Shown in pieces: positions 1-64,000 of a stretch of 64,000 bases of DNA. This stretch comes from Patellaria atrata CBS 101060 (lineage: Eukaryota > Ascomycota > Dothideomycetes > Patellariales > Patellariaceae), in the NCBI GenBank assembly GCA_010093705.1, contig MU006094.1, positions 1,401,550 through 1,465,549 on the forward strand, in the 5' to 3' direction. Made by a program: the position numbers and the translations under genes. How positions within the stretch are numbered: the first letter of the stretch is position 1; each line of letters begins with the position of its first letter. The notes below the pieces were generated by a model, which ran no database searches, was not told the DNA's origin, and saw only the letters and a program-made list of their open reading frames with translations.

Positions 1-1006
1 CATGCAATCAGATCGAATGATATTCTCAGCTTCTTAGATTTCTTGGGCTTATAACGTCTTAAACGAGATCATATACTAGGTAAAGCAAAGATTAGCATAA
101 CTTCATAGAAGATGTAGCCGCGTACGCACAAGGCTTCCCCACGTTTAGGATGCCCCTGACCGCTTGATGTCAACTACTAAACGGAACCACCTCCTACTTC
201 GAGCACTAAACAGACGCCTCTTCGTAGGCCCAGGCGCTTCTCAAGAATGTGAAATCCTTTTGAACAAAAGAGCCGTTCAAATTTGTGCGTTCATCTAGAA
301 TGCCACCAGCCAAGGCGGAGAAATACTAAGAAAACACATCTAGAGAATGCTCCTCTTGTAAAGTATCTACAACCTCTCATAACTAGTGGTCGATGTAGAC
401 TCGAATTTCAGGGTTAATTATACGCTTATCCGCATGATTGCGTTTCCTGATACAAATTGAAAGTACCATCTTTAAACCAAGAAGACATTAGGATGGTATA
501 CGCCACAGGGCGTGTCTTCTTTTCCCGTAACGCCATCTCTGGAGCGTGCTCGCAAGTACCTACCGGTTTCCGTACAACTATATTCGAAAGCTAGCTCAAC
601 CGCTGACTTTCAAGCTCATGTACCTCGGGGATATACGAATAGTTACGAATGCTTAGTTCCTAGGTCATCCATGATTTGAGTTGTAGGTCTAGTTTTCAGA
701 AGATGAATCAGGTTGTGGACCTTCCACGTACTTATGAACATGTCTCCGCATTAGCAAAACATATCACAAGGTGACTCCGTGTCAAGTTCACTCCTGATGG
801 TCCAAAGGCGAATGCAAGCCATTGGCGCCCAGTGCAATAGTCCTTTTCCAAGCAGTTTCGCCGCATCAGATCCTCTAGCCTGGACATGTTATGAAGGTAG
901 AGGTAGATCCCAACAACCCTAACACTTAACGACGACGAACAGACGGCCCATAGACCAATTGAACCATATCTGTGGCCATATAGGATTCTACTACTCCAAG
1001 TAGACC

Positions 1007-1046
1007 ATCAAGAGACGGGACGGATGTCTCGTCGATGTCTCTTGAT
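1007..1046. repeat. 10-bp inverted repeat (potential hairpin)
   Basis: ATCAAGAGAC at 1007-1016 is matched by its exact reverse complement GTCTCTTGAT at 1037-1046, with a 20-base spacer. It lies about 450 bases upstream of the secreted protein start codon. It could be a binding site or chance; nothing else in the sequence assigns it a role. Confidence 0.4.
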
Positions 1047-1205
1047 CATGCTACTGTCTTCTTGGGACCGTATCTACCCACGCCATAGTTTGGTTCTCGA
1101 TAGAAACTGGAGACCACCTCCGGGATTCAGGTCGGAGGTCGGAGGATGTCATCTATACCGCGTGCTATTGGTATAGACCAACTCGTAAGAAGCGCATGTA
1201 ATTGA

Positions 1206-1213
1206 TATATAAA
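1206..1213 (+). promoter_or_regulatory. Candidate TATA box
   Basis: TATATAAA lies 280 bases upstream of the secreted protein start codon and upstream of a long C/T-rich stretch. This order (TATA, then pyrimidine-rich block, then ATG) is typical of strongly expressed filamentous fungal genes. The transcription start cannot be seen from sequence alone. Confidence 0.35.
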
Positions 1214-1492
1214 GTCAAGAAACTCCGGATATCACATATCATACAATCGAAAAAGTCCAGCAAACGCACAGCGCAGACCACTTTTAGTCTTCCAACGCCA
1301 ATAACAGCTGGTAAGCTCTTCTAACATACCTTTTTCTATCATCCCTCTGCGCCATTCCCCCGCTCCTTTACCCCTTCCTTCTCTCCTCCTTCTCATCTCT
1401 CCCCACACGTCTAACTCCTCCCGCTTCCGTCTTTGCTCTTTTACATCTCTTACCCTCCAACTGACCGTAACCAGCACCACCCAACAGCGACA

Positions 1493-1858
1493 ATGCTTCT
1501 CACCAAAACCCTCTCTCTCCTCCTTCTCCCGTCTCTCGGCCTCGGCTACGCAATCCAATGCTACACCGACGAGAACTGCACCGGAGGAGCCGGGGCGGTT
1601 CGCGAGGTACCCTCAAACAGCAACATTTGCATCTCGACCTCTGGGCGTAAATCGTGTAAAGTCCACGGCGGCAACGGGATTATCATGCGCGTGGTTGGGG
1701 GAAACCAGTGCGGTGCGTACGATGTGGGATTGGGCTGCGCGACGGGTGGAGGCTGTATCAATCTGATGCATCCCTTTGGAAACTACTATCCATATCATCG
1801 TGTGGATATCAGTAGTCCGACACTTTGTTGGGCGGGGCGGAAGTTTAAGTTTACTTGA
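1493..1858 (+). CDS. Small secreted cysteine-rich protein
   Basis: This intronless gene encodes 121 aa. Residues 1-19 form a classical signal peptide (a Leu-rich core ending LGLGYA), followed by a mature chain starting near AIQCYTDENC. The mature part has eight cysteines, enough for four disulfides, and is Gly-rich with no membrane segment. The ATG at 1493 was chosen because the open frame upstream of it lacks signal-peptide character and the C/T-rich leader ends there. I do not recognise a domain family. Size, secretion signal and even cysteine number match the general profile of fungal secreted effectors or antimicrobial proteins, but that is inference. Nearest neighbour is the Ppo gene, convergent with this one. 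Confidence 0.72.
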   Translation: MLLTKTLSLLLLPSLGLGYAIQCYTDENCTGGAGAVREVPSNSNICISTSGRKSCKVHGGNGIIMRVVGGNQCGAYDVGLGCATGGGCINLMHPFGNYYPYHRVDISSPTLCWAGRKFKFT

Positions 1859-3086
1859 GTCGGGTGATGAGGGCGTTCGGGAGGAAGGAGGGAGTGGACT
1901 CGCCCTTGTTTCTTCGTCTATATCATTATCCTGATCAGTTGTTAAACTGTTGATAATAAGACGCTGTCAGATTTGCACTCGATGTATCGCCGAATATGCC
2001 CTGTGTGGAATACGATATTCTTTTATAAGCAGAAGTAGTCCATAACAAAATCACTACACCGCTTTCTGAATCTCGCTCAAGTTCCCAACCACTGAAAAGG
2101 TGAACTGACAAACGCCGCGCTCTTCTCGCTCAAAACAATCGTAAACCATAACCACTCCCTCGAGTCCCTCCTAGCTACCATCCAATAGGCCCAAACAGCG
2201 GAACAAGGGCGCGTTAATTGGAAAAAGACTCAGCCAGAAACCTTGATGACTTCGTTAGTCTCTTTCTGGAATCGCATGACGATATTCTCCTAGACTTTTG
2301 TTTGTGCACCATTCAAAGCTGTATTACGGTCTATAGCCTTCCCAAAGGAGAACATTGAGGAGAACAACTAATGTTTCTAGAATCTACATTTCACGTGCGC
2401 GTGGGCGGCCTTAAGAGGCTCCTAGGTTCGGTAGCTATGCTGTACCTCGTTATACAAAAATCCTTACATAGTATTTATAGTCGCTGTCAGGATTGGTATT
2501 CCCGCCGAATAATCTGTTTGATTATGGAATTTTGCCCTGAACGAGTTGGTAGTGTAAACACAAAAATTTGTAGAAAGAACTCAATGGTGGTCTTAGAGGA
2601 GAGATGTTCATTTAAGGTTGCCATGGTAATCCTAGTAATGAATTCATTGTTAGAATATCCTACGACATTAGGAACGCTCCACTTAGTCTCAGTCCGTTAT
2701 TATTTTAAACTATATTAGCAATCAAATATTTTTATCGACATACCGGTCATAGAGGACGATTCGTAGAGAACAGTACCGAAAAGTGGCTGAGACGAACGAT
2801 ACAAATCAAATGAATAGGCAAGGATAAAGCTACTTTACGTGTAGACAAACGAATGCTCCAAATAAATAAGGACAGACAGTCCCATTGTCACAATAAAGTA
2901 CCTTAAAGCATCAACTTCTTATTTCACCTAGATCCCTGCTTCCCCTTGAAAGAGATTTCATTTGGTCGCAACTTTGAATATACCTTTCAGTCAACCTGCG
3001 TATAATTAACTCAGTTTCATTTCAAACCAGAACAAACGACGGTCTTGCTTTAATAAAGCCTCACGTTCTTCGAATACGGCCTCAAC
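1859..3086. other. Intergenic region between convergent genes
   Basis: This stretch separates the 3' ends of the secreted protein gene and the Ppo gene. An open frame at 2371-2718 has no recognisable domain, no signal peptide and an odd composition, so I do not call it a gene. I see no repeat or mobile element. Confidence 0.55.
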
Positions 3087-6000
3087 TTAAGATCCGGGTG
3101 GGCATAGATATGATGGCATCTTCAATCCTGGGTTTCGGCGTGACTCGGGTGGGAAGAACCAGTCATCAATATTCTGAGGATCTGTTCCATTTGATTGTGG
3201 GGCAGAAGTGCTCGAAGGGGGTTGCAGATGGTCTGGCATTTTCACCTTTGCATCTCGGCGAGATTCAGGAGGGAAGAACCAATCATCAATACTCTGAGGA
3301 GTAGACCCGTTAGCTTGTGGAGCCTCATAAGAGGTCCCAGAAGGTGGTTGAAGATGGTCGGGCATTTTAGCATTAGGATCGCGGCGTGATTCTGGGGGGA
3401 AGAACCAATCATCTATGCTTTGCGGAGTAAGGGGTCCTTTCTCTCCCGGTGCTGTAGTGTTTGAAGGAGGCTGTAGATGATCGGGCATTTTAGCATCAGG
3501 ATCTCGACGTGATGCTGGAGGGAAAAACCAGTCATCGATGGACTGTGGTTTTGGTGCAGTTGGCTGAGATGTTCCGGCCGCGGGTGGCGTCGAACCTAAG
3601 GATGGTTGAACAGCTGCCCCAGACGCTGGAGGCTGCCCTGTCGTTCCAGATGGCTGAGCGCTAGTCGAGGATGTTGTCCCTAAATGACCTGTTGCAGGTC
3701 TAGAAGAGGTTCCAGATGCAGGGCCCGTAGTTGTCGAAGGTGCTGTACCCGAAGATGGCGCCGTAGTAGACGCTGGGGTAATACCTGACGGTGTCGTCCC
3801 AGAGGCTACAGTTCCCGATGGTGTGCTTTCTGAGGGAGCTGTACCGGAGGGAGCTGTACCAGACGATGGAGCAGTGCCTTGTCCGGAGGAGGTCCCCGCG
3901 CCAGCTTGGGTTGGAATGAGAGGTGTACCCAAAGGCGCACCAGAACCAGGAGCTTTCAAACCAGTCTTAAAGGCTGGGTCTTCTGTCTGCTTCGAGCCAG
4001 CAATGGTTACACTCTTGGGCCCTTCATTGTCCTGGTTCTTGAGAGAGTTGTAGACTGCAGTGAGGTCATGACCTGCTGCAGTAGACTGTCCATTAAGATG
4101 AGCAACTCCTTTACCAATGCCATCGTAGTGTAATTTCCATGCTAGCAATTGTCAATACAGGATATGATTTCCAGAAGTTGAACTCACTTGTAGGGTCAAA
4201 AGTTAACCAGGACCAGCTATCATCCAAATAGCAACGCTCAGTGCCGACTTGAATACTCTTCAGTTCTCCCATTTGTCCTGGAGCAGGTCTGACATTTTTC
4301 AAACTTGCAACGACTTCTAGGAGACCCACACAATATGTGATCGAGATTTCTTTGCCAAGACATTCATGAGGACCATAACCAAAATGAATGTACGCGTCAG
4401 AAGACCTTCCAGGTGTAAACTTATCCGGTTCTGGCACAGCTGCGGGATCTAAACCTGCGGGTCCCTTTCAAATGTTAGAGTATGCTAGCGTTGATGACCG
4501 TTGGTTCTACTAACCAACAAACAGATAACTGCATCACCAGGTTTAAATTTCTGTCCATCGATCTCTACAGGGGCAGCGCAGACCCGTAAGTTACGTTGTC
4601 GACTAGTTAGACGTTGCGCTTCGAGTACATATTCACGAACGATCTTATCGGTAGTTGGGCCTCCAGAAGCAACAACATCCTGAATCTTTTCCCAATGATC
4701 GGAATTTTCTGGTAACAGGAAAAACTGTAGTATTTCGGAGAACTAACCATTTTATTAGTAGATAAGAACCGAATCGGGACAAGACAACATACCAAGCCAA
4801 CTGGAACGCCAACTCCTGCGAGGGCTGTAAGCCATACGATGTCTGCAGCTTCGTTGACAGTTTTTCCGTAAGAAAAAAGCTCCTTGACGACCTGCTGTCC
4901 GTACCATCTCAAAGAACCTGTAGTGACCTGAGAGACTGCAGTAGTTTTCCAGGGTAACTTGAGTATCTGAGGACTGACAACATCGGAAACCAGTTTCTGG
5001 GTAGTTTCAGTAAGGACAGCAGCACCTTCCTGAGCCCAAAGTCGACGCCGAAAGGCCATACCAGGGTCATTGTTGTTGAATCCCCAGACACGAACATTAA
5101 GTAGGTGCTTATACAGTTCCGGAATAGACAAAGTTCCATTTGGATGTTCTGGACCTTTGAGATCTAGACAGAACAAGTCTCCTAGAACCTGTGTATTGAC
5201 TGGGATAGCAATGCTTCGAATTATTAGCTGTATTTCTTCAGTAACTGATAAGCGTGGAGACTTACTCCTTTAATATATTAATTTGATTCAAATCACGGGC
5301 CATCTCGAACGTATTGACTTTGAGAAGAGAAGCAGCGGTATTCCTGACGAAGTTCAAAAGTAATTGTGGGAAGTCACTAGGTCCATAGAGAATACCCTTC
5401 AATAGTGCTCGTTGAGCCGAGTTCTTAGGAGCATCCCCACCGAGCATAAAATCAGAGTAGTCTTTCTTACCAGGGAAAAGATCGTTGAGAGCCGGAAGCC
5501 AAGGAACACGAAAGGACGTCTGATCCTTTAAGACCTTAGTGATGATGGCATGCTTTGTCAAGACTATTGGTTTTGGTGGTGGTTTTGGCCCTGCAAGAGT
5601 GTATTGATTGATAGTACCAATCTCTTCGGCTATTTGCTTGTTCATCTTCCACGTGAACATTGGTTGCATAATGTGCAAGCTATTATACGGATACCATCCT
5701 GGCACAGCCCGTTGGAAGAGCTTGTAAAACATAGAGCCTCCGAGTCTGCATTGCATCAGTCATAAATTTTAGTGGTAGTGTAGTGAAAGTCGTACACTTT
5801 GTAATCTTGTTGCACTTCTTGCATTCCCCAATTAGTCAATGTTGCCGGGGTATAGTCCTTCCTACGATTAGTTTCGACACCGTAATGCAGCTATGTACTT
5901 ACAATTGTGTAGAATCGATCAGACCGAACCAAGGTGATGGCATCGGAGAACACGGCGCGTCCTACAGTATACGGTGGACAACCGCCACAACCGGGATCCA

Positions 6001-8807
6001 TTCGAGGCTTTGCATCTTCAAGGAATAGACCAGGGTATAATTCTACCATGTCGGGAGAGTCGTAGAGATGGCGTAAAAGATTAGCAATTTCTGGATCTGA
6101 ATTAATGTCTTCCATTCGCTGATGACGGGTCAGTCCAAAAAAGTCACGGAATTCGTTGAGAGATGCCATGCGCCTAGAGTAATGTTATAGTAGTATCATA
6201 TGCACAGGAATGGATCGAGTAATACCATTTACGAGATTGCAAAATACCGAGTATTTCTACTACCTTAAGCGCTTTAGGTACCATCCTAGCACCGAATAAG
6301 CCTAGAATAATAGGTCAGTTATGATTGGAATCAATAGAAGTATGAGACGTACCAGCGGGGTCTTCCATTGCTGCAGTCATAACATTAACCAGGTCTTCGT
6401 CTTTAAATCGGCCGTCCGACCCACGTTGCAAACCAGCAAATTCGCGCTTGCTAGGATCTGGGTCAATATTTTGCTCGTATCTTAGCAAACCTTGTAGAAG
6501 TTCCTGAGGGGTTAGTTCACTAAGCTTCTTGTTGATGCCTGGAAACAGGCTGAGAAGGAACTCTTCGAGCCACTTCTCGTCGCGCAAAGAGATTGTGGAG
6601 TGGAAGCGATACAGCAGATTGAACTCTGCAGATACTTGATTACCGATGCCTCGTGGTACTTCGTCCCCATTGAGTTTCTTGATCTCGACACGAGGATCAA
6701 TTGTCCAAGAGCTTGCCGAATGATGCGTATTGGTTAGACCACGAAGGTAGTCATGCAAAGAAATATTGCAGTAAAGACCGTTGACAATCCTACGAATACA
6801 TATTAGTGAATGAACCAGTGCAGGCGAGTCCCTTCTAATTCACTTACAATCTTGCGGTTTGGAACAAATCGTTGTCTTGTTTAGCAATAGCAGCCTTCTT
6901 TTCTTCTTCATTCCTTGTGGGTGGAAGAGTGAAGCGGCCACCTTCATTGATCTTGAGCAGCATTTCTGCGACATAATTGTGGAATCGACTATACATGACA
7001 AGAACAACATTAATACCAGGGGGTTGAGCTAGCAAGCGTTTCTCGTGGAAAGTATCCGGTTTCAGCATACCACGTTCCATAGTCCGAATTTCTAGTTGAT
7101 CCTTGAGGCTCGAGCCATAGAGCGGGGCAAGATCTAAATACGATGAGGTGTCCGAAATATCAGGATTGAGACGGTTAGTCCTAAAAATATCTGATCTTGT
7201 TAACATACAGGTTGGATTGATAGGTCCGTTATTCTACATACCATGGATAATGATAGTCGCGTGGTAGAAGAGGACAGTGGATATACCTGCTGGATTCTCC
7301 TTGAACTTGCCCTCAGGCCTCGCCATGAGCACTAAAAAGCCATCAGGAACCACACCTGTATGCACAGATTTACTTGAACTCACTGTCGAATAAGAGGGCT
7401 GGATCAGGGCGAACACCATGGAGCTTCCCTACTCTCCTCGCGGTTCTTGCGTATGGTGTGCCGGCTTTTCCCAGATCAGGGTATAGGACATTCTAGGAGC
7501 GTCTTAGTCTGATATTTTAAGCGCTACACAAATCATGACCTACATTATAACTACCGTCTGGAGTCCGATATTGGAATTTGTCTCCTTGATAGCTTAAAGG
7601 CGGATGTTGGAGACTATTCCATAACCCCTCGATCATGATGTTAGTGAGTTGCTTTCGGGCTTTGCTGTTTGGGGGAAGGGACCCGGCAATCGCCACTATC
7701 TTTTCCATCTACGTATTGTTAGCAAGAAACGCACAAAGTGCCCAACATACTTACGGCCAAATCCTTGTCATTTATAGGCTTGCCTTTGGAAAAAGCGAAC
7801 TCTAACAGAGTTTTGATATCACCGCGAGCTACCTTTAATCCGACAGCTTTCAAATCTTGCACTACAGTTGAAGGTGTAGTATCTACACTTCCGTATGCGG
7901 CATCGACATCAAACTTGTCTCCACTAGACGGTTTAGGCTTTGTAGCCTGACCAATGCCTAACCATCCAAGCCCAGCGAGAATGAAAGACGGGAGCTTTGG
8001 GAGACCCGGAAGACTCGGAAATGGGATCTTTTTGAAGAGGGCAAAAATCCAACTGAATGGATTCCATGACAAGGACGAAATAGGCTTTATACCCGGGATC
8101 GAAATATGTGGGCTTGAAAGTGACCCCGGTAATTTGGGTGTTGAGATGCCCGAAGATGATAGATGTGGAGTTGACAAGTGCGGAATGGATAAGTGTGGAG
8201 CGGACCAATGGGGGGTGGAGAGGGAGAAATGCGGTGCTTTCAACTTAGGAACTGTGAATCCGTAGCCATTCGCGCTCACTTTCGGCCTTGTCAAGCCCGG
8301 GGAAGTAACGCTAAATCCAGGTAACCTCTTGCCCCCGAAGCCCAGCAACTTGTACAGCAGGTAAGCGATCGCAGCAAGCCCAAACACAACTTTTGCCTCC
8401 CTGTTAGATACAATTGTGGGGAGATACTTTGCGATAAGAGCGAATCTGCTTTCCCAGTGATCGATTGACTGTTTCAAGTTCAAAATCCATCCTTTCGTAG
8501 TAAGAAGATGATCACGCCATGTCAAAGTAGGCGCCGAAGAGCCGCTGAACAATGATCGAACCTTCGATTTCTTTAGCGTAGAGTTCGTCGGAGCTGTTGA
8601 TAGACCAAGTTTGGCGGTGATAAGGGGTTCAATGATGAGAGAGGTAATGGCGATCAAGTATTTCAGGGTTTTAGAGAATGGATGGACGGCATCAACCTTG
8701 ACCTCAGCAGTACCATTCAGAGGTAATGTTGTACTGTTAAGGGGTGCTGCTGTGCCATTCAAGTGGGCCGCTGAACCATTCTCAGATGGGGATATTGAGA
8801 TAGCCAT
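3087..8807 (-). CDS. Ppo-type fatty acid dioxygenase-cytochrome P450 fusion with long N- and C-terminal extensions
   Basis: Psi-factor-producing oxygenase family: an animal-type heme peroxidase domain oxygenates C18 fatty acids, and a fused P450 domain rearranges the hydroperoxide into diols or related oxylipins. My model has 14 exons: 8807-7755, 7708-7544, 7492-7384, 7331-7242, 7190-6848, 6789-6353, 6301-6226, 6173-5903, 5857-5796, 5745-5266, 5213-4793, 4742-4515, 4464-4188, 4141-3087, totalling 1,688 aa. Probable distal heme His is about residue 472 (IIIHDIF). Catalytic Tyr647 and proximal His650 lie in EFNLLYRFHS. The P450 thiolate is Cys1280 in FGYGPHECLGKE. Ordinary family members are about 1,000-1,200 aa. 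Here about 310 residues precede the conserved start and about 340 follow the usual end. A TTG-initiated extension to 8843 is rejected in favour of the ATG at 8807. Exact regiospecificity (8R or 10R) cannot be read from the sequence. Confidence 0.93.
3090..3548 (-). repeat. Four tandem ~40-residue repeats in the Ppo C-terminal tail
   Basis: Read on the - strand, the last exon ends in four copies of a unit built on PQSIDDWFFPPESRRD followed by KMPDHLQPP. They are repeat 1 at 3548-3426 (41 aa), repeat 2 at 3425-3300 (42 aa), repeat 3 at 3299-3180 (40 aa) and repeat 4 at 3179-3090 (30 aa, ending at the stop codon). The cores are nearly identical and the Ser/Thr/Pro/Gly linkers differ. The final copy has diverged most (SRRNPGLKMPSYL). 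Upstream of the repeats lies a low-complexity stretch rich in SGT, SAP and TAP motifs. The reading frame is kept through all copies, which argues for a translated tail. Confidence 0.92.
7860..8807 (-). other. Ppo N-terminal extension: membrane segment and PHLS repeats
   Basis: This part of the first exon encodes residues 1-316, ahead of the conserved Ppo start near TVVQDLKAVGLK. Residues 10-34 repeat a short LNGT/LNST unit. A hydrophobic stretch around 139-157 (FGLAAIAYLLYKLLGF) could span or dip into a membrane, and a weaker one lies near 48-62. Residues about 191-240 are built of short units ending in PHLS, PHWS or PHIS spaced about five residues apart. I know no domain like this. It may direct the enzyme to lipid bodies or membranes, which is inference. 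Confidence 0.7.
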
Positions 8808-10652
8808 AGAAGGCGGAGTGCATTCGAGTGAACACACCTGCAAGATGAGCGAAAGATAATGAAGGAGAAGAAAGGAGAACGAGTTCAGAGGAGGAACATC
8901 TGAAGACTGAAATGCTGATGAGTTAAGAACAGCTTCATACCAGCTATGAATATAAAAGGAAAGCTTAAAAATTCAATCTGGGTCCAATCACCACCTCAAG
9001 TCACGGTAGATATGCTTCTGTGCCCCATCCGGGCAAGATAGATATTGCGATGATGGCCCACTATCATCGTCTACGGACTGATCTCCATCTTTTCCCTAGA
9101 TCACGACATATCAAAAACTAATCGAGCCGAGCCGACGACGCGTTCAGCTGTTCCTTAGAAAGCCACAGTATAGCTACGAGATCGAGATATTCTCCAGAGG
9201 AGGATCATCATTGACTCGGGCTAATTTGGATAGACATGGGGATGCAGATTGGCGTAAAGGTGCGAGAAGCAAAGCAGAGACGCATCGCAGTTGCAGATTG
9301 TGAGTGAGAAGGATGGTGTAGGTACCGTAGTGGATACTATACCTTACATGAAGGCGTTGCCGAACAGTTCTAGCTTGTCTGGTGACGTGGAAGGGTGGAG
9401 AAGAGGGACATGAGAACATGATATCCATGAGGTGATGTGAGGAAGTAATGTGAGTGAGGAAGATGAGGTGGAATGGAAAATTTCCTCTACCCCCTCAGTC
9501 CAGAGTCTGGTCGAGCCTTGGACAGATTAGGAAGGGTGGTAAGGATGACCCCCGTGTAAACAGGCGAAAAAGGCCGAAGAGGCGATCTTGCCGTGCTTGG
9601 ACCCCTTGGGACCCAGACGAGAAGGGAAGCGGCGGCCGGAGGAACGCCAGACCAGCTGAAACGGTGAGCCTAAATTGACTTACACCTATCAAACCTTTTT
9701 CAAACTTTTGTAGATACAGTATTGCCTAGTTTTACGGGACAGCATCAATTGATCATGAATCAATCTCATCTTCCATGTCTCTCGCTCTGAATTTCTCTCT
9801 TATTTCTGCATTGTCGATCCTCATCCGCGGCGTTCCCTACCGATAATCGTTACAATTTGGACGGACATGGCGCGAATGGGGGGATCTTATGAGCAGCCAC
9901 GAAAGCACACGGGCATCATATCGACCTCTCAGAGTTGATCTTCTGTTCCTTGTCGTCAATCAGGGCCAGTTGGACTAATCGAGCGTTGCTGGTTCGTCAC
10001 TTCCTCATCGAGCTCGTTAGCCCTTTCCGTATCCATCTTTTCTTCAAGCCCACTCTCTGTATTAGTTCTCTCTCATCCTGTCCTCCGATTTTTCGTCTGA
10101 GCCAGTGACTTGCGACGGAATTTTCTTCCATGTTCATCCCTTCTGTCAAATTGCCATGCGTTCCGTTTGGAGATCGGATACCATTTGTTCTCTTGAGTCA
10201 TTCCTAGTACAGTACGCTGCATGTTCCTTTCGGTCCGTTCTGCCGTTCGGTAGTAGTGCTGCGGTACTGAGAACTACCAGCACTGTTTCACTGCCCTCCA
10301 GTTTTTGGAGTAATGGCCTGCAAGATGCTGCAGCCTGTGAGGGGATAGATTGGCGCTTTGCTGAGTTGTCAGGCTTTTTCGGCCTTTTCAGCTATCGTCT
10401 GCTGCAATATCCTGCAGGCGATAGCTGGGTTGTCGCAGCCCTTGCTGAAGTTGTTGAAATGGATACATGTATGCAGACGGCTTGACTTGTGCTTTGGGTC
10501 TTGTGTGATGCAACTCTGAGTATCAATCGATGACGCCCTCCCTCTCGAAATTTGTTGTCGAGCAGCAGAGATCTTTTCGAATAACGTGGAAATTCACACG
10601 AACTTCGAACCAACGATACTTTGGATAGTTGATTGTTTTAGTTATCTCTACA
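8808..10652. other. Divergent promoter region between Ppo and DUF2235 genes
   Basis: This 1.8 kb region holds the promoters of two genes transcribed away from each other. No protein family was recognised in it. One GTACAGTAC site lies at 10207-10215. An ATG-started open frame (10156-10485, about 109 aa, no recognisable domain) lies in the presumed leader of the DUF2235 gene and stops 167 bases before its start codon. It may be an upstream ORF or chance. Confidence 0.5.
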
Positions 10653-12214
10653 ATGGCAGCGGCTCAAGCCTCGCACACCGATACTCAGAGACGTCTCGTT
10701 CTCTGTTTTGACGGTACCGGCAATACCTTTAAGGGGGATGCTTCTGATACCAATGTTGTCAAGATATTTCAGATGTTGGACCGTAAGAATGCGGAGCAGT
10801 TTCATTACTACCAACGTGAGTTTACATTTTTCAACATTGCGCCCTTTGGAGTTTAAAGTTAGGTGGTATACCTATTAACTCGTTTCTTCAGCCGGAATTG
10901 GTACCTACATCGAAGGGAAGGTAGCTACGTCGCAAACCTTACTTAGAAAAATCATCACGAAGATTAGCACTTCCATTGACGAAGCGATTGGAACAACCTT
11001 CGCCGATCATGTCACCGCCGGGTACAGATTTCTCATGCGATACTATGCCGAGGGAGACTCCATCTACATCTTTGGATTCTCACGTGGTGCTTATACAGCC
11101 CGCTTTTTGGCGGAAATGATACACTCCATCGGTCTGCTTTCGCGGGGAAATGAGGAGATGGTTCAACTTGCATGGAAAACGTTCAGCAAGTTCCAACAAA
11201 CTCGAGGTCATACCCCTTTGACCAAGGCGGACCTTGAGCGCCGTGATTATATGGTCAAATTTAAGCAAACTTTCTGCCGTCTCAAGGTCAACATTCATTT
11301 TCTCGGACTCTTTGACTGTGTCAATAGCGTTGGTCAATTCGAGATCCCTCTATTCCGCAAATCTTATGAGGTCATCGCGAAACCTCCGGCAACACATATC
11401 AGACATGCTGTATCCATTCACGAGCGACGTTTGAAGTTCAAACCTGCATTATTCCTCTATGATAATGCCTCACCTCAAAGGGATATCGTCGAGGCGTGGT
11501 TCACCGGGAATCACGGTGATGTCGGTGGTGGATGGAATTATGAAAAAGGGGAAGAACATTTGCTCTCTGATACACCACTTGTCTGGATGGTCAATGAAGT
11601 CCTGCATTTACCAGGCGACAAGGCCAAATTGGCATTCAAGACCACTTCGGTAGAAAAACGAGCTCAAGAAGAAATAAAGTTTCAAAAGGACCTGAAGGCA
11701 ACTTTGACCGCTTCCGTACCCCGGAAACATAACTTTCGCATGCACGATATGCTTAGTTTTGGGATGGGAGTATCATGGTTTGCAACTTTAATGTGGTGGA
11801 TTCTTGGTGAGTTTGTCTACGGTAATGTTCATGGTATCATTTCTAATCCAACTAGAACTTCTCCCCTTCTTTGCGCGCCTCGAGCTTGAAAACGGTAAAT
11901 GGATACCCAGACATTTCCCTCCCAATCTAGGTGCTCCAAGAGATATACCGAAGGGCGCAAATATCCACAAAAGTGTCTACGAGTTACATCAAGCCGGTTA
12001 TCTCACAGACGAGCAATTACCAAAAATGGGAGGCAATAACCCACACATCAATCCTACCGGGGCGCTTTTCGCTTGGACTCAGAAGCGTAGTGCCGCACAG
12101 CAAGCCGCACAGAAAAGTTTGGAGCTTACAAAACCGTTAGCTAATGGAGCTCTAGCGAATGGATTTGCCCATGCGGCAATTCCAAGAGGAGACGTCAAAG
12201 GTCTTACGGGATGA
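10653..12214 (+). CDS. DUF2235 alpha/beta-hydrolase-like protein
   Basis: Three exons (10653-10815, 10892-11806, 11856-12214) encode 478 aa. The protein opens with RLVLCFDGTGN, the N-terminal hallmark of DUF2235. It carries the nucleophile elbow GFSRGAYTAR (G-x-S-x-G) and later FTGNHGDVGGGW, which usually holds the acid residue. This family has an alpha/beta-hydrolase fold and includes bacterial type VI secretion phospholipases. Fungal members are mostly uncharacterised. There is no signal peptide; a hydrophobic patch around FATLMWWILELLPFF may sit on a membrane. Both introns have GTGAGT donors. It is transcribed divergently from the Ppo gene, so a lipase supplying fatty acids to Ppo is conceivable but unproven. 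Confidence 0.88.
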
Positions 12215-13740
12215 GAGGCTAGTAAGCCCAATCTTGTTGCTGGGATGGAGTCTATCCTCGGAGAAATAACACACTAACTTATTATCCATTAACAAACTTG
12301 CACCGGAAAATGCGTCAGGTGCCCACAATTTGATATCTATCAATCAAATCACTTTCAACATTAATTTATCCGTCGTCTCGAAGCTCAAATATTCTGGCCG
12401 AATGAATATGTTCAATTCATGAGCGAGCAAGTTTTTGATATGTGCCGGTAACACTGAGGTGCTAGTTCAGCTGTGTTGTAACAGTGCGCACGAGGACCTC
12501 CTGAATCAATTGGTAAAGACCTCAGTGGCAAGGGCAGGGTTAAATTTCATTCTTCGTAGCTATCAGAAAGATGATTTTAGAGTATGAAGTTTTGTTATCT
12601 TGCAACCCTGCTTTCAAAATTGTATGGCACTATGGCCATATCCGAGTACCCTTCTAAGGAAACATCGGTTGAAGGTCAATTCGAGCCCTTCCGAAATCAA
12701 TTTTCTGCAGCATAATCCCATAAACCTGCAAGGTGATCCAGATGGGCCTCGGAACAATATGATCTCATGGCAAATATTCTTGATACATCAAAAGTCAAAT
12801 TGATTGTCGAGTAGGGTATTCAGCTGAGCCGCAAGTTCGATTGATAGCTGGGGTGGGCCTAGACGCTATAGACCTTCACGGCACGTAGTCTTCGACATCT
12901 CAGCTTAGTAGAAGTATGGAGAGGTAGATCCTCCCTTGAATTATCAATTTTCCTCGCGTTAGATAGATCCTGGAGAATCCACTTCAGCTAGCCGCAAGAT
13001 GTTGATCGAACAAGGCGATATATCCATTATTGGCCGAACTGTTATACTCTCTGTACGGTGAGCGTACTGCATGCAAGTTCAATATCAAGCGAGGAGATAT
13101 GAGCTTCAATGCAGATCTGTACTCGTTTAGTTGCAGTTTGCAGTTGATAGTTTGCAGTGCAAGAGACCAATTAGGTGATTAGCAAAAGAAATCAACTGTT
13201 TAGGGTGAGTAACTGGCTATAAAGGATTCTGAGGTCAAATCGAGATCGGCAACTACCCGAGTGTGTCATGCTCTGCATTATCGCATACGCCAGAAAACGC
13301 CAACAGCCTGATGGACTGCAGGGTTCACCTTCTGTCTTGGCTTGCATTTCCTTTTTCAGCGGGACGGATCGACCCGGCGCCTATTTGGGTGTGGTAATGA
13401 GGTATCCAGTGGTTGTCTATAAGGTAGGCGAGTCCGTCTGTTCCTTGCCACGTCCAGCCCCTTGCCATCTGTACTCTACTGACTTACTGCAGCTCTCCAC
13501 TTTCTCAGGTCTTAGCTGTCTCTGCAGCTCTTGTAGAATTAGAGCTCACCCCTCTATCATCATACATTCTAGAATCGATAAGGAACACCTTGATTCGTGG
13601 AACGCTCTTGAGGACCGTTCTGTGGCGGGCTGAACCTCTTGTCCCATTTGTCCCGCTTTCAGAATGGGAGAACAGCTCATGAGCTCATTCATCTTGCAGA
13701 GCTGATGGGGACCAGCATGGTACGTGCTCAAGCTTGATAT
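12215..13740. other. Intergenic region
   Basis: I see no credible gene here. The open frame at 13268-13633 is Cys- and Ser-rich without domain signals and resembles chance coding in a pyrimidine-rich leader (13430-13560). That leader probably belongs to the downstream lectin gene. Confidence 0.5.
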
Positions 13741-13878
13741 ATGTTCCCCTGCGAGTTCGTACAATCAATGCTGAGAAATGGTATAACAGCGAAAGGTCTA
13801 CCTTCGTTCGTTGGAATATTTTACATCCTCACCACCTCGTCATTATTTGCCGAACCGAAAGCTACATTTGCAAGTACA

Positions 13879-15152
13879 ATGGCCCTCGGCGCTACCATCA
13901 GCAAGGTTACCGATATACACCCTCAATCGTATATCGGTGGCTTCCAGTTCAACAATGGAAGAAGCTATGTGAGTACCTCCAGCACAAGTGGTTTAAAACA
14001 ACTGATTAATAGTTTGTAGCGTATCTTCTACCAAACCAAAGCCGGCGTAATGAATGCTGTCGCTACTGACAACTGGGGTGATAGCTGGTATGGAGGAGAT
14101 GGTCAGGCCGTTTCCAATCAAGCCATTGTCCCCACACCGATAGCTTCTTGCATCTACACTGATAAAAATGGCGTAAGATTTCCGCCTTCTCACGTTTCAT
14201 TCACTCCAAAGCTAAATTCGTACCAAGGCTGCGTCTCGCACATTCTACATCGGAAAGGACTACAAAGTTCGCTGCTTCGGTGTCGGATCCTCCGCCGGTT
14301 GGGCAGGTGGAGATCGCGCTGTCAGTGACTTTACCGTGGCTCAGTTTAGCAAAATCGGGGCTTTGAGCTTCATCGACGGCCAGAACCAAGGGCATCTCCG
14401 GTGGGCAACATCCTCCTCTTCCTTTAGCTATGTCTAACTGAGATTGTCCCACTAACCCTACCTCCTGAGATTGTCCTGCTAACCCTACCTGCAGAGTCTA
14501 CGTCCAGGGTCCTGACAGTCGTATACAGGAGCTCTGCTGGGATGGTAATGGTGGAAATCTCACCCTCGGGCATAAGTTTCCCGCCCCTCTGCAAGGCACC
14601 TCTCTCGCGTTCTATAACAAAGCCCCTAAGGGTACTGGTCCTAGCTTCCGCGGCTACTATCAGAACTGGGACAAGACTCTTCTCGAAATCATCTATGAGT
14701 CTGACGGAAAGTCATGGCGTGGAGGTAAATAATCTCACTAAGTGACCCCTCTCATACTTTAATCTAGTGACACTAACGTAAATCCCCTAGGGCCAAGCAT
14801 CAACGGTGGCAAAGCGGTCGACCCAGGCACACACATCTCCGCCTGCGTCTCCTCTACTGGTGCCGAAGCTCAGTACTGGTCTTCTCATAGCGGCAACGTG
14901 ACACAAATCTTCGAGCGCTTCTTCGACAAGACTTGGCACACGTCGCAGGAAGGCCACCCCATCTTGCCCTGCTGCTCCCCAAACAACCCGAGGTTCCTAG
15001 CAACGTGCCATGTCCCGGATAACACGACGCAGACGAGGATCCGCATCTTTTTTGTGGGTGTTAATGGCGGGTTGCATGAGGCGAGGAGAGAGAATGATCA
15101 TTGGGGCTGGGGTGGGCAGAATGGGGGACAGTATACTTGGCAGAAGGTATAG
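13879..15152 (+). CDS. Fungal fucose-specific-lectin-like beta-propeller protein
   Basis: Five exons (13879-13968, 14020-14172, 14228-14400, 14495-14724, 14791-15152) encode 335 aa, close to the 310-320 aa of six-bladed fungal fucose lectins of the AAL type. Blade-like units carry aromatic and Gly signatures such as IFYQTKAGVMNAV, RVYVQGPDSRIQELCWDG and RIRIFFVGVNGGLHEARR. The last of these is the typical bond between a strand and a sugar site. Such lectins bind fucosylated glycans of hosts, competitors or grazers. I chose the ATG at 13879, which gives a cytosolic protein. In-frame ATGs at 13741 and 13768 would add a hydrophobic leader (see findings). Intron 3 holds a tandem duplication. Splice site 2 (acceptor CAAG at 14227) is the least certain. 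Confidence 0.8.
14438..14491 (+). repeat. 27-bp tandem duplication inside lectin intron 3
   Basis: Copies at 14438-14464 and 14465-14491 differ at three bases. Each contains a CTAAC branch-site-like motif and the following pyrimidine-rich segment. The acceptor CAG follows directly after the second copy. Without one copy the intron would be 67 nt, the usual size here, instead of 94. Confidence 0.85.
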
Positions 15153-16021
15153 TGGGTCGGCTCAGACTTTGTTGTGAGGGTTGAGGCCATGAAAGAGGGG
15201 TTTGTTGATTTACAAATACGGTGGTGAGGAAGATGATCTAACTGATGGTTTAGATATATATACGAAAAGGTATTCAAACAATGCGAGAGAGTTGATTTTC
15301 GCAATAGCACAGTGGTTACCACATGTCAGTCAAGTTACGACCTTCGTTGAGCCAGTAGATGGCCTCAATTGAGCAGCCTGTATTAGTCCTAGAATTGAGC
15401 TAATAGAGTGGAGAGGCTTGTCATCGACGATGACTGGACCCGCAGGTACTGAGAGCATCCATGGCATTGAAGTACGGCCACCGCCTGACCACCATGGGGG
15501 GTGAACTTTCGAATTCGAATGAGAGACGTGAGTGGTGAAGAACAAGGACCATGTAGTCCCATATCATGTAATCAGATTCCTTGGATAACACCAATTAGAA
15601 ACGTAGCTAGTCCATAATCTTCTATAGTGGAGAAGCGTTGTCAACTGGCCTTCGGTTAAGGTTACGGCTCCCTTCCAATACCCAAAATAACAACATTAGT
15701 CAGATCAAGTATAGAATTTACTCTAGGGATAGTTTTCGACGCCACGACCTAAAGTAAATCTTCCCTTGAATACTGTTTTGTAATGGTTATCAATGAGAAG
15801 TGAGGTCGAAGTTGGAGTACCATAGTTCTAAAACTCTCGGCCCGTGTTGCGGAGCTGGGAGAAAAGAAGCTCCGTCGATCTTCATTTCTACCTCACAGTA
15901 TCAAATACGTCCGTAAACCATCATCATATGGGTGGATAGGTGCAGAGCGGGCTTCAAATCATCTGAGAGCATAAAGAATTATCAAAACTGATCCAAAGCT
16001 ACAACACCCCTCATCATCAAC
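15153..16021. other. Intergenic region
   Basis: This region lies between the lectin stop codon and the dehydrogenase start codon. I see no gene, repeat or clear regulatory motif. The short open frames in it have no domain features. Confidence 0.55.
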
Positions 16022-16987
16022 ATGGAAAGGATCATTATCACTGGGGCAGGCGGCTTTGTCGGCCAACGTCTAGCCTTAGGTTTACACTCGCGTTACCCCG
16101 ATGCGACTCTCGTCCTTGCCGACATCTCTTCCCCAAAGGATCCTTCTCAAGGAAGCTCGGATCAAGTACAATGTGTAGCTTCCGATCTTACAGACCCCTC
16201 GACTTGTACTTCTCTGATTGAGCCCGTACCGGATGCTGTTTACATCCTCCACGGCATTATGTCCAGTGGCTCTGAAGCTAATCTAGAACTCGGTCTGAAA
16301 GTCAATTTCGATAGCGTACGAACACTTTTGGACAAACTTCGTGTGAAGAGTCCAAGAGTGAAAGTCATCTTTTCGTCTTCTTGCGCCGTCTTTGGCAGAG
16401 CAGCGGTCCAGAGAATTGCAACAGAAGCAGATGTCGTTCCGATGCCCGAAAGTTCTTACGGGACTCAGAAACTAATGATTGAACTTCTCATCAACGACTA
16501 CTCAAGACGAGGCCTTATAGATGGTCGTGTAGTGCGTCTCCCCACTATCTTCGTAAGAGCGGGAGCACCTACCGCAGCGGCGTCTTCTTTCGTCTCGGGA
16601 ATCGTACGGGAACCAATGAATGGAGAAAAGAGTATCTTACCCGTGGACCCGAATATTGGTATATGGCTTTGTTCTCCAAGGACTCTTGTCAAGAATTTGA
16701 TACATGCCTTGGAGATTCCCAGAGAGAAGTTCGGCCACTTTCGAACAGTGTTGTTACCCGGTTATACAGCCACAAGTGCAGAGATTCTCGCTTCATTGGA
16801 AGCGATAGCGGGCAAGAAGACCAGAAATCTTGTCGAAGAGAAAAGAGATGAAAGCATACAGCGAATTGTGCTGAGCTGGCCTGCCAAATACGATACTTCT
16901 CGAGCCGCCAAACTTGGATTTTTCGAAGATATTGGATTGGAGCAAACAATCAAAGACTTCGTCAGAGAAAACACCGGGCAAAAATGA
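16022..16987 (+). CDS. NAD-dependent epimerase/dehydratase-family dehydrogenase, D-erythronate dehydrogenase-like
   Basis: This intronless gene encodes 321 aa. The N-terminal nucleotide-binding loop is TGAGGFVG (residues 7-14, GxxGxxG). The extended-SDR active site shows a Ser in FSSSCAVFG (about 118-125) and Tyr146/Lys150 in SYGTQK (YxxxK). The SYGxQK motif, the LPTIFVRAGAPTAAASSF segment and the length match the D-erythronate dehydrogenase (DenD) group, which oxidises four-carbon sugar acids with NAD. Substrate assignment is inference. There is no signal peptide, so the protein is probably cytosolic. It is the only long gene besides the small secreted protein in this window without introns. 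Together with the mainly bacterial description of DenD, that makes acquired origin a possibility. Confidence 0.82.
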   Translation: MERIIITGAGGFVGQRLALGLHSRYPDATLVLADISSPKDPSQGSSDQVQCVASDLTDPSTCTSLIEPVPDAVYILHGIMSSGSEANLELGLKVNFDSVRTLLDKLRVKSPRVKVIFSSSCAVFGRAAVQRIATEADVVPMPESSYGTQKLMIELLINDYSRRGLIDGRVVRLPTIFVRAGAPTAAASSFVSGIVREPMNGEKSILPVDPNIGIWLCSPRTLVKNLIHALEIPREKFGHFRTVLLPGYTATSAEILASLEAIAGKKTRNLVEEKRDESIQRIVLSWPAKYDTSRAAKLGFFEDIGLEQTIKDFVRENTGQK

Positions 16988-17617
16988 ATTCAAGATCCAC
17001 ATAGGTCGGTAGTGTTTACAATTCTACTCTATTATCAACTATCGAAACTTTTATTATTAGCAGTACAGTACTTCCTACTTTTGTCTATGACCCAAACGCT
17101 GGTTAATAATGCTAATTCTCGCACTTTCCGTGCTCCTTCACTATCGATTTTCAATTCCGCATCTTTTTGTGAAAGGGGTCTGTACTTCATTATCGCACTT
17201 AGTATCTACGCTCCCGCATCGCCTTTTCAATATGGATCTCGGGTAACTGCATGACCCATATTCTCCTATGTCAAAAGGCAGTTTGCGGGATATATGATAT
17301 CGGAATGCAAAGAAATCATTACTCATTCATAAACCTTCATACCTTTATGTTGACTCAGCTTGTTCGTGTTATACTAACAGTAAGCAGCATCATTATTAGG
17401 ACATCCAGAGACTATAAAACGGTATTGAGCGGGGATCGCGGACCTCACTTACTGTAAGGTACGTTACCCCCAGTAGTCCCCGCTCGCAAGATCAGCAGTT
17501 CGGGGTAAATGCATCCGGGGTATAGCTTGGCCTACTTATATAATAAACAACTATATGAACTGCATCAGACCTTTTGTTCTCAGGTACCGTACCTATGATT
17601 CACTTGAGAGTTTTACA
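16988..17617. other. Promoter region of the GH43 gene
   Basis: There is no gene here. The region has a GTACAGTAC site (17063-17071), three matches to the CreA consensus SYGGRG (17429-17434, 17478-17483 on the reverse strand, and 17515-17520) and a TATA-like element close to the GH43 start. Confidence 0.5.
17429..17545 (+). promoter_or_regulatory. Putative carbon-repressed promoter of the GH43 gene
   Basis: GCGGGG (17429), CCCCGC (17478, reverse strand) and CCGGGG (17515) fit SYGGRG, the site of the carbon catabolite repressor CreA/Cre1. TATATAATA at 17537-17545 lies 73 bases before the ATG at 17618 and is a plausible TATA box. Clustered CreA sites are usual for genes of polysaccharide breakdown. 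No binding evidence is available. Confidence 0.45.
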
Positions 17618-19512
17618 ATGATTGCACAGCTTTTCTTTTGTGCAATTCTACTGCTCTTAGTTCTCGTGGCAGATGCAAAATGGATCGTCCCCGGTGCTCG
17701 ATGGCGAGATACCGAAGGCAACCTAGTAAACGCTCACGCTGGGGGCGTGACTCTTGATTCAGAAACTGGAAGATATTTCTGGTTTGGGGAGTACAAGGTG
17801 CAAGGACAGGAGGAGGGCGGAGGAGTGTCGGTGTACAGTTCTGAGGATTTAGCGACTTGGAAGCATGAGGGAATGGCTCTCCGTAAGTTCAATATCTTTT
17901 AGTGTATCTTGCTGCATTGTCCACAGTCGACTAATGGGCACAACAGGGCCAATTGAAGGCCACTCCTATATTTCCCCTGAACGTATCATCCAAAGACCAA
18001 AAGTTGTGTACAGTGCAGGGACTGGAAAATATCATGTAAGTGTGTATAAACTTAGGTTACTCCTTCGACTCTGGATTGATTATTATAGATGTGGTGGCAC
18101 GCGGATAATTCAACTTACGGTTGGCTTCTGCAAGGCTTAGCACAGTCGGACAATATTACCGGCCCTTACAACTTCGTAAATGCAACGGCTCCGCTCGGGA
18201 ACTGGTCGCAAGATTTTGGACTTTTCACCGATTACAAGGATGGTAAAGCATATGCTCTGTACTCGAATGGTGATAGACTGGAAGGCCGCGACGTGTATCT
18301 GACTAGCTATAATGATGAGATCACAGCTCTTGATCAGGTTGTACACCGCTTTGATAAGTATGACCTTGAAGCACCTACTATTATTCAGACAGAGAGCAGC
18401 TATTATGCCTTGATGAGCCATAAGACTGGATACAGGCCGAATAGTAAATTGGTCCGACCCTCTCTAGACTCAACTTATTGACATCATTTAGACGTCGTGG
18501 CCTTCCGTGCCGATTCATTGAGCGGCCCCTGGTCACAACCGTTTATCATTGCGCCCCTTAATACACGAACTTACAATTCACAATCTGGTTTCTCTCTGAG
18601 GATCAAAGGGTCGAGGCAGACGACTTATCTTTATCTGGGGGATCAAGTATGTCTAGTTATCTCCACCTAATCAGCGACATACTGATTGCGGTAGTGGGAT
18701 TCGAATTCACTGTGGGAAAGCCGCTACATCTGGCTTCCAATACAGATTGATGAAAGAAAGAAGTCGCTAGAGGCAGTGTGGCATGATGTCTATGACCTCG
18801 ATGTGTGAGTTTCATGGCTGTGCTTTTGTTGTTATAAGTACTGAGTAGTTGCTTTAGGAAAACCGGAGAATGGGAAACTATCAAGGGTAAAACTTACTAT
18901 GGAATAGATAGTACCACCAATGGCGACGCATTCAAGCAAGAAGCGGTGAGTTCTCCTGTACAGTCTGAGCTCGGGCTAGCAGCATGAGGTGCTGATAGTG
19001 AAACAGACTTTTGGAAGTCATGGGGTGATAATCGCCGGTATCTACGGGAATGATAGCACTGTTACCTTTTCTGGAATTGAAGGCTCTGGAAAACCTCAAT
19101 GGGTATCATTCTATTACCAGAGTAAGAGAGCATTGCTAGGGTTTTGGGTTGAAGCAGAGCTGACATACACACCAGACACGGACGACATGGGCTTCGGCGA
19201 TCAACGTAAGGAGATATTCTCATCGAATACATATCCATCACTAACTATTCTGTAGCTGGAGGAAACCCTGATCGAATCGGAGGAACATGGCAACTTCGCC
19301 GCATTTCCAGCGTTGTGGTTAATGGCAACACCTCCAATGTCGAAACCCTATATCAACGCGATACGCACAAAGGAATCATACTCTCGGCCCCACTTCAGCT
19401 TAAACTTGAACGAGGTAATTCTAATACAATTACAATTGGTGGCTTGCACAACGGATTTGATGTCAAAGGTGCAGATATTGATAAGATCGTGGTGTATCCA
19501 CCAGAGGAGTGA
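17618..19512 (+). CDS. Secreted glycoside hydrolase family 43 protein with C-terminal CBM35-like module
   Basis: Nine exons (17618-17882, 17947-18035, 18089-18443, 18492-18646, 18695-18804, 18858-18945, 19007-19121, 19176-19205, 19256-19512) encode 487 aa. Residues 1-20 are a signal peptide with a Leu-rich core ending VADA. The catalytic five-bladed propeller follows, with NAHAGGV, KYHMWWHADNSTYG, DFGLFTDYKDGKAY and LEAPTIIQTESSYYALMSHKTG. These resemble the GH43 group that includes exo-beta-1,3-galactanases (subfamily 24). The last 120 residues (NTDDMGFGDQPGG and after) look like a CBM35-type sugar-binding module. Likely role: extracellular attack on arabinogalactan side chains; substrate is inference. 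The 30-nt exon 8 and the intron at 19122-19175 (its donor is a GTAAGA inside an open frame) were fixed by the conserved NTDDMGFGDQ motif. Confidence 0.87.
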
Positions 19513-19756
19513 ATAATAGGCGATCTGACACTGTAAAGCATAAATTGATAGAAGGGTCAAGTAGTTAGCTTCGATCAGGTAGATTTTAAATTCGCTCTGC
19601 AGAAAAATCATTATCTTGAAATTGCGTCCAAGCTTGTTCTTTCACGTGTTTGTCGCGTGGTGACGCATCCTCCCCTTCCGCGTCGCCAAAAAGAAAAAAA
19701 GTTTGCAACCTTCCAACTCAACCCCAAAATTCCCCAAATCAACCAACGCCTTCACA

Positions 19757-22495
19757 ATGCTCCCAAATCCTCCATCGGGTTCTCAAAAACGGAAATTACC
19801 AGTATCATTTCAACAAAAACCTGATAGGAAAACCTTAAGGCGCATAGATATTCAAAATGCACGCAGGATCGAAACCCAGCCGAGCGCCGGCGCCCTCAAA
19901 TCTGGTTCCCTCGATCTGGGCGCCTTCATTAAGGCCCGCGAGTTCGAGATTCGAGCGCTGGAGGAGGGAATGAAGGTGAACAAGCATCTACTGAGGACGA
20001 GGGCCTTCCAGGATTTACCAAGGGAGTTAAGGAGGAGGACGGCGAGCCATAACAAGGATAGGGTGCCGAAAAGATTAAGGGCGCGAGTCGCGAAAGAGGT
20101 TAGTTGTTTTTACATTCATGGATCTTAGGGAATGTGATCGATTTTGAGGGTCATATTGATGAGTAGCGTATAGATGGCTGAAGATAATACCCCCACAGTT
20201 ACGGCGAGAAGACGGAAACCGAGTGGGCATATGCGACTGAGATTGGAGACGGCGAAGAGACTTGAGGACCTAGGAAAAAGAAAGGAGAAGAAGAAGAAGG
20301 ATAATAAGGAGGGAGATGATCCCATGGAGGGAGTTACCGTCACCAGAAAGAAGGATCAACTAAAACAGGAAGACGCAGAATATATAAAGGCGCGGGTGCC
20401 TAGGGCAAAGAAGAACAAGTTACAATCACCCCCTGTACCCCCGGCAAAGTTTAGAAAACGTCAATTACATAAGGCCTGGTTACCGACCCATATGTTCCAC
20501 GCGAAGAGAGCCCATATGACGCCGCCAAGTGCATCATTGTGGAGATTCTCCATTCCACTCACCCCCACTCAGAAGTCGTACAGGATAACGCATAGAGCCA
20601 GCGTTACGAGGGGTTCTGTCGCCTGGGATATGAGTTATATGGCTACTATCGGACTGGAGGGGCCTGAAATAAGCATGATCAACGTTTTTCGCTGGTTGGG
20701 TGTGGGCGCTGATGTTCCGGACGACCTCTGGGGCCCTCGCGGACATAAATGGCGACGTGGTGTACGTTCATGGAGTGGGTGGTTGTACGAAAGAGGTGGC
20801 TGGCCTGCAAATGGTATTGCCCCTGCGACAGTGATGTGGTGCGTACAAGATCAAGCAGAATCGGATGTAGAGATGAAAGAACCTAGTTCAATGAAAAACA
20901 GTACAGAAAAGAAACGAAAGGCGTTAATTAGGGTTCATCCATCTGCATTTCTGCAAGTCTGGGAACAATTATTGCACTTATGCGCAAGGCCAAAACCTCC
21001 CGTAACCGTGGAAGACTTGAGGTTCGAAATTGGAAGTATTGAGATCACAGGACCAAATTCCACAGAAGCTCTGCTGGGCATATTACATCCATGTGCCCCT
21101 CTTGGGGAGCAATCCCATATATCGAACAGCCCAGAGGATATCTGGTCTGAATTACTTCCAGGACCCACTGCTGCTACTCTCCCTTCAAATGTTCTACTCG
21201 GGTTCAGTATCGCCGATCCCCGTCTCCGGCACCCTCCACGTACTATTCCAATCTCGAATGTCGGGTCTAATAGCGCACTGCTTAATATACTCACCACCTG
21301 GCCTATTGACAACACCCAAAGACCCCAATTGCTCTTCGACCGTAAACTTCGCTATCTTTCAACCCGTTCATACTCCTCCCAGAAATCTATCAACCGCCGA
21401 TACGCCGCATGCCCGCCAGGGCAACAATACCCCACGCCTCTCCCTCATGATCCAGCTATCCCCATTCTCTTGCTTACTACACGTCCCTCCGGTTCCGCTG
21501 GAGGCTCGGGAACCTGGACTCTTATGCTGCCTTGGAAGTTTGTTCTTCCCATCTGGCAAGCATTAATGTACTATCCTAACTCCTGCGGTGGGAATCCACG
21601 GTTTGGAGGTCTGGAGGAGACGAGACAACTTGCATTCGAGGCGGGCGTACCGTGGTTTCCGGGGGATTATCCGATGACGAAAGCAGGAAGGGAATGGAGG
21701 ACGAGGGAAGAGGAGAACAGGAAGAAGGAATGGGAGAAAAGACCCAAGAGTAAGAGGGTCGCATACGAGAGCGTTGATTTAGGTGAGGGACGGAAGGGCG
21801 AGATTGGGATGGGATGGGGTTGTGATTGGGAACGGTTATTACGTGGGTTGGAGCATCCTGTTAAGAATAGTACAGAGGAAGGAGAGCCGGCGCAAAGGAA
21901 ACAACAACCTCATCATTTACCGTCTGCTCTCGCGCAACAATATCTCGACGATCCCTCATCTATTGCCGATCACTCGACCCTCTCTGATGCGCTAGTAACC
22001 GTCAAACTTAGCCTCCTAACTCGCGGCGCACCCAAATCAAACGCTCGGATCTACCGTCTCCCGACCGATGACTCTTCCCTTCGTGCTCGATGGCTCGCTC
22101 TGTTACCATCCAATCGTGAAAAATCTTCCTTAAGACCCCCGAAAAATGCAATGAACCGCAACCACCTTAATCCTAACCCTAAGAAGCAACATCTCTACCA
22201 TCGCGCTATCGCGTCCTCGATCCTAGACGGTCCGCCCAAACCAGGAGCGAAGGAGTACCCGCACGTCCCGGGAGAAGTGGATCTGATCGGTTTCGTCACA
22301 ACCGGGAACTTCAACCTGGGTGAGGGCCGGGGAAGTGGGATCGGGTGTATAGTTCTGGGAAGGGTTGCGGGAGTGCGGCAGGGGGAAGTTGGCAAGGGCG
22401 AGAAGGGAATAGGGAAGAGAGAGGAGAGCCGGATCTGTATTGTTAGGGATAGTGGTGAGAGTGTTGGGAGGCTGGCGAAGTGGGATATCGTATGA
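19757..22495 (+). CDS. POP1: RNase P/MRP subunit POP1
   Basis: Two exons (19757-20098, 20174-22495) encode 887 aa, the usual size for fungal Pop1. It is the largest protein of nuclear RNase P and RNase MRP, which process tRNA 5' ends and rRNA precursors. The N-terminal half holds the POP1 signature KFRKRQLHKAWLPTHMFHAK (Arg-rich, with conserved Trp/His). The POPLD domain is seen at LMLPWKFVLPIWQALMYYP through FEAGVPWFPGDYP. The C-terminal strand region has DLIGFVTTGNFNLGEG. Lys/Arg-rich stretches after the intron fit RNA contact and nuclear location. The start ATG at 19757 was preferred over a TTG-started frame at 19703. It is an essential housekeeping gene and a useful phylogenetic marker for the window. 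Confidence 0.96.
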
Positions 22496-23001
22496 GTGGA
22501 AGTGGTTCCAATGGTGAATGTCAATATGGTAGCTTCAAGCACTGTGCACCCTCTGCGCACTTTGGATCGTTCGTATACTAGGTTATATTGCTATTGCTTT
22601 ATTGAATAATGATTATATCGTTTGAAATGGAGCAATTCAATCTATGTTCGAATCCATTCGAGCTCCTTTATATCTGATCATTTCAAGAGATTTGATAGAA
22701 CCTTACCTTGGGCCGCTTGGCCGATAAGGAGGGGCAAACTCATGGAACGAGGGGCTTGTTTACAGAGATGTTCGACGGACCTGCGACTTCCCGCGGACTC
22801 TCCGATATGGTTAGCGCCTTGTGGAGAATAGAGAGGGTAGATCTCCCAGGGCCCTATGCAAAGGATGAAGATCGTGGATCATATCTCATTACGATATATG
22901 TGTAGACAGTATATATGTTCTCTGGACTACAGTACGACTAATACCGTATTTTCTAAATCCGCAATGTGCAATGGTCACACATAAAGCCCCCAAATAGATT
23001 A
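22496..23001. other. Intergenic region between convergent genes
   Basis: This region holds the 3' ends of POP1 and the phytase-like gene. I see no gene or repeat in it. Confidence 0.6.
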
Positions 23002-24550
23002 CTATTTGATACTCACCCGGAATACCAGCATTTGATTTAGTAAGTTAAACCCGCTTGAATCCGCAAACGCATCTCTCCCAAAATTTTGATACCCTTCTTG
23101 CGTGATGAAGTCATTATCACTGCTGGCAAAGAGCCAGTACTCTCCCCTATGACCCTCGACCGGTACCAGTGCCAATCCTTCCCATTTCTCATTCAGTAGT
23201 CCCAGTGCATCGTTATCCGTTCCACCATTCAAGAGGCCGAACTTCGCGAGCTCACTGCTTATATTGATGTCGAGGAAACTGCACGTCTCTGCGGCTGTGA
23301 TGTCGGGTTTGAGCACACCAGCAGGAGAAACGGAACCGTTGTGGCCATCGTATGCACCCAGGATGTTTGTAGCAGACGCCAACGAGAAAACATCGATGTG
23401 CCTATATACGCTCTCTGTCTCGTCCTGCCCGCGACCGAAACCGGAGTCGCGCGCCAGAAGCAAGAATCTCCCATCCCCGAGAGCGAGGATTTCGCTTTGA
23501 GCGGCGGTGCGGGGGTTCTTGGTTTCGGTGGGGTCGTTGAAAACGGGAAGACGGACGACGTACTCTCCTACCAATCTGGGTGCGCGACCGTGGCGGTGCG
23601 AAAGGTCGTATTTCAGCAGACGCGCATGTCGTCTCGTGGTCCCGGCGGTGCCTCCATCTTGAATAGTTGCACTTTGAAGCAAGGTGTAAAGAGCTTTCTT
23701 CTCCGGATCATAGGAGAGACCTTCGAAGCCTTGATTGTTGCTACGACCGGAGGTTGGGATTTCTGGTACGGGGACTTGATCGGGATTATAGACAGGAGGG
23801 TTGTTAGAGGCGAAGGATTGCGTACCATTGCGGAGAGGGATGAAGGCTGGAGTTGGACGGATGGCGATATTCATTCGGCCTTTGGACGTAAAGTGGTAGA
23901 TATAGGGTCCGTATTCGTCAGATATCCAGAAGCCGCCACGGGAGTCGAGGACAAGGCCTTCGGGATCTATGGAGACGCGGGTGCCGCCTGGACCATTACC
24001 TCCAAACCCATTACCGGTGAATGTTGCCGCCGGGATGTCTGGGTAGCCTCGGAATTTGAGTACTGTTGTTGGGTCAAGGCCTGAAATTGGAGTCCCCGAG
24101 GGATCTGAGAAGAGAATTGTATCTTCATACTCAAAAGCTAGGTTGGGTGGTGATGGAGACTGAGTTGTAGGAGAGAAGGTTATAGAGAAGATGTGAATCC
24201 GAGGTTGATAAGCTGTTGTCCCTTCCGTATTCCTATCCATGGGCTGTAAACAAAGCGGGATGAATGTTTAAGAACAAGACGACATACCAACCGCGATCTG
24301 GTAGCGCATACAAAGTACCCTTGTACTTCCCACCTCGTATTTTCTTCCAGCTACCTTTTTTGATGGCAATACTGCTCCCCATCGACAGGGTATCCCCATA
24401 TTTATCGGTGAAGTTTGCAGCGACAATGCCGTAACCGGCAAGCTCTTTGTAAGTGAAGGTCTTGCCTGCGCAGCTTGCCTTACTCACATATGTCGAAGCA
24501 GTGGCAATTGGAGCAACAATGATGACTGATAGTAATCGAAGAAAATGCAT
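23002..24550 (-). CDS. Secreted phytase-like (esterase-like of phytase) domain protein
   Basis: Two exons (24550-24288, 24232-23002) encode 497 aa. Residues 1-19 form a signal peptide (hydrophobic core ending ATAS). The phytase-like fold is seen from LYALPDRGWNTEGT through PEGLVLDSRGGFWISDEYGP, NQGFEGLSYDPEKKALY and NEKWEGLALVPVEG to ASSDNDFITQEG. These motifs define the esterase-like-of-phytase family (PF13449). The exon join (acceptor GGATAG at 24233) restores the family motif DRGWNTEG. Enzyme activity in this family is poorly established; phosphoesterase or lactonase-like activity are both possible. Secretion is strongly suggested. It is transcribed toward POP1. Confidence 0.88.
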
Positions 24551-27500
24551 CTTCCTATAGGACGTAGACAATCTTAGTTAGAGATGCGAGGAGCTAACGA
24601 GTGGCTCCCATGGTGCTGGTGCTGGGACATGCAGGTTTTTGTACTGTACGGTGGCTGGCGATGTTGTAAATTGCTTCTGCGGGACCTGCATCGTTGACGT
24701 TCTGTAAAGTTTATCTAGATTCTGGAGTCAGCTTTGATATACGGCCTGACAGGTGGGTAATCCATCTATTTACGCGGATATTCACACGTGGGGCAACTAG
24801 TAAACGCCCTGACAGGCTGACACTGTTGCTTTTCCACCGAACACATCTCCGCTCGAGGGACTAATAACTGACCATCAGTTACTAGATAGTAGTTCTAACG
24901 AGTGAATGAAAGTATGAAATGTCCACAGCTTGTGTTGAAAATCTAGAAAGAAGAGTAGAAAAACCCAAACAGAAAAGTGGAAGTCTTTACTTGGGCGAAT
25001 GCTGGGTTCAGTTGTTCTCAGACCAATGAAAGGCGTCTCATTACCTTGAGTAGAAGATACCCTGATGTTGAGATGGCGATTGAAGATGATCCATTAATAA
25101 GGTACGAGTACTGAAGTATTTCCAGAGCCCAGGGCCCAGAGCTGTCCAGTACAAACTACTGTATTCTCTGTCTTCTTGATGGAGCTTCAAAACTGCCCTA
25201 GAATAGAATAGCTCTAGTATCATAAATAAAGGGGGCGCTAACTTTAAGCGCTTTTAGGACAGGGAGCTCTTGTTCTGACGTCGCTCAACGGATGCAAGTA
25301 ACCTTATGGGTTCGATCAATGTGCATGAGATCGATGTCGAAGAGGGTACATGAGAGCTGAAAGATCTAAAGGATGCAAGGCTAGATAGCCCTACAATCCC
25401 CTGCAGTGTAGAAGATTACTTTCGAAACTCTCACATTCGGAGCATAGATCAGTTACGCTGATTGATTAGGACCCTAAATTTCTGTCCCTATTTGTTTGAC
25501 TTCGATCAGAGAATGGGAGCATGATGAAAGTGGTGTGGTACGAGTGCAAAAAGTCCGGAATCTAATTCAACACGGAATAGCTATGAGATTCAGCTTCTTA
25601 CATGATAAAAGAAGGCAAACAGTTCCTTGGTGCTCTACACCACATTTCAAAAAGTATGCAAGACTAGAGCAATACTGACTGATGATAACTCTGCCTACCT
25701 GTAAATGCTTTCAGAGCGCTTCGACGTACAGTGCACGGGAGAGATGAGAATATCGCGGTCAAGGCAGCAGGAGCACTATGTGACCCTAACCACGTTCAAT
25801 CCGCATCATTCTACTGCTCAAGCTGAGAATTCGGGAAATTAACTTGTAATCCTGGTTATTATCTTCAGCTGAGAGGATGAGTGTGACAAGTCTACTGTAC
25901 TAAACGAGGAACGTCTTTCAAAAGGAAACAGAGGCTCATGAACCTCCCGTGCGGCTTTGATCATGTGCACTTTGCAGCGATGGATTCCGTAAGACTAAGG
26001 CCCTGTGCTTTCCGGTCAAGAACTGAAAGCATGGCCTCTCGCAGACTAGGTAACACCAAACTCTACTCCAAAGCCGCAGTCAAAAGCCCTGGCTGGGGAA
26101 TTTTGATCCCTAGCATGGAGGTTGGCATGAAGATGTAGGGGCTTGCAAATTTAATATTGTCGCATAAATTTTCTTAGAGCATTCATAGGTCGCAGGTGAA
26201 GAGTCCTTGCACCCAATATCGGAATATTGCAACATCTTAGACTCAGCCGTGCATCATCTACGACATTTCCTAAGTCCTCATTGCTTACTTTTGAAGACAA
26301 GAATCGCCAAATGCCTTACCGGCTGCGAGTTCACCAAAGGTGGCTCGAATAATTGATTCATTTCCTGGCCTATCCAACCGGATACTGGCCGAATGCACTC
26401 GCCCCAGATAAAACACTCCGTTCCTGAATGTGCATCCCCTGGGATATAGCATCTTATCAAGCAACTTTCAACGGAATATTCCCCATGCCGATGTTTCTGC
26501 CAGAAGTATCCTAGCTGTAAACGAGGAATCTGGACTCCAGTGTACGTATTGTTCTTTTGGCTTGGGTCTTGAAAACGGTATGGCGAGGTTCACCGCTTGT
26601 TTGAAATGTTGCTCGGCCACCGGAAGCCAACAAGACATACCAATACTAAGTCCAACAATTCGAGACGTTCGTACTAGCTCTACTATAACGGGTAGATGGT
26701 CGCTAGGTAATCCTGAATCGGTGAGACTCCAACATAGGGATGCATGCGAATATCTGGTGTAGATCGTCAGTCTAGCTGGGATGTTGAAGATATGTAGCTT
26801 TCAGGGTAAAGCGACTGAATCAATTAATAGCAATAATAGGAATGCGAAAGATAGAGTGAGAGTAAAACCTGTTTCTGGGTGTGAGGCGTCCGTACATTGG
26901 AACAGCGACCTGATGCGCCTAGCAGTGACTTGCAAAATAACGCAGGGTGAACTGACAACGACTGTTCGCTTCGATTACAACTTCTTCAACTTGTTTGCTA
27001 TCGTTTGGAACCCTGTGAGCTAAGTCAACTAACTTACTATGGTTTTTTAGCCTCGTAACCTACATTAGATGTAGAGAACAATTCGCCTGCTATGGACTCT
27101 TTGTCCAGATATTAATTTTGGAGAGGAATTACACACCAACGCAGCAGCCGGGAGGGTTTCAGGCTCTTCCAGTCCCCAGTCAAGCCTTGAAGGTGATAGG
27201 AACGATAGAAGGGCTGCAGAAGCGGCAGCCACAGCATCCGGGGTATTTCGATAAAATACGATCAGCATCATTTGCTGGGTTAAGCTAGATACCATCTAAT
27301 TCAGGGGGAGCATTATGCGATGAGGCACTATGCTTGCTTTCCATGCCAGAACCAAGTCATATATAATGCACCGAGATGCCATCAAAACCAATATCTCTGT
27401 CCACAACATCTTATCACATCAAGCTCTATTCTTTGGCGAAGAGAGTACAAGACGTTCCGTGCTCTTCTCAGTGTTACCGTCCCATCGACCATAATTCAAA

Positions 27501-29947
27501 CTCTGTTGTAATCTTCATTTTTTATCCACACTTTTGACATGGCAAGCAAAAATAACGGCTATAATGCTGGCACGGTTATTTCAGACGCACAAAGGGACAT
27601 TGATATCTCAAGTATGCATCAACTGAACGTATGTCACTACAATGCTCTCAGCCAGTAATGACGCCGAAAGGGGTTAATGGTGAAGAATTAGATAATGATT
27701 TGTACCAGCGGCGCTGGCGGGCACGATATGGAAATCCATGCTAGCGCACCCTCACAGAGGAATGAGAATGATGCGGTTCGGTCCAGGTTCAAGGAATCTT
27801 ATGCTCTTGAGAGATACCTAGAAGAGACGAAACATGAGCAACCATGGACCGGGGTTCAATAGACAACGATTGGTATGAACCGTAAGAATAATCGACCGGG
27901 AATGGGGATTCAAAAATGATGGTGAAAAGGTCCCTTAACGCAGCCAGAAACTTTCTACGGTCACAAGTTCCGGGGTACTGTAATTAGAGCGAAGGGCAAC
28001 ATATCCGGGATACGAACCGAAAATGGGTCAGCAATGCTGGGTACTCGAGTGCTATTTTTGACAGTTATCCGTACAGTACAGATGCTTCCCTGTACAAAAG
28101 TATTAATGTTCCTTGTTTTTCCATGTACTCAAAAAGGTTTAAAGAGCAGTTTAACTTAGACGAGACATGGCGATGTATGAGAAGAGCATTTCTTTTAAAG
28201 AAATCCATTGAATAGGATACTTTGGTGATACACTTTTGAGGAAGAACCTTTTGATTTTGATTCTTTGATTAAGACATAGGAAGTGAGATAGCCGAAATTC
28301 ACGGTAGTAGAAGGCGAATCCATGACCACAGATACGGAAAGTGATCTATGGTAATTTTGTTCATCTCCTTCCTATAGTGTTACACAAATCAATTTGGAAG
28401 CGAAGGATCTGTCTGTGATGGTGTATCTGCTCAGGGGATGATTGGTTGTTGAGACACCATCTCGCTTGACAGTTGATGGCATTTTGGAGGCGAAAACAGC
28501 GAAGCCAACAACAACTCCAGTTCTACCCCTGTGCTTCTCAATTGTAAAAATGGGAATGAAATGGGCCGGTCCAAAGGATAATGGGATGAGCGAATTTGGA
28601 AAGACATTCCTCCCTTCAGGATCAGCTTGTACCGTACAGCTGAAGTATCTCACTCTTCCTTGAGGTACGGTGGTTTGATTAAGATGGTGCCCGCAAGTTG
28701 ATCTTAGAACAAAAAGATGACAGACATGTCTATAAGATGCAAGGCCAAAGGTAATGGATAGGATGACTTTTAGTTGTTAGGAATACTTGGACTTGGAGAG
28801 AATAGGGGTTCTAAGGTACCTTGGTACTCAAGTGCTGAGTTGCCAAGAGATTATTTGATAAGATAAGATGGTTTTAGATTGGATGATCACGTGTTTCTCT
28901 TTCCATCTCACTGTCGTGTCGTGTAACTACAAAGGTGGTTCTACCTATATACCTATATCGAAACATGAGATGGCTTCTCCAGTTCAAAATCTTAATCCCG
29001 AGTTTCGAATGTTTTATATATATTAAGAGCGGAGATGCAACAATTCTATTTCTTCCCCAGCTTTTTCCCCGTCTTTCATCTGGCGCTAGAACTTCCACCA
29101 ACTCCTCTCAGCCACCGACGAGAATACTGTACCTAAGCTATCATCTAAACTTCCATTTTCCCTGCTTGAGTGCACTTTAATCAATACAGAACAGAATAGA
29201 ACACACTCTTTTTCCTTCTTTCTCTTCTCTCTTTTATTTCCAAGTGCTAGTTCTACCCGACCTTGGAAACTTTGCGGTATTGGAACAAGAATCGCTGCCT
29301 ACCTTGCCTGGGTGTCCCGCCCCTCGTCTTCTACCTACTCTCTGATTCTCTCACGATCCACAAAGCATCCCTAAAATGCATACCTTCTGAAGCAATCCTT
29401 CCAGTCCGAAATATCCTAATTCCTTAACACTTGTACCAACCCGTGCCACCCTTATTCCAGCCGGCTGTGATCATTCCCGATATACAGTAGAACTACAAGG
29501 TATACGTTCGAACAACCCTGGCTCCAGACACTCCTTGAAACAAAGCTGTCCAAAGCGAGCGACAGCACATCCAACCTTAACTTCACGACTTCATTACTGC
29601 TACCTTATCCGTGGTGCTGGTCGCCTGGGTATTTTCATGACAGACGTCAAATCCAGCACTCCATTGAGTTCGCGAGCGCTGCAACACTTCACAACTTTAG
29701 CCATCTCTACCAACATCGCCCCCAAACTACAGCAGAGCGACATGCTAGCTCTTTGAGACGTAACCTGAACGCTGTTCCTCCACGCCTTTTCTTGTGCATC
29801 AACCCGGTTGTGGTGCGGTGCTACTTGATAATCACACAGCCCGCGAGCTGCGATCAACGAACAACCTCCCTTAGCTCCACTACCGGTTCCTACATCCAAT
29901 TTCACTACATATCGGCTCGAGGACAGCTCGAGTCTAAGACGGACGAA
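24551..29947. other. Gene-poor stretch
   Basis: This 5.4 kb stretch has only short open frames without domain signals on either strand. I found no reverse transcriptase, transposase or other mobile-element motif and no long repeat. GTACWGTAC sites occur at 24641 and 28071. The right end is the leader and promoter of the Skt5 gene: TATATATA-like DNA at 29015-29023, then a C/T-rich block (29208-29245), then about 700 bases to the ATG. The presence of an undetected gene with very short exons cannot be excluded. Confidence 0.5.
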
Positions 29948-32900
29948 ATGGCCTACGATCAGAGATCTGCTTACCAACCGCCTCCGCGGCCTTATTATCA
30001 AGAACGACAGAACATGCAGTCGCAAGGCTTCGACATGCGACAACGCCAACAACAACAACAAGAATACTACGATAATAGCGGATATGATAGCTATGGGTAT
30101 GAGGATTATAATGATTATCAAGGCGGAAATGATAACCATAATCAATACGGTGAAGAATACGGTAAAGGAAACTCAGGCCAGCAAGACATACGCCCACAGT
30201 TTGACGATCGAGGCCCGCAAGGAGACGTTCGGGGTCAGTATCGTCCACCTCCGCAACAGCAACAGCGATATTGTGGTCAACGGACAGGCCCAGGACCGCC
30301 AAATCAATATCCTAACGGACAAACTCGGCAGTATGGCGGAGCAGACCGCAATTATCAAGAACCCAGTCAACCCGTAAGCCCATTGGGTAATTACTCATCT
30401 CCATCGTCAAGCCAACCACAGGTTGGAGGAAGACCATCGCAGCAACATGGCCCGGGAAGGGGCCCCCCATCTAGAGGTAGGATGCATGTAAACAAATGAA
30501 TTCTGGATTTCCTTGCGTACTAATAATATCTCAGATCGGCGACCTGCGGTTTCCCCCATATCTCCCGAGGTGCAAAACTTCGACAGCCCTTTCCCCGTCT
30601 TTCCGTCGCAGAAACAAAACCCACACAAGGAGCAATATGCGATCGATGATGGGATGGCCGGGTTAAACCTCGAGGATTATAGAATACCAGATGAAGCACC
30701 GCGCCCAGGCACTGCTGGTCGTACTCGGGCAACCCCCCAACGTCAGCCCATGTATAATGATCAGATTCCAAGATCTCGATCTGCACAAGGCAATCGACCC
30801 TCGAGGGAAGGATCTTTTGGTCATGGCAATGGATATCAGGATGGCCAAGGAGGATACCAGAGACCTCCGCCACAGCAGCAGTGGAGGGAACCGCCCCGTC
30901 CATCGCAGCGACAAATGCGTGGCGGATATCAGAATATGCCGGGCGGCAATCGACCACGGCCTGGGCCGCCATCTCCTTCGCATGCCGCATTTGGTCCAAA
31001 CAGTCAGCGATCTATGACCATGCCACATAGCCGACCTCACGGGCAAGGTTTCCGTCCAGAGCCTCCTGCACAATGGACGGAACCTGGTCCTGCAGCGGGT
31101 TATCATGGACCGGAGTCACCTTCGTACATTCCCCCTCGTCCATCTACCTCTTCGAGCAATCGGCATCAAGGGCTAACGAACCAGAACAGAGGATACAATG
31201 ACGGGCTACCGGAATCTCAGTCTTCACATCCACCGAGAGCTTACGACCAAAATAACGCCCGACGAGGGTCATTGGACGACGTTTACGACACGTACTATGA
31301 TAATCAAGCTCCTGTTGCCCAACAACGCCAAATCTTTCCTCCGGTTACTAGAGAGGTCCAGATTGAGGCTGAGATGCCTAACTTCGAGCTGCAAGCATCG
31401 TCCCGTCCAATGCATCAAAAGCAAGATGCTGTCCCCGTGGCTCAACTTGGGTCTGGCGACAGCTATAACGACTATCACGGTCAGACTCAGAATTCGGAGC
31501 CTAATCAGAAGGAATTCGTCTTTGAGATGCCAGGAGACATGCCGGCTATACTCCCTGTTCAACGGATGAACCCGGGACATATGGAGAGAAACAACGATCC
31601 GTACAGTCATGGGGATGGCAGGAAAACAGCACCTCCTGTAGCTCAAGAGCAAGGTTATTCTCCGCATCCAAATCAACAATTCTACAAACCAGGCTATCCC
31701 CAAATGCACCGTAACGCGTCAGGTCACAGCCAACGGTCAGACCCCGGTCCTCGTCCTCAGGGTGACGGCCGAATGGGACTGCAACAAGAAATGGTGCAAC
31801 GAACACCTTCCGCTAATCAAGGCCAGGGATTACAACAAGGAACAATGCAACGAAACCTTTCCACTAACCAAGGCCAGGGCCTTCCCCATAATGGTCGCCC
31901 TGGTCTCCCTCAAGCTAGACGCTCAAATCCCGATGCTCTTCCTCAACACCCTACCCCTGTTCGTCCCGGATTAATGGAAAGTAATTCTGGCGGGAACTCT
32001 AGACCACCACCTGTGCGTCAGTACGCCACTGATCCCCCACTGTCTAGGCAAGCGACAATGCAATCAAGCGCTCCTGCAAATAGCAAACCTAGCGCTGAGA
32101 GACGGGTATCGGGTCCCGTAACGCAACAGGAACTCGACAACCTCCGCCCTCTTGTCAAATCGGGCTCAGCGGACAACAAGACCCAACTCAAGTACGCCAA
32201 GAAGCTCATCGAGGCCGCCGACGTTCTCACCCGGACCATGGAACAGCGCAGCGCGGCAAAAGCAAGAGAGAGATTCATTCTCGACGCTCATAAAGTGATT
32301 AAGAAGCTCGTTAGCAATGGGTATCCGGATGCTATGTTCTACCTCGCCGACTGCTATGGCCAAGGTCTTCTGGGACTGGCGGTCGACAATAAAGAGGCTT
32401 TCAAGCTCTATCAATCGGCGGCGAAAGGGGGACATGCCCAAGGCGCTTATAGAACGGCCGTGTGTTGCGAGATGGGCTCTGAGGAGGGGGGTGGCACTCA
32501 TAAAGACCCATTGAAGGCGGTGCAGTGGTATAAGCGTGCTGCGGCATTGGGGGATGTCTCGGCCATGTACAAGATGGGCATGATTCTGCTGAAGGGTTTG
32601 CTTGGCCAGCAACGTAACTTGGGGGATGCACTTACGTGGCTTAAACGTGCCGCGGAACGAGCGGACGAGGATAACCCGCACGCTCTCCATGAATTAGGAA
32701 CACTTTACGAGTCACCGGTCCAGAATGACAAGATCATCAGAGATGAAGCCTACGCGTTTTCCCTATTCAAGCAGGCAGCTGACTTGGGCTATAAACACTC
32801 ACAATTCCGCGTTGCTGAAGCGTATGAGCACGGCCTCTTCGGTTGCCCCGTTGACGCCCGTGCTAGCATTGCCTGGTACAGCAAAGCGGCTGCACAAGAG

Positions 32901-33351
32901 GAGCATAATAGCGGGCTTGCACTCTCGGGATGGTATCTGACGGGCGCTCAAGGCATACTTGAGCAGAGCGATACCGAAGCATATCTATGGGCACGGAAGG
33001 CGGCATGTGCGAATCCACCGTTGGCGAAGGCTATGTTCGCGATGGGATACTTTACGGAAACCGGGATCGGGTGTCCGAGGAGTCTGGAGGAGGCGAAAAG
33101 ATGGTACGGAAGGGCAGCTGGTAAGTTTCGAAACCTTCCTTCCTTGGCGCCATTTTACCCACTTTCTTTTTCTCGGCGCTCAGAGTAGAAGGGAGAATAG
33201 CTAGCTGACGGTCTCTTTAGCATACGATTTCCCGAAAGCGAAAGAGAGACTCGAAGAACTGAAGCGCGGAGGCGCAAAAGCACAGAAGAGCAGAGAGAGA
33301 CTGAGCAGAACTAATCAGAAGCAAAATGAAGAGAATTGTGTTATTATGTAA
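29948..33351 (+). CDS. Chitin synthase activator Skt5/Chs4-like, Sel1-repeat protein with CaaX box
   Basis: Three exons (29948-30476, 30535-33120, 33221-33351) encode 1,081 aa. The first 690 or so residues are disordered and rich in Gln, Pro, Gly, Tyr and Arg. About seven Sel1-type helical repeats follow, from DAMFYLADCYGQGLLG through YKHSQFRVAEAYEHG to MFAMGYFTETGIGCPRSLEE. The last four residues are CVIM, a farnesylation CaaX box found at the end of Skt5/Chs4 proteins. These bind class IV chitin synthase (Chs3) and bring it to the plasma membrane at growth and septation sites. The short last exon that supplies CVIM was found by following the intron at 33121-33220. The leader is long and pyrimidine-rich. 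Yeast Skt5 is about 700 aa, so the N-terminal region here is extended. Confidence 0.93.
31776..31877 (+). repeat. 51-bp coding tandem duplication in the Skt5 disordered region
   Basis: Two consecutive 17-residue units begin GLQQEMVQRTPSANQGQ and GLQQGTMQRNLSTNQGQ. The unit starts are 51 bases apart (31776 and 31827), so the frame is kept. The copies have diverged at several positions, so the duplication is not recent. Confidence 0.8.
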
Positions 33352-34812
33352 GGGTCAGAGTGAAAGCACTGCAGATTGCGCGCCAGGCATGAATGGATTT
33401 GGCAATATTCGATCCCTTAGGTGGATATTTGCATTCGCGTGGCGTTGGGGATGATACCCGTGAGTTTGGGGCACGGGTAGGCTGTTAGTTGTCCTTTTAC
33501 TTTCTTTCGACCAATATCCAAGGCCCCGAAGCGTGCTGAATATCGTTACTTCTTCACACATCTTTCATATCTTCCGTGCTTATCTCAGTTTGGTGCTAAT
33601 ACCGCCGACGTCGATATGTCAGTATCTGTGATCCTATCTTATGTTTTCCATTGTACATCTTTCAGCTTGGAAGAGGAAAAGGTAAGATTCAATTCGCTAT
33701 GTGGTACTTCTTTTTCCGATGACATACTACGAGGTCTCTTTCCAACCGGAAATTGTATCAACTCCCCATTTCCATATAGTGGGTGAAGATGGTGTGTTCG
33801 CCGGTAAAGCATTCGTACGCCGCCAAGAACTTTATGCACCCCTTTGTGAGGTGGTGAATGAAAACGGGATGATGCAACTATTATTGAAAAGGGTGTTCGA
33901 ACTCTTCGAACGTATCAATATCCAGAACTTGGGTCGGATATTACGTGACATGACCAGTGATGGCAAAGGAGAACTGTACATCAGATTGTATATTAGGTAT
34001 CACGTACGCTGTACAGGAAAGGGGAATTCGTGAAGAGGGCCGAGCTACGGGTTCAGGGGTAATCCTCAGTGTAGGAATTTTCCCTTTTAAACTCTTCGTA
34101 TGCAATGCGGAAGATTAATGCAAGGGACCTGAGAGGGATTTGTACAATCTATACAGTGTGTATTCTTTATATCGCGTCGGGGATAGCTACTTAGGATGGT
34201 CGGTGGTGAACTTTTCTCCGTCCGAGTCGAAGGGGAGATCCACATGGACATACTCTCGGCAGGTACGCTGGCTGGAACGCATCGCGCACTTGGGTCACGA
34301 ATCTGTACATCGTGGCTTTGTACAACTTTATATACTAGCTGCGACATATGTTTGAGACAACCGACACCGTACGTTTGCAGGTCCGAGGCCGAACGAGAGA
34401 GCGGTTCCAAAATCCTTCAGGAAAGTACGGCGGCACGGATCAGTTCGTGCAATTGAACTAGGGATCTGTATTAGCGGTTTCGCACCGCATTATACGGATC
34501 TTTTGATAAGTGCTAAAGCTCCTTGGGAGTGTACTTCTGCAAGACTAAGATTCATAAGGTACCTGTCTCTAAGAATTCTAAAAGCAGCACAACCGGCGAT
34601 GTGAATAATACCATAAGAGCAACAGCATATGCCCGACCGGAAATCCATGACTTCACTTTTACAACCATAGCTCCTAGTCCATAAAGACCTGTATCTTCCC
34701 CTTGAATCTATCTCGCGCAATTGCATCACTAATCGAGCTATCAAATTTCCATCAACTCCCACTTCTTATCCAATCTCTTATTTCCTAACGGCAGTTTCCC
34801 CACTCCAATACC
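33352..34812. other. Intergenic region
   Basis: This region holds the 3' flank of the Skt5 gene and the 3' flank of the tail-anchored gene on the other strand. The open frame at 33701-34033 has no family resemblance and is not called. I see no repeat. Confidence 0.5.
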
Positions 34813-35404
34813 TTAACCCCTTCCCATAATCACCTCGACCACAATCCCAGCAGCGACTAGACTCAGCACAATGGCCCCGACGATCCCATGCCCTAAAGCC
34901 CATTTCCGCCATCGCCTACCCGGCACAGCGATAGGACGAAATGCGCAGTCAGCACTTGAGCATGCACACGCCTCTAGGTCGGATAAGCTCGCGGCGTTTG
35001 ATGTAAGAGTTGGAGGCGAGGTGCGGCCGGGAGAGGACTCAAGAGCGGGAAGTGGGATTAGAGCGATGACCGGGTGCGTGGGCTTCCGTGAGCTGTCAAT
35101 TTGTACGGTCTGAGAGGTTGAATGTATGGTGAGGTAGGATCCTAATCAAGGTACAGACCTTCTGATTGCCTGGAAGAGTCCTGTGAGTCTGGATCGTACT
35201 GGAAATAGTAGATGGTGGTAGTCGAATCCCGTAGAGCGTTCTCTTCGTACTGTGACGGTGGGAGAAAGGAGAGGCAAGTATCTCAATCCTAGACTCAATA
35301 TCAAGCCGGCCTGATGGTGTACAAGGCCTCTCTACCGAGTCCTTAATCCTGCTTGGCTGCTTGAATACTAAAACCAGTTTGGTGTTTCTCGAGCTTTGCG
35401 ACAC
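34813..35404 (-). CDS. Probable small tail-anchored membrane protein (5' end unresolved)
   Basis: The last exon, 35109-34813, reads 98 residues to TAA. It joins in frame across a 49-nt intron (35158-35110, donor GTCTGT, acceptor CTCTCAG) to an upstream open stretch that runs back to about 35404. The C-terminus is basic RRWRKWALGHG followed by a 19-residue hydrophobic segment (IVGAIVLSLVAAGIVVEVI) and the short end MGRG. That is the layout of a tail-anchored or single-span protein. Before it lies a Ser/Thr/Pro-rich stretch with CACSSADC. No in-frame ATG was found, so at least one more upstream exon is needed. I recognise no family, and protein-like composition with a good membrane segment is the main support. 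Confidence 0.45.
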
Positions 35405-35965
35405 GTAATGGCATCAGTTGGGATGGCCGACGAAAGGATACAAAGAGATAAAAGTTGGTGATTTGCGTTCTCTCTGGATATACTTATCAAGGAGATAGAT
35501 TTCTGAAGAGGATTGCTGTAGAATCGAAGTACAAATTAGCAGCAGTTGAACTCTGAATGATGAGGGTTATACTTGGTATATGTAGTCTATTTGGGAGAAG
35601 GTACAGTACGATGCTAGTGGTAATGAAAAGTTTAATACTATAACAACAGCAAAAATTAAAATGAAAAGCCAGAAAGTACCTAAGGAACATTTGCAAGAGT
35701 GTTGAGGATGACAGTCCAAAAACGGCGGCTGTGCGTAATTATCACTACCAGTTGTCGAACTTGTCAAAGAGAATAGTGATGAGCACAACGCAACCGAAAC
35801 TAAGACATACGCAAGACCATAGATGATATGTAAAATGAAAAAGCTTTTCTCCTCTAATTACACACCAGGGGTTGCTTCAAGATGTGTAAGTAAATTAACA
35901 AATTGCCATACAGGAAAAGGAGTAAGAGACATCGTGAACAGCAAACAAGATCAGGGGGGCACTTC
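35405..35965. other. Intergenic region
   Basis: This is an A/T-rich stretch between the tail-anchored gene and the laccase 3' end. One GTACAGTAC site lies at 35601-35609. It may include the missing first exon of the tail-anchored protein gene. Confidence 0.45.
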
Positions 35966-38265
35966 TTAAAAGCCTGAATCAGCGCCTTGTGTAAGATTGA
36001 ATGCCTTCCAATTATCACATGTAGGGTTCATAGTCTCCGGATCGATTAGACCTAGACTTTCTATTTCGTCCGGTCGCTCGATGAATTGCTGCAGCATATT
36101 AGCACCCTATGACTTCGCCGGGTTCCCGTAAATAGGGACTTACCACTCCAAAAGATTCGAAAGTATGATATCCGATATGGCAATGCATGAGCCTAGAGTA
36201 GTAATTAGTCCTCTATTCTGACAATCGAAATAAATTGGAGAGACATACCAAATTCCAGGATTGTCCGTCTTGAACCCGATAACAAGATAACCGTTTTGAC
36301 TAGGTGTGCCGGCGGGAAGTGTTGCTACATCTCGACGAGGAGGATTGTCCAAATTATTCAGGACATTCGTTCGCACTGTATTTTCGTCGTATTCTACACC
36401 AGAGTCGAGTATGGCAAAATCATGCCCTGCTCCCTTGTTAGCAACAGATCACTAATTTACTCAGGGCGATGAATACCATGTAAATGAATTGGATGAGAAG
36501 TTATGAGACCCCTGACGAAGTAATAAACCCATTTATCTGCTCGGGGCAGCAGGAAAGCAGCTTCTGTGGACTCATTCACAAATGAATAATTTCCCTCATA
36601 TGCGTGCTGAATACTTGGATAGGACCAATTCGTGATCATGTACGTCTCCCCTAAGTTCCAACGCCCTATTCCATTAATCTGACTCGCATTAAATCCCACT
36701 TGATGGATTGGCTCATTGTCGAAGTTAGGTGGATCTACTGACACCTTTACAATGGGTTTGAGGTTGCTGATCGCTTCGTCGAGACAAGCGGGTGAGGGGA
36801 GAGGACCTAACGGACCGGGTTCAGTTGCGTTATCACTAGAATACTTTAATATCGCGCGGATGTTGTCCTTGCTTTGATCGGTAAATGCAACGCATGATTG
36901 GGGAATCGCTCGAATCCAGTAGTTTGCAACCGGTTGATCTGCTTTCACAAGGATATCGTATCTTTGGCCTAACAAAATAATGTTAAAACGCTGGAGTGGA
37001 ACGAGGGATGTTGTTAGGAGTCGGGAGATACGGACCCATCGTAATACTCAGAGACCTCGTGGTGTAAGGTTCAATAGGCACGAAATCTGTATCAAGGTTT
37101 AACTGGCGGAAGGTTTGAAAGCCGCAGCATTATCCTCATACCTGCAGCAATGACAGTCATCTCATGACCTTCAATGGTGAAGTTAAACTGAGCCTCAATT
37201 GCACTATTAACCAATCGTAGTAAATGCGTCTTTCCCGGCTCAAATACAATCTCGGCCCGTTTTCCCACAACCGTGCCGTTCGGGAATTGATAGGTATTGT
37301 TACCGTTGATGAGGCCATTCTCCTGGGGAGGGGCTGCGTTGAAGGCTGTATTCATGATCCTCTTTAATTGTAACTCTGTAGAATTTTGAATCCCTAAAAT
37401 AGGTCAGTATCTGAACGTCATTCGAGGGTTAATGTCTTACAGTCATTGATAAAAACGTGACCTAAGTCGATATCATAGTTCTCACTTGCTGGACCGTGAA
37501 TCAAAATAGGACCTAAGGGAGGAGAAGTTCATTAATGGAGTCATATGGGTGACTCTAAGTGCAGTTGTCATACCGAATGCACCATCCCATGCTTGCAATG
37601 AATAGTGACTATGGTACCTTCGAAGCTGTTAGAAGAGAACAACACGTAGCAAAGGCGTTTTGTTAGCTTACCATGAAGTACCATACTGTGTCGCTTTCCA
37701 CTCATACGTAATAGTGTCCCCAGGCTTTTCACGTTAATAAAGGGGGAAGTTAGTGATCTAGAAAAGAACGCTTTGCTTACAGCAACTGGACATTGAGTAA
37801 GGGAAACAACACCGTCGCTCTGAAATGTATTCTTCTGTTGAATTCCATGAAAGTGAATGCTAGTACCAGTGCGATTTGTACACGCATTTGTTAGATGAAC
37901 CCCTATTCGAAATCAATATCAACCCATGACCGCATGAGGCAACATGTTCATGAATATGTAGGAGATCACTTACTAACTGTATCACCCCAGTTGGCTTCAA
38001 TAGTAGGCCCAGGAAGACTACCATTAAAAACTTGAACGTGTCTTGGTCGACCATCAGGCTCCAAAATCATATCCTCAAGCCGAAGCCAATACTCCTTCAA
38101 CGCGCCTTCTGGAGTGGTCTCATAGTAGTTAGTAGTGATATCATGATCACACCATTTCTCTCGAGTGGCGTTCGTATTGCCCTGGCAGGGTGTTCTCTTT
38201 GAAAGCGTGGAAGATGGAAATGCAATGACACTCGAAGCAAGCAGAAGCAAAAGCAGAAATATCAT
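35966..38265 (-). CDS. Secreted ascomycete laccase (multicopper oxidase)
   Basis: Eleven exons (38265-37974, 37902-37781, 37724-37672, 37617-37574, 37512-37441, 37393-37142, 37086-37036, 36968-36477, 36426-36249, 36192-36144, 36088-35966) encode 575 aa. Residues 1-15 are a signal peptide, followed by a possible KR processing site. The four copper motifs are present: HFHG, WYHSHYS, HPIHLHG and HCHIGYH. The protein ends DSGF, the C-terminal plug typical of ascomycete laccases. It oxidises phenols with reduction of O2 to water. Roles in lignin or phenolic turnover, pigment or defence against phenolics are all known for the family and cannot be separated here. Motif 2 has Tyr where many laccases have Trp (WYHSH versus WWHSH), and motif 4 has GY where AW is common. 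Many Asn-X-Ser/Thr sites suggest glycosylation. Confidence 0.94.
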
Positions 38266-40542
38266 CGTAGTAGTGACTGGATGCTCTAGATACTCGCAAT
38301 ATTAACACAATAGAATATTGACAAAAGGCTAATGAGGGTAATAATAACAATGGAAGTGCGTTCTGTAACAAGACTGCAAAAAGACGAAAGGAGAGCTGCA
38401 TTTAACCCCTTTTATGCCCCCGATTTTTCTGCCACTTCCCACTGCTAACGTTGCCTAATGGAAAAGACTGACATCCCATGTGATGAGATCTGACCATAGC
38501 ACAAGATAACATTGAGCTACATCTAGATTCAATACAAAGGTAAGGCCGTTTCTACACCGCAAAGAGACCTCACTGTCTTCGGTCTTGCCGGCTGTGCGCA
38601 GATGGGATTTAAGACAGCATGCTTTTGCGTGAGCTGAGAGTACCAGAGTGCAGTAGTCCAAGGCTCAATCAATGTACCACAGATATACAGTCATCTTAAT
38701 GGCCGTTGAAGGAGTAGTGAATTGCCCTATAAGCACTTAGCCAATGAGATAAGCTTCCAAAACTGGAAATATGGAACTCTTGACTTTGAAAACCGAGGAA
38801 TGTTTTCAAGCGACCGACGTTAACCGTAACAACTGGGGATCTGAGTGCTAAATACTGGTATTAGTGTGGCCTGAACTCATGAGAGATATGCAGGGTTCAT
38901 GAGATAGCTCCTACTCACTATTTTGCTTGAATGGCCGGTGAATGACCTTGAAGTGTCGCTTGAAACAAGGAGTGTATACTGCATTAACCTTCTCACCTAT
39001 AAGCACATAGGAACATTTCGTAACTGAAGAGATCAGTAGGATCCTACGCTTACATGTGCAGCTGCCTGCTACGAAGTGTGTGGGTGAACTCGCCCGATGA
39101 TTCGTTAAGGAGTACTCCACAGTTGTAATATAGCTGAAGACGAAGATTACCATTACAACAATAGCTGTTATTCAACTCTATGTTAGGTTCATTTGTGCCT
39201 AAGATCATAATGGAGACAGAGTACCTCGTGGGGTCTGATAATGACCCCTTTTCGGAAAGTGCCGCGAGCGACTCGGATGTATAACTTTATAATATGTTGC
39301 CCTGGTGGTGTATCCATTGAAGGTCCGGTGCTCGTACTGCTGTTCAAGCTTGACGAAGAAAGATGTAGGGGTCTAGTAAGCACTTAGTGACGGTCCAGGT
39401 AGCACAAAGCCCTGACTAAGCCTCTGTGGATAGGTTTATGAGTATACATGTCAGATTATACCACTACGGCAAAAGGCCGACCTTAATGCCGAGTTTGGCA
39501 GTAATGCTTATATCTGACAACACACAAGGCTGATATCCCGATAGACCTCTCATATACTCACTTAAAGCTGAATAGGCGTAGTCTTTAAGCGATTATTTTC
39601 ATACTGCCGGTTCCGTAATGGCTAAATCCCTATATAAGCTTCAGTACTGTCCATTCATTTTGTAGCCCGCTAGTTATACCGATACTGGAGAGCTTCTTCA
39701 TATTCTAGCAAAGGTGATGAAGAGAAGGTGGATTCTGTAATTCTCGTAATTCAACGAAAAATCGAAGATCCACTCACCAACCATGCTTACGTGGAGAATG
39801 AGACTGAGATTCGAATGGCTAATCATGACGATGGTGTCTGATGGCGTATTGGACTCAAAGTCGGAGCTAATCCGCTCAAACTAAAGAGATCTACTGAATC
39901 TGCTTATGCACACCTTAGGGACGTTTAACGGAACATTTGAAATTAGGAAAAGAGACATCTTTACGTAGAGGAGATAGAAACTGATTGGGCTGAATTCTCA
40001 GCTTTACAAATATGTTGGCCGGATTTTGGAAGCTGTTACTTTGTCTCCGGCCGTTAAAGATGGGGCTACGCTATCTCATTCGATATCTTTGAGTCGCCTA
40101 GAATTTTCTAAAGACTACGAATATCTTATCTTAAATGGACAGTCGGAGAGATGATTTCGCATGATACTGACTAGAGAATTGAGATGGAGGAGTAAGATGA
40201 TAACAGAATGGGACGGGAGGGTCAGGTCCCAGGTGGAGCGGAAGAATTCCACCGACTCTCTCTAGGAACTACAACACTGATTTAAGAGTAAGAGAAGTGA
40301 GGCTGCAAGCAGTCGTCAATAGCGGATATAGTTTCGGCAATATGCTTGAGCAGAGAAGGATAAACTGAGGCGCAATTTTCAAGCAAAAGTATCAGTTACA
40401 CACAAAAATACCACTTGAGCTCATACGCACGTTTCGACATGGTATTAGTTCTTCCCAATTTACAACTTATTAATTACGAACAGTGACAGTTCATCACTAA
40501 CATTCCTTATTCATTCTGATAGTTCTCCTCAACCACAACAAC
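38266..40542. other. Intergenic region
   Basis: This 2.3 kb region contains the laccase promoter and the malate synthase 3' flank. Short open frames show no domain. I found no transposon motif or long repeat. Confidence 0.5.
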
Positions 40543-42361
40543 TTACAACTTCGAGGCAGGGGCTGGTGATCCAACAGTCGTAATCTCATTATAAAGCAAA
40601 CTAGCGCACGCATTAGCACTTCTTTCCAAGTCTCCTCATGGTATGGGTGAAAGGAAGGGTATACTCACGAGGTCAAAAACTCGGCATAATCCTCTCCTGT
40701 CACCTGACTTTCAAAGTATTTCCCTGCAACCGCGAACTTATTCCCCTTCGGCGCCTTAGCCTCGTTCTCCTTCACTTGCTCCCTGAGCAATTTGAGCGCA
40801 TAGTCTTTATCGACCCTTTTGCCCTCGGCAGTCGGGACACCATGTTTGGCCCACTGCCAGAGTTGACTTCTGCTCACCTCTGCGGTCGCCGCATCCTCCA
40901 TAAGGAAATTGATAGGCACGCACCCGACGCCTCGTAGCCAGCCTTCCATATAGTTTAAACCAATGTTGAGGTTCTTTCGGATCCCTGCTTCCGTGATCTT
41001 GCCAGGTACATTCATATTGAGAAGGTCGTTGGCTGTAATGTGAACATCCTCGCGGCGCACGTGCATTTGATTTGGTGTCGGCATATGGGTGTTGAAGACA
41101 TCGGCTGCAATTGATGCAAGGGCCGGATGCGCGACCCAGGTACCGTCGTGGCCGGCGCGAGCTTCACGGAGCTTATCCGCACGCACGGAAGCCATAGCTG
41201 CTTCGTTGGCTTTGGGATCGGCCTTGATGGGGATTTGTGCTGCCATACCGCCCATGGCGTGAACGCCGCGACGATGGCAGGTTTTGATAAGAAGTTTGAC
41301 GTATGCGTCCATGAAAGGAACCGTCATGGTCACGGATGAACGGTCCGGGAGGACAAAATTGGAATTTTGGCGGAAGCGTTTGATTACGGAGAAAATATAA
41401 TCCCAGCGACCGCAGTTGAGGCCTGCACTGTGATCGCGCAGTTCGTAGATTATCTCAAATATGTTAACGCTTTGATCAGGTTCAAAAAAAGACCAACACA
41501 TACCTCATCCATCTCGAAGGCAGCCAGTATTGTCTCAATAAGCACCGTTGCTCTGATCGTTCCTCGGGACATTCCGATATAGTCCTGGGCGAGGTTGAAA
41601 ACATCATTCCACAACCGTGCTTCCAGATGTGATTCCATCTTCGGTAAATAGAAGTACGGGCCAGTACCACGTTTGACGAGTTCTTTGGCATTGTTGAAGA
41701 AATACAGACCAAAGTCGAAGAGGCTGCCTGAAATAGGTTCTCCATCCACAGTGAAGTGTTTCTCTTCCAAATGCCATCCTCTAGCTCTAGCAATCAGTGT
41801 AGGGAGGACACGGTCGGTTCGGAGCTTGTATTCCTTCTCGCCCTGTTTGAAATCTACTTGCTTACGGATAGCGTCGTAAAGGTTCAGTTGCCCGTTGATC
41901 ATGTTATCCCATGTGGGTGCGCTAGAATCTTAATAACCGATCACATGTTAGCGAGGTCGAGGCAGTTACCGAAGGAAGAGGAAAGCTCAGTTCTCACCCT
42001 CAAAATCTGCCATGTACGTCCACACATCCGAATTCAAGGCATTGACGACCATCTTCCGGTCTGTAGGACCAGTAATCTCCACACGCCTATCCACCAGACC
42101 TGGTGCTGGTGGTGCGCCTTTCCACGCATCGTTATCGCGAATATGTTTCGTTTCTGGTAGGAAGTCTGGTAGATTGCCTTTGTCGAGCTCCTGCTGTCTA
42201 ATATGACGACGGTCTAGAAGAGTTTTACGGGTGCTATTGAATGTCCTATGGAGGAGGGCGAGGAACACGGTAGCTTCCTTGCTCAGTATCTTCTTCGTCT
42301 TCTCATTGAGGGGGCCAAGGATGTTGACATCCTTCAGAATCGCGTCCGGGTTCGCAGCCAT
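40543..42361 (-). CDS. acuE: Malate synthase, peroxisomal (glyoxylate cycle)
   Basis: Four exons (42361-41998, 41928-41504, 41453-40669, 40600-40543) encode 543 aa, the normal family size. It condenses glyoxylate with acetyl-CoA to malate, allowing growth on acetate or fatty acids. Conserved motifs include [40 protein letters not shown] and [28 protein letters not shown] carries the catalytic Asp region. The last three residues are SKL, a type 1 peroxisomal targeting signal. The final 58-nt exon, which supplies SKL, is easily missed. The gene is divergent from 2-methylcitrate dehydratase. CCGAGG, the FarA/FarB fatty-acid regulator site, lies 140 bases upstream of the ATG. Confidence 0.96.
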
Positions 42362-42500
42362 GTGAATTGCTTGTATGATTAGTGTGTATGATGTGGAATT
42401 GGACTTTGATTGCAATCAAAATTGAGATTTGGTAGACCGGGAGAAATGGTGCGGAGGCTTTTGTTCACTTATAGGTTTACGACGTCACATCTCCCATAAG

Positions 42501-42506
42501 CCGAGG
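42501..42506. promoter_or_regulatory. Candidate FarA/FarB site (CCGAGG)
   Basis: The hexamer matches the core bound by the fungal fatty-acid regulators FarA and FarB. It is 140 bases upstream of the malate synthase start codon, a gene class known to be under this control in Aspergillus. A hexamer alone is weak evidence. Confidence 0.35.
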
Positions 42507-42924
42507 ATGGTGGTGATGACTCTATGACTGCGAACTCGACAAGAAGCTTGTGGTCTAGCCATGAGCTCCCCGCCGCCATGACCCCGGATGAGAGAGGAAA
42601 AGAGACTACAAAGAGTATGGGGGAGCGGCCAAGATGGCTTCGGGCGAGGGGGTGTTTTCTCCGTCTTTTCTATCTTTCATCTGTCGTTGGCTGACATGTT
42701 TGACCTAAACCGCAAACAAGCTGATGCTCGTCATGGTCGCTAAACTTACCATATAAGGAGATCGCCATACTCCGCTCCGCTCGTGATTTTAGAAAAAAAA
42801 TCACATGAGTTTGGATAGTAAGGAAAAACTACATGAAAAGTTCTAAGGTGATTATTAGTATGTTACGTTTTGGAAGTATACAGTTACAACTGTAGGGTAA
42901 TCGTAGTCGATCACGTGATTCAGA

Positions 42925-42930
42925 CCGAGG
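42925..42930. promoter_or_regulatory. Candidate FarA/FarB site (CCGAGG)
   Basis: This is a second copy of the same hexamer, 564 bases upstream of malate synthase. It is close to a CACGTG E-box core at about 42913. Confidence 0.25.
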
Positions 42931-44358
42931 TTTCAATAATGAACGGAAACCTTCCGGGTCGGTCGCACTATCGGTAATTCGTCGGGAATGTGTTATATTT
43001 CAGCCGACATTCCGAGAGAGATACTCATACTTGAAACTATCGCGTAGAAAATGCCTCTCTATCTATCGAGGAGATTCAACTTAATCAACCATGTGTGAAT
43101 AATTCCAGCTTCATCGATTCTTAACTGAATGTATACTATTGATTATCAGCCTTGTCGGCATATGCAGTGAGGTATTCATAAGGTACAGTACATGACCTCG
43201 TGGTGGTAGTCTGGGGTAACATGGGGTCAGATTGAACAGGGAGAAGCATGAACTATTTCTACCTACCGCTTCCGTCTCAGCACTCTACGGCATGTGCTGT
43301 ATCCGTCCATGCCCTGATACACTTCTGGTATTTCGATGCAGCCCTGCCATCGGCATTACTTCTGACGGCCGGACATACAAGCTTATTTATCAATCTGTTT
43401 GCACTCTTACTTTGATATGATCCGGTTGAAAGGATCAAGGTATGGGGTTTGTCGATCTTCGCGCAGGGTCCAAGGTTCAAGAGTTCCTCCCATATTGTTT
43501 TCAATATGCCGTACCACGAAAGACACCACAGTGCACCGTGTGCAAATACCTCTGGAGTCTTGAGATTTAAAACAAAGTTGAAAGTGCCGACATGAACGCT
43601 AAAACAAGCTTTAAGTACCGGCATCCGAACTGTCAAGGTTCAAATCCGATTAGACTCGGTCCTAGTCTCGTCTGTACCCGGAAGACCGCATGACGATACG
43701 TATCGGGAACCTTGGAGAATCGCCTAGTTCTAGACTGAGTTCGGTCCGAAGATGTCAAGCTCAATCAGTCAAACTTGAGCCGGGATCCGAGCCGGAAACA
43801 CCCCTAGTATGGTTGTAGTCGATAGATGATCTCAATTGTACAGTACCTACGGTATAATATACAACTCAGGGTTACCTATAAGGATATTGAGTTTAGTTTC
43901 CACTCCAATCGCACCTCAGTACGTCAATTATATCTCAGGTGCTCATGTTTCCAACTAGTATCCCCCACTGTCAACACTTGTATCCGATGAATATTTGCAT
44001 GCTGAGTCTTAAAAGACACTCTTTTTTCTTCCTCGATTCAAGTAAAGATAATCGTTCGAGAAGTGGAAAGAGCGTGATGCGGTGTGTAAATGGTGGTGGT
44101 ATTGGGAGAATTTACACATTTGTCAATACTGGGAGATACTGTACAGCACAATAGAGCCTAGAAGAACGTATGGTGATACTGTAGTCCTATATTTGGAAGC
44201 TATAGTCTGCGTGTGTGAAAATACAATATTTTACGTCGGGTAGTGAGATGTACTTGACGGATTTCTTTTATGTCGTTCTACGGTGGGGGGAAATCCTTCT
44301 CCGCACTCCGTTTAATCGGTGCCGTTTCTAGCCGCCTTTATTGCTACTTCTGTTCTAC

Positions 44359-44364
44359 CCGAGG
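44359..44364. promoter_or_regulatory. Candidate FarA/FarB site (CCGAGG)
   Basis: This is a third copy of the hexamer, 210 bases upstream of the 2-methylcitrate dehydratase start codon. Its position suits a promoter element for a gene used when odd-chain fatty acids or propionate are consumed. Confidence 0.3.
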
Positions 44365-44573
44365 TCCTTGGTTCCTTAGGCTCAACCTAAGACTCTTACC
44401 TGACCTACCTGACGAGCTGCTTCTGTAAAGTTGACGTCTAGGTAAACAAAAAGTTGGACTCCCGTCTGCTGACTGATATATACATCTTTCTTGTAGGCCC
44501 TCATCCAATTCTCTCCCTTATCGTATACGCTCAATTGGTGGCAGGAGAGCTCGTAAAGACCTTCCGTCTGATC

Positions 44574-46395
44574 ATGTCTTCCCTTAGTCGAAACCTCTGT
44601 AACACCGCCTCGAGGACTCTTCGACAAAGAGGATTCCTTAGACCTTCTTCAAAAGCCGTTCGTTCAATTGCTGCCACCACGTCTCATACAACGTTCGTTG
44701 CCCGCCCGCTCACCGCTTCCTTCTTCACAATGCCCACCCTACGGGACAAAGCTACAGCTGTTCCGGCTCCCGCAAGAGAGTTCGATTCGGAAATTGTCGA
44801 CGTAGCAAAATACATCCATGAATATACTATTGATTCCGAGCTCGCTGTAAGTCCCCGACATGGCAGGTCCTGTCCGGCACTGACGTAATGCTCAAGTATG
44901 ATACCGCTCGCTGGGTTTTCCTCGACACCCTTGGCTGTGGTCTCAAAGCTTTGGAATTCCCACAATGCACAAATCTCCTCGGACCTGTTGTTGAGGGAAC
45001 TACAGTCCCTAATGGAACAAAGATACCGGGTACGTCATATCAGCTCGACCCAGTCCTTGGCGCCTTCAACATCGGGGCGATGATAAGATGGTTGGACTTC
45101 AACGACTGCTGGTTGGCAGCGGAGTGGGGCCATCCCTCAGACAATCTTGGAGCTATTCTTGCTGTAGCAGACTGGATCTCGAGGACAAACCGGGCCGGCG
45201 GGAAGTTGGGTGATGGTAAAATCTTGAAGGTCAGAGATGTTCTGGAAGCTATGATCAAGGCACATGAAATACAAGGCTGCATTGCTCTAGAAAATTCGTT
45301 TAATAAAGTGGGCCTTGATCACGTCGTACTTGTCAAGGTCGCTTCAACTGCGGTCGTCGCCAAGTTACTCGGCCTTAATGAGGCTCAGACTAGAGATGCT
45401 ATCTCCCAAGCTTGGTGTGACGGTCAGTCTATGCGTACCTACAGACACTCTCCGAATACGATGTCGAGAAAATCATGGGCTGCCGGTGATGCATGCCAGA
45501 CTGCGGTCAACCTCTGCTTAAAGGTGCTAAGGGGTGAGGGTGGTATGCCCACAGTTCTAAGTGCTCCAACATGGGGCTTTTATGACGTGAACTTTGGGGG
45601 CAAGCCCTTTAAGTTCCAAAGGCCATATGGCAGCTATGTTATGGAAAATGTCCTCTTCAAGGTATCATATCCAGGTAAGTGTGGTACAGCCGAACTTGAT
45701 TGCGTACTGCTGACGGGTTCTGATTCCAGCTGAATTCCATTCCCAGACAGCGATAGAAGCGGCTCAGCGGATAAACGCTAAGCTGAAGAAGATTGGCAAG
45801 AGCGCTGAAGATATCGATACAGTCATCAACAGGACACATGAAGCGTGCATTAGGATTATTGACAAACAATTTAAATCTATGGACAACTTTGCGGATCGAG
45901 ATCATTGCGTTCAAGTACGTTTCCGTTGCCATAAATGGCATATATCTTGTAGAGAGGGTGTACTGACGTCTCTATCCCCAGTACATGGTCTCTACCATGC
46001 TCGTATTCAACCGTCTTGAAGCAACCGACTACGTTGATGGTAGCGAGGCTGCTACCTCCCCTTTGGTGGAGTCGTTACGACAGCGTATCAAATGTGTCGA
46101 GGATCCCCAATTCACCACTGATTATCACGATCCCTCTAAGAGAACGATCTCCAACGCGCTCACGGTGACCTTAAAGGACGGGACGGTACTTGAAGAAGAG
46201 GTTGTCGAAGCTCCTTTAGGCCATCGTCTAAGGCGTGAGGAGGCGAAGCCAGATATTCTCGCGAAATACAAAAGGCATATCGGACCGCATTTCCCGGAGG
46301 CCAGAGTCAAGGAACTCGTAGAATTGGGAGCCAACCCTCAGCAGATTGATAACATGGACATTGATAAATACGTCGATCTTTACGTCAAGAATTAA
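44574..46395 (+). CDS. 2-methylcitrate dehydratase (MmgE/PrpD family), mitochondrial
   Basis: Four exons (44574-44846, 44897-45674, 45730-45914, 45982-46395) encode 549 aa. The first 50 residues are rich in Arg, Ser and Thr with almost no acids, a mitochondrial presequence. The MmgE/PrpD fold follows: [67 protein letters not shown] and [10 protein letters not shown]. The enzyme dehydrates 2-methylcitrate to 2-methyl-cis-aconitate in the methylcitrate cycle, which removes toxic propionyl-CoA. The family also contains cis-aconitate decarboxylases, but the eukaryotic methylcitrate members have this presequence and length. Exon joins restore family motifs such as [11 protein letters not shown]. 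Confidence 0.92.
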
Positions 46396-47504
46396 TCTTT
46401 GCATATTGAGATGGTGGATCCAGGTAAATGGGATACGGTTGATTTCTACGCATCTGACTGGTGTTTTAAGTAAGCTGATAGAGAAAATTGATCGTCTACA
46501 TATATTGGAACTAAGCCCCGCCAAGACCGGCGCTTACCGATAAGGGACCAAGGGGACTTTCCCTTTGGTCCTAAGAAAGTCGATACGACGTCCATGCATC
46601 CTTCTACCGCCTTGGTGATAGACTGTACAGGTACCTTGCTTAATGTTACTCTTTTCTCCTGTGCCTGATTATCTTTTCCATCTCCTCCACGCCAATACCT
46701 GCTGAAGTCCTTTCCTTATCTCTTTTTTCTTCCTCTTATCATCCGAACGTAGCTAAGCTGATCTGCTCGGCAGCGATCCGACCCATCTCGGAGAACGCGC
46801 CGCCGGACTTCGCACAATGTATCGTCATGTTGCATCTTGCGGTAATCGGCTTGGATTTCTTGAATGAGCTGGTTGATACTGATACCCACGTTGATGAGAT
46901 GACATCTCGGCCTCTGATTCTCGGCCTCTGATCTGGCAACCGTATTGACAATGTATTTTGGGCCGCAAGGAGAATTTGCATAGAGTGTCTGACCTGTCTG
47001 CCCCATCAGCTCGTGGGGATGGCTTTCATATATTGCTCGTTTCCAGAAGACTCGGATCTACCCCACGGGGCCCTAGCGTATAAGCTTAGCCAGATCTAAG
47101 TTGCTTCAGGGAATCGGACTGCGGTCTTCCGATATGGCTTCCATGGCTTCCATGTTTTCTGCATCCGGAAGAAACGGCCCTTCGCCACAAGCGCCAGTGC
47201 TGCACTGTATGTACACTCTCGTCATGCGGTGGTACGGAGGTCAAGGCGGTGGAATTCTTATTGGGGTATGGCCAGATCAAGATTTCGAAATTCTTATTTG
47301 GAAATGACAATTGCGGAGCCGGATTGCAGCAGTCGATGTTGAAATATGGGCAGGCGAGACTGATAAAGGGGAATACGCCTGGGTGAGGAATTCCAGAGCT
47401 GCGAGAATTATCAATCAAACTTTGACTCCTTGGTCCAGAGCGAAAGTCGTTGCTAAGCTGCTCCCTCGTTGCTCAGGATACCTGGCCTTTGCCGAGCACG
47501 TGAG
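46396..47504. other. Intergenic region
   Basis: This region lies between the methylcitrate dehydratase 3' end and the ferric reductase start. It contains one possible small ORF on the - strand (listed separately) and a short duplicated ATGGCTTCC unit around 47132-47150. Confidence 0.45.
46716..47006 (-). CDS. Doubtful small ORF, hypothetical
   Basis: This ATG-started frame of 96 aa has a central stretch that could form a helix (INQLIQEIQADYRKMQ) and a basic end. It has no signal peptide, membrane segment or recognised family. It overlaps another open frame in the same strand and region. Composition is the only support, so treat it as a candidate. Confidence 0.2.
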   Translation of the reverse strand: MGQTGQTLYANSPCGPKYIVNTVARSEAENQRPRCHLINVGISINQLIQEIQADYRKMQHDDTLCEVRRRVLRDGSDRCRADQLSYVRMIRGRKKR

Positions 47505-50000
47505 ATGGCTCCCCCCAGGCCGAACTTCAACACGCCTGTCGTTGATTGGATGGTGGACCTGCCTCTCAGTGACCCAAGGTGTTCGAACTTGTCTTGTCAT
47601 GCCTTTGCTGCAGGGTACAATGCCTCTGAAGCAGAGCTTCCATGGCTCTCTCAACTGGAATATGGGAGATGGACCATCTACTATTACTCCTTTTGGGTCC
47701 TACTATTCACCGTCTTCAACTTGTATCACATATTTCAGGACCAGATCCAGAAGCGACGGAGAACAAATAGCATCCAGTGTCCAACATGGAGACAAAAGAC
47801 TTTGGCTGTTTGCAGATCTCTCACTTATCGAAGATTTACGCAGCGATGGAGCGACACGATGGGACTACCCTCCTGGGGACTCTTAGCCATCCTGGCTCTC
47901 TCAACCGTGTTTTTGGCCGTTCTTCCTTTCATCGAACAACCGTACGTTCGAAAGCTCTTCCGCTATGGTTCTCCTCCGATCTCTATTCGATGCGCAATGA
48001 TAATCTCTGCACTTACACCACTCACCGTCACATTACCTGGCAAGGTCAACGTGATTACCCTCCTGACTGGCGTCTGCTACACGAAGCTTAATATAATCCA
48101 CCGTTTCGTGGCGTACATGCTTTTTGCATTGGCAACGGTGCATACGGTAAGCGAGATTCCTTCATGTCTCAGAATGACGTCGAAGAACTATCGAACGTAT
48201 AACTGGAATTCGCAGGCTGCCAAATAGCCGTCAAGGCATGTTAATGATGGGAAAATAGCGATTTCGCTACATCTTTCCCTATCATCTACCTCGATGGCAT
48301 TTGCAATACGTTCTACAAATCGTCCCATGATGTATATCAAGTTGCTCATCCTTTATACTAATCTGATCTTCTGTAGATACCGCATCTCGTCTCCCCGATC
48401 CAAGATGGTGGTATAGATAATCTATCACGATTATACCGCGAGAAAAAGAGAGAGGTAAATCCGTCCTTCTGATCTGCAACTGGACGTGCAGGTACTGATG
48501 CAATCTGAAGTTATCTGGAACTGCGCTTTATGCCGTCTGTTTTGGACTTGCATTTTTCTCCATTCCTTGGATCCGTAAACGTGCTTATGAAGCGTTCGCA
48601 TACGTCCACATCTTTCTTGCGATCAGCTATGTCGCCCTACTTTGGTGGCACATCGATGGAGAGTACATGTCTGTAAGTAGTTAAAACCGGGACCACCGTA
48701 TTGCATTATGTGGAAGCAAACTAATAAACTCTAGCCTAACTATCTCTATGTCACTATCGGTCTCTGGGCGACATCGTTTCTTATTCGCGGCTTCTTCCGT
48801 AATAGACTCTTCCCAGTTGGGCCTGCTCACTCTCTGCGAGGTTATCCGACAACTCTCAAACACCTCCCTGGAAACATTACCCGAATTGTCGTGTCTGTTC
48901 CTGGCAACTTGACGTGGCGACCAGGTCAACATGCATACATCCGCATGCCTAAGCTAAGCATTCTTGACAACCATCCATTTACAATTGCATCCATTCCCCG
49001 TCAAACGAAAGATTGTGAAAAGGAGCACAAAATGGTTTTCCTTGTACGAGCCCACACAGGTTTCACACACACCCTTTCCACTCACGTGCAAAATATTTCA
49101 ACCAGCCCTTCCCCATCTCCGAAAAATTCCAATACGCCAGCCCCGCTACTATCGCCCCGCCTCTCAACTGAGTTCATTCCAACTTTCAAACCCACAGTGG
49201 TTCCGACTGTTAAATCCGAAGTCATCCAGATCGAAGACATCGAGGCCCAGCGGCTCCCCCCGTTGAGACGGCGTGCTAAGGCCCACGACCTCCGTACTTT
49301 GATCGATGGACCTTATGGCGCACACCTACGTCCTCTGCACCGAATATACGACGATATCATCTGCGTGGCTGGTGGAACTGGAATCACTGCGATTCTACCT
49401 ATGGCGATGCATCTAGCTGAGAAGATGTCGCGGGTGGAGTGTGTGCTGAAAACAGTGCGATTAGTCTGGATGATTCGGGACAAAGATTGGCTCAGCTGGA
49501 TCCAAGAAGAGATTGAACAGGTCAAAAGCATAGCCGCTGGCAGCAAGGGTCGTGTAATCCTAGATGTTTACGTCACCGCACGAGGTCCGAAACCAGTGAC
49601 AGCGGAAGAAATCCTTGAATCAAGTGCTGAAACTCTGGTCCAAATGGTCGAGGAAAAGGCCTATGCTAAGGAGAAGGAGATGGAAATTGATTCGATCAAG
49701 AGACCTTCCTCTGTATCACTGTCACCTAGGTCATCGTCTTCAACTTCTATTTCCTCTCCCAGCTCCATACCCCCTCCTCAGGCTAAGAGTCCGGGCTTTT
49801 TAATGACAACTCATTACCTGAAACCGGAGATCTCGCAGCTCCTACCAGATCTGATTAAGGGACCGAGATCCTTGGTGCTGGGATGCGGCCCAGATGCCAT
49901 GAAAACGTCTCTGTCCAACACTATTGCCGGACTGCAGCAACGCGTGCTTTCCGGGAACATGATGGAAGTTGCGCTGAGGACTGAGACCTTTGGGTGGTAA
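47505..50000 (+). CDS. Ferric reductase-like transmembrane flavocytochrome
   Basis: Four exons (47505-48146, 48377-48454, 48511-48672, 48735-50000) encode 715 aa. The N-terminal half is multi-spanning with two pairs of heme histidines about 14 residues apart (NIIHRFVAYMLFALATVH and YVHIFLAISYVALLWWH). The FAD site is HPFTIASIP. The NADPH-binding part shows DGPYGAHL, AGGTGITAILPMAMHL and LGCGPDAM, and the chain ends in an aromatic FGW. This is the fungal FRE family, which reduces Fe(III) or Cu(II) at the cell surface for uptake. A Ser/Pro-rich insert lies between FAD and NADPH segments. Intron 1 is 230 nt, four times the local norm. No ferroxidase/permease partner is next to it. Confidence 0.92.
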
Positions 50001-51618
50001 TGGGACATATATATTTTCGGCGTAATGATGGGTTATGAATGGGGCATGTTTCTATTCTTTGCATTAGGCATTGCGTACAAGATGGAATGAGCAGATCAAC
50101 GGCGTTGTGTTTGGGGGGGGTGAACTGAGTGTTTGGACACACTGCATGAGCGGACGGCGTACAGACTTGTGGATTAGGATTCGGGGTTTTGATTCTACTG
50201 TGTATTGTATTTGTGGTGGACTGATCAATAAGTCTTCCTGAAGGGCGACCCTCTCAAGACATTAAGAGCATTGTCTATAGTTTCTACACGATGAGGTTAG
50301 GTGTATTGTACAATACAGTATATTTTCAGGACTATCAAATCACGCTATCATGCTTTTACTCTCCAAGTATCTCAATGTGATTCAGCTTCCATATTAAACG
50401 TGGCGGTTGTGAAGGTACTGTCAATTACAATTTACATGTTGTAATATCTCCTGGGCTATTGACTCACATGACTTGATAATACCTCTACAGCCTAAAAGTC
50501 TAGACTCTTGTCGCCCTCGTCGGTAATAACAAGTATATGATTATTAACGAGCCTATTATGATCATCATTGATGGGTTACTAGATTGTAATGATCGAAATA
50601 TAGAACCGATCCCGTCGACACTACGGACAATTTACTTTAATCATCTTCGAGATTTCAGTATCTTCTTGTGTATTAATTTTCACCACTGGACTTTGATGCA
50701 ATATGGACCTTGCCTTCTTCTCATCTCACGAGATTCTCCTCAATTAGCTTTTTTTGCCGTCCCGTTCCTTTCAAGAGATCATATAATTATCCCGTTCGGA
50801 TACGAAATCTTGACCGTGATATTACTGTTGCCATCATAGCTGTCGACACCCTTTATCACATCACCACTTTGCCAGTGGTGAAGCTCTCTACTCCAAGTTT
50901 AGTTTAAGACCAGAAATGTCGTTCCGAACTTGGTGTTAATGCAGAAGGCGCTTCAAATTTAATCTTAACTTCCATATATGCACCACGAACAGGGAATGTC
51001 TCTTTCCAGTGGGCTTGAGGCTATCCTTTCAAGGTTTTGTGGATGAGTGTGTTCTAGAATATGGGAATGGAAAGAGTTGTAAGAGTCCAGTATCATAACA
51101 TTCTGGAACTCTCGAGGGTATATGATAAGCTATAATATAATCAGCCCGAGAGGTAGCTGTATCCAGACGGCTAGGTTAGTGTCTGCGGGCTATGGAGGCG
51201 GATCGAAGATGGTGATAACACAATATCAAGCGCTGCGTGGTTGAATCTTTTTATGTCCAGGGGAGCTCAGCTTTAGGGAAAGCTCTTTCCAGCGTTTCTA
51301 TATTTATGTCTAGTATGCTAAGGTAGTAAGTAACATACAGTTATTCCAAACTCAAGTTGTATTTCATTGGAACCCCCAAAGCCAGAAGAACTAGTCTTTG
51401 ATCTTAGAACAAGAGAAGCCCACCTTCTATCCATGGATTCGGTGATGTCCATGCATTTCACCATTCACACCAGTTCCGCGCGCTATATTATAGATTTCTC
51501 GGGTTTACTCTCTTTCCTTCGCTTCAAAAACTAGTTCTACTTGTACGATTTCTCTTACCAAGTCTCACTGGTTTCGCCGTACTTATAAAACATAACTGGT
51601 AGTATCATTCTGAATAGT

Positions 51619-51668
51619 CTGTATAAAATGACTGGAACTGTAAGAGATCGCTGTATAAAATGACTGGA
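51619..51668. repeat. 18-bp direct repeat, 32-bp period
   Basis: CTGTATAAAATGACTGGA occurs at 51619-51636 and again, without mismatch, at 51651-51668. Each copy contains TATAAAA. No gene follows within reach, so a promoter role is not evident. Confidence 0.75.
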
Positions 51669-53230
51669 CTTACAAAGTGATTTGAATGTACAGATTATAC
51701 GAACCGGATGACTACCTAAGATAGTGGCCGTAAATCTATAAATTCATCTGAGTGCTGTCCCTAATTTCCGAACATACTAGTGCATTAATTCATTCATTGA
51801 AAGTTGATGGCCACCATGATCCGAGAGGAAGATAATGGAAAAATTGGCGGAAGTTTGTCTGATCAAGAAGAGCTTACAGGACCGAACTTGTCCGGTGCAG
51901 ACTCCAACGTGTACACAGTACGTTATATGAGGGGGGAACACAGTTATTCGGTAAAACAAGAGAGACTACGTTGATCCCGACATGCCATCTCCTCTTCTTG
52001 CAACCCTTGGTTGCATTTATTCCAAGCGCACTTCGCCGCTTTTCTGTCTATGCTCTAAAACCAATTTCCAACGCTATCTGGTTTTATATGTAGGCGAATA
52101 TCAAGGGTCAGACCCATGTACTACTAACGATAGATCGTTGTAGATGTTTTATTTCCTCTTGTGTTATGTCCTTATCAATCTGGCGCAAACTGGTTCCTTT
52201 TCTATCTGGAGTATCAAACTGAACTGGTGTTTGGATCCCTTTTTACGAGACTTCATCATTTCTAAGGGAGATCGGCATCTTGAACCGAATACCGGTAGTT
52301 GGACGGGTTGCCGTGAACTTTCAGAAAGAAGAGAGAAACATACGTAACATTAAAAATAATTCCAGGTAGACCAACTTGCGCGAGTTCATGCAGAGGTATG
52401 ATAAATCATTCGGTTCAAAAACGAATGTGATCTGTATAGGGGTGGCAGAATCCTGCCATGACGTTGTTTGGAAATCCTTCAGTGTCGCCTACATTTAAAG
52501 AGCACATCGGAGTCGATACTTAGATACCTCTAGCAGTTACTACTGCGCTAAAGGTCGCTATGATATTTGACCAAAATATGAGCGCCGTATGCGATAGAAT
52601 AGACCAAAAAGATCCAGCGCTACTGAATGTGAACTCCAACGATGATTTTAGACGACTTGACCATTGAGACATAGCACAATTCCCCATAGTAGGATAGCTA
52701 TAGCTAGTAGTAAGTCATACAAAGAGTAGCCCCTTAACTTACACCACATAGAGGTTCCAGTCCGCAAGAGGAGTAGCATTACGACGGTCTGTTATTGTTT
52801 GTAGGTAAGTGTACAGTAAGTGAGAGATTTGTGACTGTCACAAAGGGGATGTTGTGTAGTCCTAAACTAGAAAAAATACGAGATGATAATCCTTAAGCTA
52901 TACCTCTGAATGATATAGGAATACTCTAATGTCCTTTTTCTTGTGATAATTCCAATACCCTAGGAACGAGCAAACTATGCATAGATATTGTCTACCAAGA
53001 GAGTCAGACCGTAAGGGAGATTCAGCATGGGATGTCCTCAGATTCCAGGGGTGGAACTTGCTATTGTGCATTATATGCTGAATAGTGGCGCCGCTTAGAC
53101 TACCACATCGCAGCAATTCCAGAGAGAATTTAGGTGATAAGCAGACCGATTAGAGGAAAATCAATGCAATGGACATCCCAATTCCTCATTTTCGTTCATA
53201 TATCCTCGGAATTTGGAGATAATAGGCCTG

Positions 53231-53252
53231 TTTTTTTTTTTTTTTGTTTTTT
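53231..53252. repeat. Poly-T tract
   Basis: Fifteen T followed by G and six T. On the - strand this is a poly-A tract, as could be left by a retroposed transcript, but no element body with coding sequence is visible beside it. Confidence 0.8.
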
Positions 53253-56102
53253 ACTAAAGTGAGCTCTAGTGTCTGAGCATCGTGCAGAGATAGCCTTAGG
53301 TAGATATGTCTCAACTGTGAGACGTCGATGTTGCCTAGGGACCGTCTTTGCATGGGGTTCTAATACTAAGGCCTGGCACAAAAGTACGAATTGAAGGTGA
53401 GGCCCGGATCAAGCTTACTGTATCTTTTGAAAGGGTGAAGCTCTGTATCGAAAATACTGGCTATGATTCAGCTTTCGGTGCAGAAGTGGCAGACTGTGGA
53501 GCCAATGGAAAGCACTCGGAATAGGAAACTGGGGGCCGCGGCATGTTGTGGAACAACGATATCTTCTCGACGCATACCGTCTGTTATTCCCCTCAATGAA
53601 AATGTACGAGTAATAAAGCATTCACGTACATATGAAGGCACTGATTATTACATTATTTGTTGAAGCGAGATTGGAAGTCGAACTGAGAAATTGAAGCAGC
53701 TATGATATCGGGAAGATGAGAACCAATTTGTAGAATACTGCTAAACATACGGTAAGTCTCAACACATTGCTATTGGTACTGTACAATGTTATGGCCGATT
53801 AAGGAGTTAGATCACTAAGGGATGCGTTCGAACTGGAATCGATCTACGAAGACTTTAGCAATAATTGGTTAAAAAGATGGTAAGGGAGGATTTCTTGCGA
53901 TATGCTTTATAAGTACAGTACAGCACTAATCTGGTGTGTTGCAATGCTCATTGAACGGAACGTTGCGCTGGTAACCGGTGAAGTTCAACCAATAGTCACT
54001 TTCATAATTCGTCTAGATCTGTCGAAGGCCAATAATTGAACGCTCCAATCATTCTAACAATTCTTCTATTTGTTTCAGCCATACGGGAAGTTGAACAGCC
54101 ACAACGATAACAGATACACACCGTGTCGCGATTCACACCGTTGACTGGATTGTGCGGCATCAGAACAGGGTAGATCACTGTACGGGTAGTTTCTGCACGT
54201 GAACGCTCTGGGAAACATAATATGTTATGTGCATTTGACCACACGATAAAAATGAGATGAAGACCATAATCGGTACCCCCGGTTAGAATTCGAATAAAAA
54301 CCGCGCGCGAGGACCGGGATCTATAGGCTGAACGATTGGTTTCTTCCTTCCGAGCTTCGGTAACAACAAATGTTTATACCACCATGTTATCAAATGATTC
54401 CGACGTCCAAATTGGAAGATTTAGGGAATTGGACTGAACAAAGGACATTTTTCCTGAGCTCGATTAGGTAGCTAGAGGACTATCTCGGCGGACAACATGG
54501 TATAGTTAACACTTCGGCGAGAAAGAATGAATCCTAGCCAGAAAGTTCGCTGAAATACATCCCGATGAAGGGCATTCCAGTTTGCATTGGTAGAGATTAA
54601 TTGATTGCAAGCTATTGCGCTAATTTCCAGGACGAGACGGGTAGGTATCAGCGTTCCAGCGTTCCAGCAGCTCATCGACTCTTCAATTCCTATCTTGGAT
54701 AGAGACTTGGAGTATCTGGATTTCGATGCAGGATGATGGCGAAATCCATGACGGGGCAGCAACGATATCGTACATATGTATCTTCCTTGAGTTTGTTGGC
54801 GGGAATACGGCCAGATGACGAAGGTGGGAAGAAGAAGAGTATGTTTCGGAATCTTTTCTACGAATCTCTTTTTTGAGGCTATGGGTGGTGTGTTAGAAAG
54901 GCTGGTAATGGGTAGGGATAATACGTGATTGCGGCTGCACGCGTTGTAGGTTGTGGCAGGCCGTTATGCATATAGAAACGGGATGGAGGAAATATAAGTG
55001 GTTGTTGAAACCCAAGAATCGAGGTTGAGATTGAAATCTGCCGCTAGAGCGGGCTAGAGAAACTACAAGCAAGCCACGTAGCACTAGAGCCGATCCCCTG
55101 GTTCTATCCCTGACCTAAACTCTGGTTTTATTTCAGAAACGATTTAAACGAAGACGCCAAAGAATAAAACCGCCAGCGCTCCCGTCCCGTCGCCGCTTTA
55201 GAAAGTATTTCCGGCTTCTATACCATCTCCAGTGGCTGGTGACGTCGCGTTCAAGCATGTTGCATGTGGCACAGGGGGTCAGATAGTCCTTACCGAACTC
55301 TTCAACTTCCCTTTATCTTTTGTACCTACAAACGTATACTCATCACTTCGAACCTCTTTCTTCAACCAACATACACTCAATACACTCGGCTCATTATGCA
55401 TCCTAATGTCACTTGGCTAGTCTTCGGCATCCGCTTACAGGGACATATCGTGAGAGTCACCTGGCAATGAATCTCGACCTACTGATAATGGTCTGTCTTC
55501 GCCGCTATATTTATGTCCCCCTTTGCATATTTAGAGGCGTATCATCGCATGGAGATGCACGACAAACCGGAAGATAATATTATGCCCCTGTCTTGTAACT
55601 TTCAAGTGTCCACAATCGGGCAACTGTAACTCCTTGGCAATATTTGTTTGCCTCCAGCATACCCTCAAACAGATGCCTGTGCTACACGCCGCTAATATTT
55701 TGTCCTACTTGTGTCCAGGACGAATTACCGCACGCTTCTCGTTGGTGTACACCACCGCGTTCGGCCTTACTACTGGTGTCTGAGTCTGGTGTCATCGCCT
55801 TTGTGCCGTACGGAAGTCTGGATTCCGGACTATCGGGTGTCTATGTTCCTGAATTAGGCGTGTGTCATGTACTGATAGCACGAATGTGGAGCTTTCCTCT
55901 TGCGACCGTACAGTATGATCGGCGCGGCAAGCTTTCTAGACCATCTCTAGGCCATCTCTAAGCCGTATCGATCCTCTAGTAGGTAGGCTGCTTTCCTTTC
56001 AGCTTTCTCCAGATATCATCTTGATATTCTGAGATTCTTCGTTTCTCAATTAGAGATTCTGATCCCACCGTCACTCGTTTTGTCTTTTGTCTCCAGCACA
56101 TC

Positions 56103-57527
56103 ATGTTCCACAGTTCGCAGACAACAACAGCAGATATCACGCCTGTACGACCAGGCACCCCAGAGAGCGATACTGTACCGAGAACCAATCCATTCGCTAC
56201 ACCATATGCTTCAGTGCCAGGCTCTCGATTTGAGTCGAGAAATGCGTCATCTACCGGTCTGCAGTTGCAGGAGCAGAGATACTTTCATTCAAGGCGTGTA
56301 AAGAAGGGTACAGTGGAGAAACCTTGGACCAAGAAGAAGGACCCAAGAGAGAAATGGGTTACAATAATACCACTCGTTGGACTATTCATCGGCCTGGCAG
56401 TATCGGGTTTCTTGATATGGGATGGTCTGAAAACAGTTGTCAATCACACTTACTGTCCCGTTCTCGAAGAGGACTTCTCTACCGGTATCGATGATCGAAT
56501 CTGGACTAAAGAGGTCGAACTCGGTGGATATGGGTCAGTTGAACATTGTTCATTTTGCCTCGCTATGGATATGCATCTAACCATCTATCACAGTAACGGT
56601 CAATTTGAAATGACAACAAGTGACGAAGAGAATATCTTCGTCAAAGATGGCAACCTCATTATCAAACCGACCCTTCAAGATGAAAGTCTCATCAATCAAG
56701 ACAAATTTGTCATAAACCTCATGGACGACGGTATCTGTTCCTCTGAAAAATGGTACAATTGTATCACCGGAAACAATGCGACAAATGGGACAATCATAAA
56801 CCCGGTTAAGTCAGCTCGCCTTAGTACAAGATCGAGCCGATCAATCAAATATGGTCGAATTGAGGTCGAGGCGAAACTCCCCACCGGAGACTGGCTTTGG
56901 CCGGCTATTTGGATGCTACCGAGGGATGCTGTCTATGGTAGTTGGCCGAAGTCCGGGGAGATTGATATCATGGAATCCCGCGGAAACAACTGGACCTACA
57001 GTCAAGGAGGAAACAACATCGTCAGTAGTACCCTGCACTGGGGTCCGAACGCCGCAAATGATGCCTGGTGGCGCAATAATGTCAAACGAAAGGCACTGCA
57101 TACAACTTACTCCAGCGGATTCCATACATTTGGCCTAGAATGGAGCGAGAAGTATATCTTCACTTACATTGATACTCGGCTGCTTCAAGTCATGTACACG
57201 CACTTCAGCAAACCCCTTTGGGAGTCGGGCAACTTCCCTCTCTCGGACAGTAATGGTACTCGTTTGACTGATCCCTGGAGCCAGAGTGGGCGCCCAGCTA
57301 CCCCCTTTGACGAAGATTTTTATCTCATTATTAATGTTGCCGTTGGAAGCACCAATGGGTGGTTCAAGGATGGCGCCTCTGGAAAGCCTTGGGTCGATAC
57401 GAGCCCAACAGCACGCAAAGACTTTTGGGAGGCTCGCAATCAATGGTACCCCACATGGGAAAAGAATGGCCAGATGGAGATCAGATCCGTGAAGATGTGG
57501 CAGCAAAAAGGCTACAATGGTTGTTAA
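56103..57527 (+). CDS. Membrane-anchored glycoside hydrolase family 16 protein
   Basis: Two exons (56103-56533, 56594-57527) encode 454 aa. The first 84 residues are cytosolic and Ser/Pro/Arg-rich. One membrane span follows (about 85-107, WVTIIPLVGLFIGLAVSGFL), so the catalytic domain lies outside or in the secretory lumen (type II). The GH16 active site is EIDIME (Glu266, Asp268, Glu271), with LWPAIWMLP before it and DEDFYLIINVAVG after it. Family activity is hydrolysis or transfer on beta-1,3(4)-glucans. The 60-nt intron at 56534-56593 has no stop and a length divisible by three, so a plain open frame reads through it. Removing it restores the family motif GGYGNGQFEMTTS. A CTAAC branch site lies 20 bases before the acceptor. 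Confidence 0.92.
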   Translation: MFHSSQTTTADITPVRPGTPESDTVPRTNPFATPYASVPGSRFESRNASSTGLQLQEQRYFHSRRVKKGTVEKPWTKKKDPREKWVTIIPLVGLFIGLAVSGFLIWDGLKTVVNHTYCPVLEEDFSTGIDDRIWTKEVELGGYGSVEHCSFCLAMDMHLTIYHSNGQFEMTTSDEENIFVKDGNLIIKPTLQDESLINQDKFVINLMDDGICSSEKWYNCITGNNATNGTIINPVKSARLSTRSSRSIKYGRIEVEAKLPTGDWLWPAIWMLPRDAVYGSWPKSGEIDIMESRGNNWTYSQGGNNIVSSTLHWGPNAANDAWWRNNVKRKALHTTYSSGFHTFGLEWSEKYIFTYIDTRLLQVMYTHFSKPLWESGNFPLSDSNGTRLTDPWSQSGRPATPFDEDFYLIINVAVGSTNGWFKDGASGKPWVDTSPTARKDFWEARNQWYPTWEKNGQMEIRSVKMWQQKGYNGC

Positions 57528-57888
57528 GTGCTCGAGATCAAACATATATTTCATAATTGGGATACATAGACATGGATTTTTTTCTCGTCGTTAGAGGTAG
57601 GGACTGACATAAACATGGTAATCTGGGCTGAATTCTTAATGATGAATTGTAATATACACACACATGATACCACCTTCGAAACCTACCTTAGATAGCACAT
57701 TAGACGCCTGTCAAGCGTCGAACTCTTTCACTTTACCTTGTCAAAATCTTGAAAACAGTATGAAAGCGTCATGCAGCTTACATTAGGTGGCTAACCGTCT
57801 CCAATCAGAGTCACTCAGAGCGTCAAGCAAGCATAATATTCCTGTCACAAAGCATATCTTGGCAGTATTAACTGCTGCGTATGATACT

Positions 57889-57902
57889 GTACTGTACAGT
57901 AC
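57889..57902. repeat. Perfect 14-bp palindrome GTACTGTACAGTAC
   Basis: The sequence equals its own reverse complement and contains two overlapping GTACWGTAC units. Single units recur at 10207, 17063, 24641, 28071, 35601, 43183, 43838, 53776 and 53913, always outside called coding sequence. Confidence 0.85.
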
Positions 57903-58911
57903 GTCGCAGGGGTTGCCGAGAAGTGCTATCTTTACTATTGATATCGGCGTTTAGCTCTAACCTGGCCTTAGGTTTGAGGACAACAACGCCATCCACGGTT
58001 CGCCACCGCCCAAATATAGAAATAAGAATCACAACACGGGATATTAAGAGATGTCAATTGGTGATGCAGTGTGCCAGCATGTTTCCAAACGCGTCAAGCT
58101 CAAGGCAAGATTCAAAGTTCTCAGGTTGATTGTTAATTGTAGTAGTAACAACCCGCTACCATGGTTGACAGTGGGATATGTGATCTAGTTGGGCAGCCGC
58201 GAGTATAGTCCTTCAGTTTTCTGACAATGATGACAATGATGAAGAACTTAAGCTAGACGACGGTTCAAAAGAGACGACATTGGATATAGCGATTGCCTCG
58301 GGTGTTTTACGAGTGCGGTGCACGACACATGAACTTCAAGAGCCCGATTGAGCTACAAATGGCCTTGTTGATTGGCATGTGTTGAGAGACCGACGAAGAG
58401 TGAACAATTTGCCGTACATGTAAACGAAGTGCAACTTCGCAAGGTTGGGTAGAATTGAGTGAGTGGAATCTTTCTAGAACAAATTGAGGCAGGCAGGATG
58501 GAATATTGAATTTCTGCATCGCGACAAGAGAACCATGCCCGAGCAACAAACGTACAGCATCCCCCAGTCGAGGATTGATAGCATATCTTCCCTTGGAGCA
58601 CGGTTCTCAATGTAGATTTCGACCTGACCGTGCCCGTCATATTCTCCCTAAAAAGGGCCACAATCTTGAGCTTGAAACGACTGCGTGGGCGAATTCAATA
58701 CGGTGCGATAACCTGATCTCCAAGGGGGCTCACTCCCAATCTCGGCATGTAGGATGCTTGTACTGCCTGAAGGAGCTATAGATGCGTAGAAGACTGGAAC
58801 TTAAGCGCACGCGGGTTGATCTTCTGGCGGAGTGGCGGTTGAGTGGGAGAGAGAGGGGGGGGTTGGGTAAAGATCATCCATGCAGCATAACGGCGACGCT
58901 AGTCTTGAGAA

Positions 58912-58938
58912 AGCTCGATTAGTTCGATTAGTTCGATT
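58912..58938. repeat. 9-bp tandem repeat, three copies
   Basis: The unit AGTTCGATT is present three times in a row, with one change in the first copy. It is a minisatellite-like short repeat with no known role. Confidence 0.75.
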
Positions 58939-59202
58939 CGATAAGAGAGAACCGGGAATATACTGTGTAAGGTAGTTATCGTTTTTTCAATAATAATGCA
59001 AGAATATATTCACGATTATAGGGTGTTCCCAGCAGGCTTCCCCACTGTTACATACCGTCCCGCGTCGTTTTTGATGCCGCTTTAATGGACGCGTCGTAGA
59101 ACCTAAAAACACATGAGATGCGGGATGAAGTTTATAAGGTAGAACTAAGTTACCTTATTAGTGGAGTCTGTGGGTGAGATGGATTCCAGATCATCAGATG
59201 CA

Positions 59203-59226
59203 GGAGATGGAGATGGAGATGGAGAT
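59203..59226. repeat. GGAGAT hexanucleotide repeat, four copies
   Basis: Four perfect copies of GGAGAT form a short microsatellite in the gene-poor stretch. It is likely variable between strains. Confidence 0.85.
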
Positions 59227-61280
59227 TGTAGAACTAAAGGTCTCAAGCACAACACCTCGAAGCTAAACCCATATTATCCTTAGACCGTTCTGAAAATGTG
59301 ACGCCGAGCACGCCTCCCTTGCACATCTCCCGCAGAACCTTTTAGTTTTATCACAACTTCCAACAACCCTCACTACCACGCTCCACCAGGTTTTCCACGC
59401 GAATGAGACCGTTTCACGCGAGAAATGCTCGAATGGAACTGTACGATGCCATTCGTCGACCTGCTAAACGAACCATATGCCTATACGAAGACCAATAATG
59501 CCGCTCCCCATGGCAAGGAGCGCAACGTCGAATCTACTGGAGAGGCTTACGAGTTACTACTAACTTAACGTCTTTAATGGCTTCATAGAGCTCCTGGCTA
59601 TTACTAGAAAGTAGTCCATGACAGATCTGAATATTATCCACCATGACGAGGCTGTTGTCACACTGCCAGCTTGGGCACCGAAACTCTGTGGCCTTCAGTC
59701 TACATGCGCAAGGACCGTGGGTCCACGACAAGGCAATCATCTTCTATACTATCCAGTATTTCCGTTGCTGCATGATATATTGGCCGGAAGAGCTATAGAG
59801 ATATCTTCAGTGTCTATTTACCACCTAAGAGCTAAACCGATTCATAAAGAAGAAAGACCATTTGGCTGGTAAGCACTTCAAGATGTCATCTCTTCGTGAG
59901 TGCTCACGACAAAAATAGAGCGTCCGTGATGCGGTACGATGGCTTCGCTACCAGACCCTCGTCACACCTCGGACATCTCCACCTGTTTCTCTGCTTCTGT
60001 TTCTCTTCGCCAGCATGGCACGAACATGACAAGGCAGAAGCCCAGGTACCCCTGCTGATCTTCCCCCTTGTTTGTCTACTTCCACTCCCATGCCTAACGC
60101 AACTCACGCATATTTACATGCAAGTAGCTCTTCTCGCGAACAAGGTCGTCCTATCTAAGTCTGGACGTACTTTGCAGTTTCGACTCACTTCCTGGCCACC
60201 GCATTGAAGATCACGATTTGAGGATGTGGATTGTGGACGGTCTGTCAGTCCAACCAGACCGTGTCCCTAAGCTACTCACTCTTGAGTAACTGGGCTCATG
60301 CTTAATGGGCGCGGCGTTAGCCACGTCTGAAGATCAATATTCTTGAGATCCGCCCTCACAATAAACCGCATCTCCACCCACGCCACTTCATAGCGAGCTT
60401 GAAAGCCCGGTATAGACGTCAATTCACGTGTGGCGTTGTTGCGTCTGTTGCTAACGTGAGAGACCTTACGCCGTCCCAAAGCGGTAACTATCTTTCCGGA
60501 AAGAGCTCTGGATACGGTATCAGTCTGGTCGTGACGGGACTATCTCCCCAACACATATCGCCCAATACTGACGCTTGCGGCGGGTAACACCACTAAAGAC
60601 CATGCAGATACGGTCTAATTCTCCAGCGGGATACCTGAATCTCCAGGAAATTCTTAGATGCTCTATGAGAGACCGCTAGTCCCAGTTCCTTATGTACCTA
60701 TTCCAGCTTTACGTGTTCAGCTATCCCGATTCCCGGTCTTATTTAGTTATCCAAACTTTTATCATGCTTGTCCAACTTATCCTTTGAAAGCTGTGCTTCG
60801 CTTTACCTCTTCCCCCCCCTCCCCCTCTCTCCATCTGGGCGGTCCTACTTCAGACACAGCTGTACTCTGTTGTAGTACTGCTATCACCTTCGTTCTAGCT
60901 GTTTGTTGTCTTTCTGCTGTGACGCTCAACAATATCATTTGTTGCGTGTCGACAGCATTCACTCGCTGAGTGGGAAAGGTTACCTTTCGTTTCAATTATT
61001 GGTCTACTCTTTTATAGACATCCTCTCGCTGTTTTCTAGATCATTCAAAGTAGTATGTACCCTTGTGCCCATTTTGCTAGGCTAATGTCAATTAATTGAA
61101 CATAGATCACCGGGAGTTACAGTCGTTTATTTGATACCTGACTGTCCTGCTATAGTACTTTGTTACGCTGCTCTTTACCACCCCTCGACAACCAATTTGA
61201 CGACAAAACCCCTTATCACTACTCGGTGGTGCCTAGACCTTGGGGATTTGTCCTCTCATTGGGTGTTGAAAAGGTCCAGG

Positions 61281-64000
61281 ATGGGTCTTCTTGGGGCATT
61301 CAAAAGTGAAAAGTCTTCCAAACAACCGTCACCACAGAACTCTCGGCCCGTCTCTGAGTTCAACGAAAAGTTAGATCTCCCACCCTCTCGGCCATCATAC
61401 AATGGCAAGCATACACCTCCGGTATCAAGCAGGGCATCCTATGCTGCTTCTACCCATAGCAGTTTTCTCGACGATATTAAACACGAGGTGATGGTAAATT
61501 ACCTATTCCAACAACAATGTACAGCTCTATGGGTAGGGGAAGGTCAAGGAGAATACGAAGGCGTACTGCTCAGGAAGACAAGAGGAAACTACATGGCCTG
61601 CCCGGCACAACTGGCACAGACGCCATTCGCGGCATACTGTGCTGAGATGAATCTACAGGTATATTGACTTTCCCTTTTCTAGACCACGTTTCTGACGTAG
61701 AGTAGGTTGCGATGACTGTGAATTCCCGAATCATCAAGACATTTCTCCAATGGTCGCCAGATGCGGTTGATGTTCCTCTCAACAACGGGTTGCGTGTTCA
61801 GATTCTACCTACCATGGACGACTTGCCCAGAGCGCGGAAGAATCAATTCGCCGCATTCATCGCCGCAGAGTCAATCTTAGTAGTATGGGATGATGACGCG
61901 TTGAACATTATCAAGCGTGCGAAAGCCATTGAAAGCGAACTTATGGACCTGGTGTGGAGGGCAGGAGAACAGGAAGACGAGGAAGATGCTCCCAAAAAAG
62001 GTCCCCGCGTTGTAGACATCGAAATCGACGAGGAAAGCGGCGAATACAAACCCGAGTCCCGGCCAACGAACATTATGAACAGTGTACTCGTCAGCTTTAC
62101 ACTCATCATTGTTACAGTGATGTTGGGTGCTGGATTTAGGCAAATCGCGATTGAGGTCTCCGTCGATCGGGGCTACATCCGGCTAGCCTTCGCCGCTCTT
62201 GTCCCTGTCCAGGTATTCTTCACCTTAGTAAGCCTCTCCCCCATCCTTCCATCTGATGCCTACCTTTAATCGTTATCAAGAGTAAAGCTGACCTCCTTTA
62301 GTTCTTCGCCCAAGTCATTGTAGGGTGTATCGCACAATGCGTTGGACCTGTGCGGCAGATGACCGAGAACTCAAGGTTCTACTCTGCACTACTCCCACGT
62401 CGTCTCACCGGGAAGACGTTACCGCATATCACCATTCAATGCCCTGTTTACAAGGAGGGTTTAGCTTCCGTTATTGCGCCAACTGTCAAATCGATCAAAC
62501 AAGCCATGTCGACGTACGAACTCCAGGGAGGCTCGGCTAACATGTTCATCAACGACGACGGGCTGCAACTGTTGGGCGAAGATGAGCGTCAGGCCAGGAT
62601 CGACTTTTATGCGGACCACTGCATCGGCTGGACGGCACGACCTAAGGATGGTGCAGATGGCTTCGTCCGAAAGGGTAAGTTCAAGAAGGCGTCCAACATG
62701 AATTTTGGGTTGATGTTGTCCAACAACGTCGAGGAGAAGCTGGTTCAGGTACAGCGGACTGAGGATTGGTCCCAAGCCGATGAAGCCTTTGAGTACGAGC
62801 GCTGTTTGAAGGAAGTCGTCGAGGAAAACGGTCGGGCTTGGGCCGATGGTAACATCCGCGTTGGTGATTACATTCTACTCAGTAAGGCTACTCTACGCCC
62901 TTGTGCTACTGGGGCTAACTGGGTTCAGTTGATTCCGACACGCGTGTTCCTGCAGATTGTCTGCTAGATGCCGCAAGTGAGATGGAGCAATCTCCCGAGG
63001 TTGGCATCATGCAATTCTCCAGCGGTGTCATGCAAGTCGTACATACGTACTTTGAGAACGGTATCACCTTCTTCACCAATCTCATCTACACAGCGATCAA
63101 GTACACGGTAAGCAACGGTGATGTTGCGCCTTTTGTCGGCCACAACGCCATCCTGCGGTGGTCTGCCATTCAACAGGTCTCCTTCTTTGACGAAGACGGT
63201 TATGAGAAGTTTTGGTCCGAATCCCACGTATCCGAAGATTTCGACATGTCACTCCGCCTACAGGTTGACGGGTACATCATCCGTCTAGCCGCATGGGCCG
63301 GCGAAGGCTTCAAGGAAGGAGTGTCTCTAACCGTATATGACGAGCTAGCCCGATGGGAAAAGTACGCATACGGTTGCAACGAGCTGCTGTTCCACCCTAT
63401 CCGATTTTGGCTCGTGCGTGGGCCCTTTACGAAACTTTTTCGCACATTCCTATTCAGCAACATCCGTATGACATCCAAGATCACCATTATCAGCTATATT
63501 GGAACCTACTACGCTATTGGCGCCGCTTGGATTATGACCACGGCCAACTATTTTGCTGTAGGCTGGTTTAACGGCTATCTTGACAAGTACTATATCGACT
63601 CTTGGAAGGTATGGTTCAGTATCGTTATTGTCTTTAACGGCTTAGGTAATGTCGCACTTGCGGTTATGAGGTATCGCATCGGCGAGCGCACCTTCTTCGG
63701 CGCCCTACTCGAGAACTTCAAATGGGTTCTTATGCTCGCCATCTTTCTAGGTGGCCTCTCCCTCCACGTCTCCCAGGCACTGCTGGCGCACATGTTCGAG
63801 GTCAACATGGTATGGGGTGCTACAGCTAAGGAAGCGGAGTTCTCCAACTTCTTCATCGAGGTGCCCAAGGTGCTGAAGAAGTTCAAGTTCTCAATTGCTT
63901 TCGCGCTCTTTGGTATTGTCGCTATGGTGGTACTTGCGACGGCTGGCTTTGTGCCGCACGATTGGAAGATTACTGACTTTGTGGCCATTTTGCCCATGGC
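61281..64000 (+). CDS. Fungal family 2 glycosyltransferase (GT2-type, polysaccharide synthase-like), 3' truncated by window end
   Basis: Exons 61281-61658, 61706-62227, 62302-62881 and 62929 onward give 850 visible codons; the frame is open at the edge. The N-terminus is Ser/Pro-rich and cytosolic. Membrane segments lie near MNSVLVSFTLIIVTVMLGAG and after GYIRLAFAAL. The catalytic GT2 domain has INDDG, IDSDTRVP (Asp495, Asp497) and SEDFDMSLRL (Asp597 region). A final motif is ELARWEKYAYGC in place of the QRRRW of true chitin synthases. Several membrane spans follow. This matches the conserved fungal GT2 proteins described from Zymoseptoria and Fusarium as needed for hyphal growth on solid surfaces and for virulence. 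The polymer made is unknown. The ATG at 61281 was preferred over a 50-residue longer frame. Confidence 0.87.

Follow-up and report, generated by a model that had tools for sequence, protein, structure and literature searches.

Four copies of a conserved motif on the C-terminal tail of a PpoD-type dioxygenase-P450 from Patellaria atrata: candidate docking sites on an oxylipin synthase

The reverse strand of the window, i.e. the whole 64,000-nucleotide stretch of Patellaria atrata CBS 101060 DNA analysed here, carries a Ppo gene whose last exon continues far beyond the P450 domain. In an earlier note, this extension was described as a linker followed by four copies of a ~40-residue unit, and the copies were taken for repeated docking sites for a partner or a membrane. 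This raises the question whether the tail truly belongs to the enzyme, and which role the repeats could have. To our knowledge, placement and control of Ppo enzymes in the cell are poorly known, and a repeated motif kept by selection in one subtype of Ppo is a concrete bait for partner finding. The accessible part of PMC3475224 describes effects of Ppo oxylipins on fungal development and toxin synthesis. A literature search covering few subscription papers found none on the motif or on a psi-producing oxygenase with a C-terminal extension; judging from sequence, the protein would be a known kind of enzyme, a PpoD-type dioxygenase-P450, bearing a four-copy tail motif that appears undescribed in the literature found.

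Conceptual splicing of the gene (positions 3087–8807, reverse strand) yields a protein of 1688 residues from 14 exons (8807–7755, 7708–7544, 7492–7384, 7331–7242, 7190–6848, 6789–6353, 6301–6226, 6173–5903, 5857–5796, 5745–5266, 5213–4793, 4742–4515, 4464–4188 and 4141–3087). The 13 introns measure 45–58 nt and end in TAG or CAG in ten cases and in AAG in three. Their borders, a prediction from DNA alone, were set by hand and compared with the proteins of relatives, and the intron at 4792–4743 was placed through this comparison. Pfam matches to An_peroxidase (PF03098, 5.2e-28) and p450 (PF00067, 2.1e-9), which both pass the cut-off, reveal an N-terminal haem peroxidase and a C-terminal P450 and thus the composition of a dioxygenase-P450 fusion. 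This search, as well as the searches for relatives and for the tail in proteins, used a model of 1682 residues, six residues (outside the tail) shorter than the present one.

The search for relatives with the core enzyme returned 1196 proteins, the best 120 of which were used; the Camillea protein (P0001) shares 76% identity with the window protein over the core enzyme. Catalytic Tyr647 and proximal His650 lie within the signature YRFH, which is present in all 120 relatives listed (best 120 of 1196). The Phe between both residues, replacing Trp, sets PpoD apart from the other Aspergillus Ppo proteins, as stated in the accessible part of PMC2666749, and this PpoD mark is found in the window protein and in 120/120 of the listed relatives (best 120 of 1196). 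His472, within the conserved FYHATIIIHDIFRT, is likely the distal His; it is assigned by position alone, its distance to Tyr being approximately that between residues 265 and 441 in Aspergillus niger PpoD. The P450 part contains the ExxR motif (EAQR, residues 1210–1213) and the haem motif FGYGPHECLG (1273–1282) including His1278 and Cys1280. In its accessible part, PMC2666749 portrays A. niger PpoD as a peroxidase-type dioxygenase akin to linoleate diol synthase, with catalytic Tyr, proximal His and YRFH as in the window protein. However, A. niger PpoD comprises 1164 residues as compared to 1688 here, that part of the paper mentions no repeat tail, and it reports Gln rather than Lys downstream of the proximal His (RDEQ). 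The window protein has Lys at this place (RDEK), and among the nine rows compared Gln is found solely in the A. niger protein (P0018); this residue would thus be a mark of A. niger and not of the PpoD subtype. At least two further Ppo-like genes reside in the same genome, L013 (YRWH; its P450 part has ANQGQ) and L014 (YHWH), a lower bound because the Pfam search of the genome scored four matches at three genes including the window gene. The main open frames of L013 and L014 finish without such a tail, and six-frame module searches found nothing at either gene.

At its N-terminus, the protein has two hydrophobic segments, residues 51–69 (positions 8601–8657, reverse strand) and 140–158 (8334–8390, reverse strand), with Kyte-Doolittle means of 1.76 and 1.85, respectively, over 19 residues. 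Both are likely transmembrane by the hydropathy scale, the sole basis of this assignment, which suggests that the enzyme is located at a membrane; two crossings would leave both ends of the protein on the same side. Among eight relatives examined, three have two such segments and five have one. Between the second segment and the dioxygenase domain there is another repeat (8148–8240, reverse strand; residues 190–220), made up of APHFS, TPHWS, APHLS, IPHLS and TPHLS, with SPHIS following at residue 232.

Whether the tail belongs to this enzyme depends on the last intron (4142–4187, reverse strand; 46 nt, GTGAGT...GCTAG). Once it is spliced out, the P450 frame runs on into the tail exon as TFDPTT-WKLHYDG. 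The reading frame 4151–3087 on the reverse strand comprises 354 codons without a stop, and exon 4141–3087 encodes 350 complete residues up to the stop codon. At protein level, the junction TFDPTTWKLH recurs in five relatives (P0003–P0006 and P0008), while P0007 has TFDPTTWTLH. The open frame and the junction residues shared with relatives thus bear out that the P450 frame continues into a long tail. If the last intron is retained, a stop follows 25 codons past TFDPT. In four annotated relatives (P0001, P0002, P0009 and P0010), TFDPTS or FEPTS is followed by unrelated residues, as with a retained last intron; these proteins leave the family pattern at that intron and end 13–71 residues from the landmark start. 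The cause would be either faulty annotation or a splice form that lacks the tail. P0010 and P0008 are almost identical in the core enzyme (tree branches of 0.004 and 0.003), so that the lack of a tail in P0010 seems to be a difference in annotation or splicing.

The tail exon opens with a post-P450 segment, WKLHYDGIGKGV...AAGHDLTAVYNSL...GPKSVTIAGSKQ (3987–4141, reverse strand), which resembles the tails of P0003, P0013, P0021 and P0034. That is, the Ser/Thr/Pro/Gly-rich linker that the earlier note put right after the P450 exists, but the first ~52 residues of the exon form a segment like that of related Ppo proteins. The linker itself (3546–3986, reverse strand) consists of 147 residues, 123 of which are T, S, P, G or A. 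It is followed on the same strand by the four repeat cores R1 (QSIDDWFFPPASRRDPDAKMPDHLQP, 3468–3545), R2 (QSIDDWFFPPESRRDPNAKMPDHLQP, 3345–3422), R3 (QSIDDWFFPPESRRDAKVKMPDHLQP, 3219–3296) and R4 (QNIDDWFFPPESRRNPGLKMPSYLCP, 3099–3176), the latter being the most diverged copy. The 26-residue cores are spaced 41, 42 and 40 residues apart, giving a unit of ~41 residues, and the intervening linkers of 14–16 residues differ in length and sequence. Pairwise comparison of the four 26-codon cores yielded pS values of 0.69–0.95 and pN values of 0.05–0.23 (pooled: pS 0.80, pN 0.14), which confirms the four ~40-residue repeats with a near-invariant core. The dS values between cores were 1.84, 1.86 or saturated, and Fisher tests of neighbouring pairs, each with only ~16 synonymous sites, returned p values of 6e-7, 4e-9 and 3e-4. 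With synonymous sites close to saturation and pN low, the copies are old, and their likeness does not stem from recent duplication or gene conversion. Hence, the core is under purifying selection in the window gene. Tandem Repeats Finder reported no four-repeat array at DNA level, in keeping with copies that are old and preserved in the protein; only a 15-base unit within the linker (3832–3860) was listed.

Does the core also occur elsewhere? A search of the P. atrata genome (28.3 Mb) with the array found one place, and a search with the double unit of the Leptodontidium protein (P0008) gave three matches, all in the window repeats (E 0.0036, 0.016 and 0.26); both searches score just first-look candidates, which limits their sensitivity. 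Scanning the genome for the DWFFPP codon pattern with at most one mismatch picked out the four repeats as perfect matches plus three places with one mismatch, as compared to four places in the reversed control. An RRD-MP pattern scan hit 44 places including the four repeats versus 42 in the reversed control and adds nothing. No significant Pfam or PDB match to the core was obtained; matches of the tail to RelB_transactiv (E 0.019, 15.7 bits, cut-off 27) and of one of 14 units to VIN3_C (E 0.25) were judged to be due to chance. When the tail was compared with 5.8 billion proteins, limited to those of ~925–2943 residues, none of 798 candidates reached E ≤ 10. This search missed copies in Helotiales, probably because too few exact words are in common, and these copies came to light when the tails of proteins matched by the core enzyme were inspected. 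With the Cadophora gregata tail as query, 5411 candidates yielded four proteins, namely the query and three Helotiales proteins already found. The protein searches were word-based and restricted to proteins of similar length, and cores in short proteins fall outside that scope. Within the P. atrata genome and these length-restricted searches, the answer to whether the core extends beyond Ppo proteins is that the module was found solely on PpoD-type enzymes.

The earlier note knew of no Ppo enzymes with such a module, but the core is not confined to the window protein. Four PpoD-type proteins of Helotiales, from Bisporella (P0004), Cadophora (P0005 and P0006) and Leptodontidium (P0008), carry two diverged homologous copies each in the same tail. 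A profile built from these eight copies scored the window copies R1 to R3 with 37.4, 37.2 and 36.3 bits and R4 with 19.3 bits, whereas the best of 5000 shuffled window tails reached 9.5 bits. Reciprocally, a profile from the window copies scored the eight Helotiales copies with 13.6–25.6 bits, the best of 5000 shuffles scoring 7.1. By score and by place after the P450, the window repeats thus belong with the Helotiales tail module, whose residues W-S-R-MP-PP recur in all 12 copies: the pattern reads [DT]W[FY][FYW]..[AEDS]S.R[DEN]....MP....PP and is invariant at seven positions (W, S, R, M, P, P, P). Of 24 residues, 14 agree between R2 and the first of the two copies in Bisporella. Nevertheless, the arrangements differ. 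The Helotiales proteins have two copies, of DWFY and TWYW type and unlike each other, as compared to four in the window; their unit is longer, with a D[LM]..[LI]DD stretch ahead of the core, and unlike the window tail they lack a long Ser/Thr/Gly linker. Among the four Helotiales proteins, mean pairwise identity (gaps counted) is 0.82 and 0.72 for the two cores as compared to 0.51 for the remaining 215 tail columns. In these four relatives, the core has thus been better preserved than the other parts of the tail, and together with the low pN between the window copies this upholds an invariant core with varying linkers. As WHWIPSSKS and the terminal KRKDMK are likewise conserved, the core is not the sole constrained part of the Helotiales tails.

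Past the TFDPTT landmark, 82 of the best 120 of 1196 relatives have 30–59 residues and 12 of these 120 have at least 250. Four of the latter 12 carry the core, all of them Helotiales. In total, the core is present in 5 of the 121 proteins compared (window plus best 120 of 1196), the next best match scoring 1.1 bits. No core was found in P0003, which is 72% identical over the core enzyme and has a tail of 374 residues. Random change of the core in related species, which according to the earlier note would refute its reading, is not seen at protein level in the four Helotiales proteins, but P0003 is without the core, indicating that at least one lineage can do without the module. To place these proteins, a gene tree was computed from 51 core-enzyme sequences (window plus 50 of the 120 relatives; quick SH-aLRT support, midpoint root). 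The window protein clusters with Camillea, Periconia and one metagenome protein (four rows, support 100), and this group joins six rows of Bisporella, Cadophora and Leptodontidium (ten rows, SH-aLRT 100). Four of these six rows have the core, and the gene models of the other two (P0009 and P0010) part from the family at the last intron. In the four-row group, P0003 is without the core, and the models of P0001 and P0002 part from the family close to that intron as well. One reading of these sequences is that the ancestor of the ten-row group already had the module, which was lost or eroded in P0003; alternatively, it may have been transferred between lineages.

Other long-tailed relatives carry different modules. 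Of five rescanned, four contain an H-type lectin domain (PF09458) in the tail, i.e. the proteins of Trizodia (P0007), Diplodia (P0013), Phyllosticta (P0021) and Neofusicoccum (P0032; 24.3 bits, cut-off 24), whereas the fifth (P0099) matches His_Phos_1 instead, perhaps a fused neighbouring gene. Like the window protein, these four extend far past a TFDPTTWK-like junction; unlike it, they lack the W-S-R-MP-PP core, and conversely the window protein has no H_lectin match in Pfam up to E 1. The C-terminal end of PpoD-type enzymes therefore seems to accept binding modules. P0014 and P0095 also bear the H-type lectin label in the homology listing, and the literature search, covering few subscription papers, found none joining an oxylipin dioxygenase and an H-type lectin. 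In four PpoD-type Aspergillus proteins (P0024, P0029, P0030 and P0037), which we take to be from section Flavi, the last ~28 residues include one core-like stretch, GNWFFLPHG.ENAAKQVPGH. The resemblance of this C-terminus to the core is not significant, since it scores 1.7–3.9 bits, whereas 5000 shuffled tails reached up to 5.9 bits and the eighth best of them 3.8.

What could the repeats do? AlphaFold2 modelled the 350-residue tail with a mean pLDDT of 48 and a pTM of 0.18. In ten-residue blocks, the linker scored 36–51 over most of its length, mostly near 40, R1 and R2 reached 59–73 and showed a short turn of helix at DDWF, and R3 and R4 scored 42–56. The model used a five-row alignment that was misaligned at its start and contained no aligned copies for R3 and R4, and the higher values of R1 and R2 may therefore reflect alignment depth. 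The prediction and the composition suggest that the tail is a disordered tether with short motifs, some of which are perhaps pre-ordered. We infer disorder, a membrane tether, a cytosolic side and multivalent binding of the tail. In the mechanism we propose, the C-terminal extension of a membrane-tethered PpoD-type oxylipin synthase would be intrinsically disordered and would carry at its end a linear motif of ~24 residues in four copies. All copies would recognise one and the same site, either on a partner protein or on adjacent molecules of the enzyme, and several weak contacts would keep the enzyme in a complex or at a place. This reading, i.e. multivalent docking motifs on the disordered tail of a membrane-tethered oxylipin synthase, we credit about as much as we doubt. 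More tentatively, and with doubt prevailing, the W-S-R-MP-PP core could be an undescribed linear interaction module specific to PpoD-type synthases, passed down at low copy number within one ascomycete group and expanded to four here, which clusters the membrane-tethered enzyme through multivalent binding, the C-terminus serving as a general slot for lineage-specific binding modules, be they lectin domains or repeated motifs. Docking motifs were compared from general knowledge, the LIR and dibasic cases alone on the copies themselves. The core of the Atg8-interacting LIR/AIM motif is aromatic-x-x-aliphatic. It was dismissed, as the window copies have Pro at position W+3 and the eight Helotiales copies have Val (four) or Gly or Ser (the other four) there.

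Other explanations have to be weighed against docking to a protein. The repeats could attach the enzyme to a membrane or lipid droplet, the aromatic WFF inserting into the bilayer and basic residues holding lipid head groups. The aromatic cluster indeed lies close to an Arg in each copy, and a title cited by PMC3475224 calls Aspergillus nidulans PpoA a lipid body protein. However, the units have net charges of -2, -2, -1 and 0 in the window and of -3, -3, -5 and -6 in the four of eight Helotiales units computed, and being neutral to acidic they disfavour such contacts. In addition, the enzyme already has its N-terminal hydrophobic segments, the oil-body proline knot of PpoA and PpoC is missing from A. 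niger PpoD according to the accessible part of PMC2666749, which also counts against the membrane tether proposed above, and attachment to a membrane or droplet would leave the conservation of S, MP and PP unexplained. We consider membrane docking quite unlikely. Of the earlier proposal of repeated docking sites, the docking part fits the conserved core, the varying linkers and the tail modelled as unstructured, but the membrane as target is disfavoured by unit charges of 0 to -6. Intramolecular contacts, in which the repeats would touch the dioxygenase or P450 domain of their own chain and alter activity or channelling, are also unlikely: a self-ligand would account for a module found on PpoD-type enzymes only, yet P0003, despite its 72% identical core enzyme, manages without it, and copy number differs between four and two.

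The tail might be devoid of function altogether, a low-complexity sequence grown neutrally, as the long Ser/Thr/Pro/Gly/Ala linker, the wide tail variation among relatives and the core-less long tail of P0003 would allow. Given a pS of 0.80 versus a pN of 0.14 between copies and homologous cores with seven invariant positions in four Helotiales proteins, this view appears very improbable. Even less credit is due to an artefact of the gene model, in which the tail exon would be separate from the Ppo transcript. The stop 25 codons past TFDPT upon intron retention and the four annotated proteins diverging at the last intron speak for it, but the tail frame is preserved by selection, P0003–P0008 have both the joined residues and a tail, and the near identity of P0010 and P0008 in the core enzyme points to annotation or splicing as the cause of the difference. 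Fungal peptide precursors typically consist of repeated units with dibasic sites, and for a precursor processed by Kex2 the dibasic site is expected to be conserved in every unit. Cleavage of the repeats at the dibasic SRR is scarcely credible here: RR occurs in all four window copies but in only one of the eight Helotiales copies, the rest having YR, HR, GR or SR, which leaves the second Arg as the invariant residue. Moreover, the repeats are fused to a haem enzyme, and the hydropathy scale detects no hydrophobic stretch ahead of residue 51.

Docking to a protein through several motif copies thus remains our preferred reading of the tail, the four-copy array being known from one genome. Next to the Ppo gene, on its 3' side, a small open reading frame on the forward strand (1493–1858) encodes 121 residues; its product begins with a hydrophobic stretch, contains several Cys and is possibly a small secreted protein.
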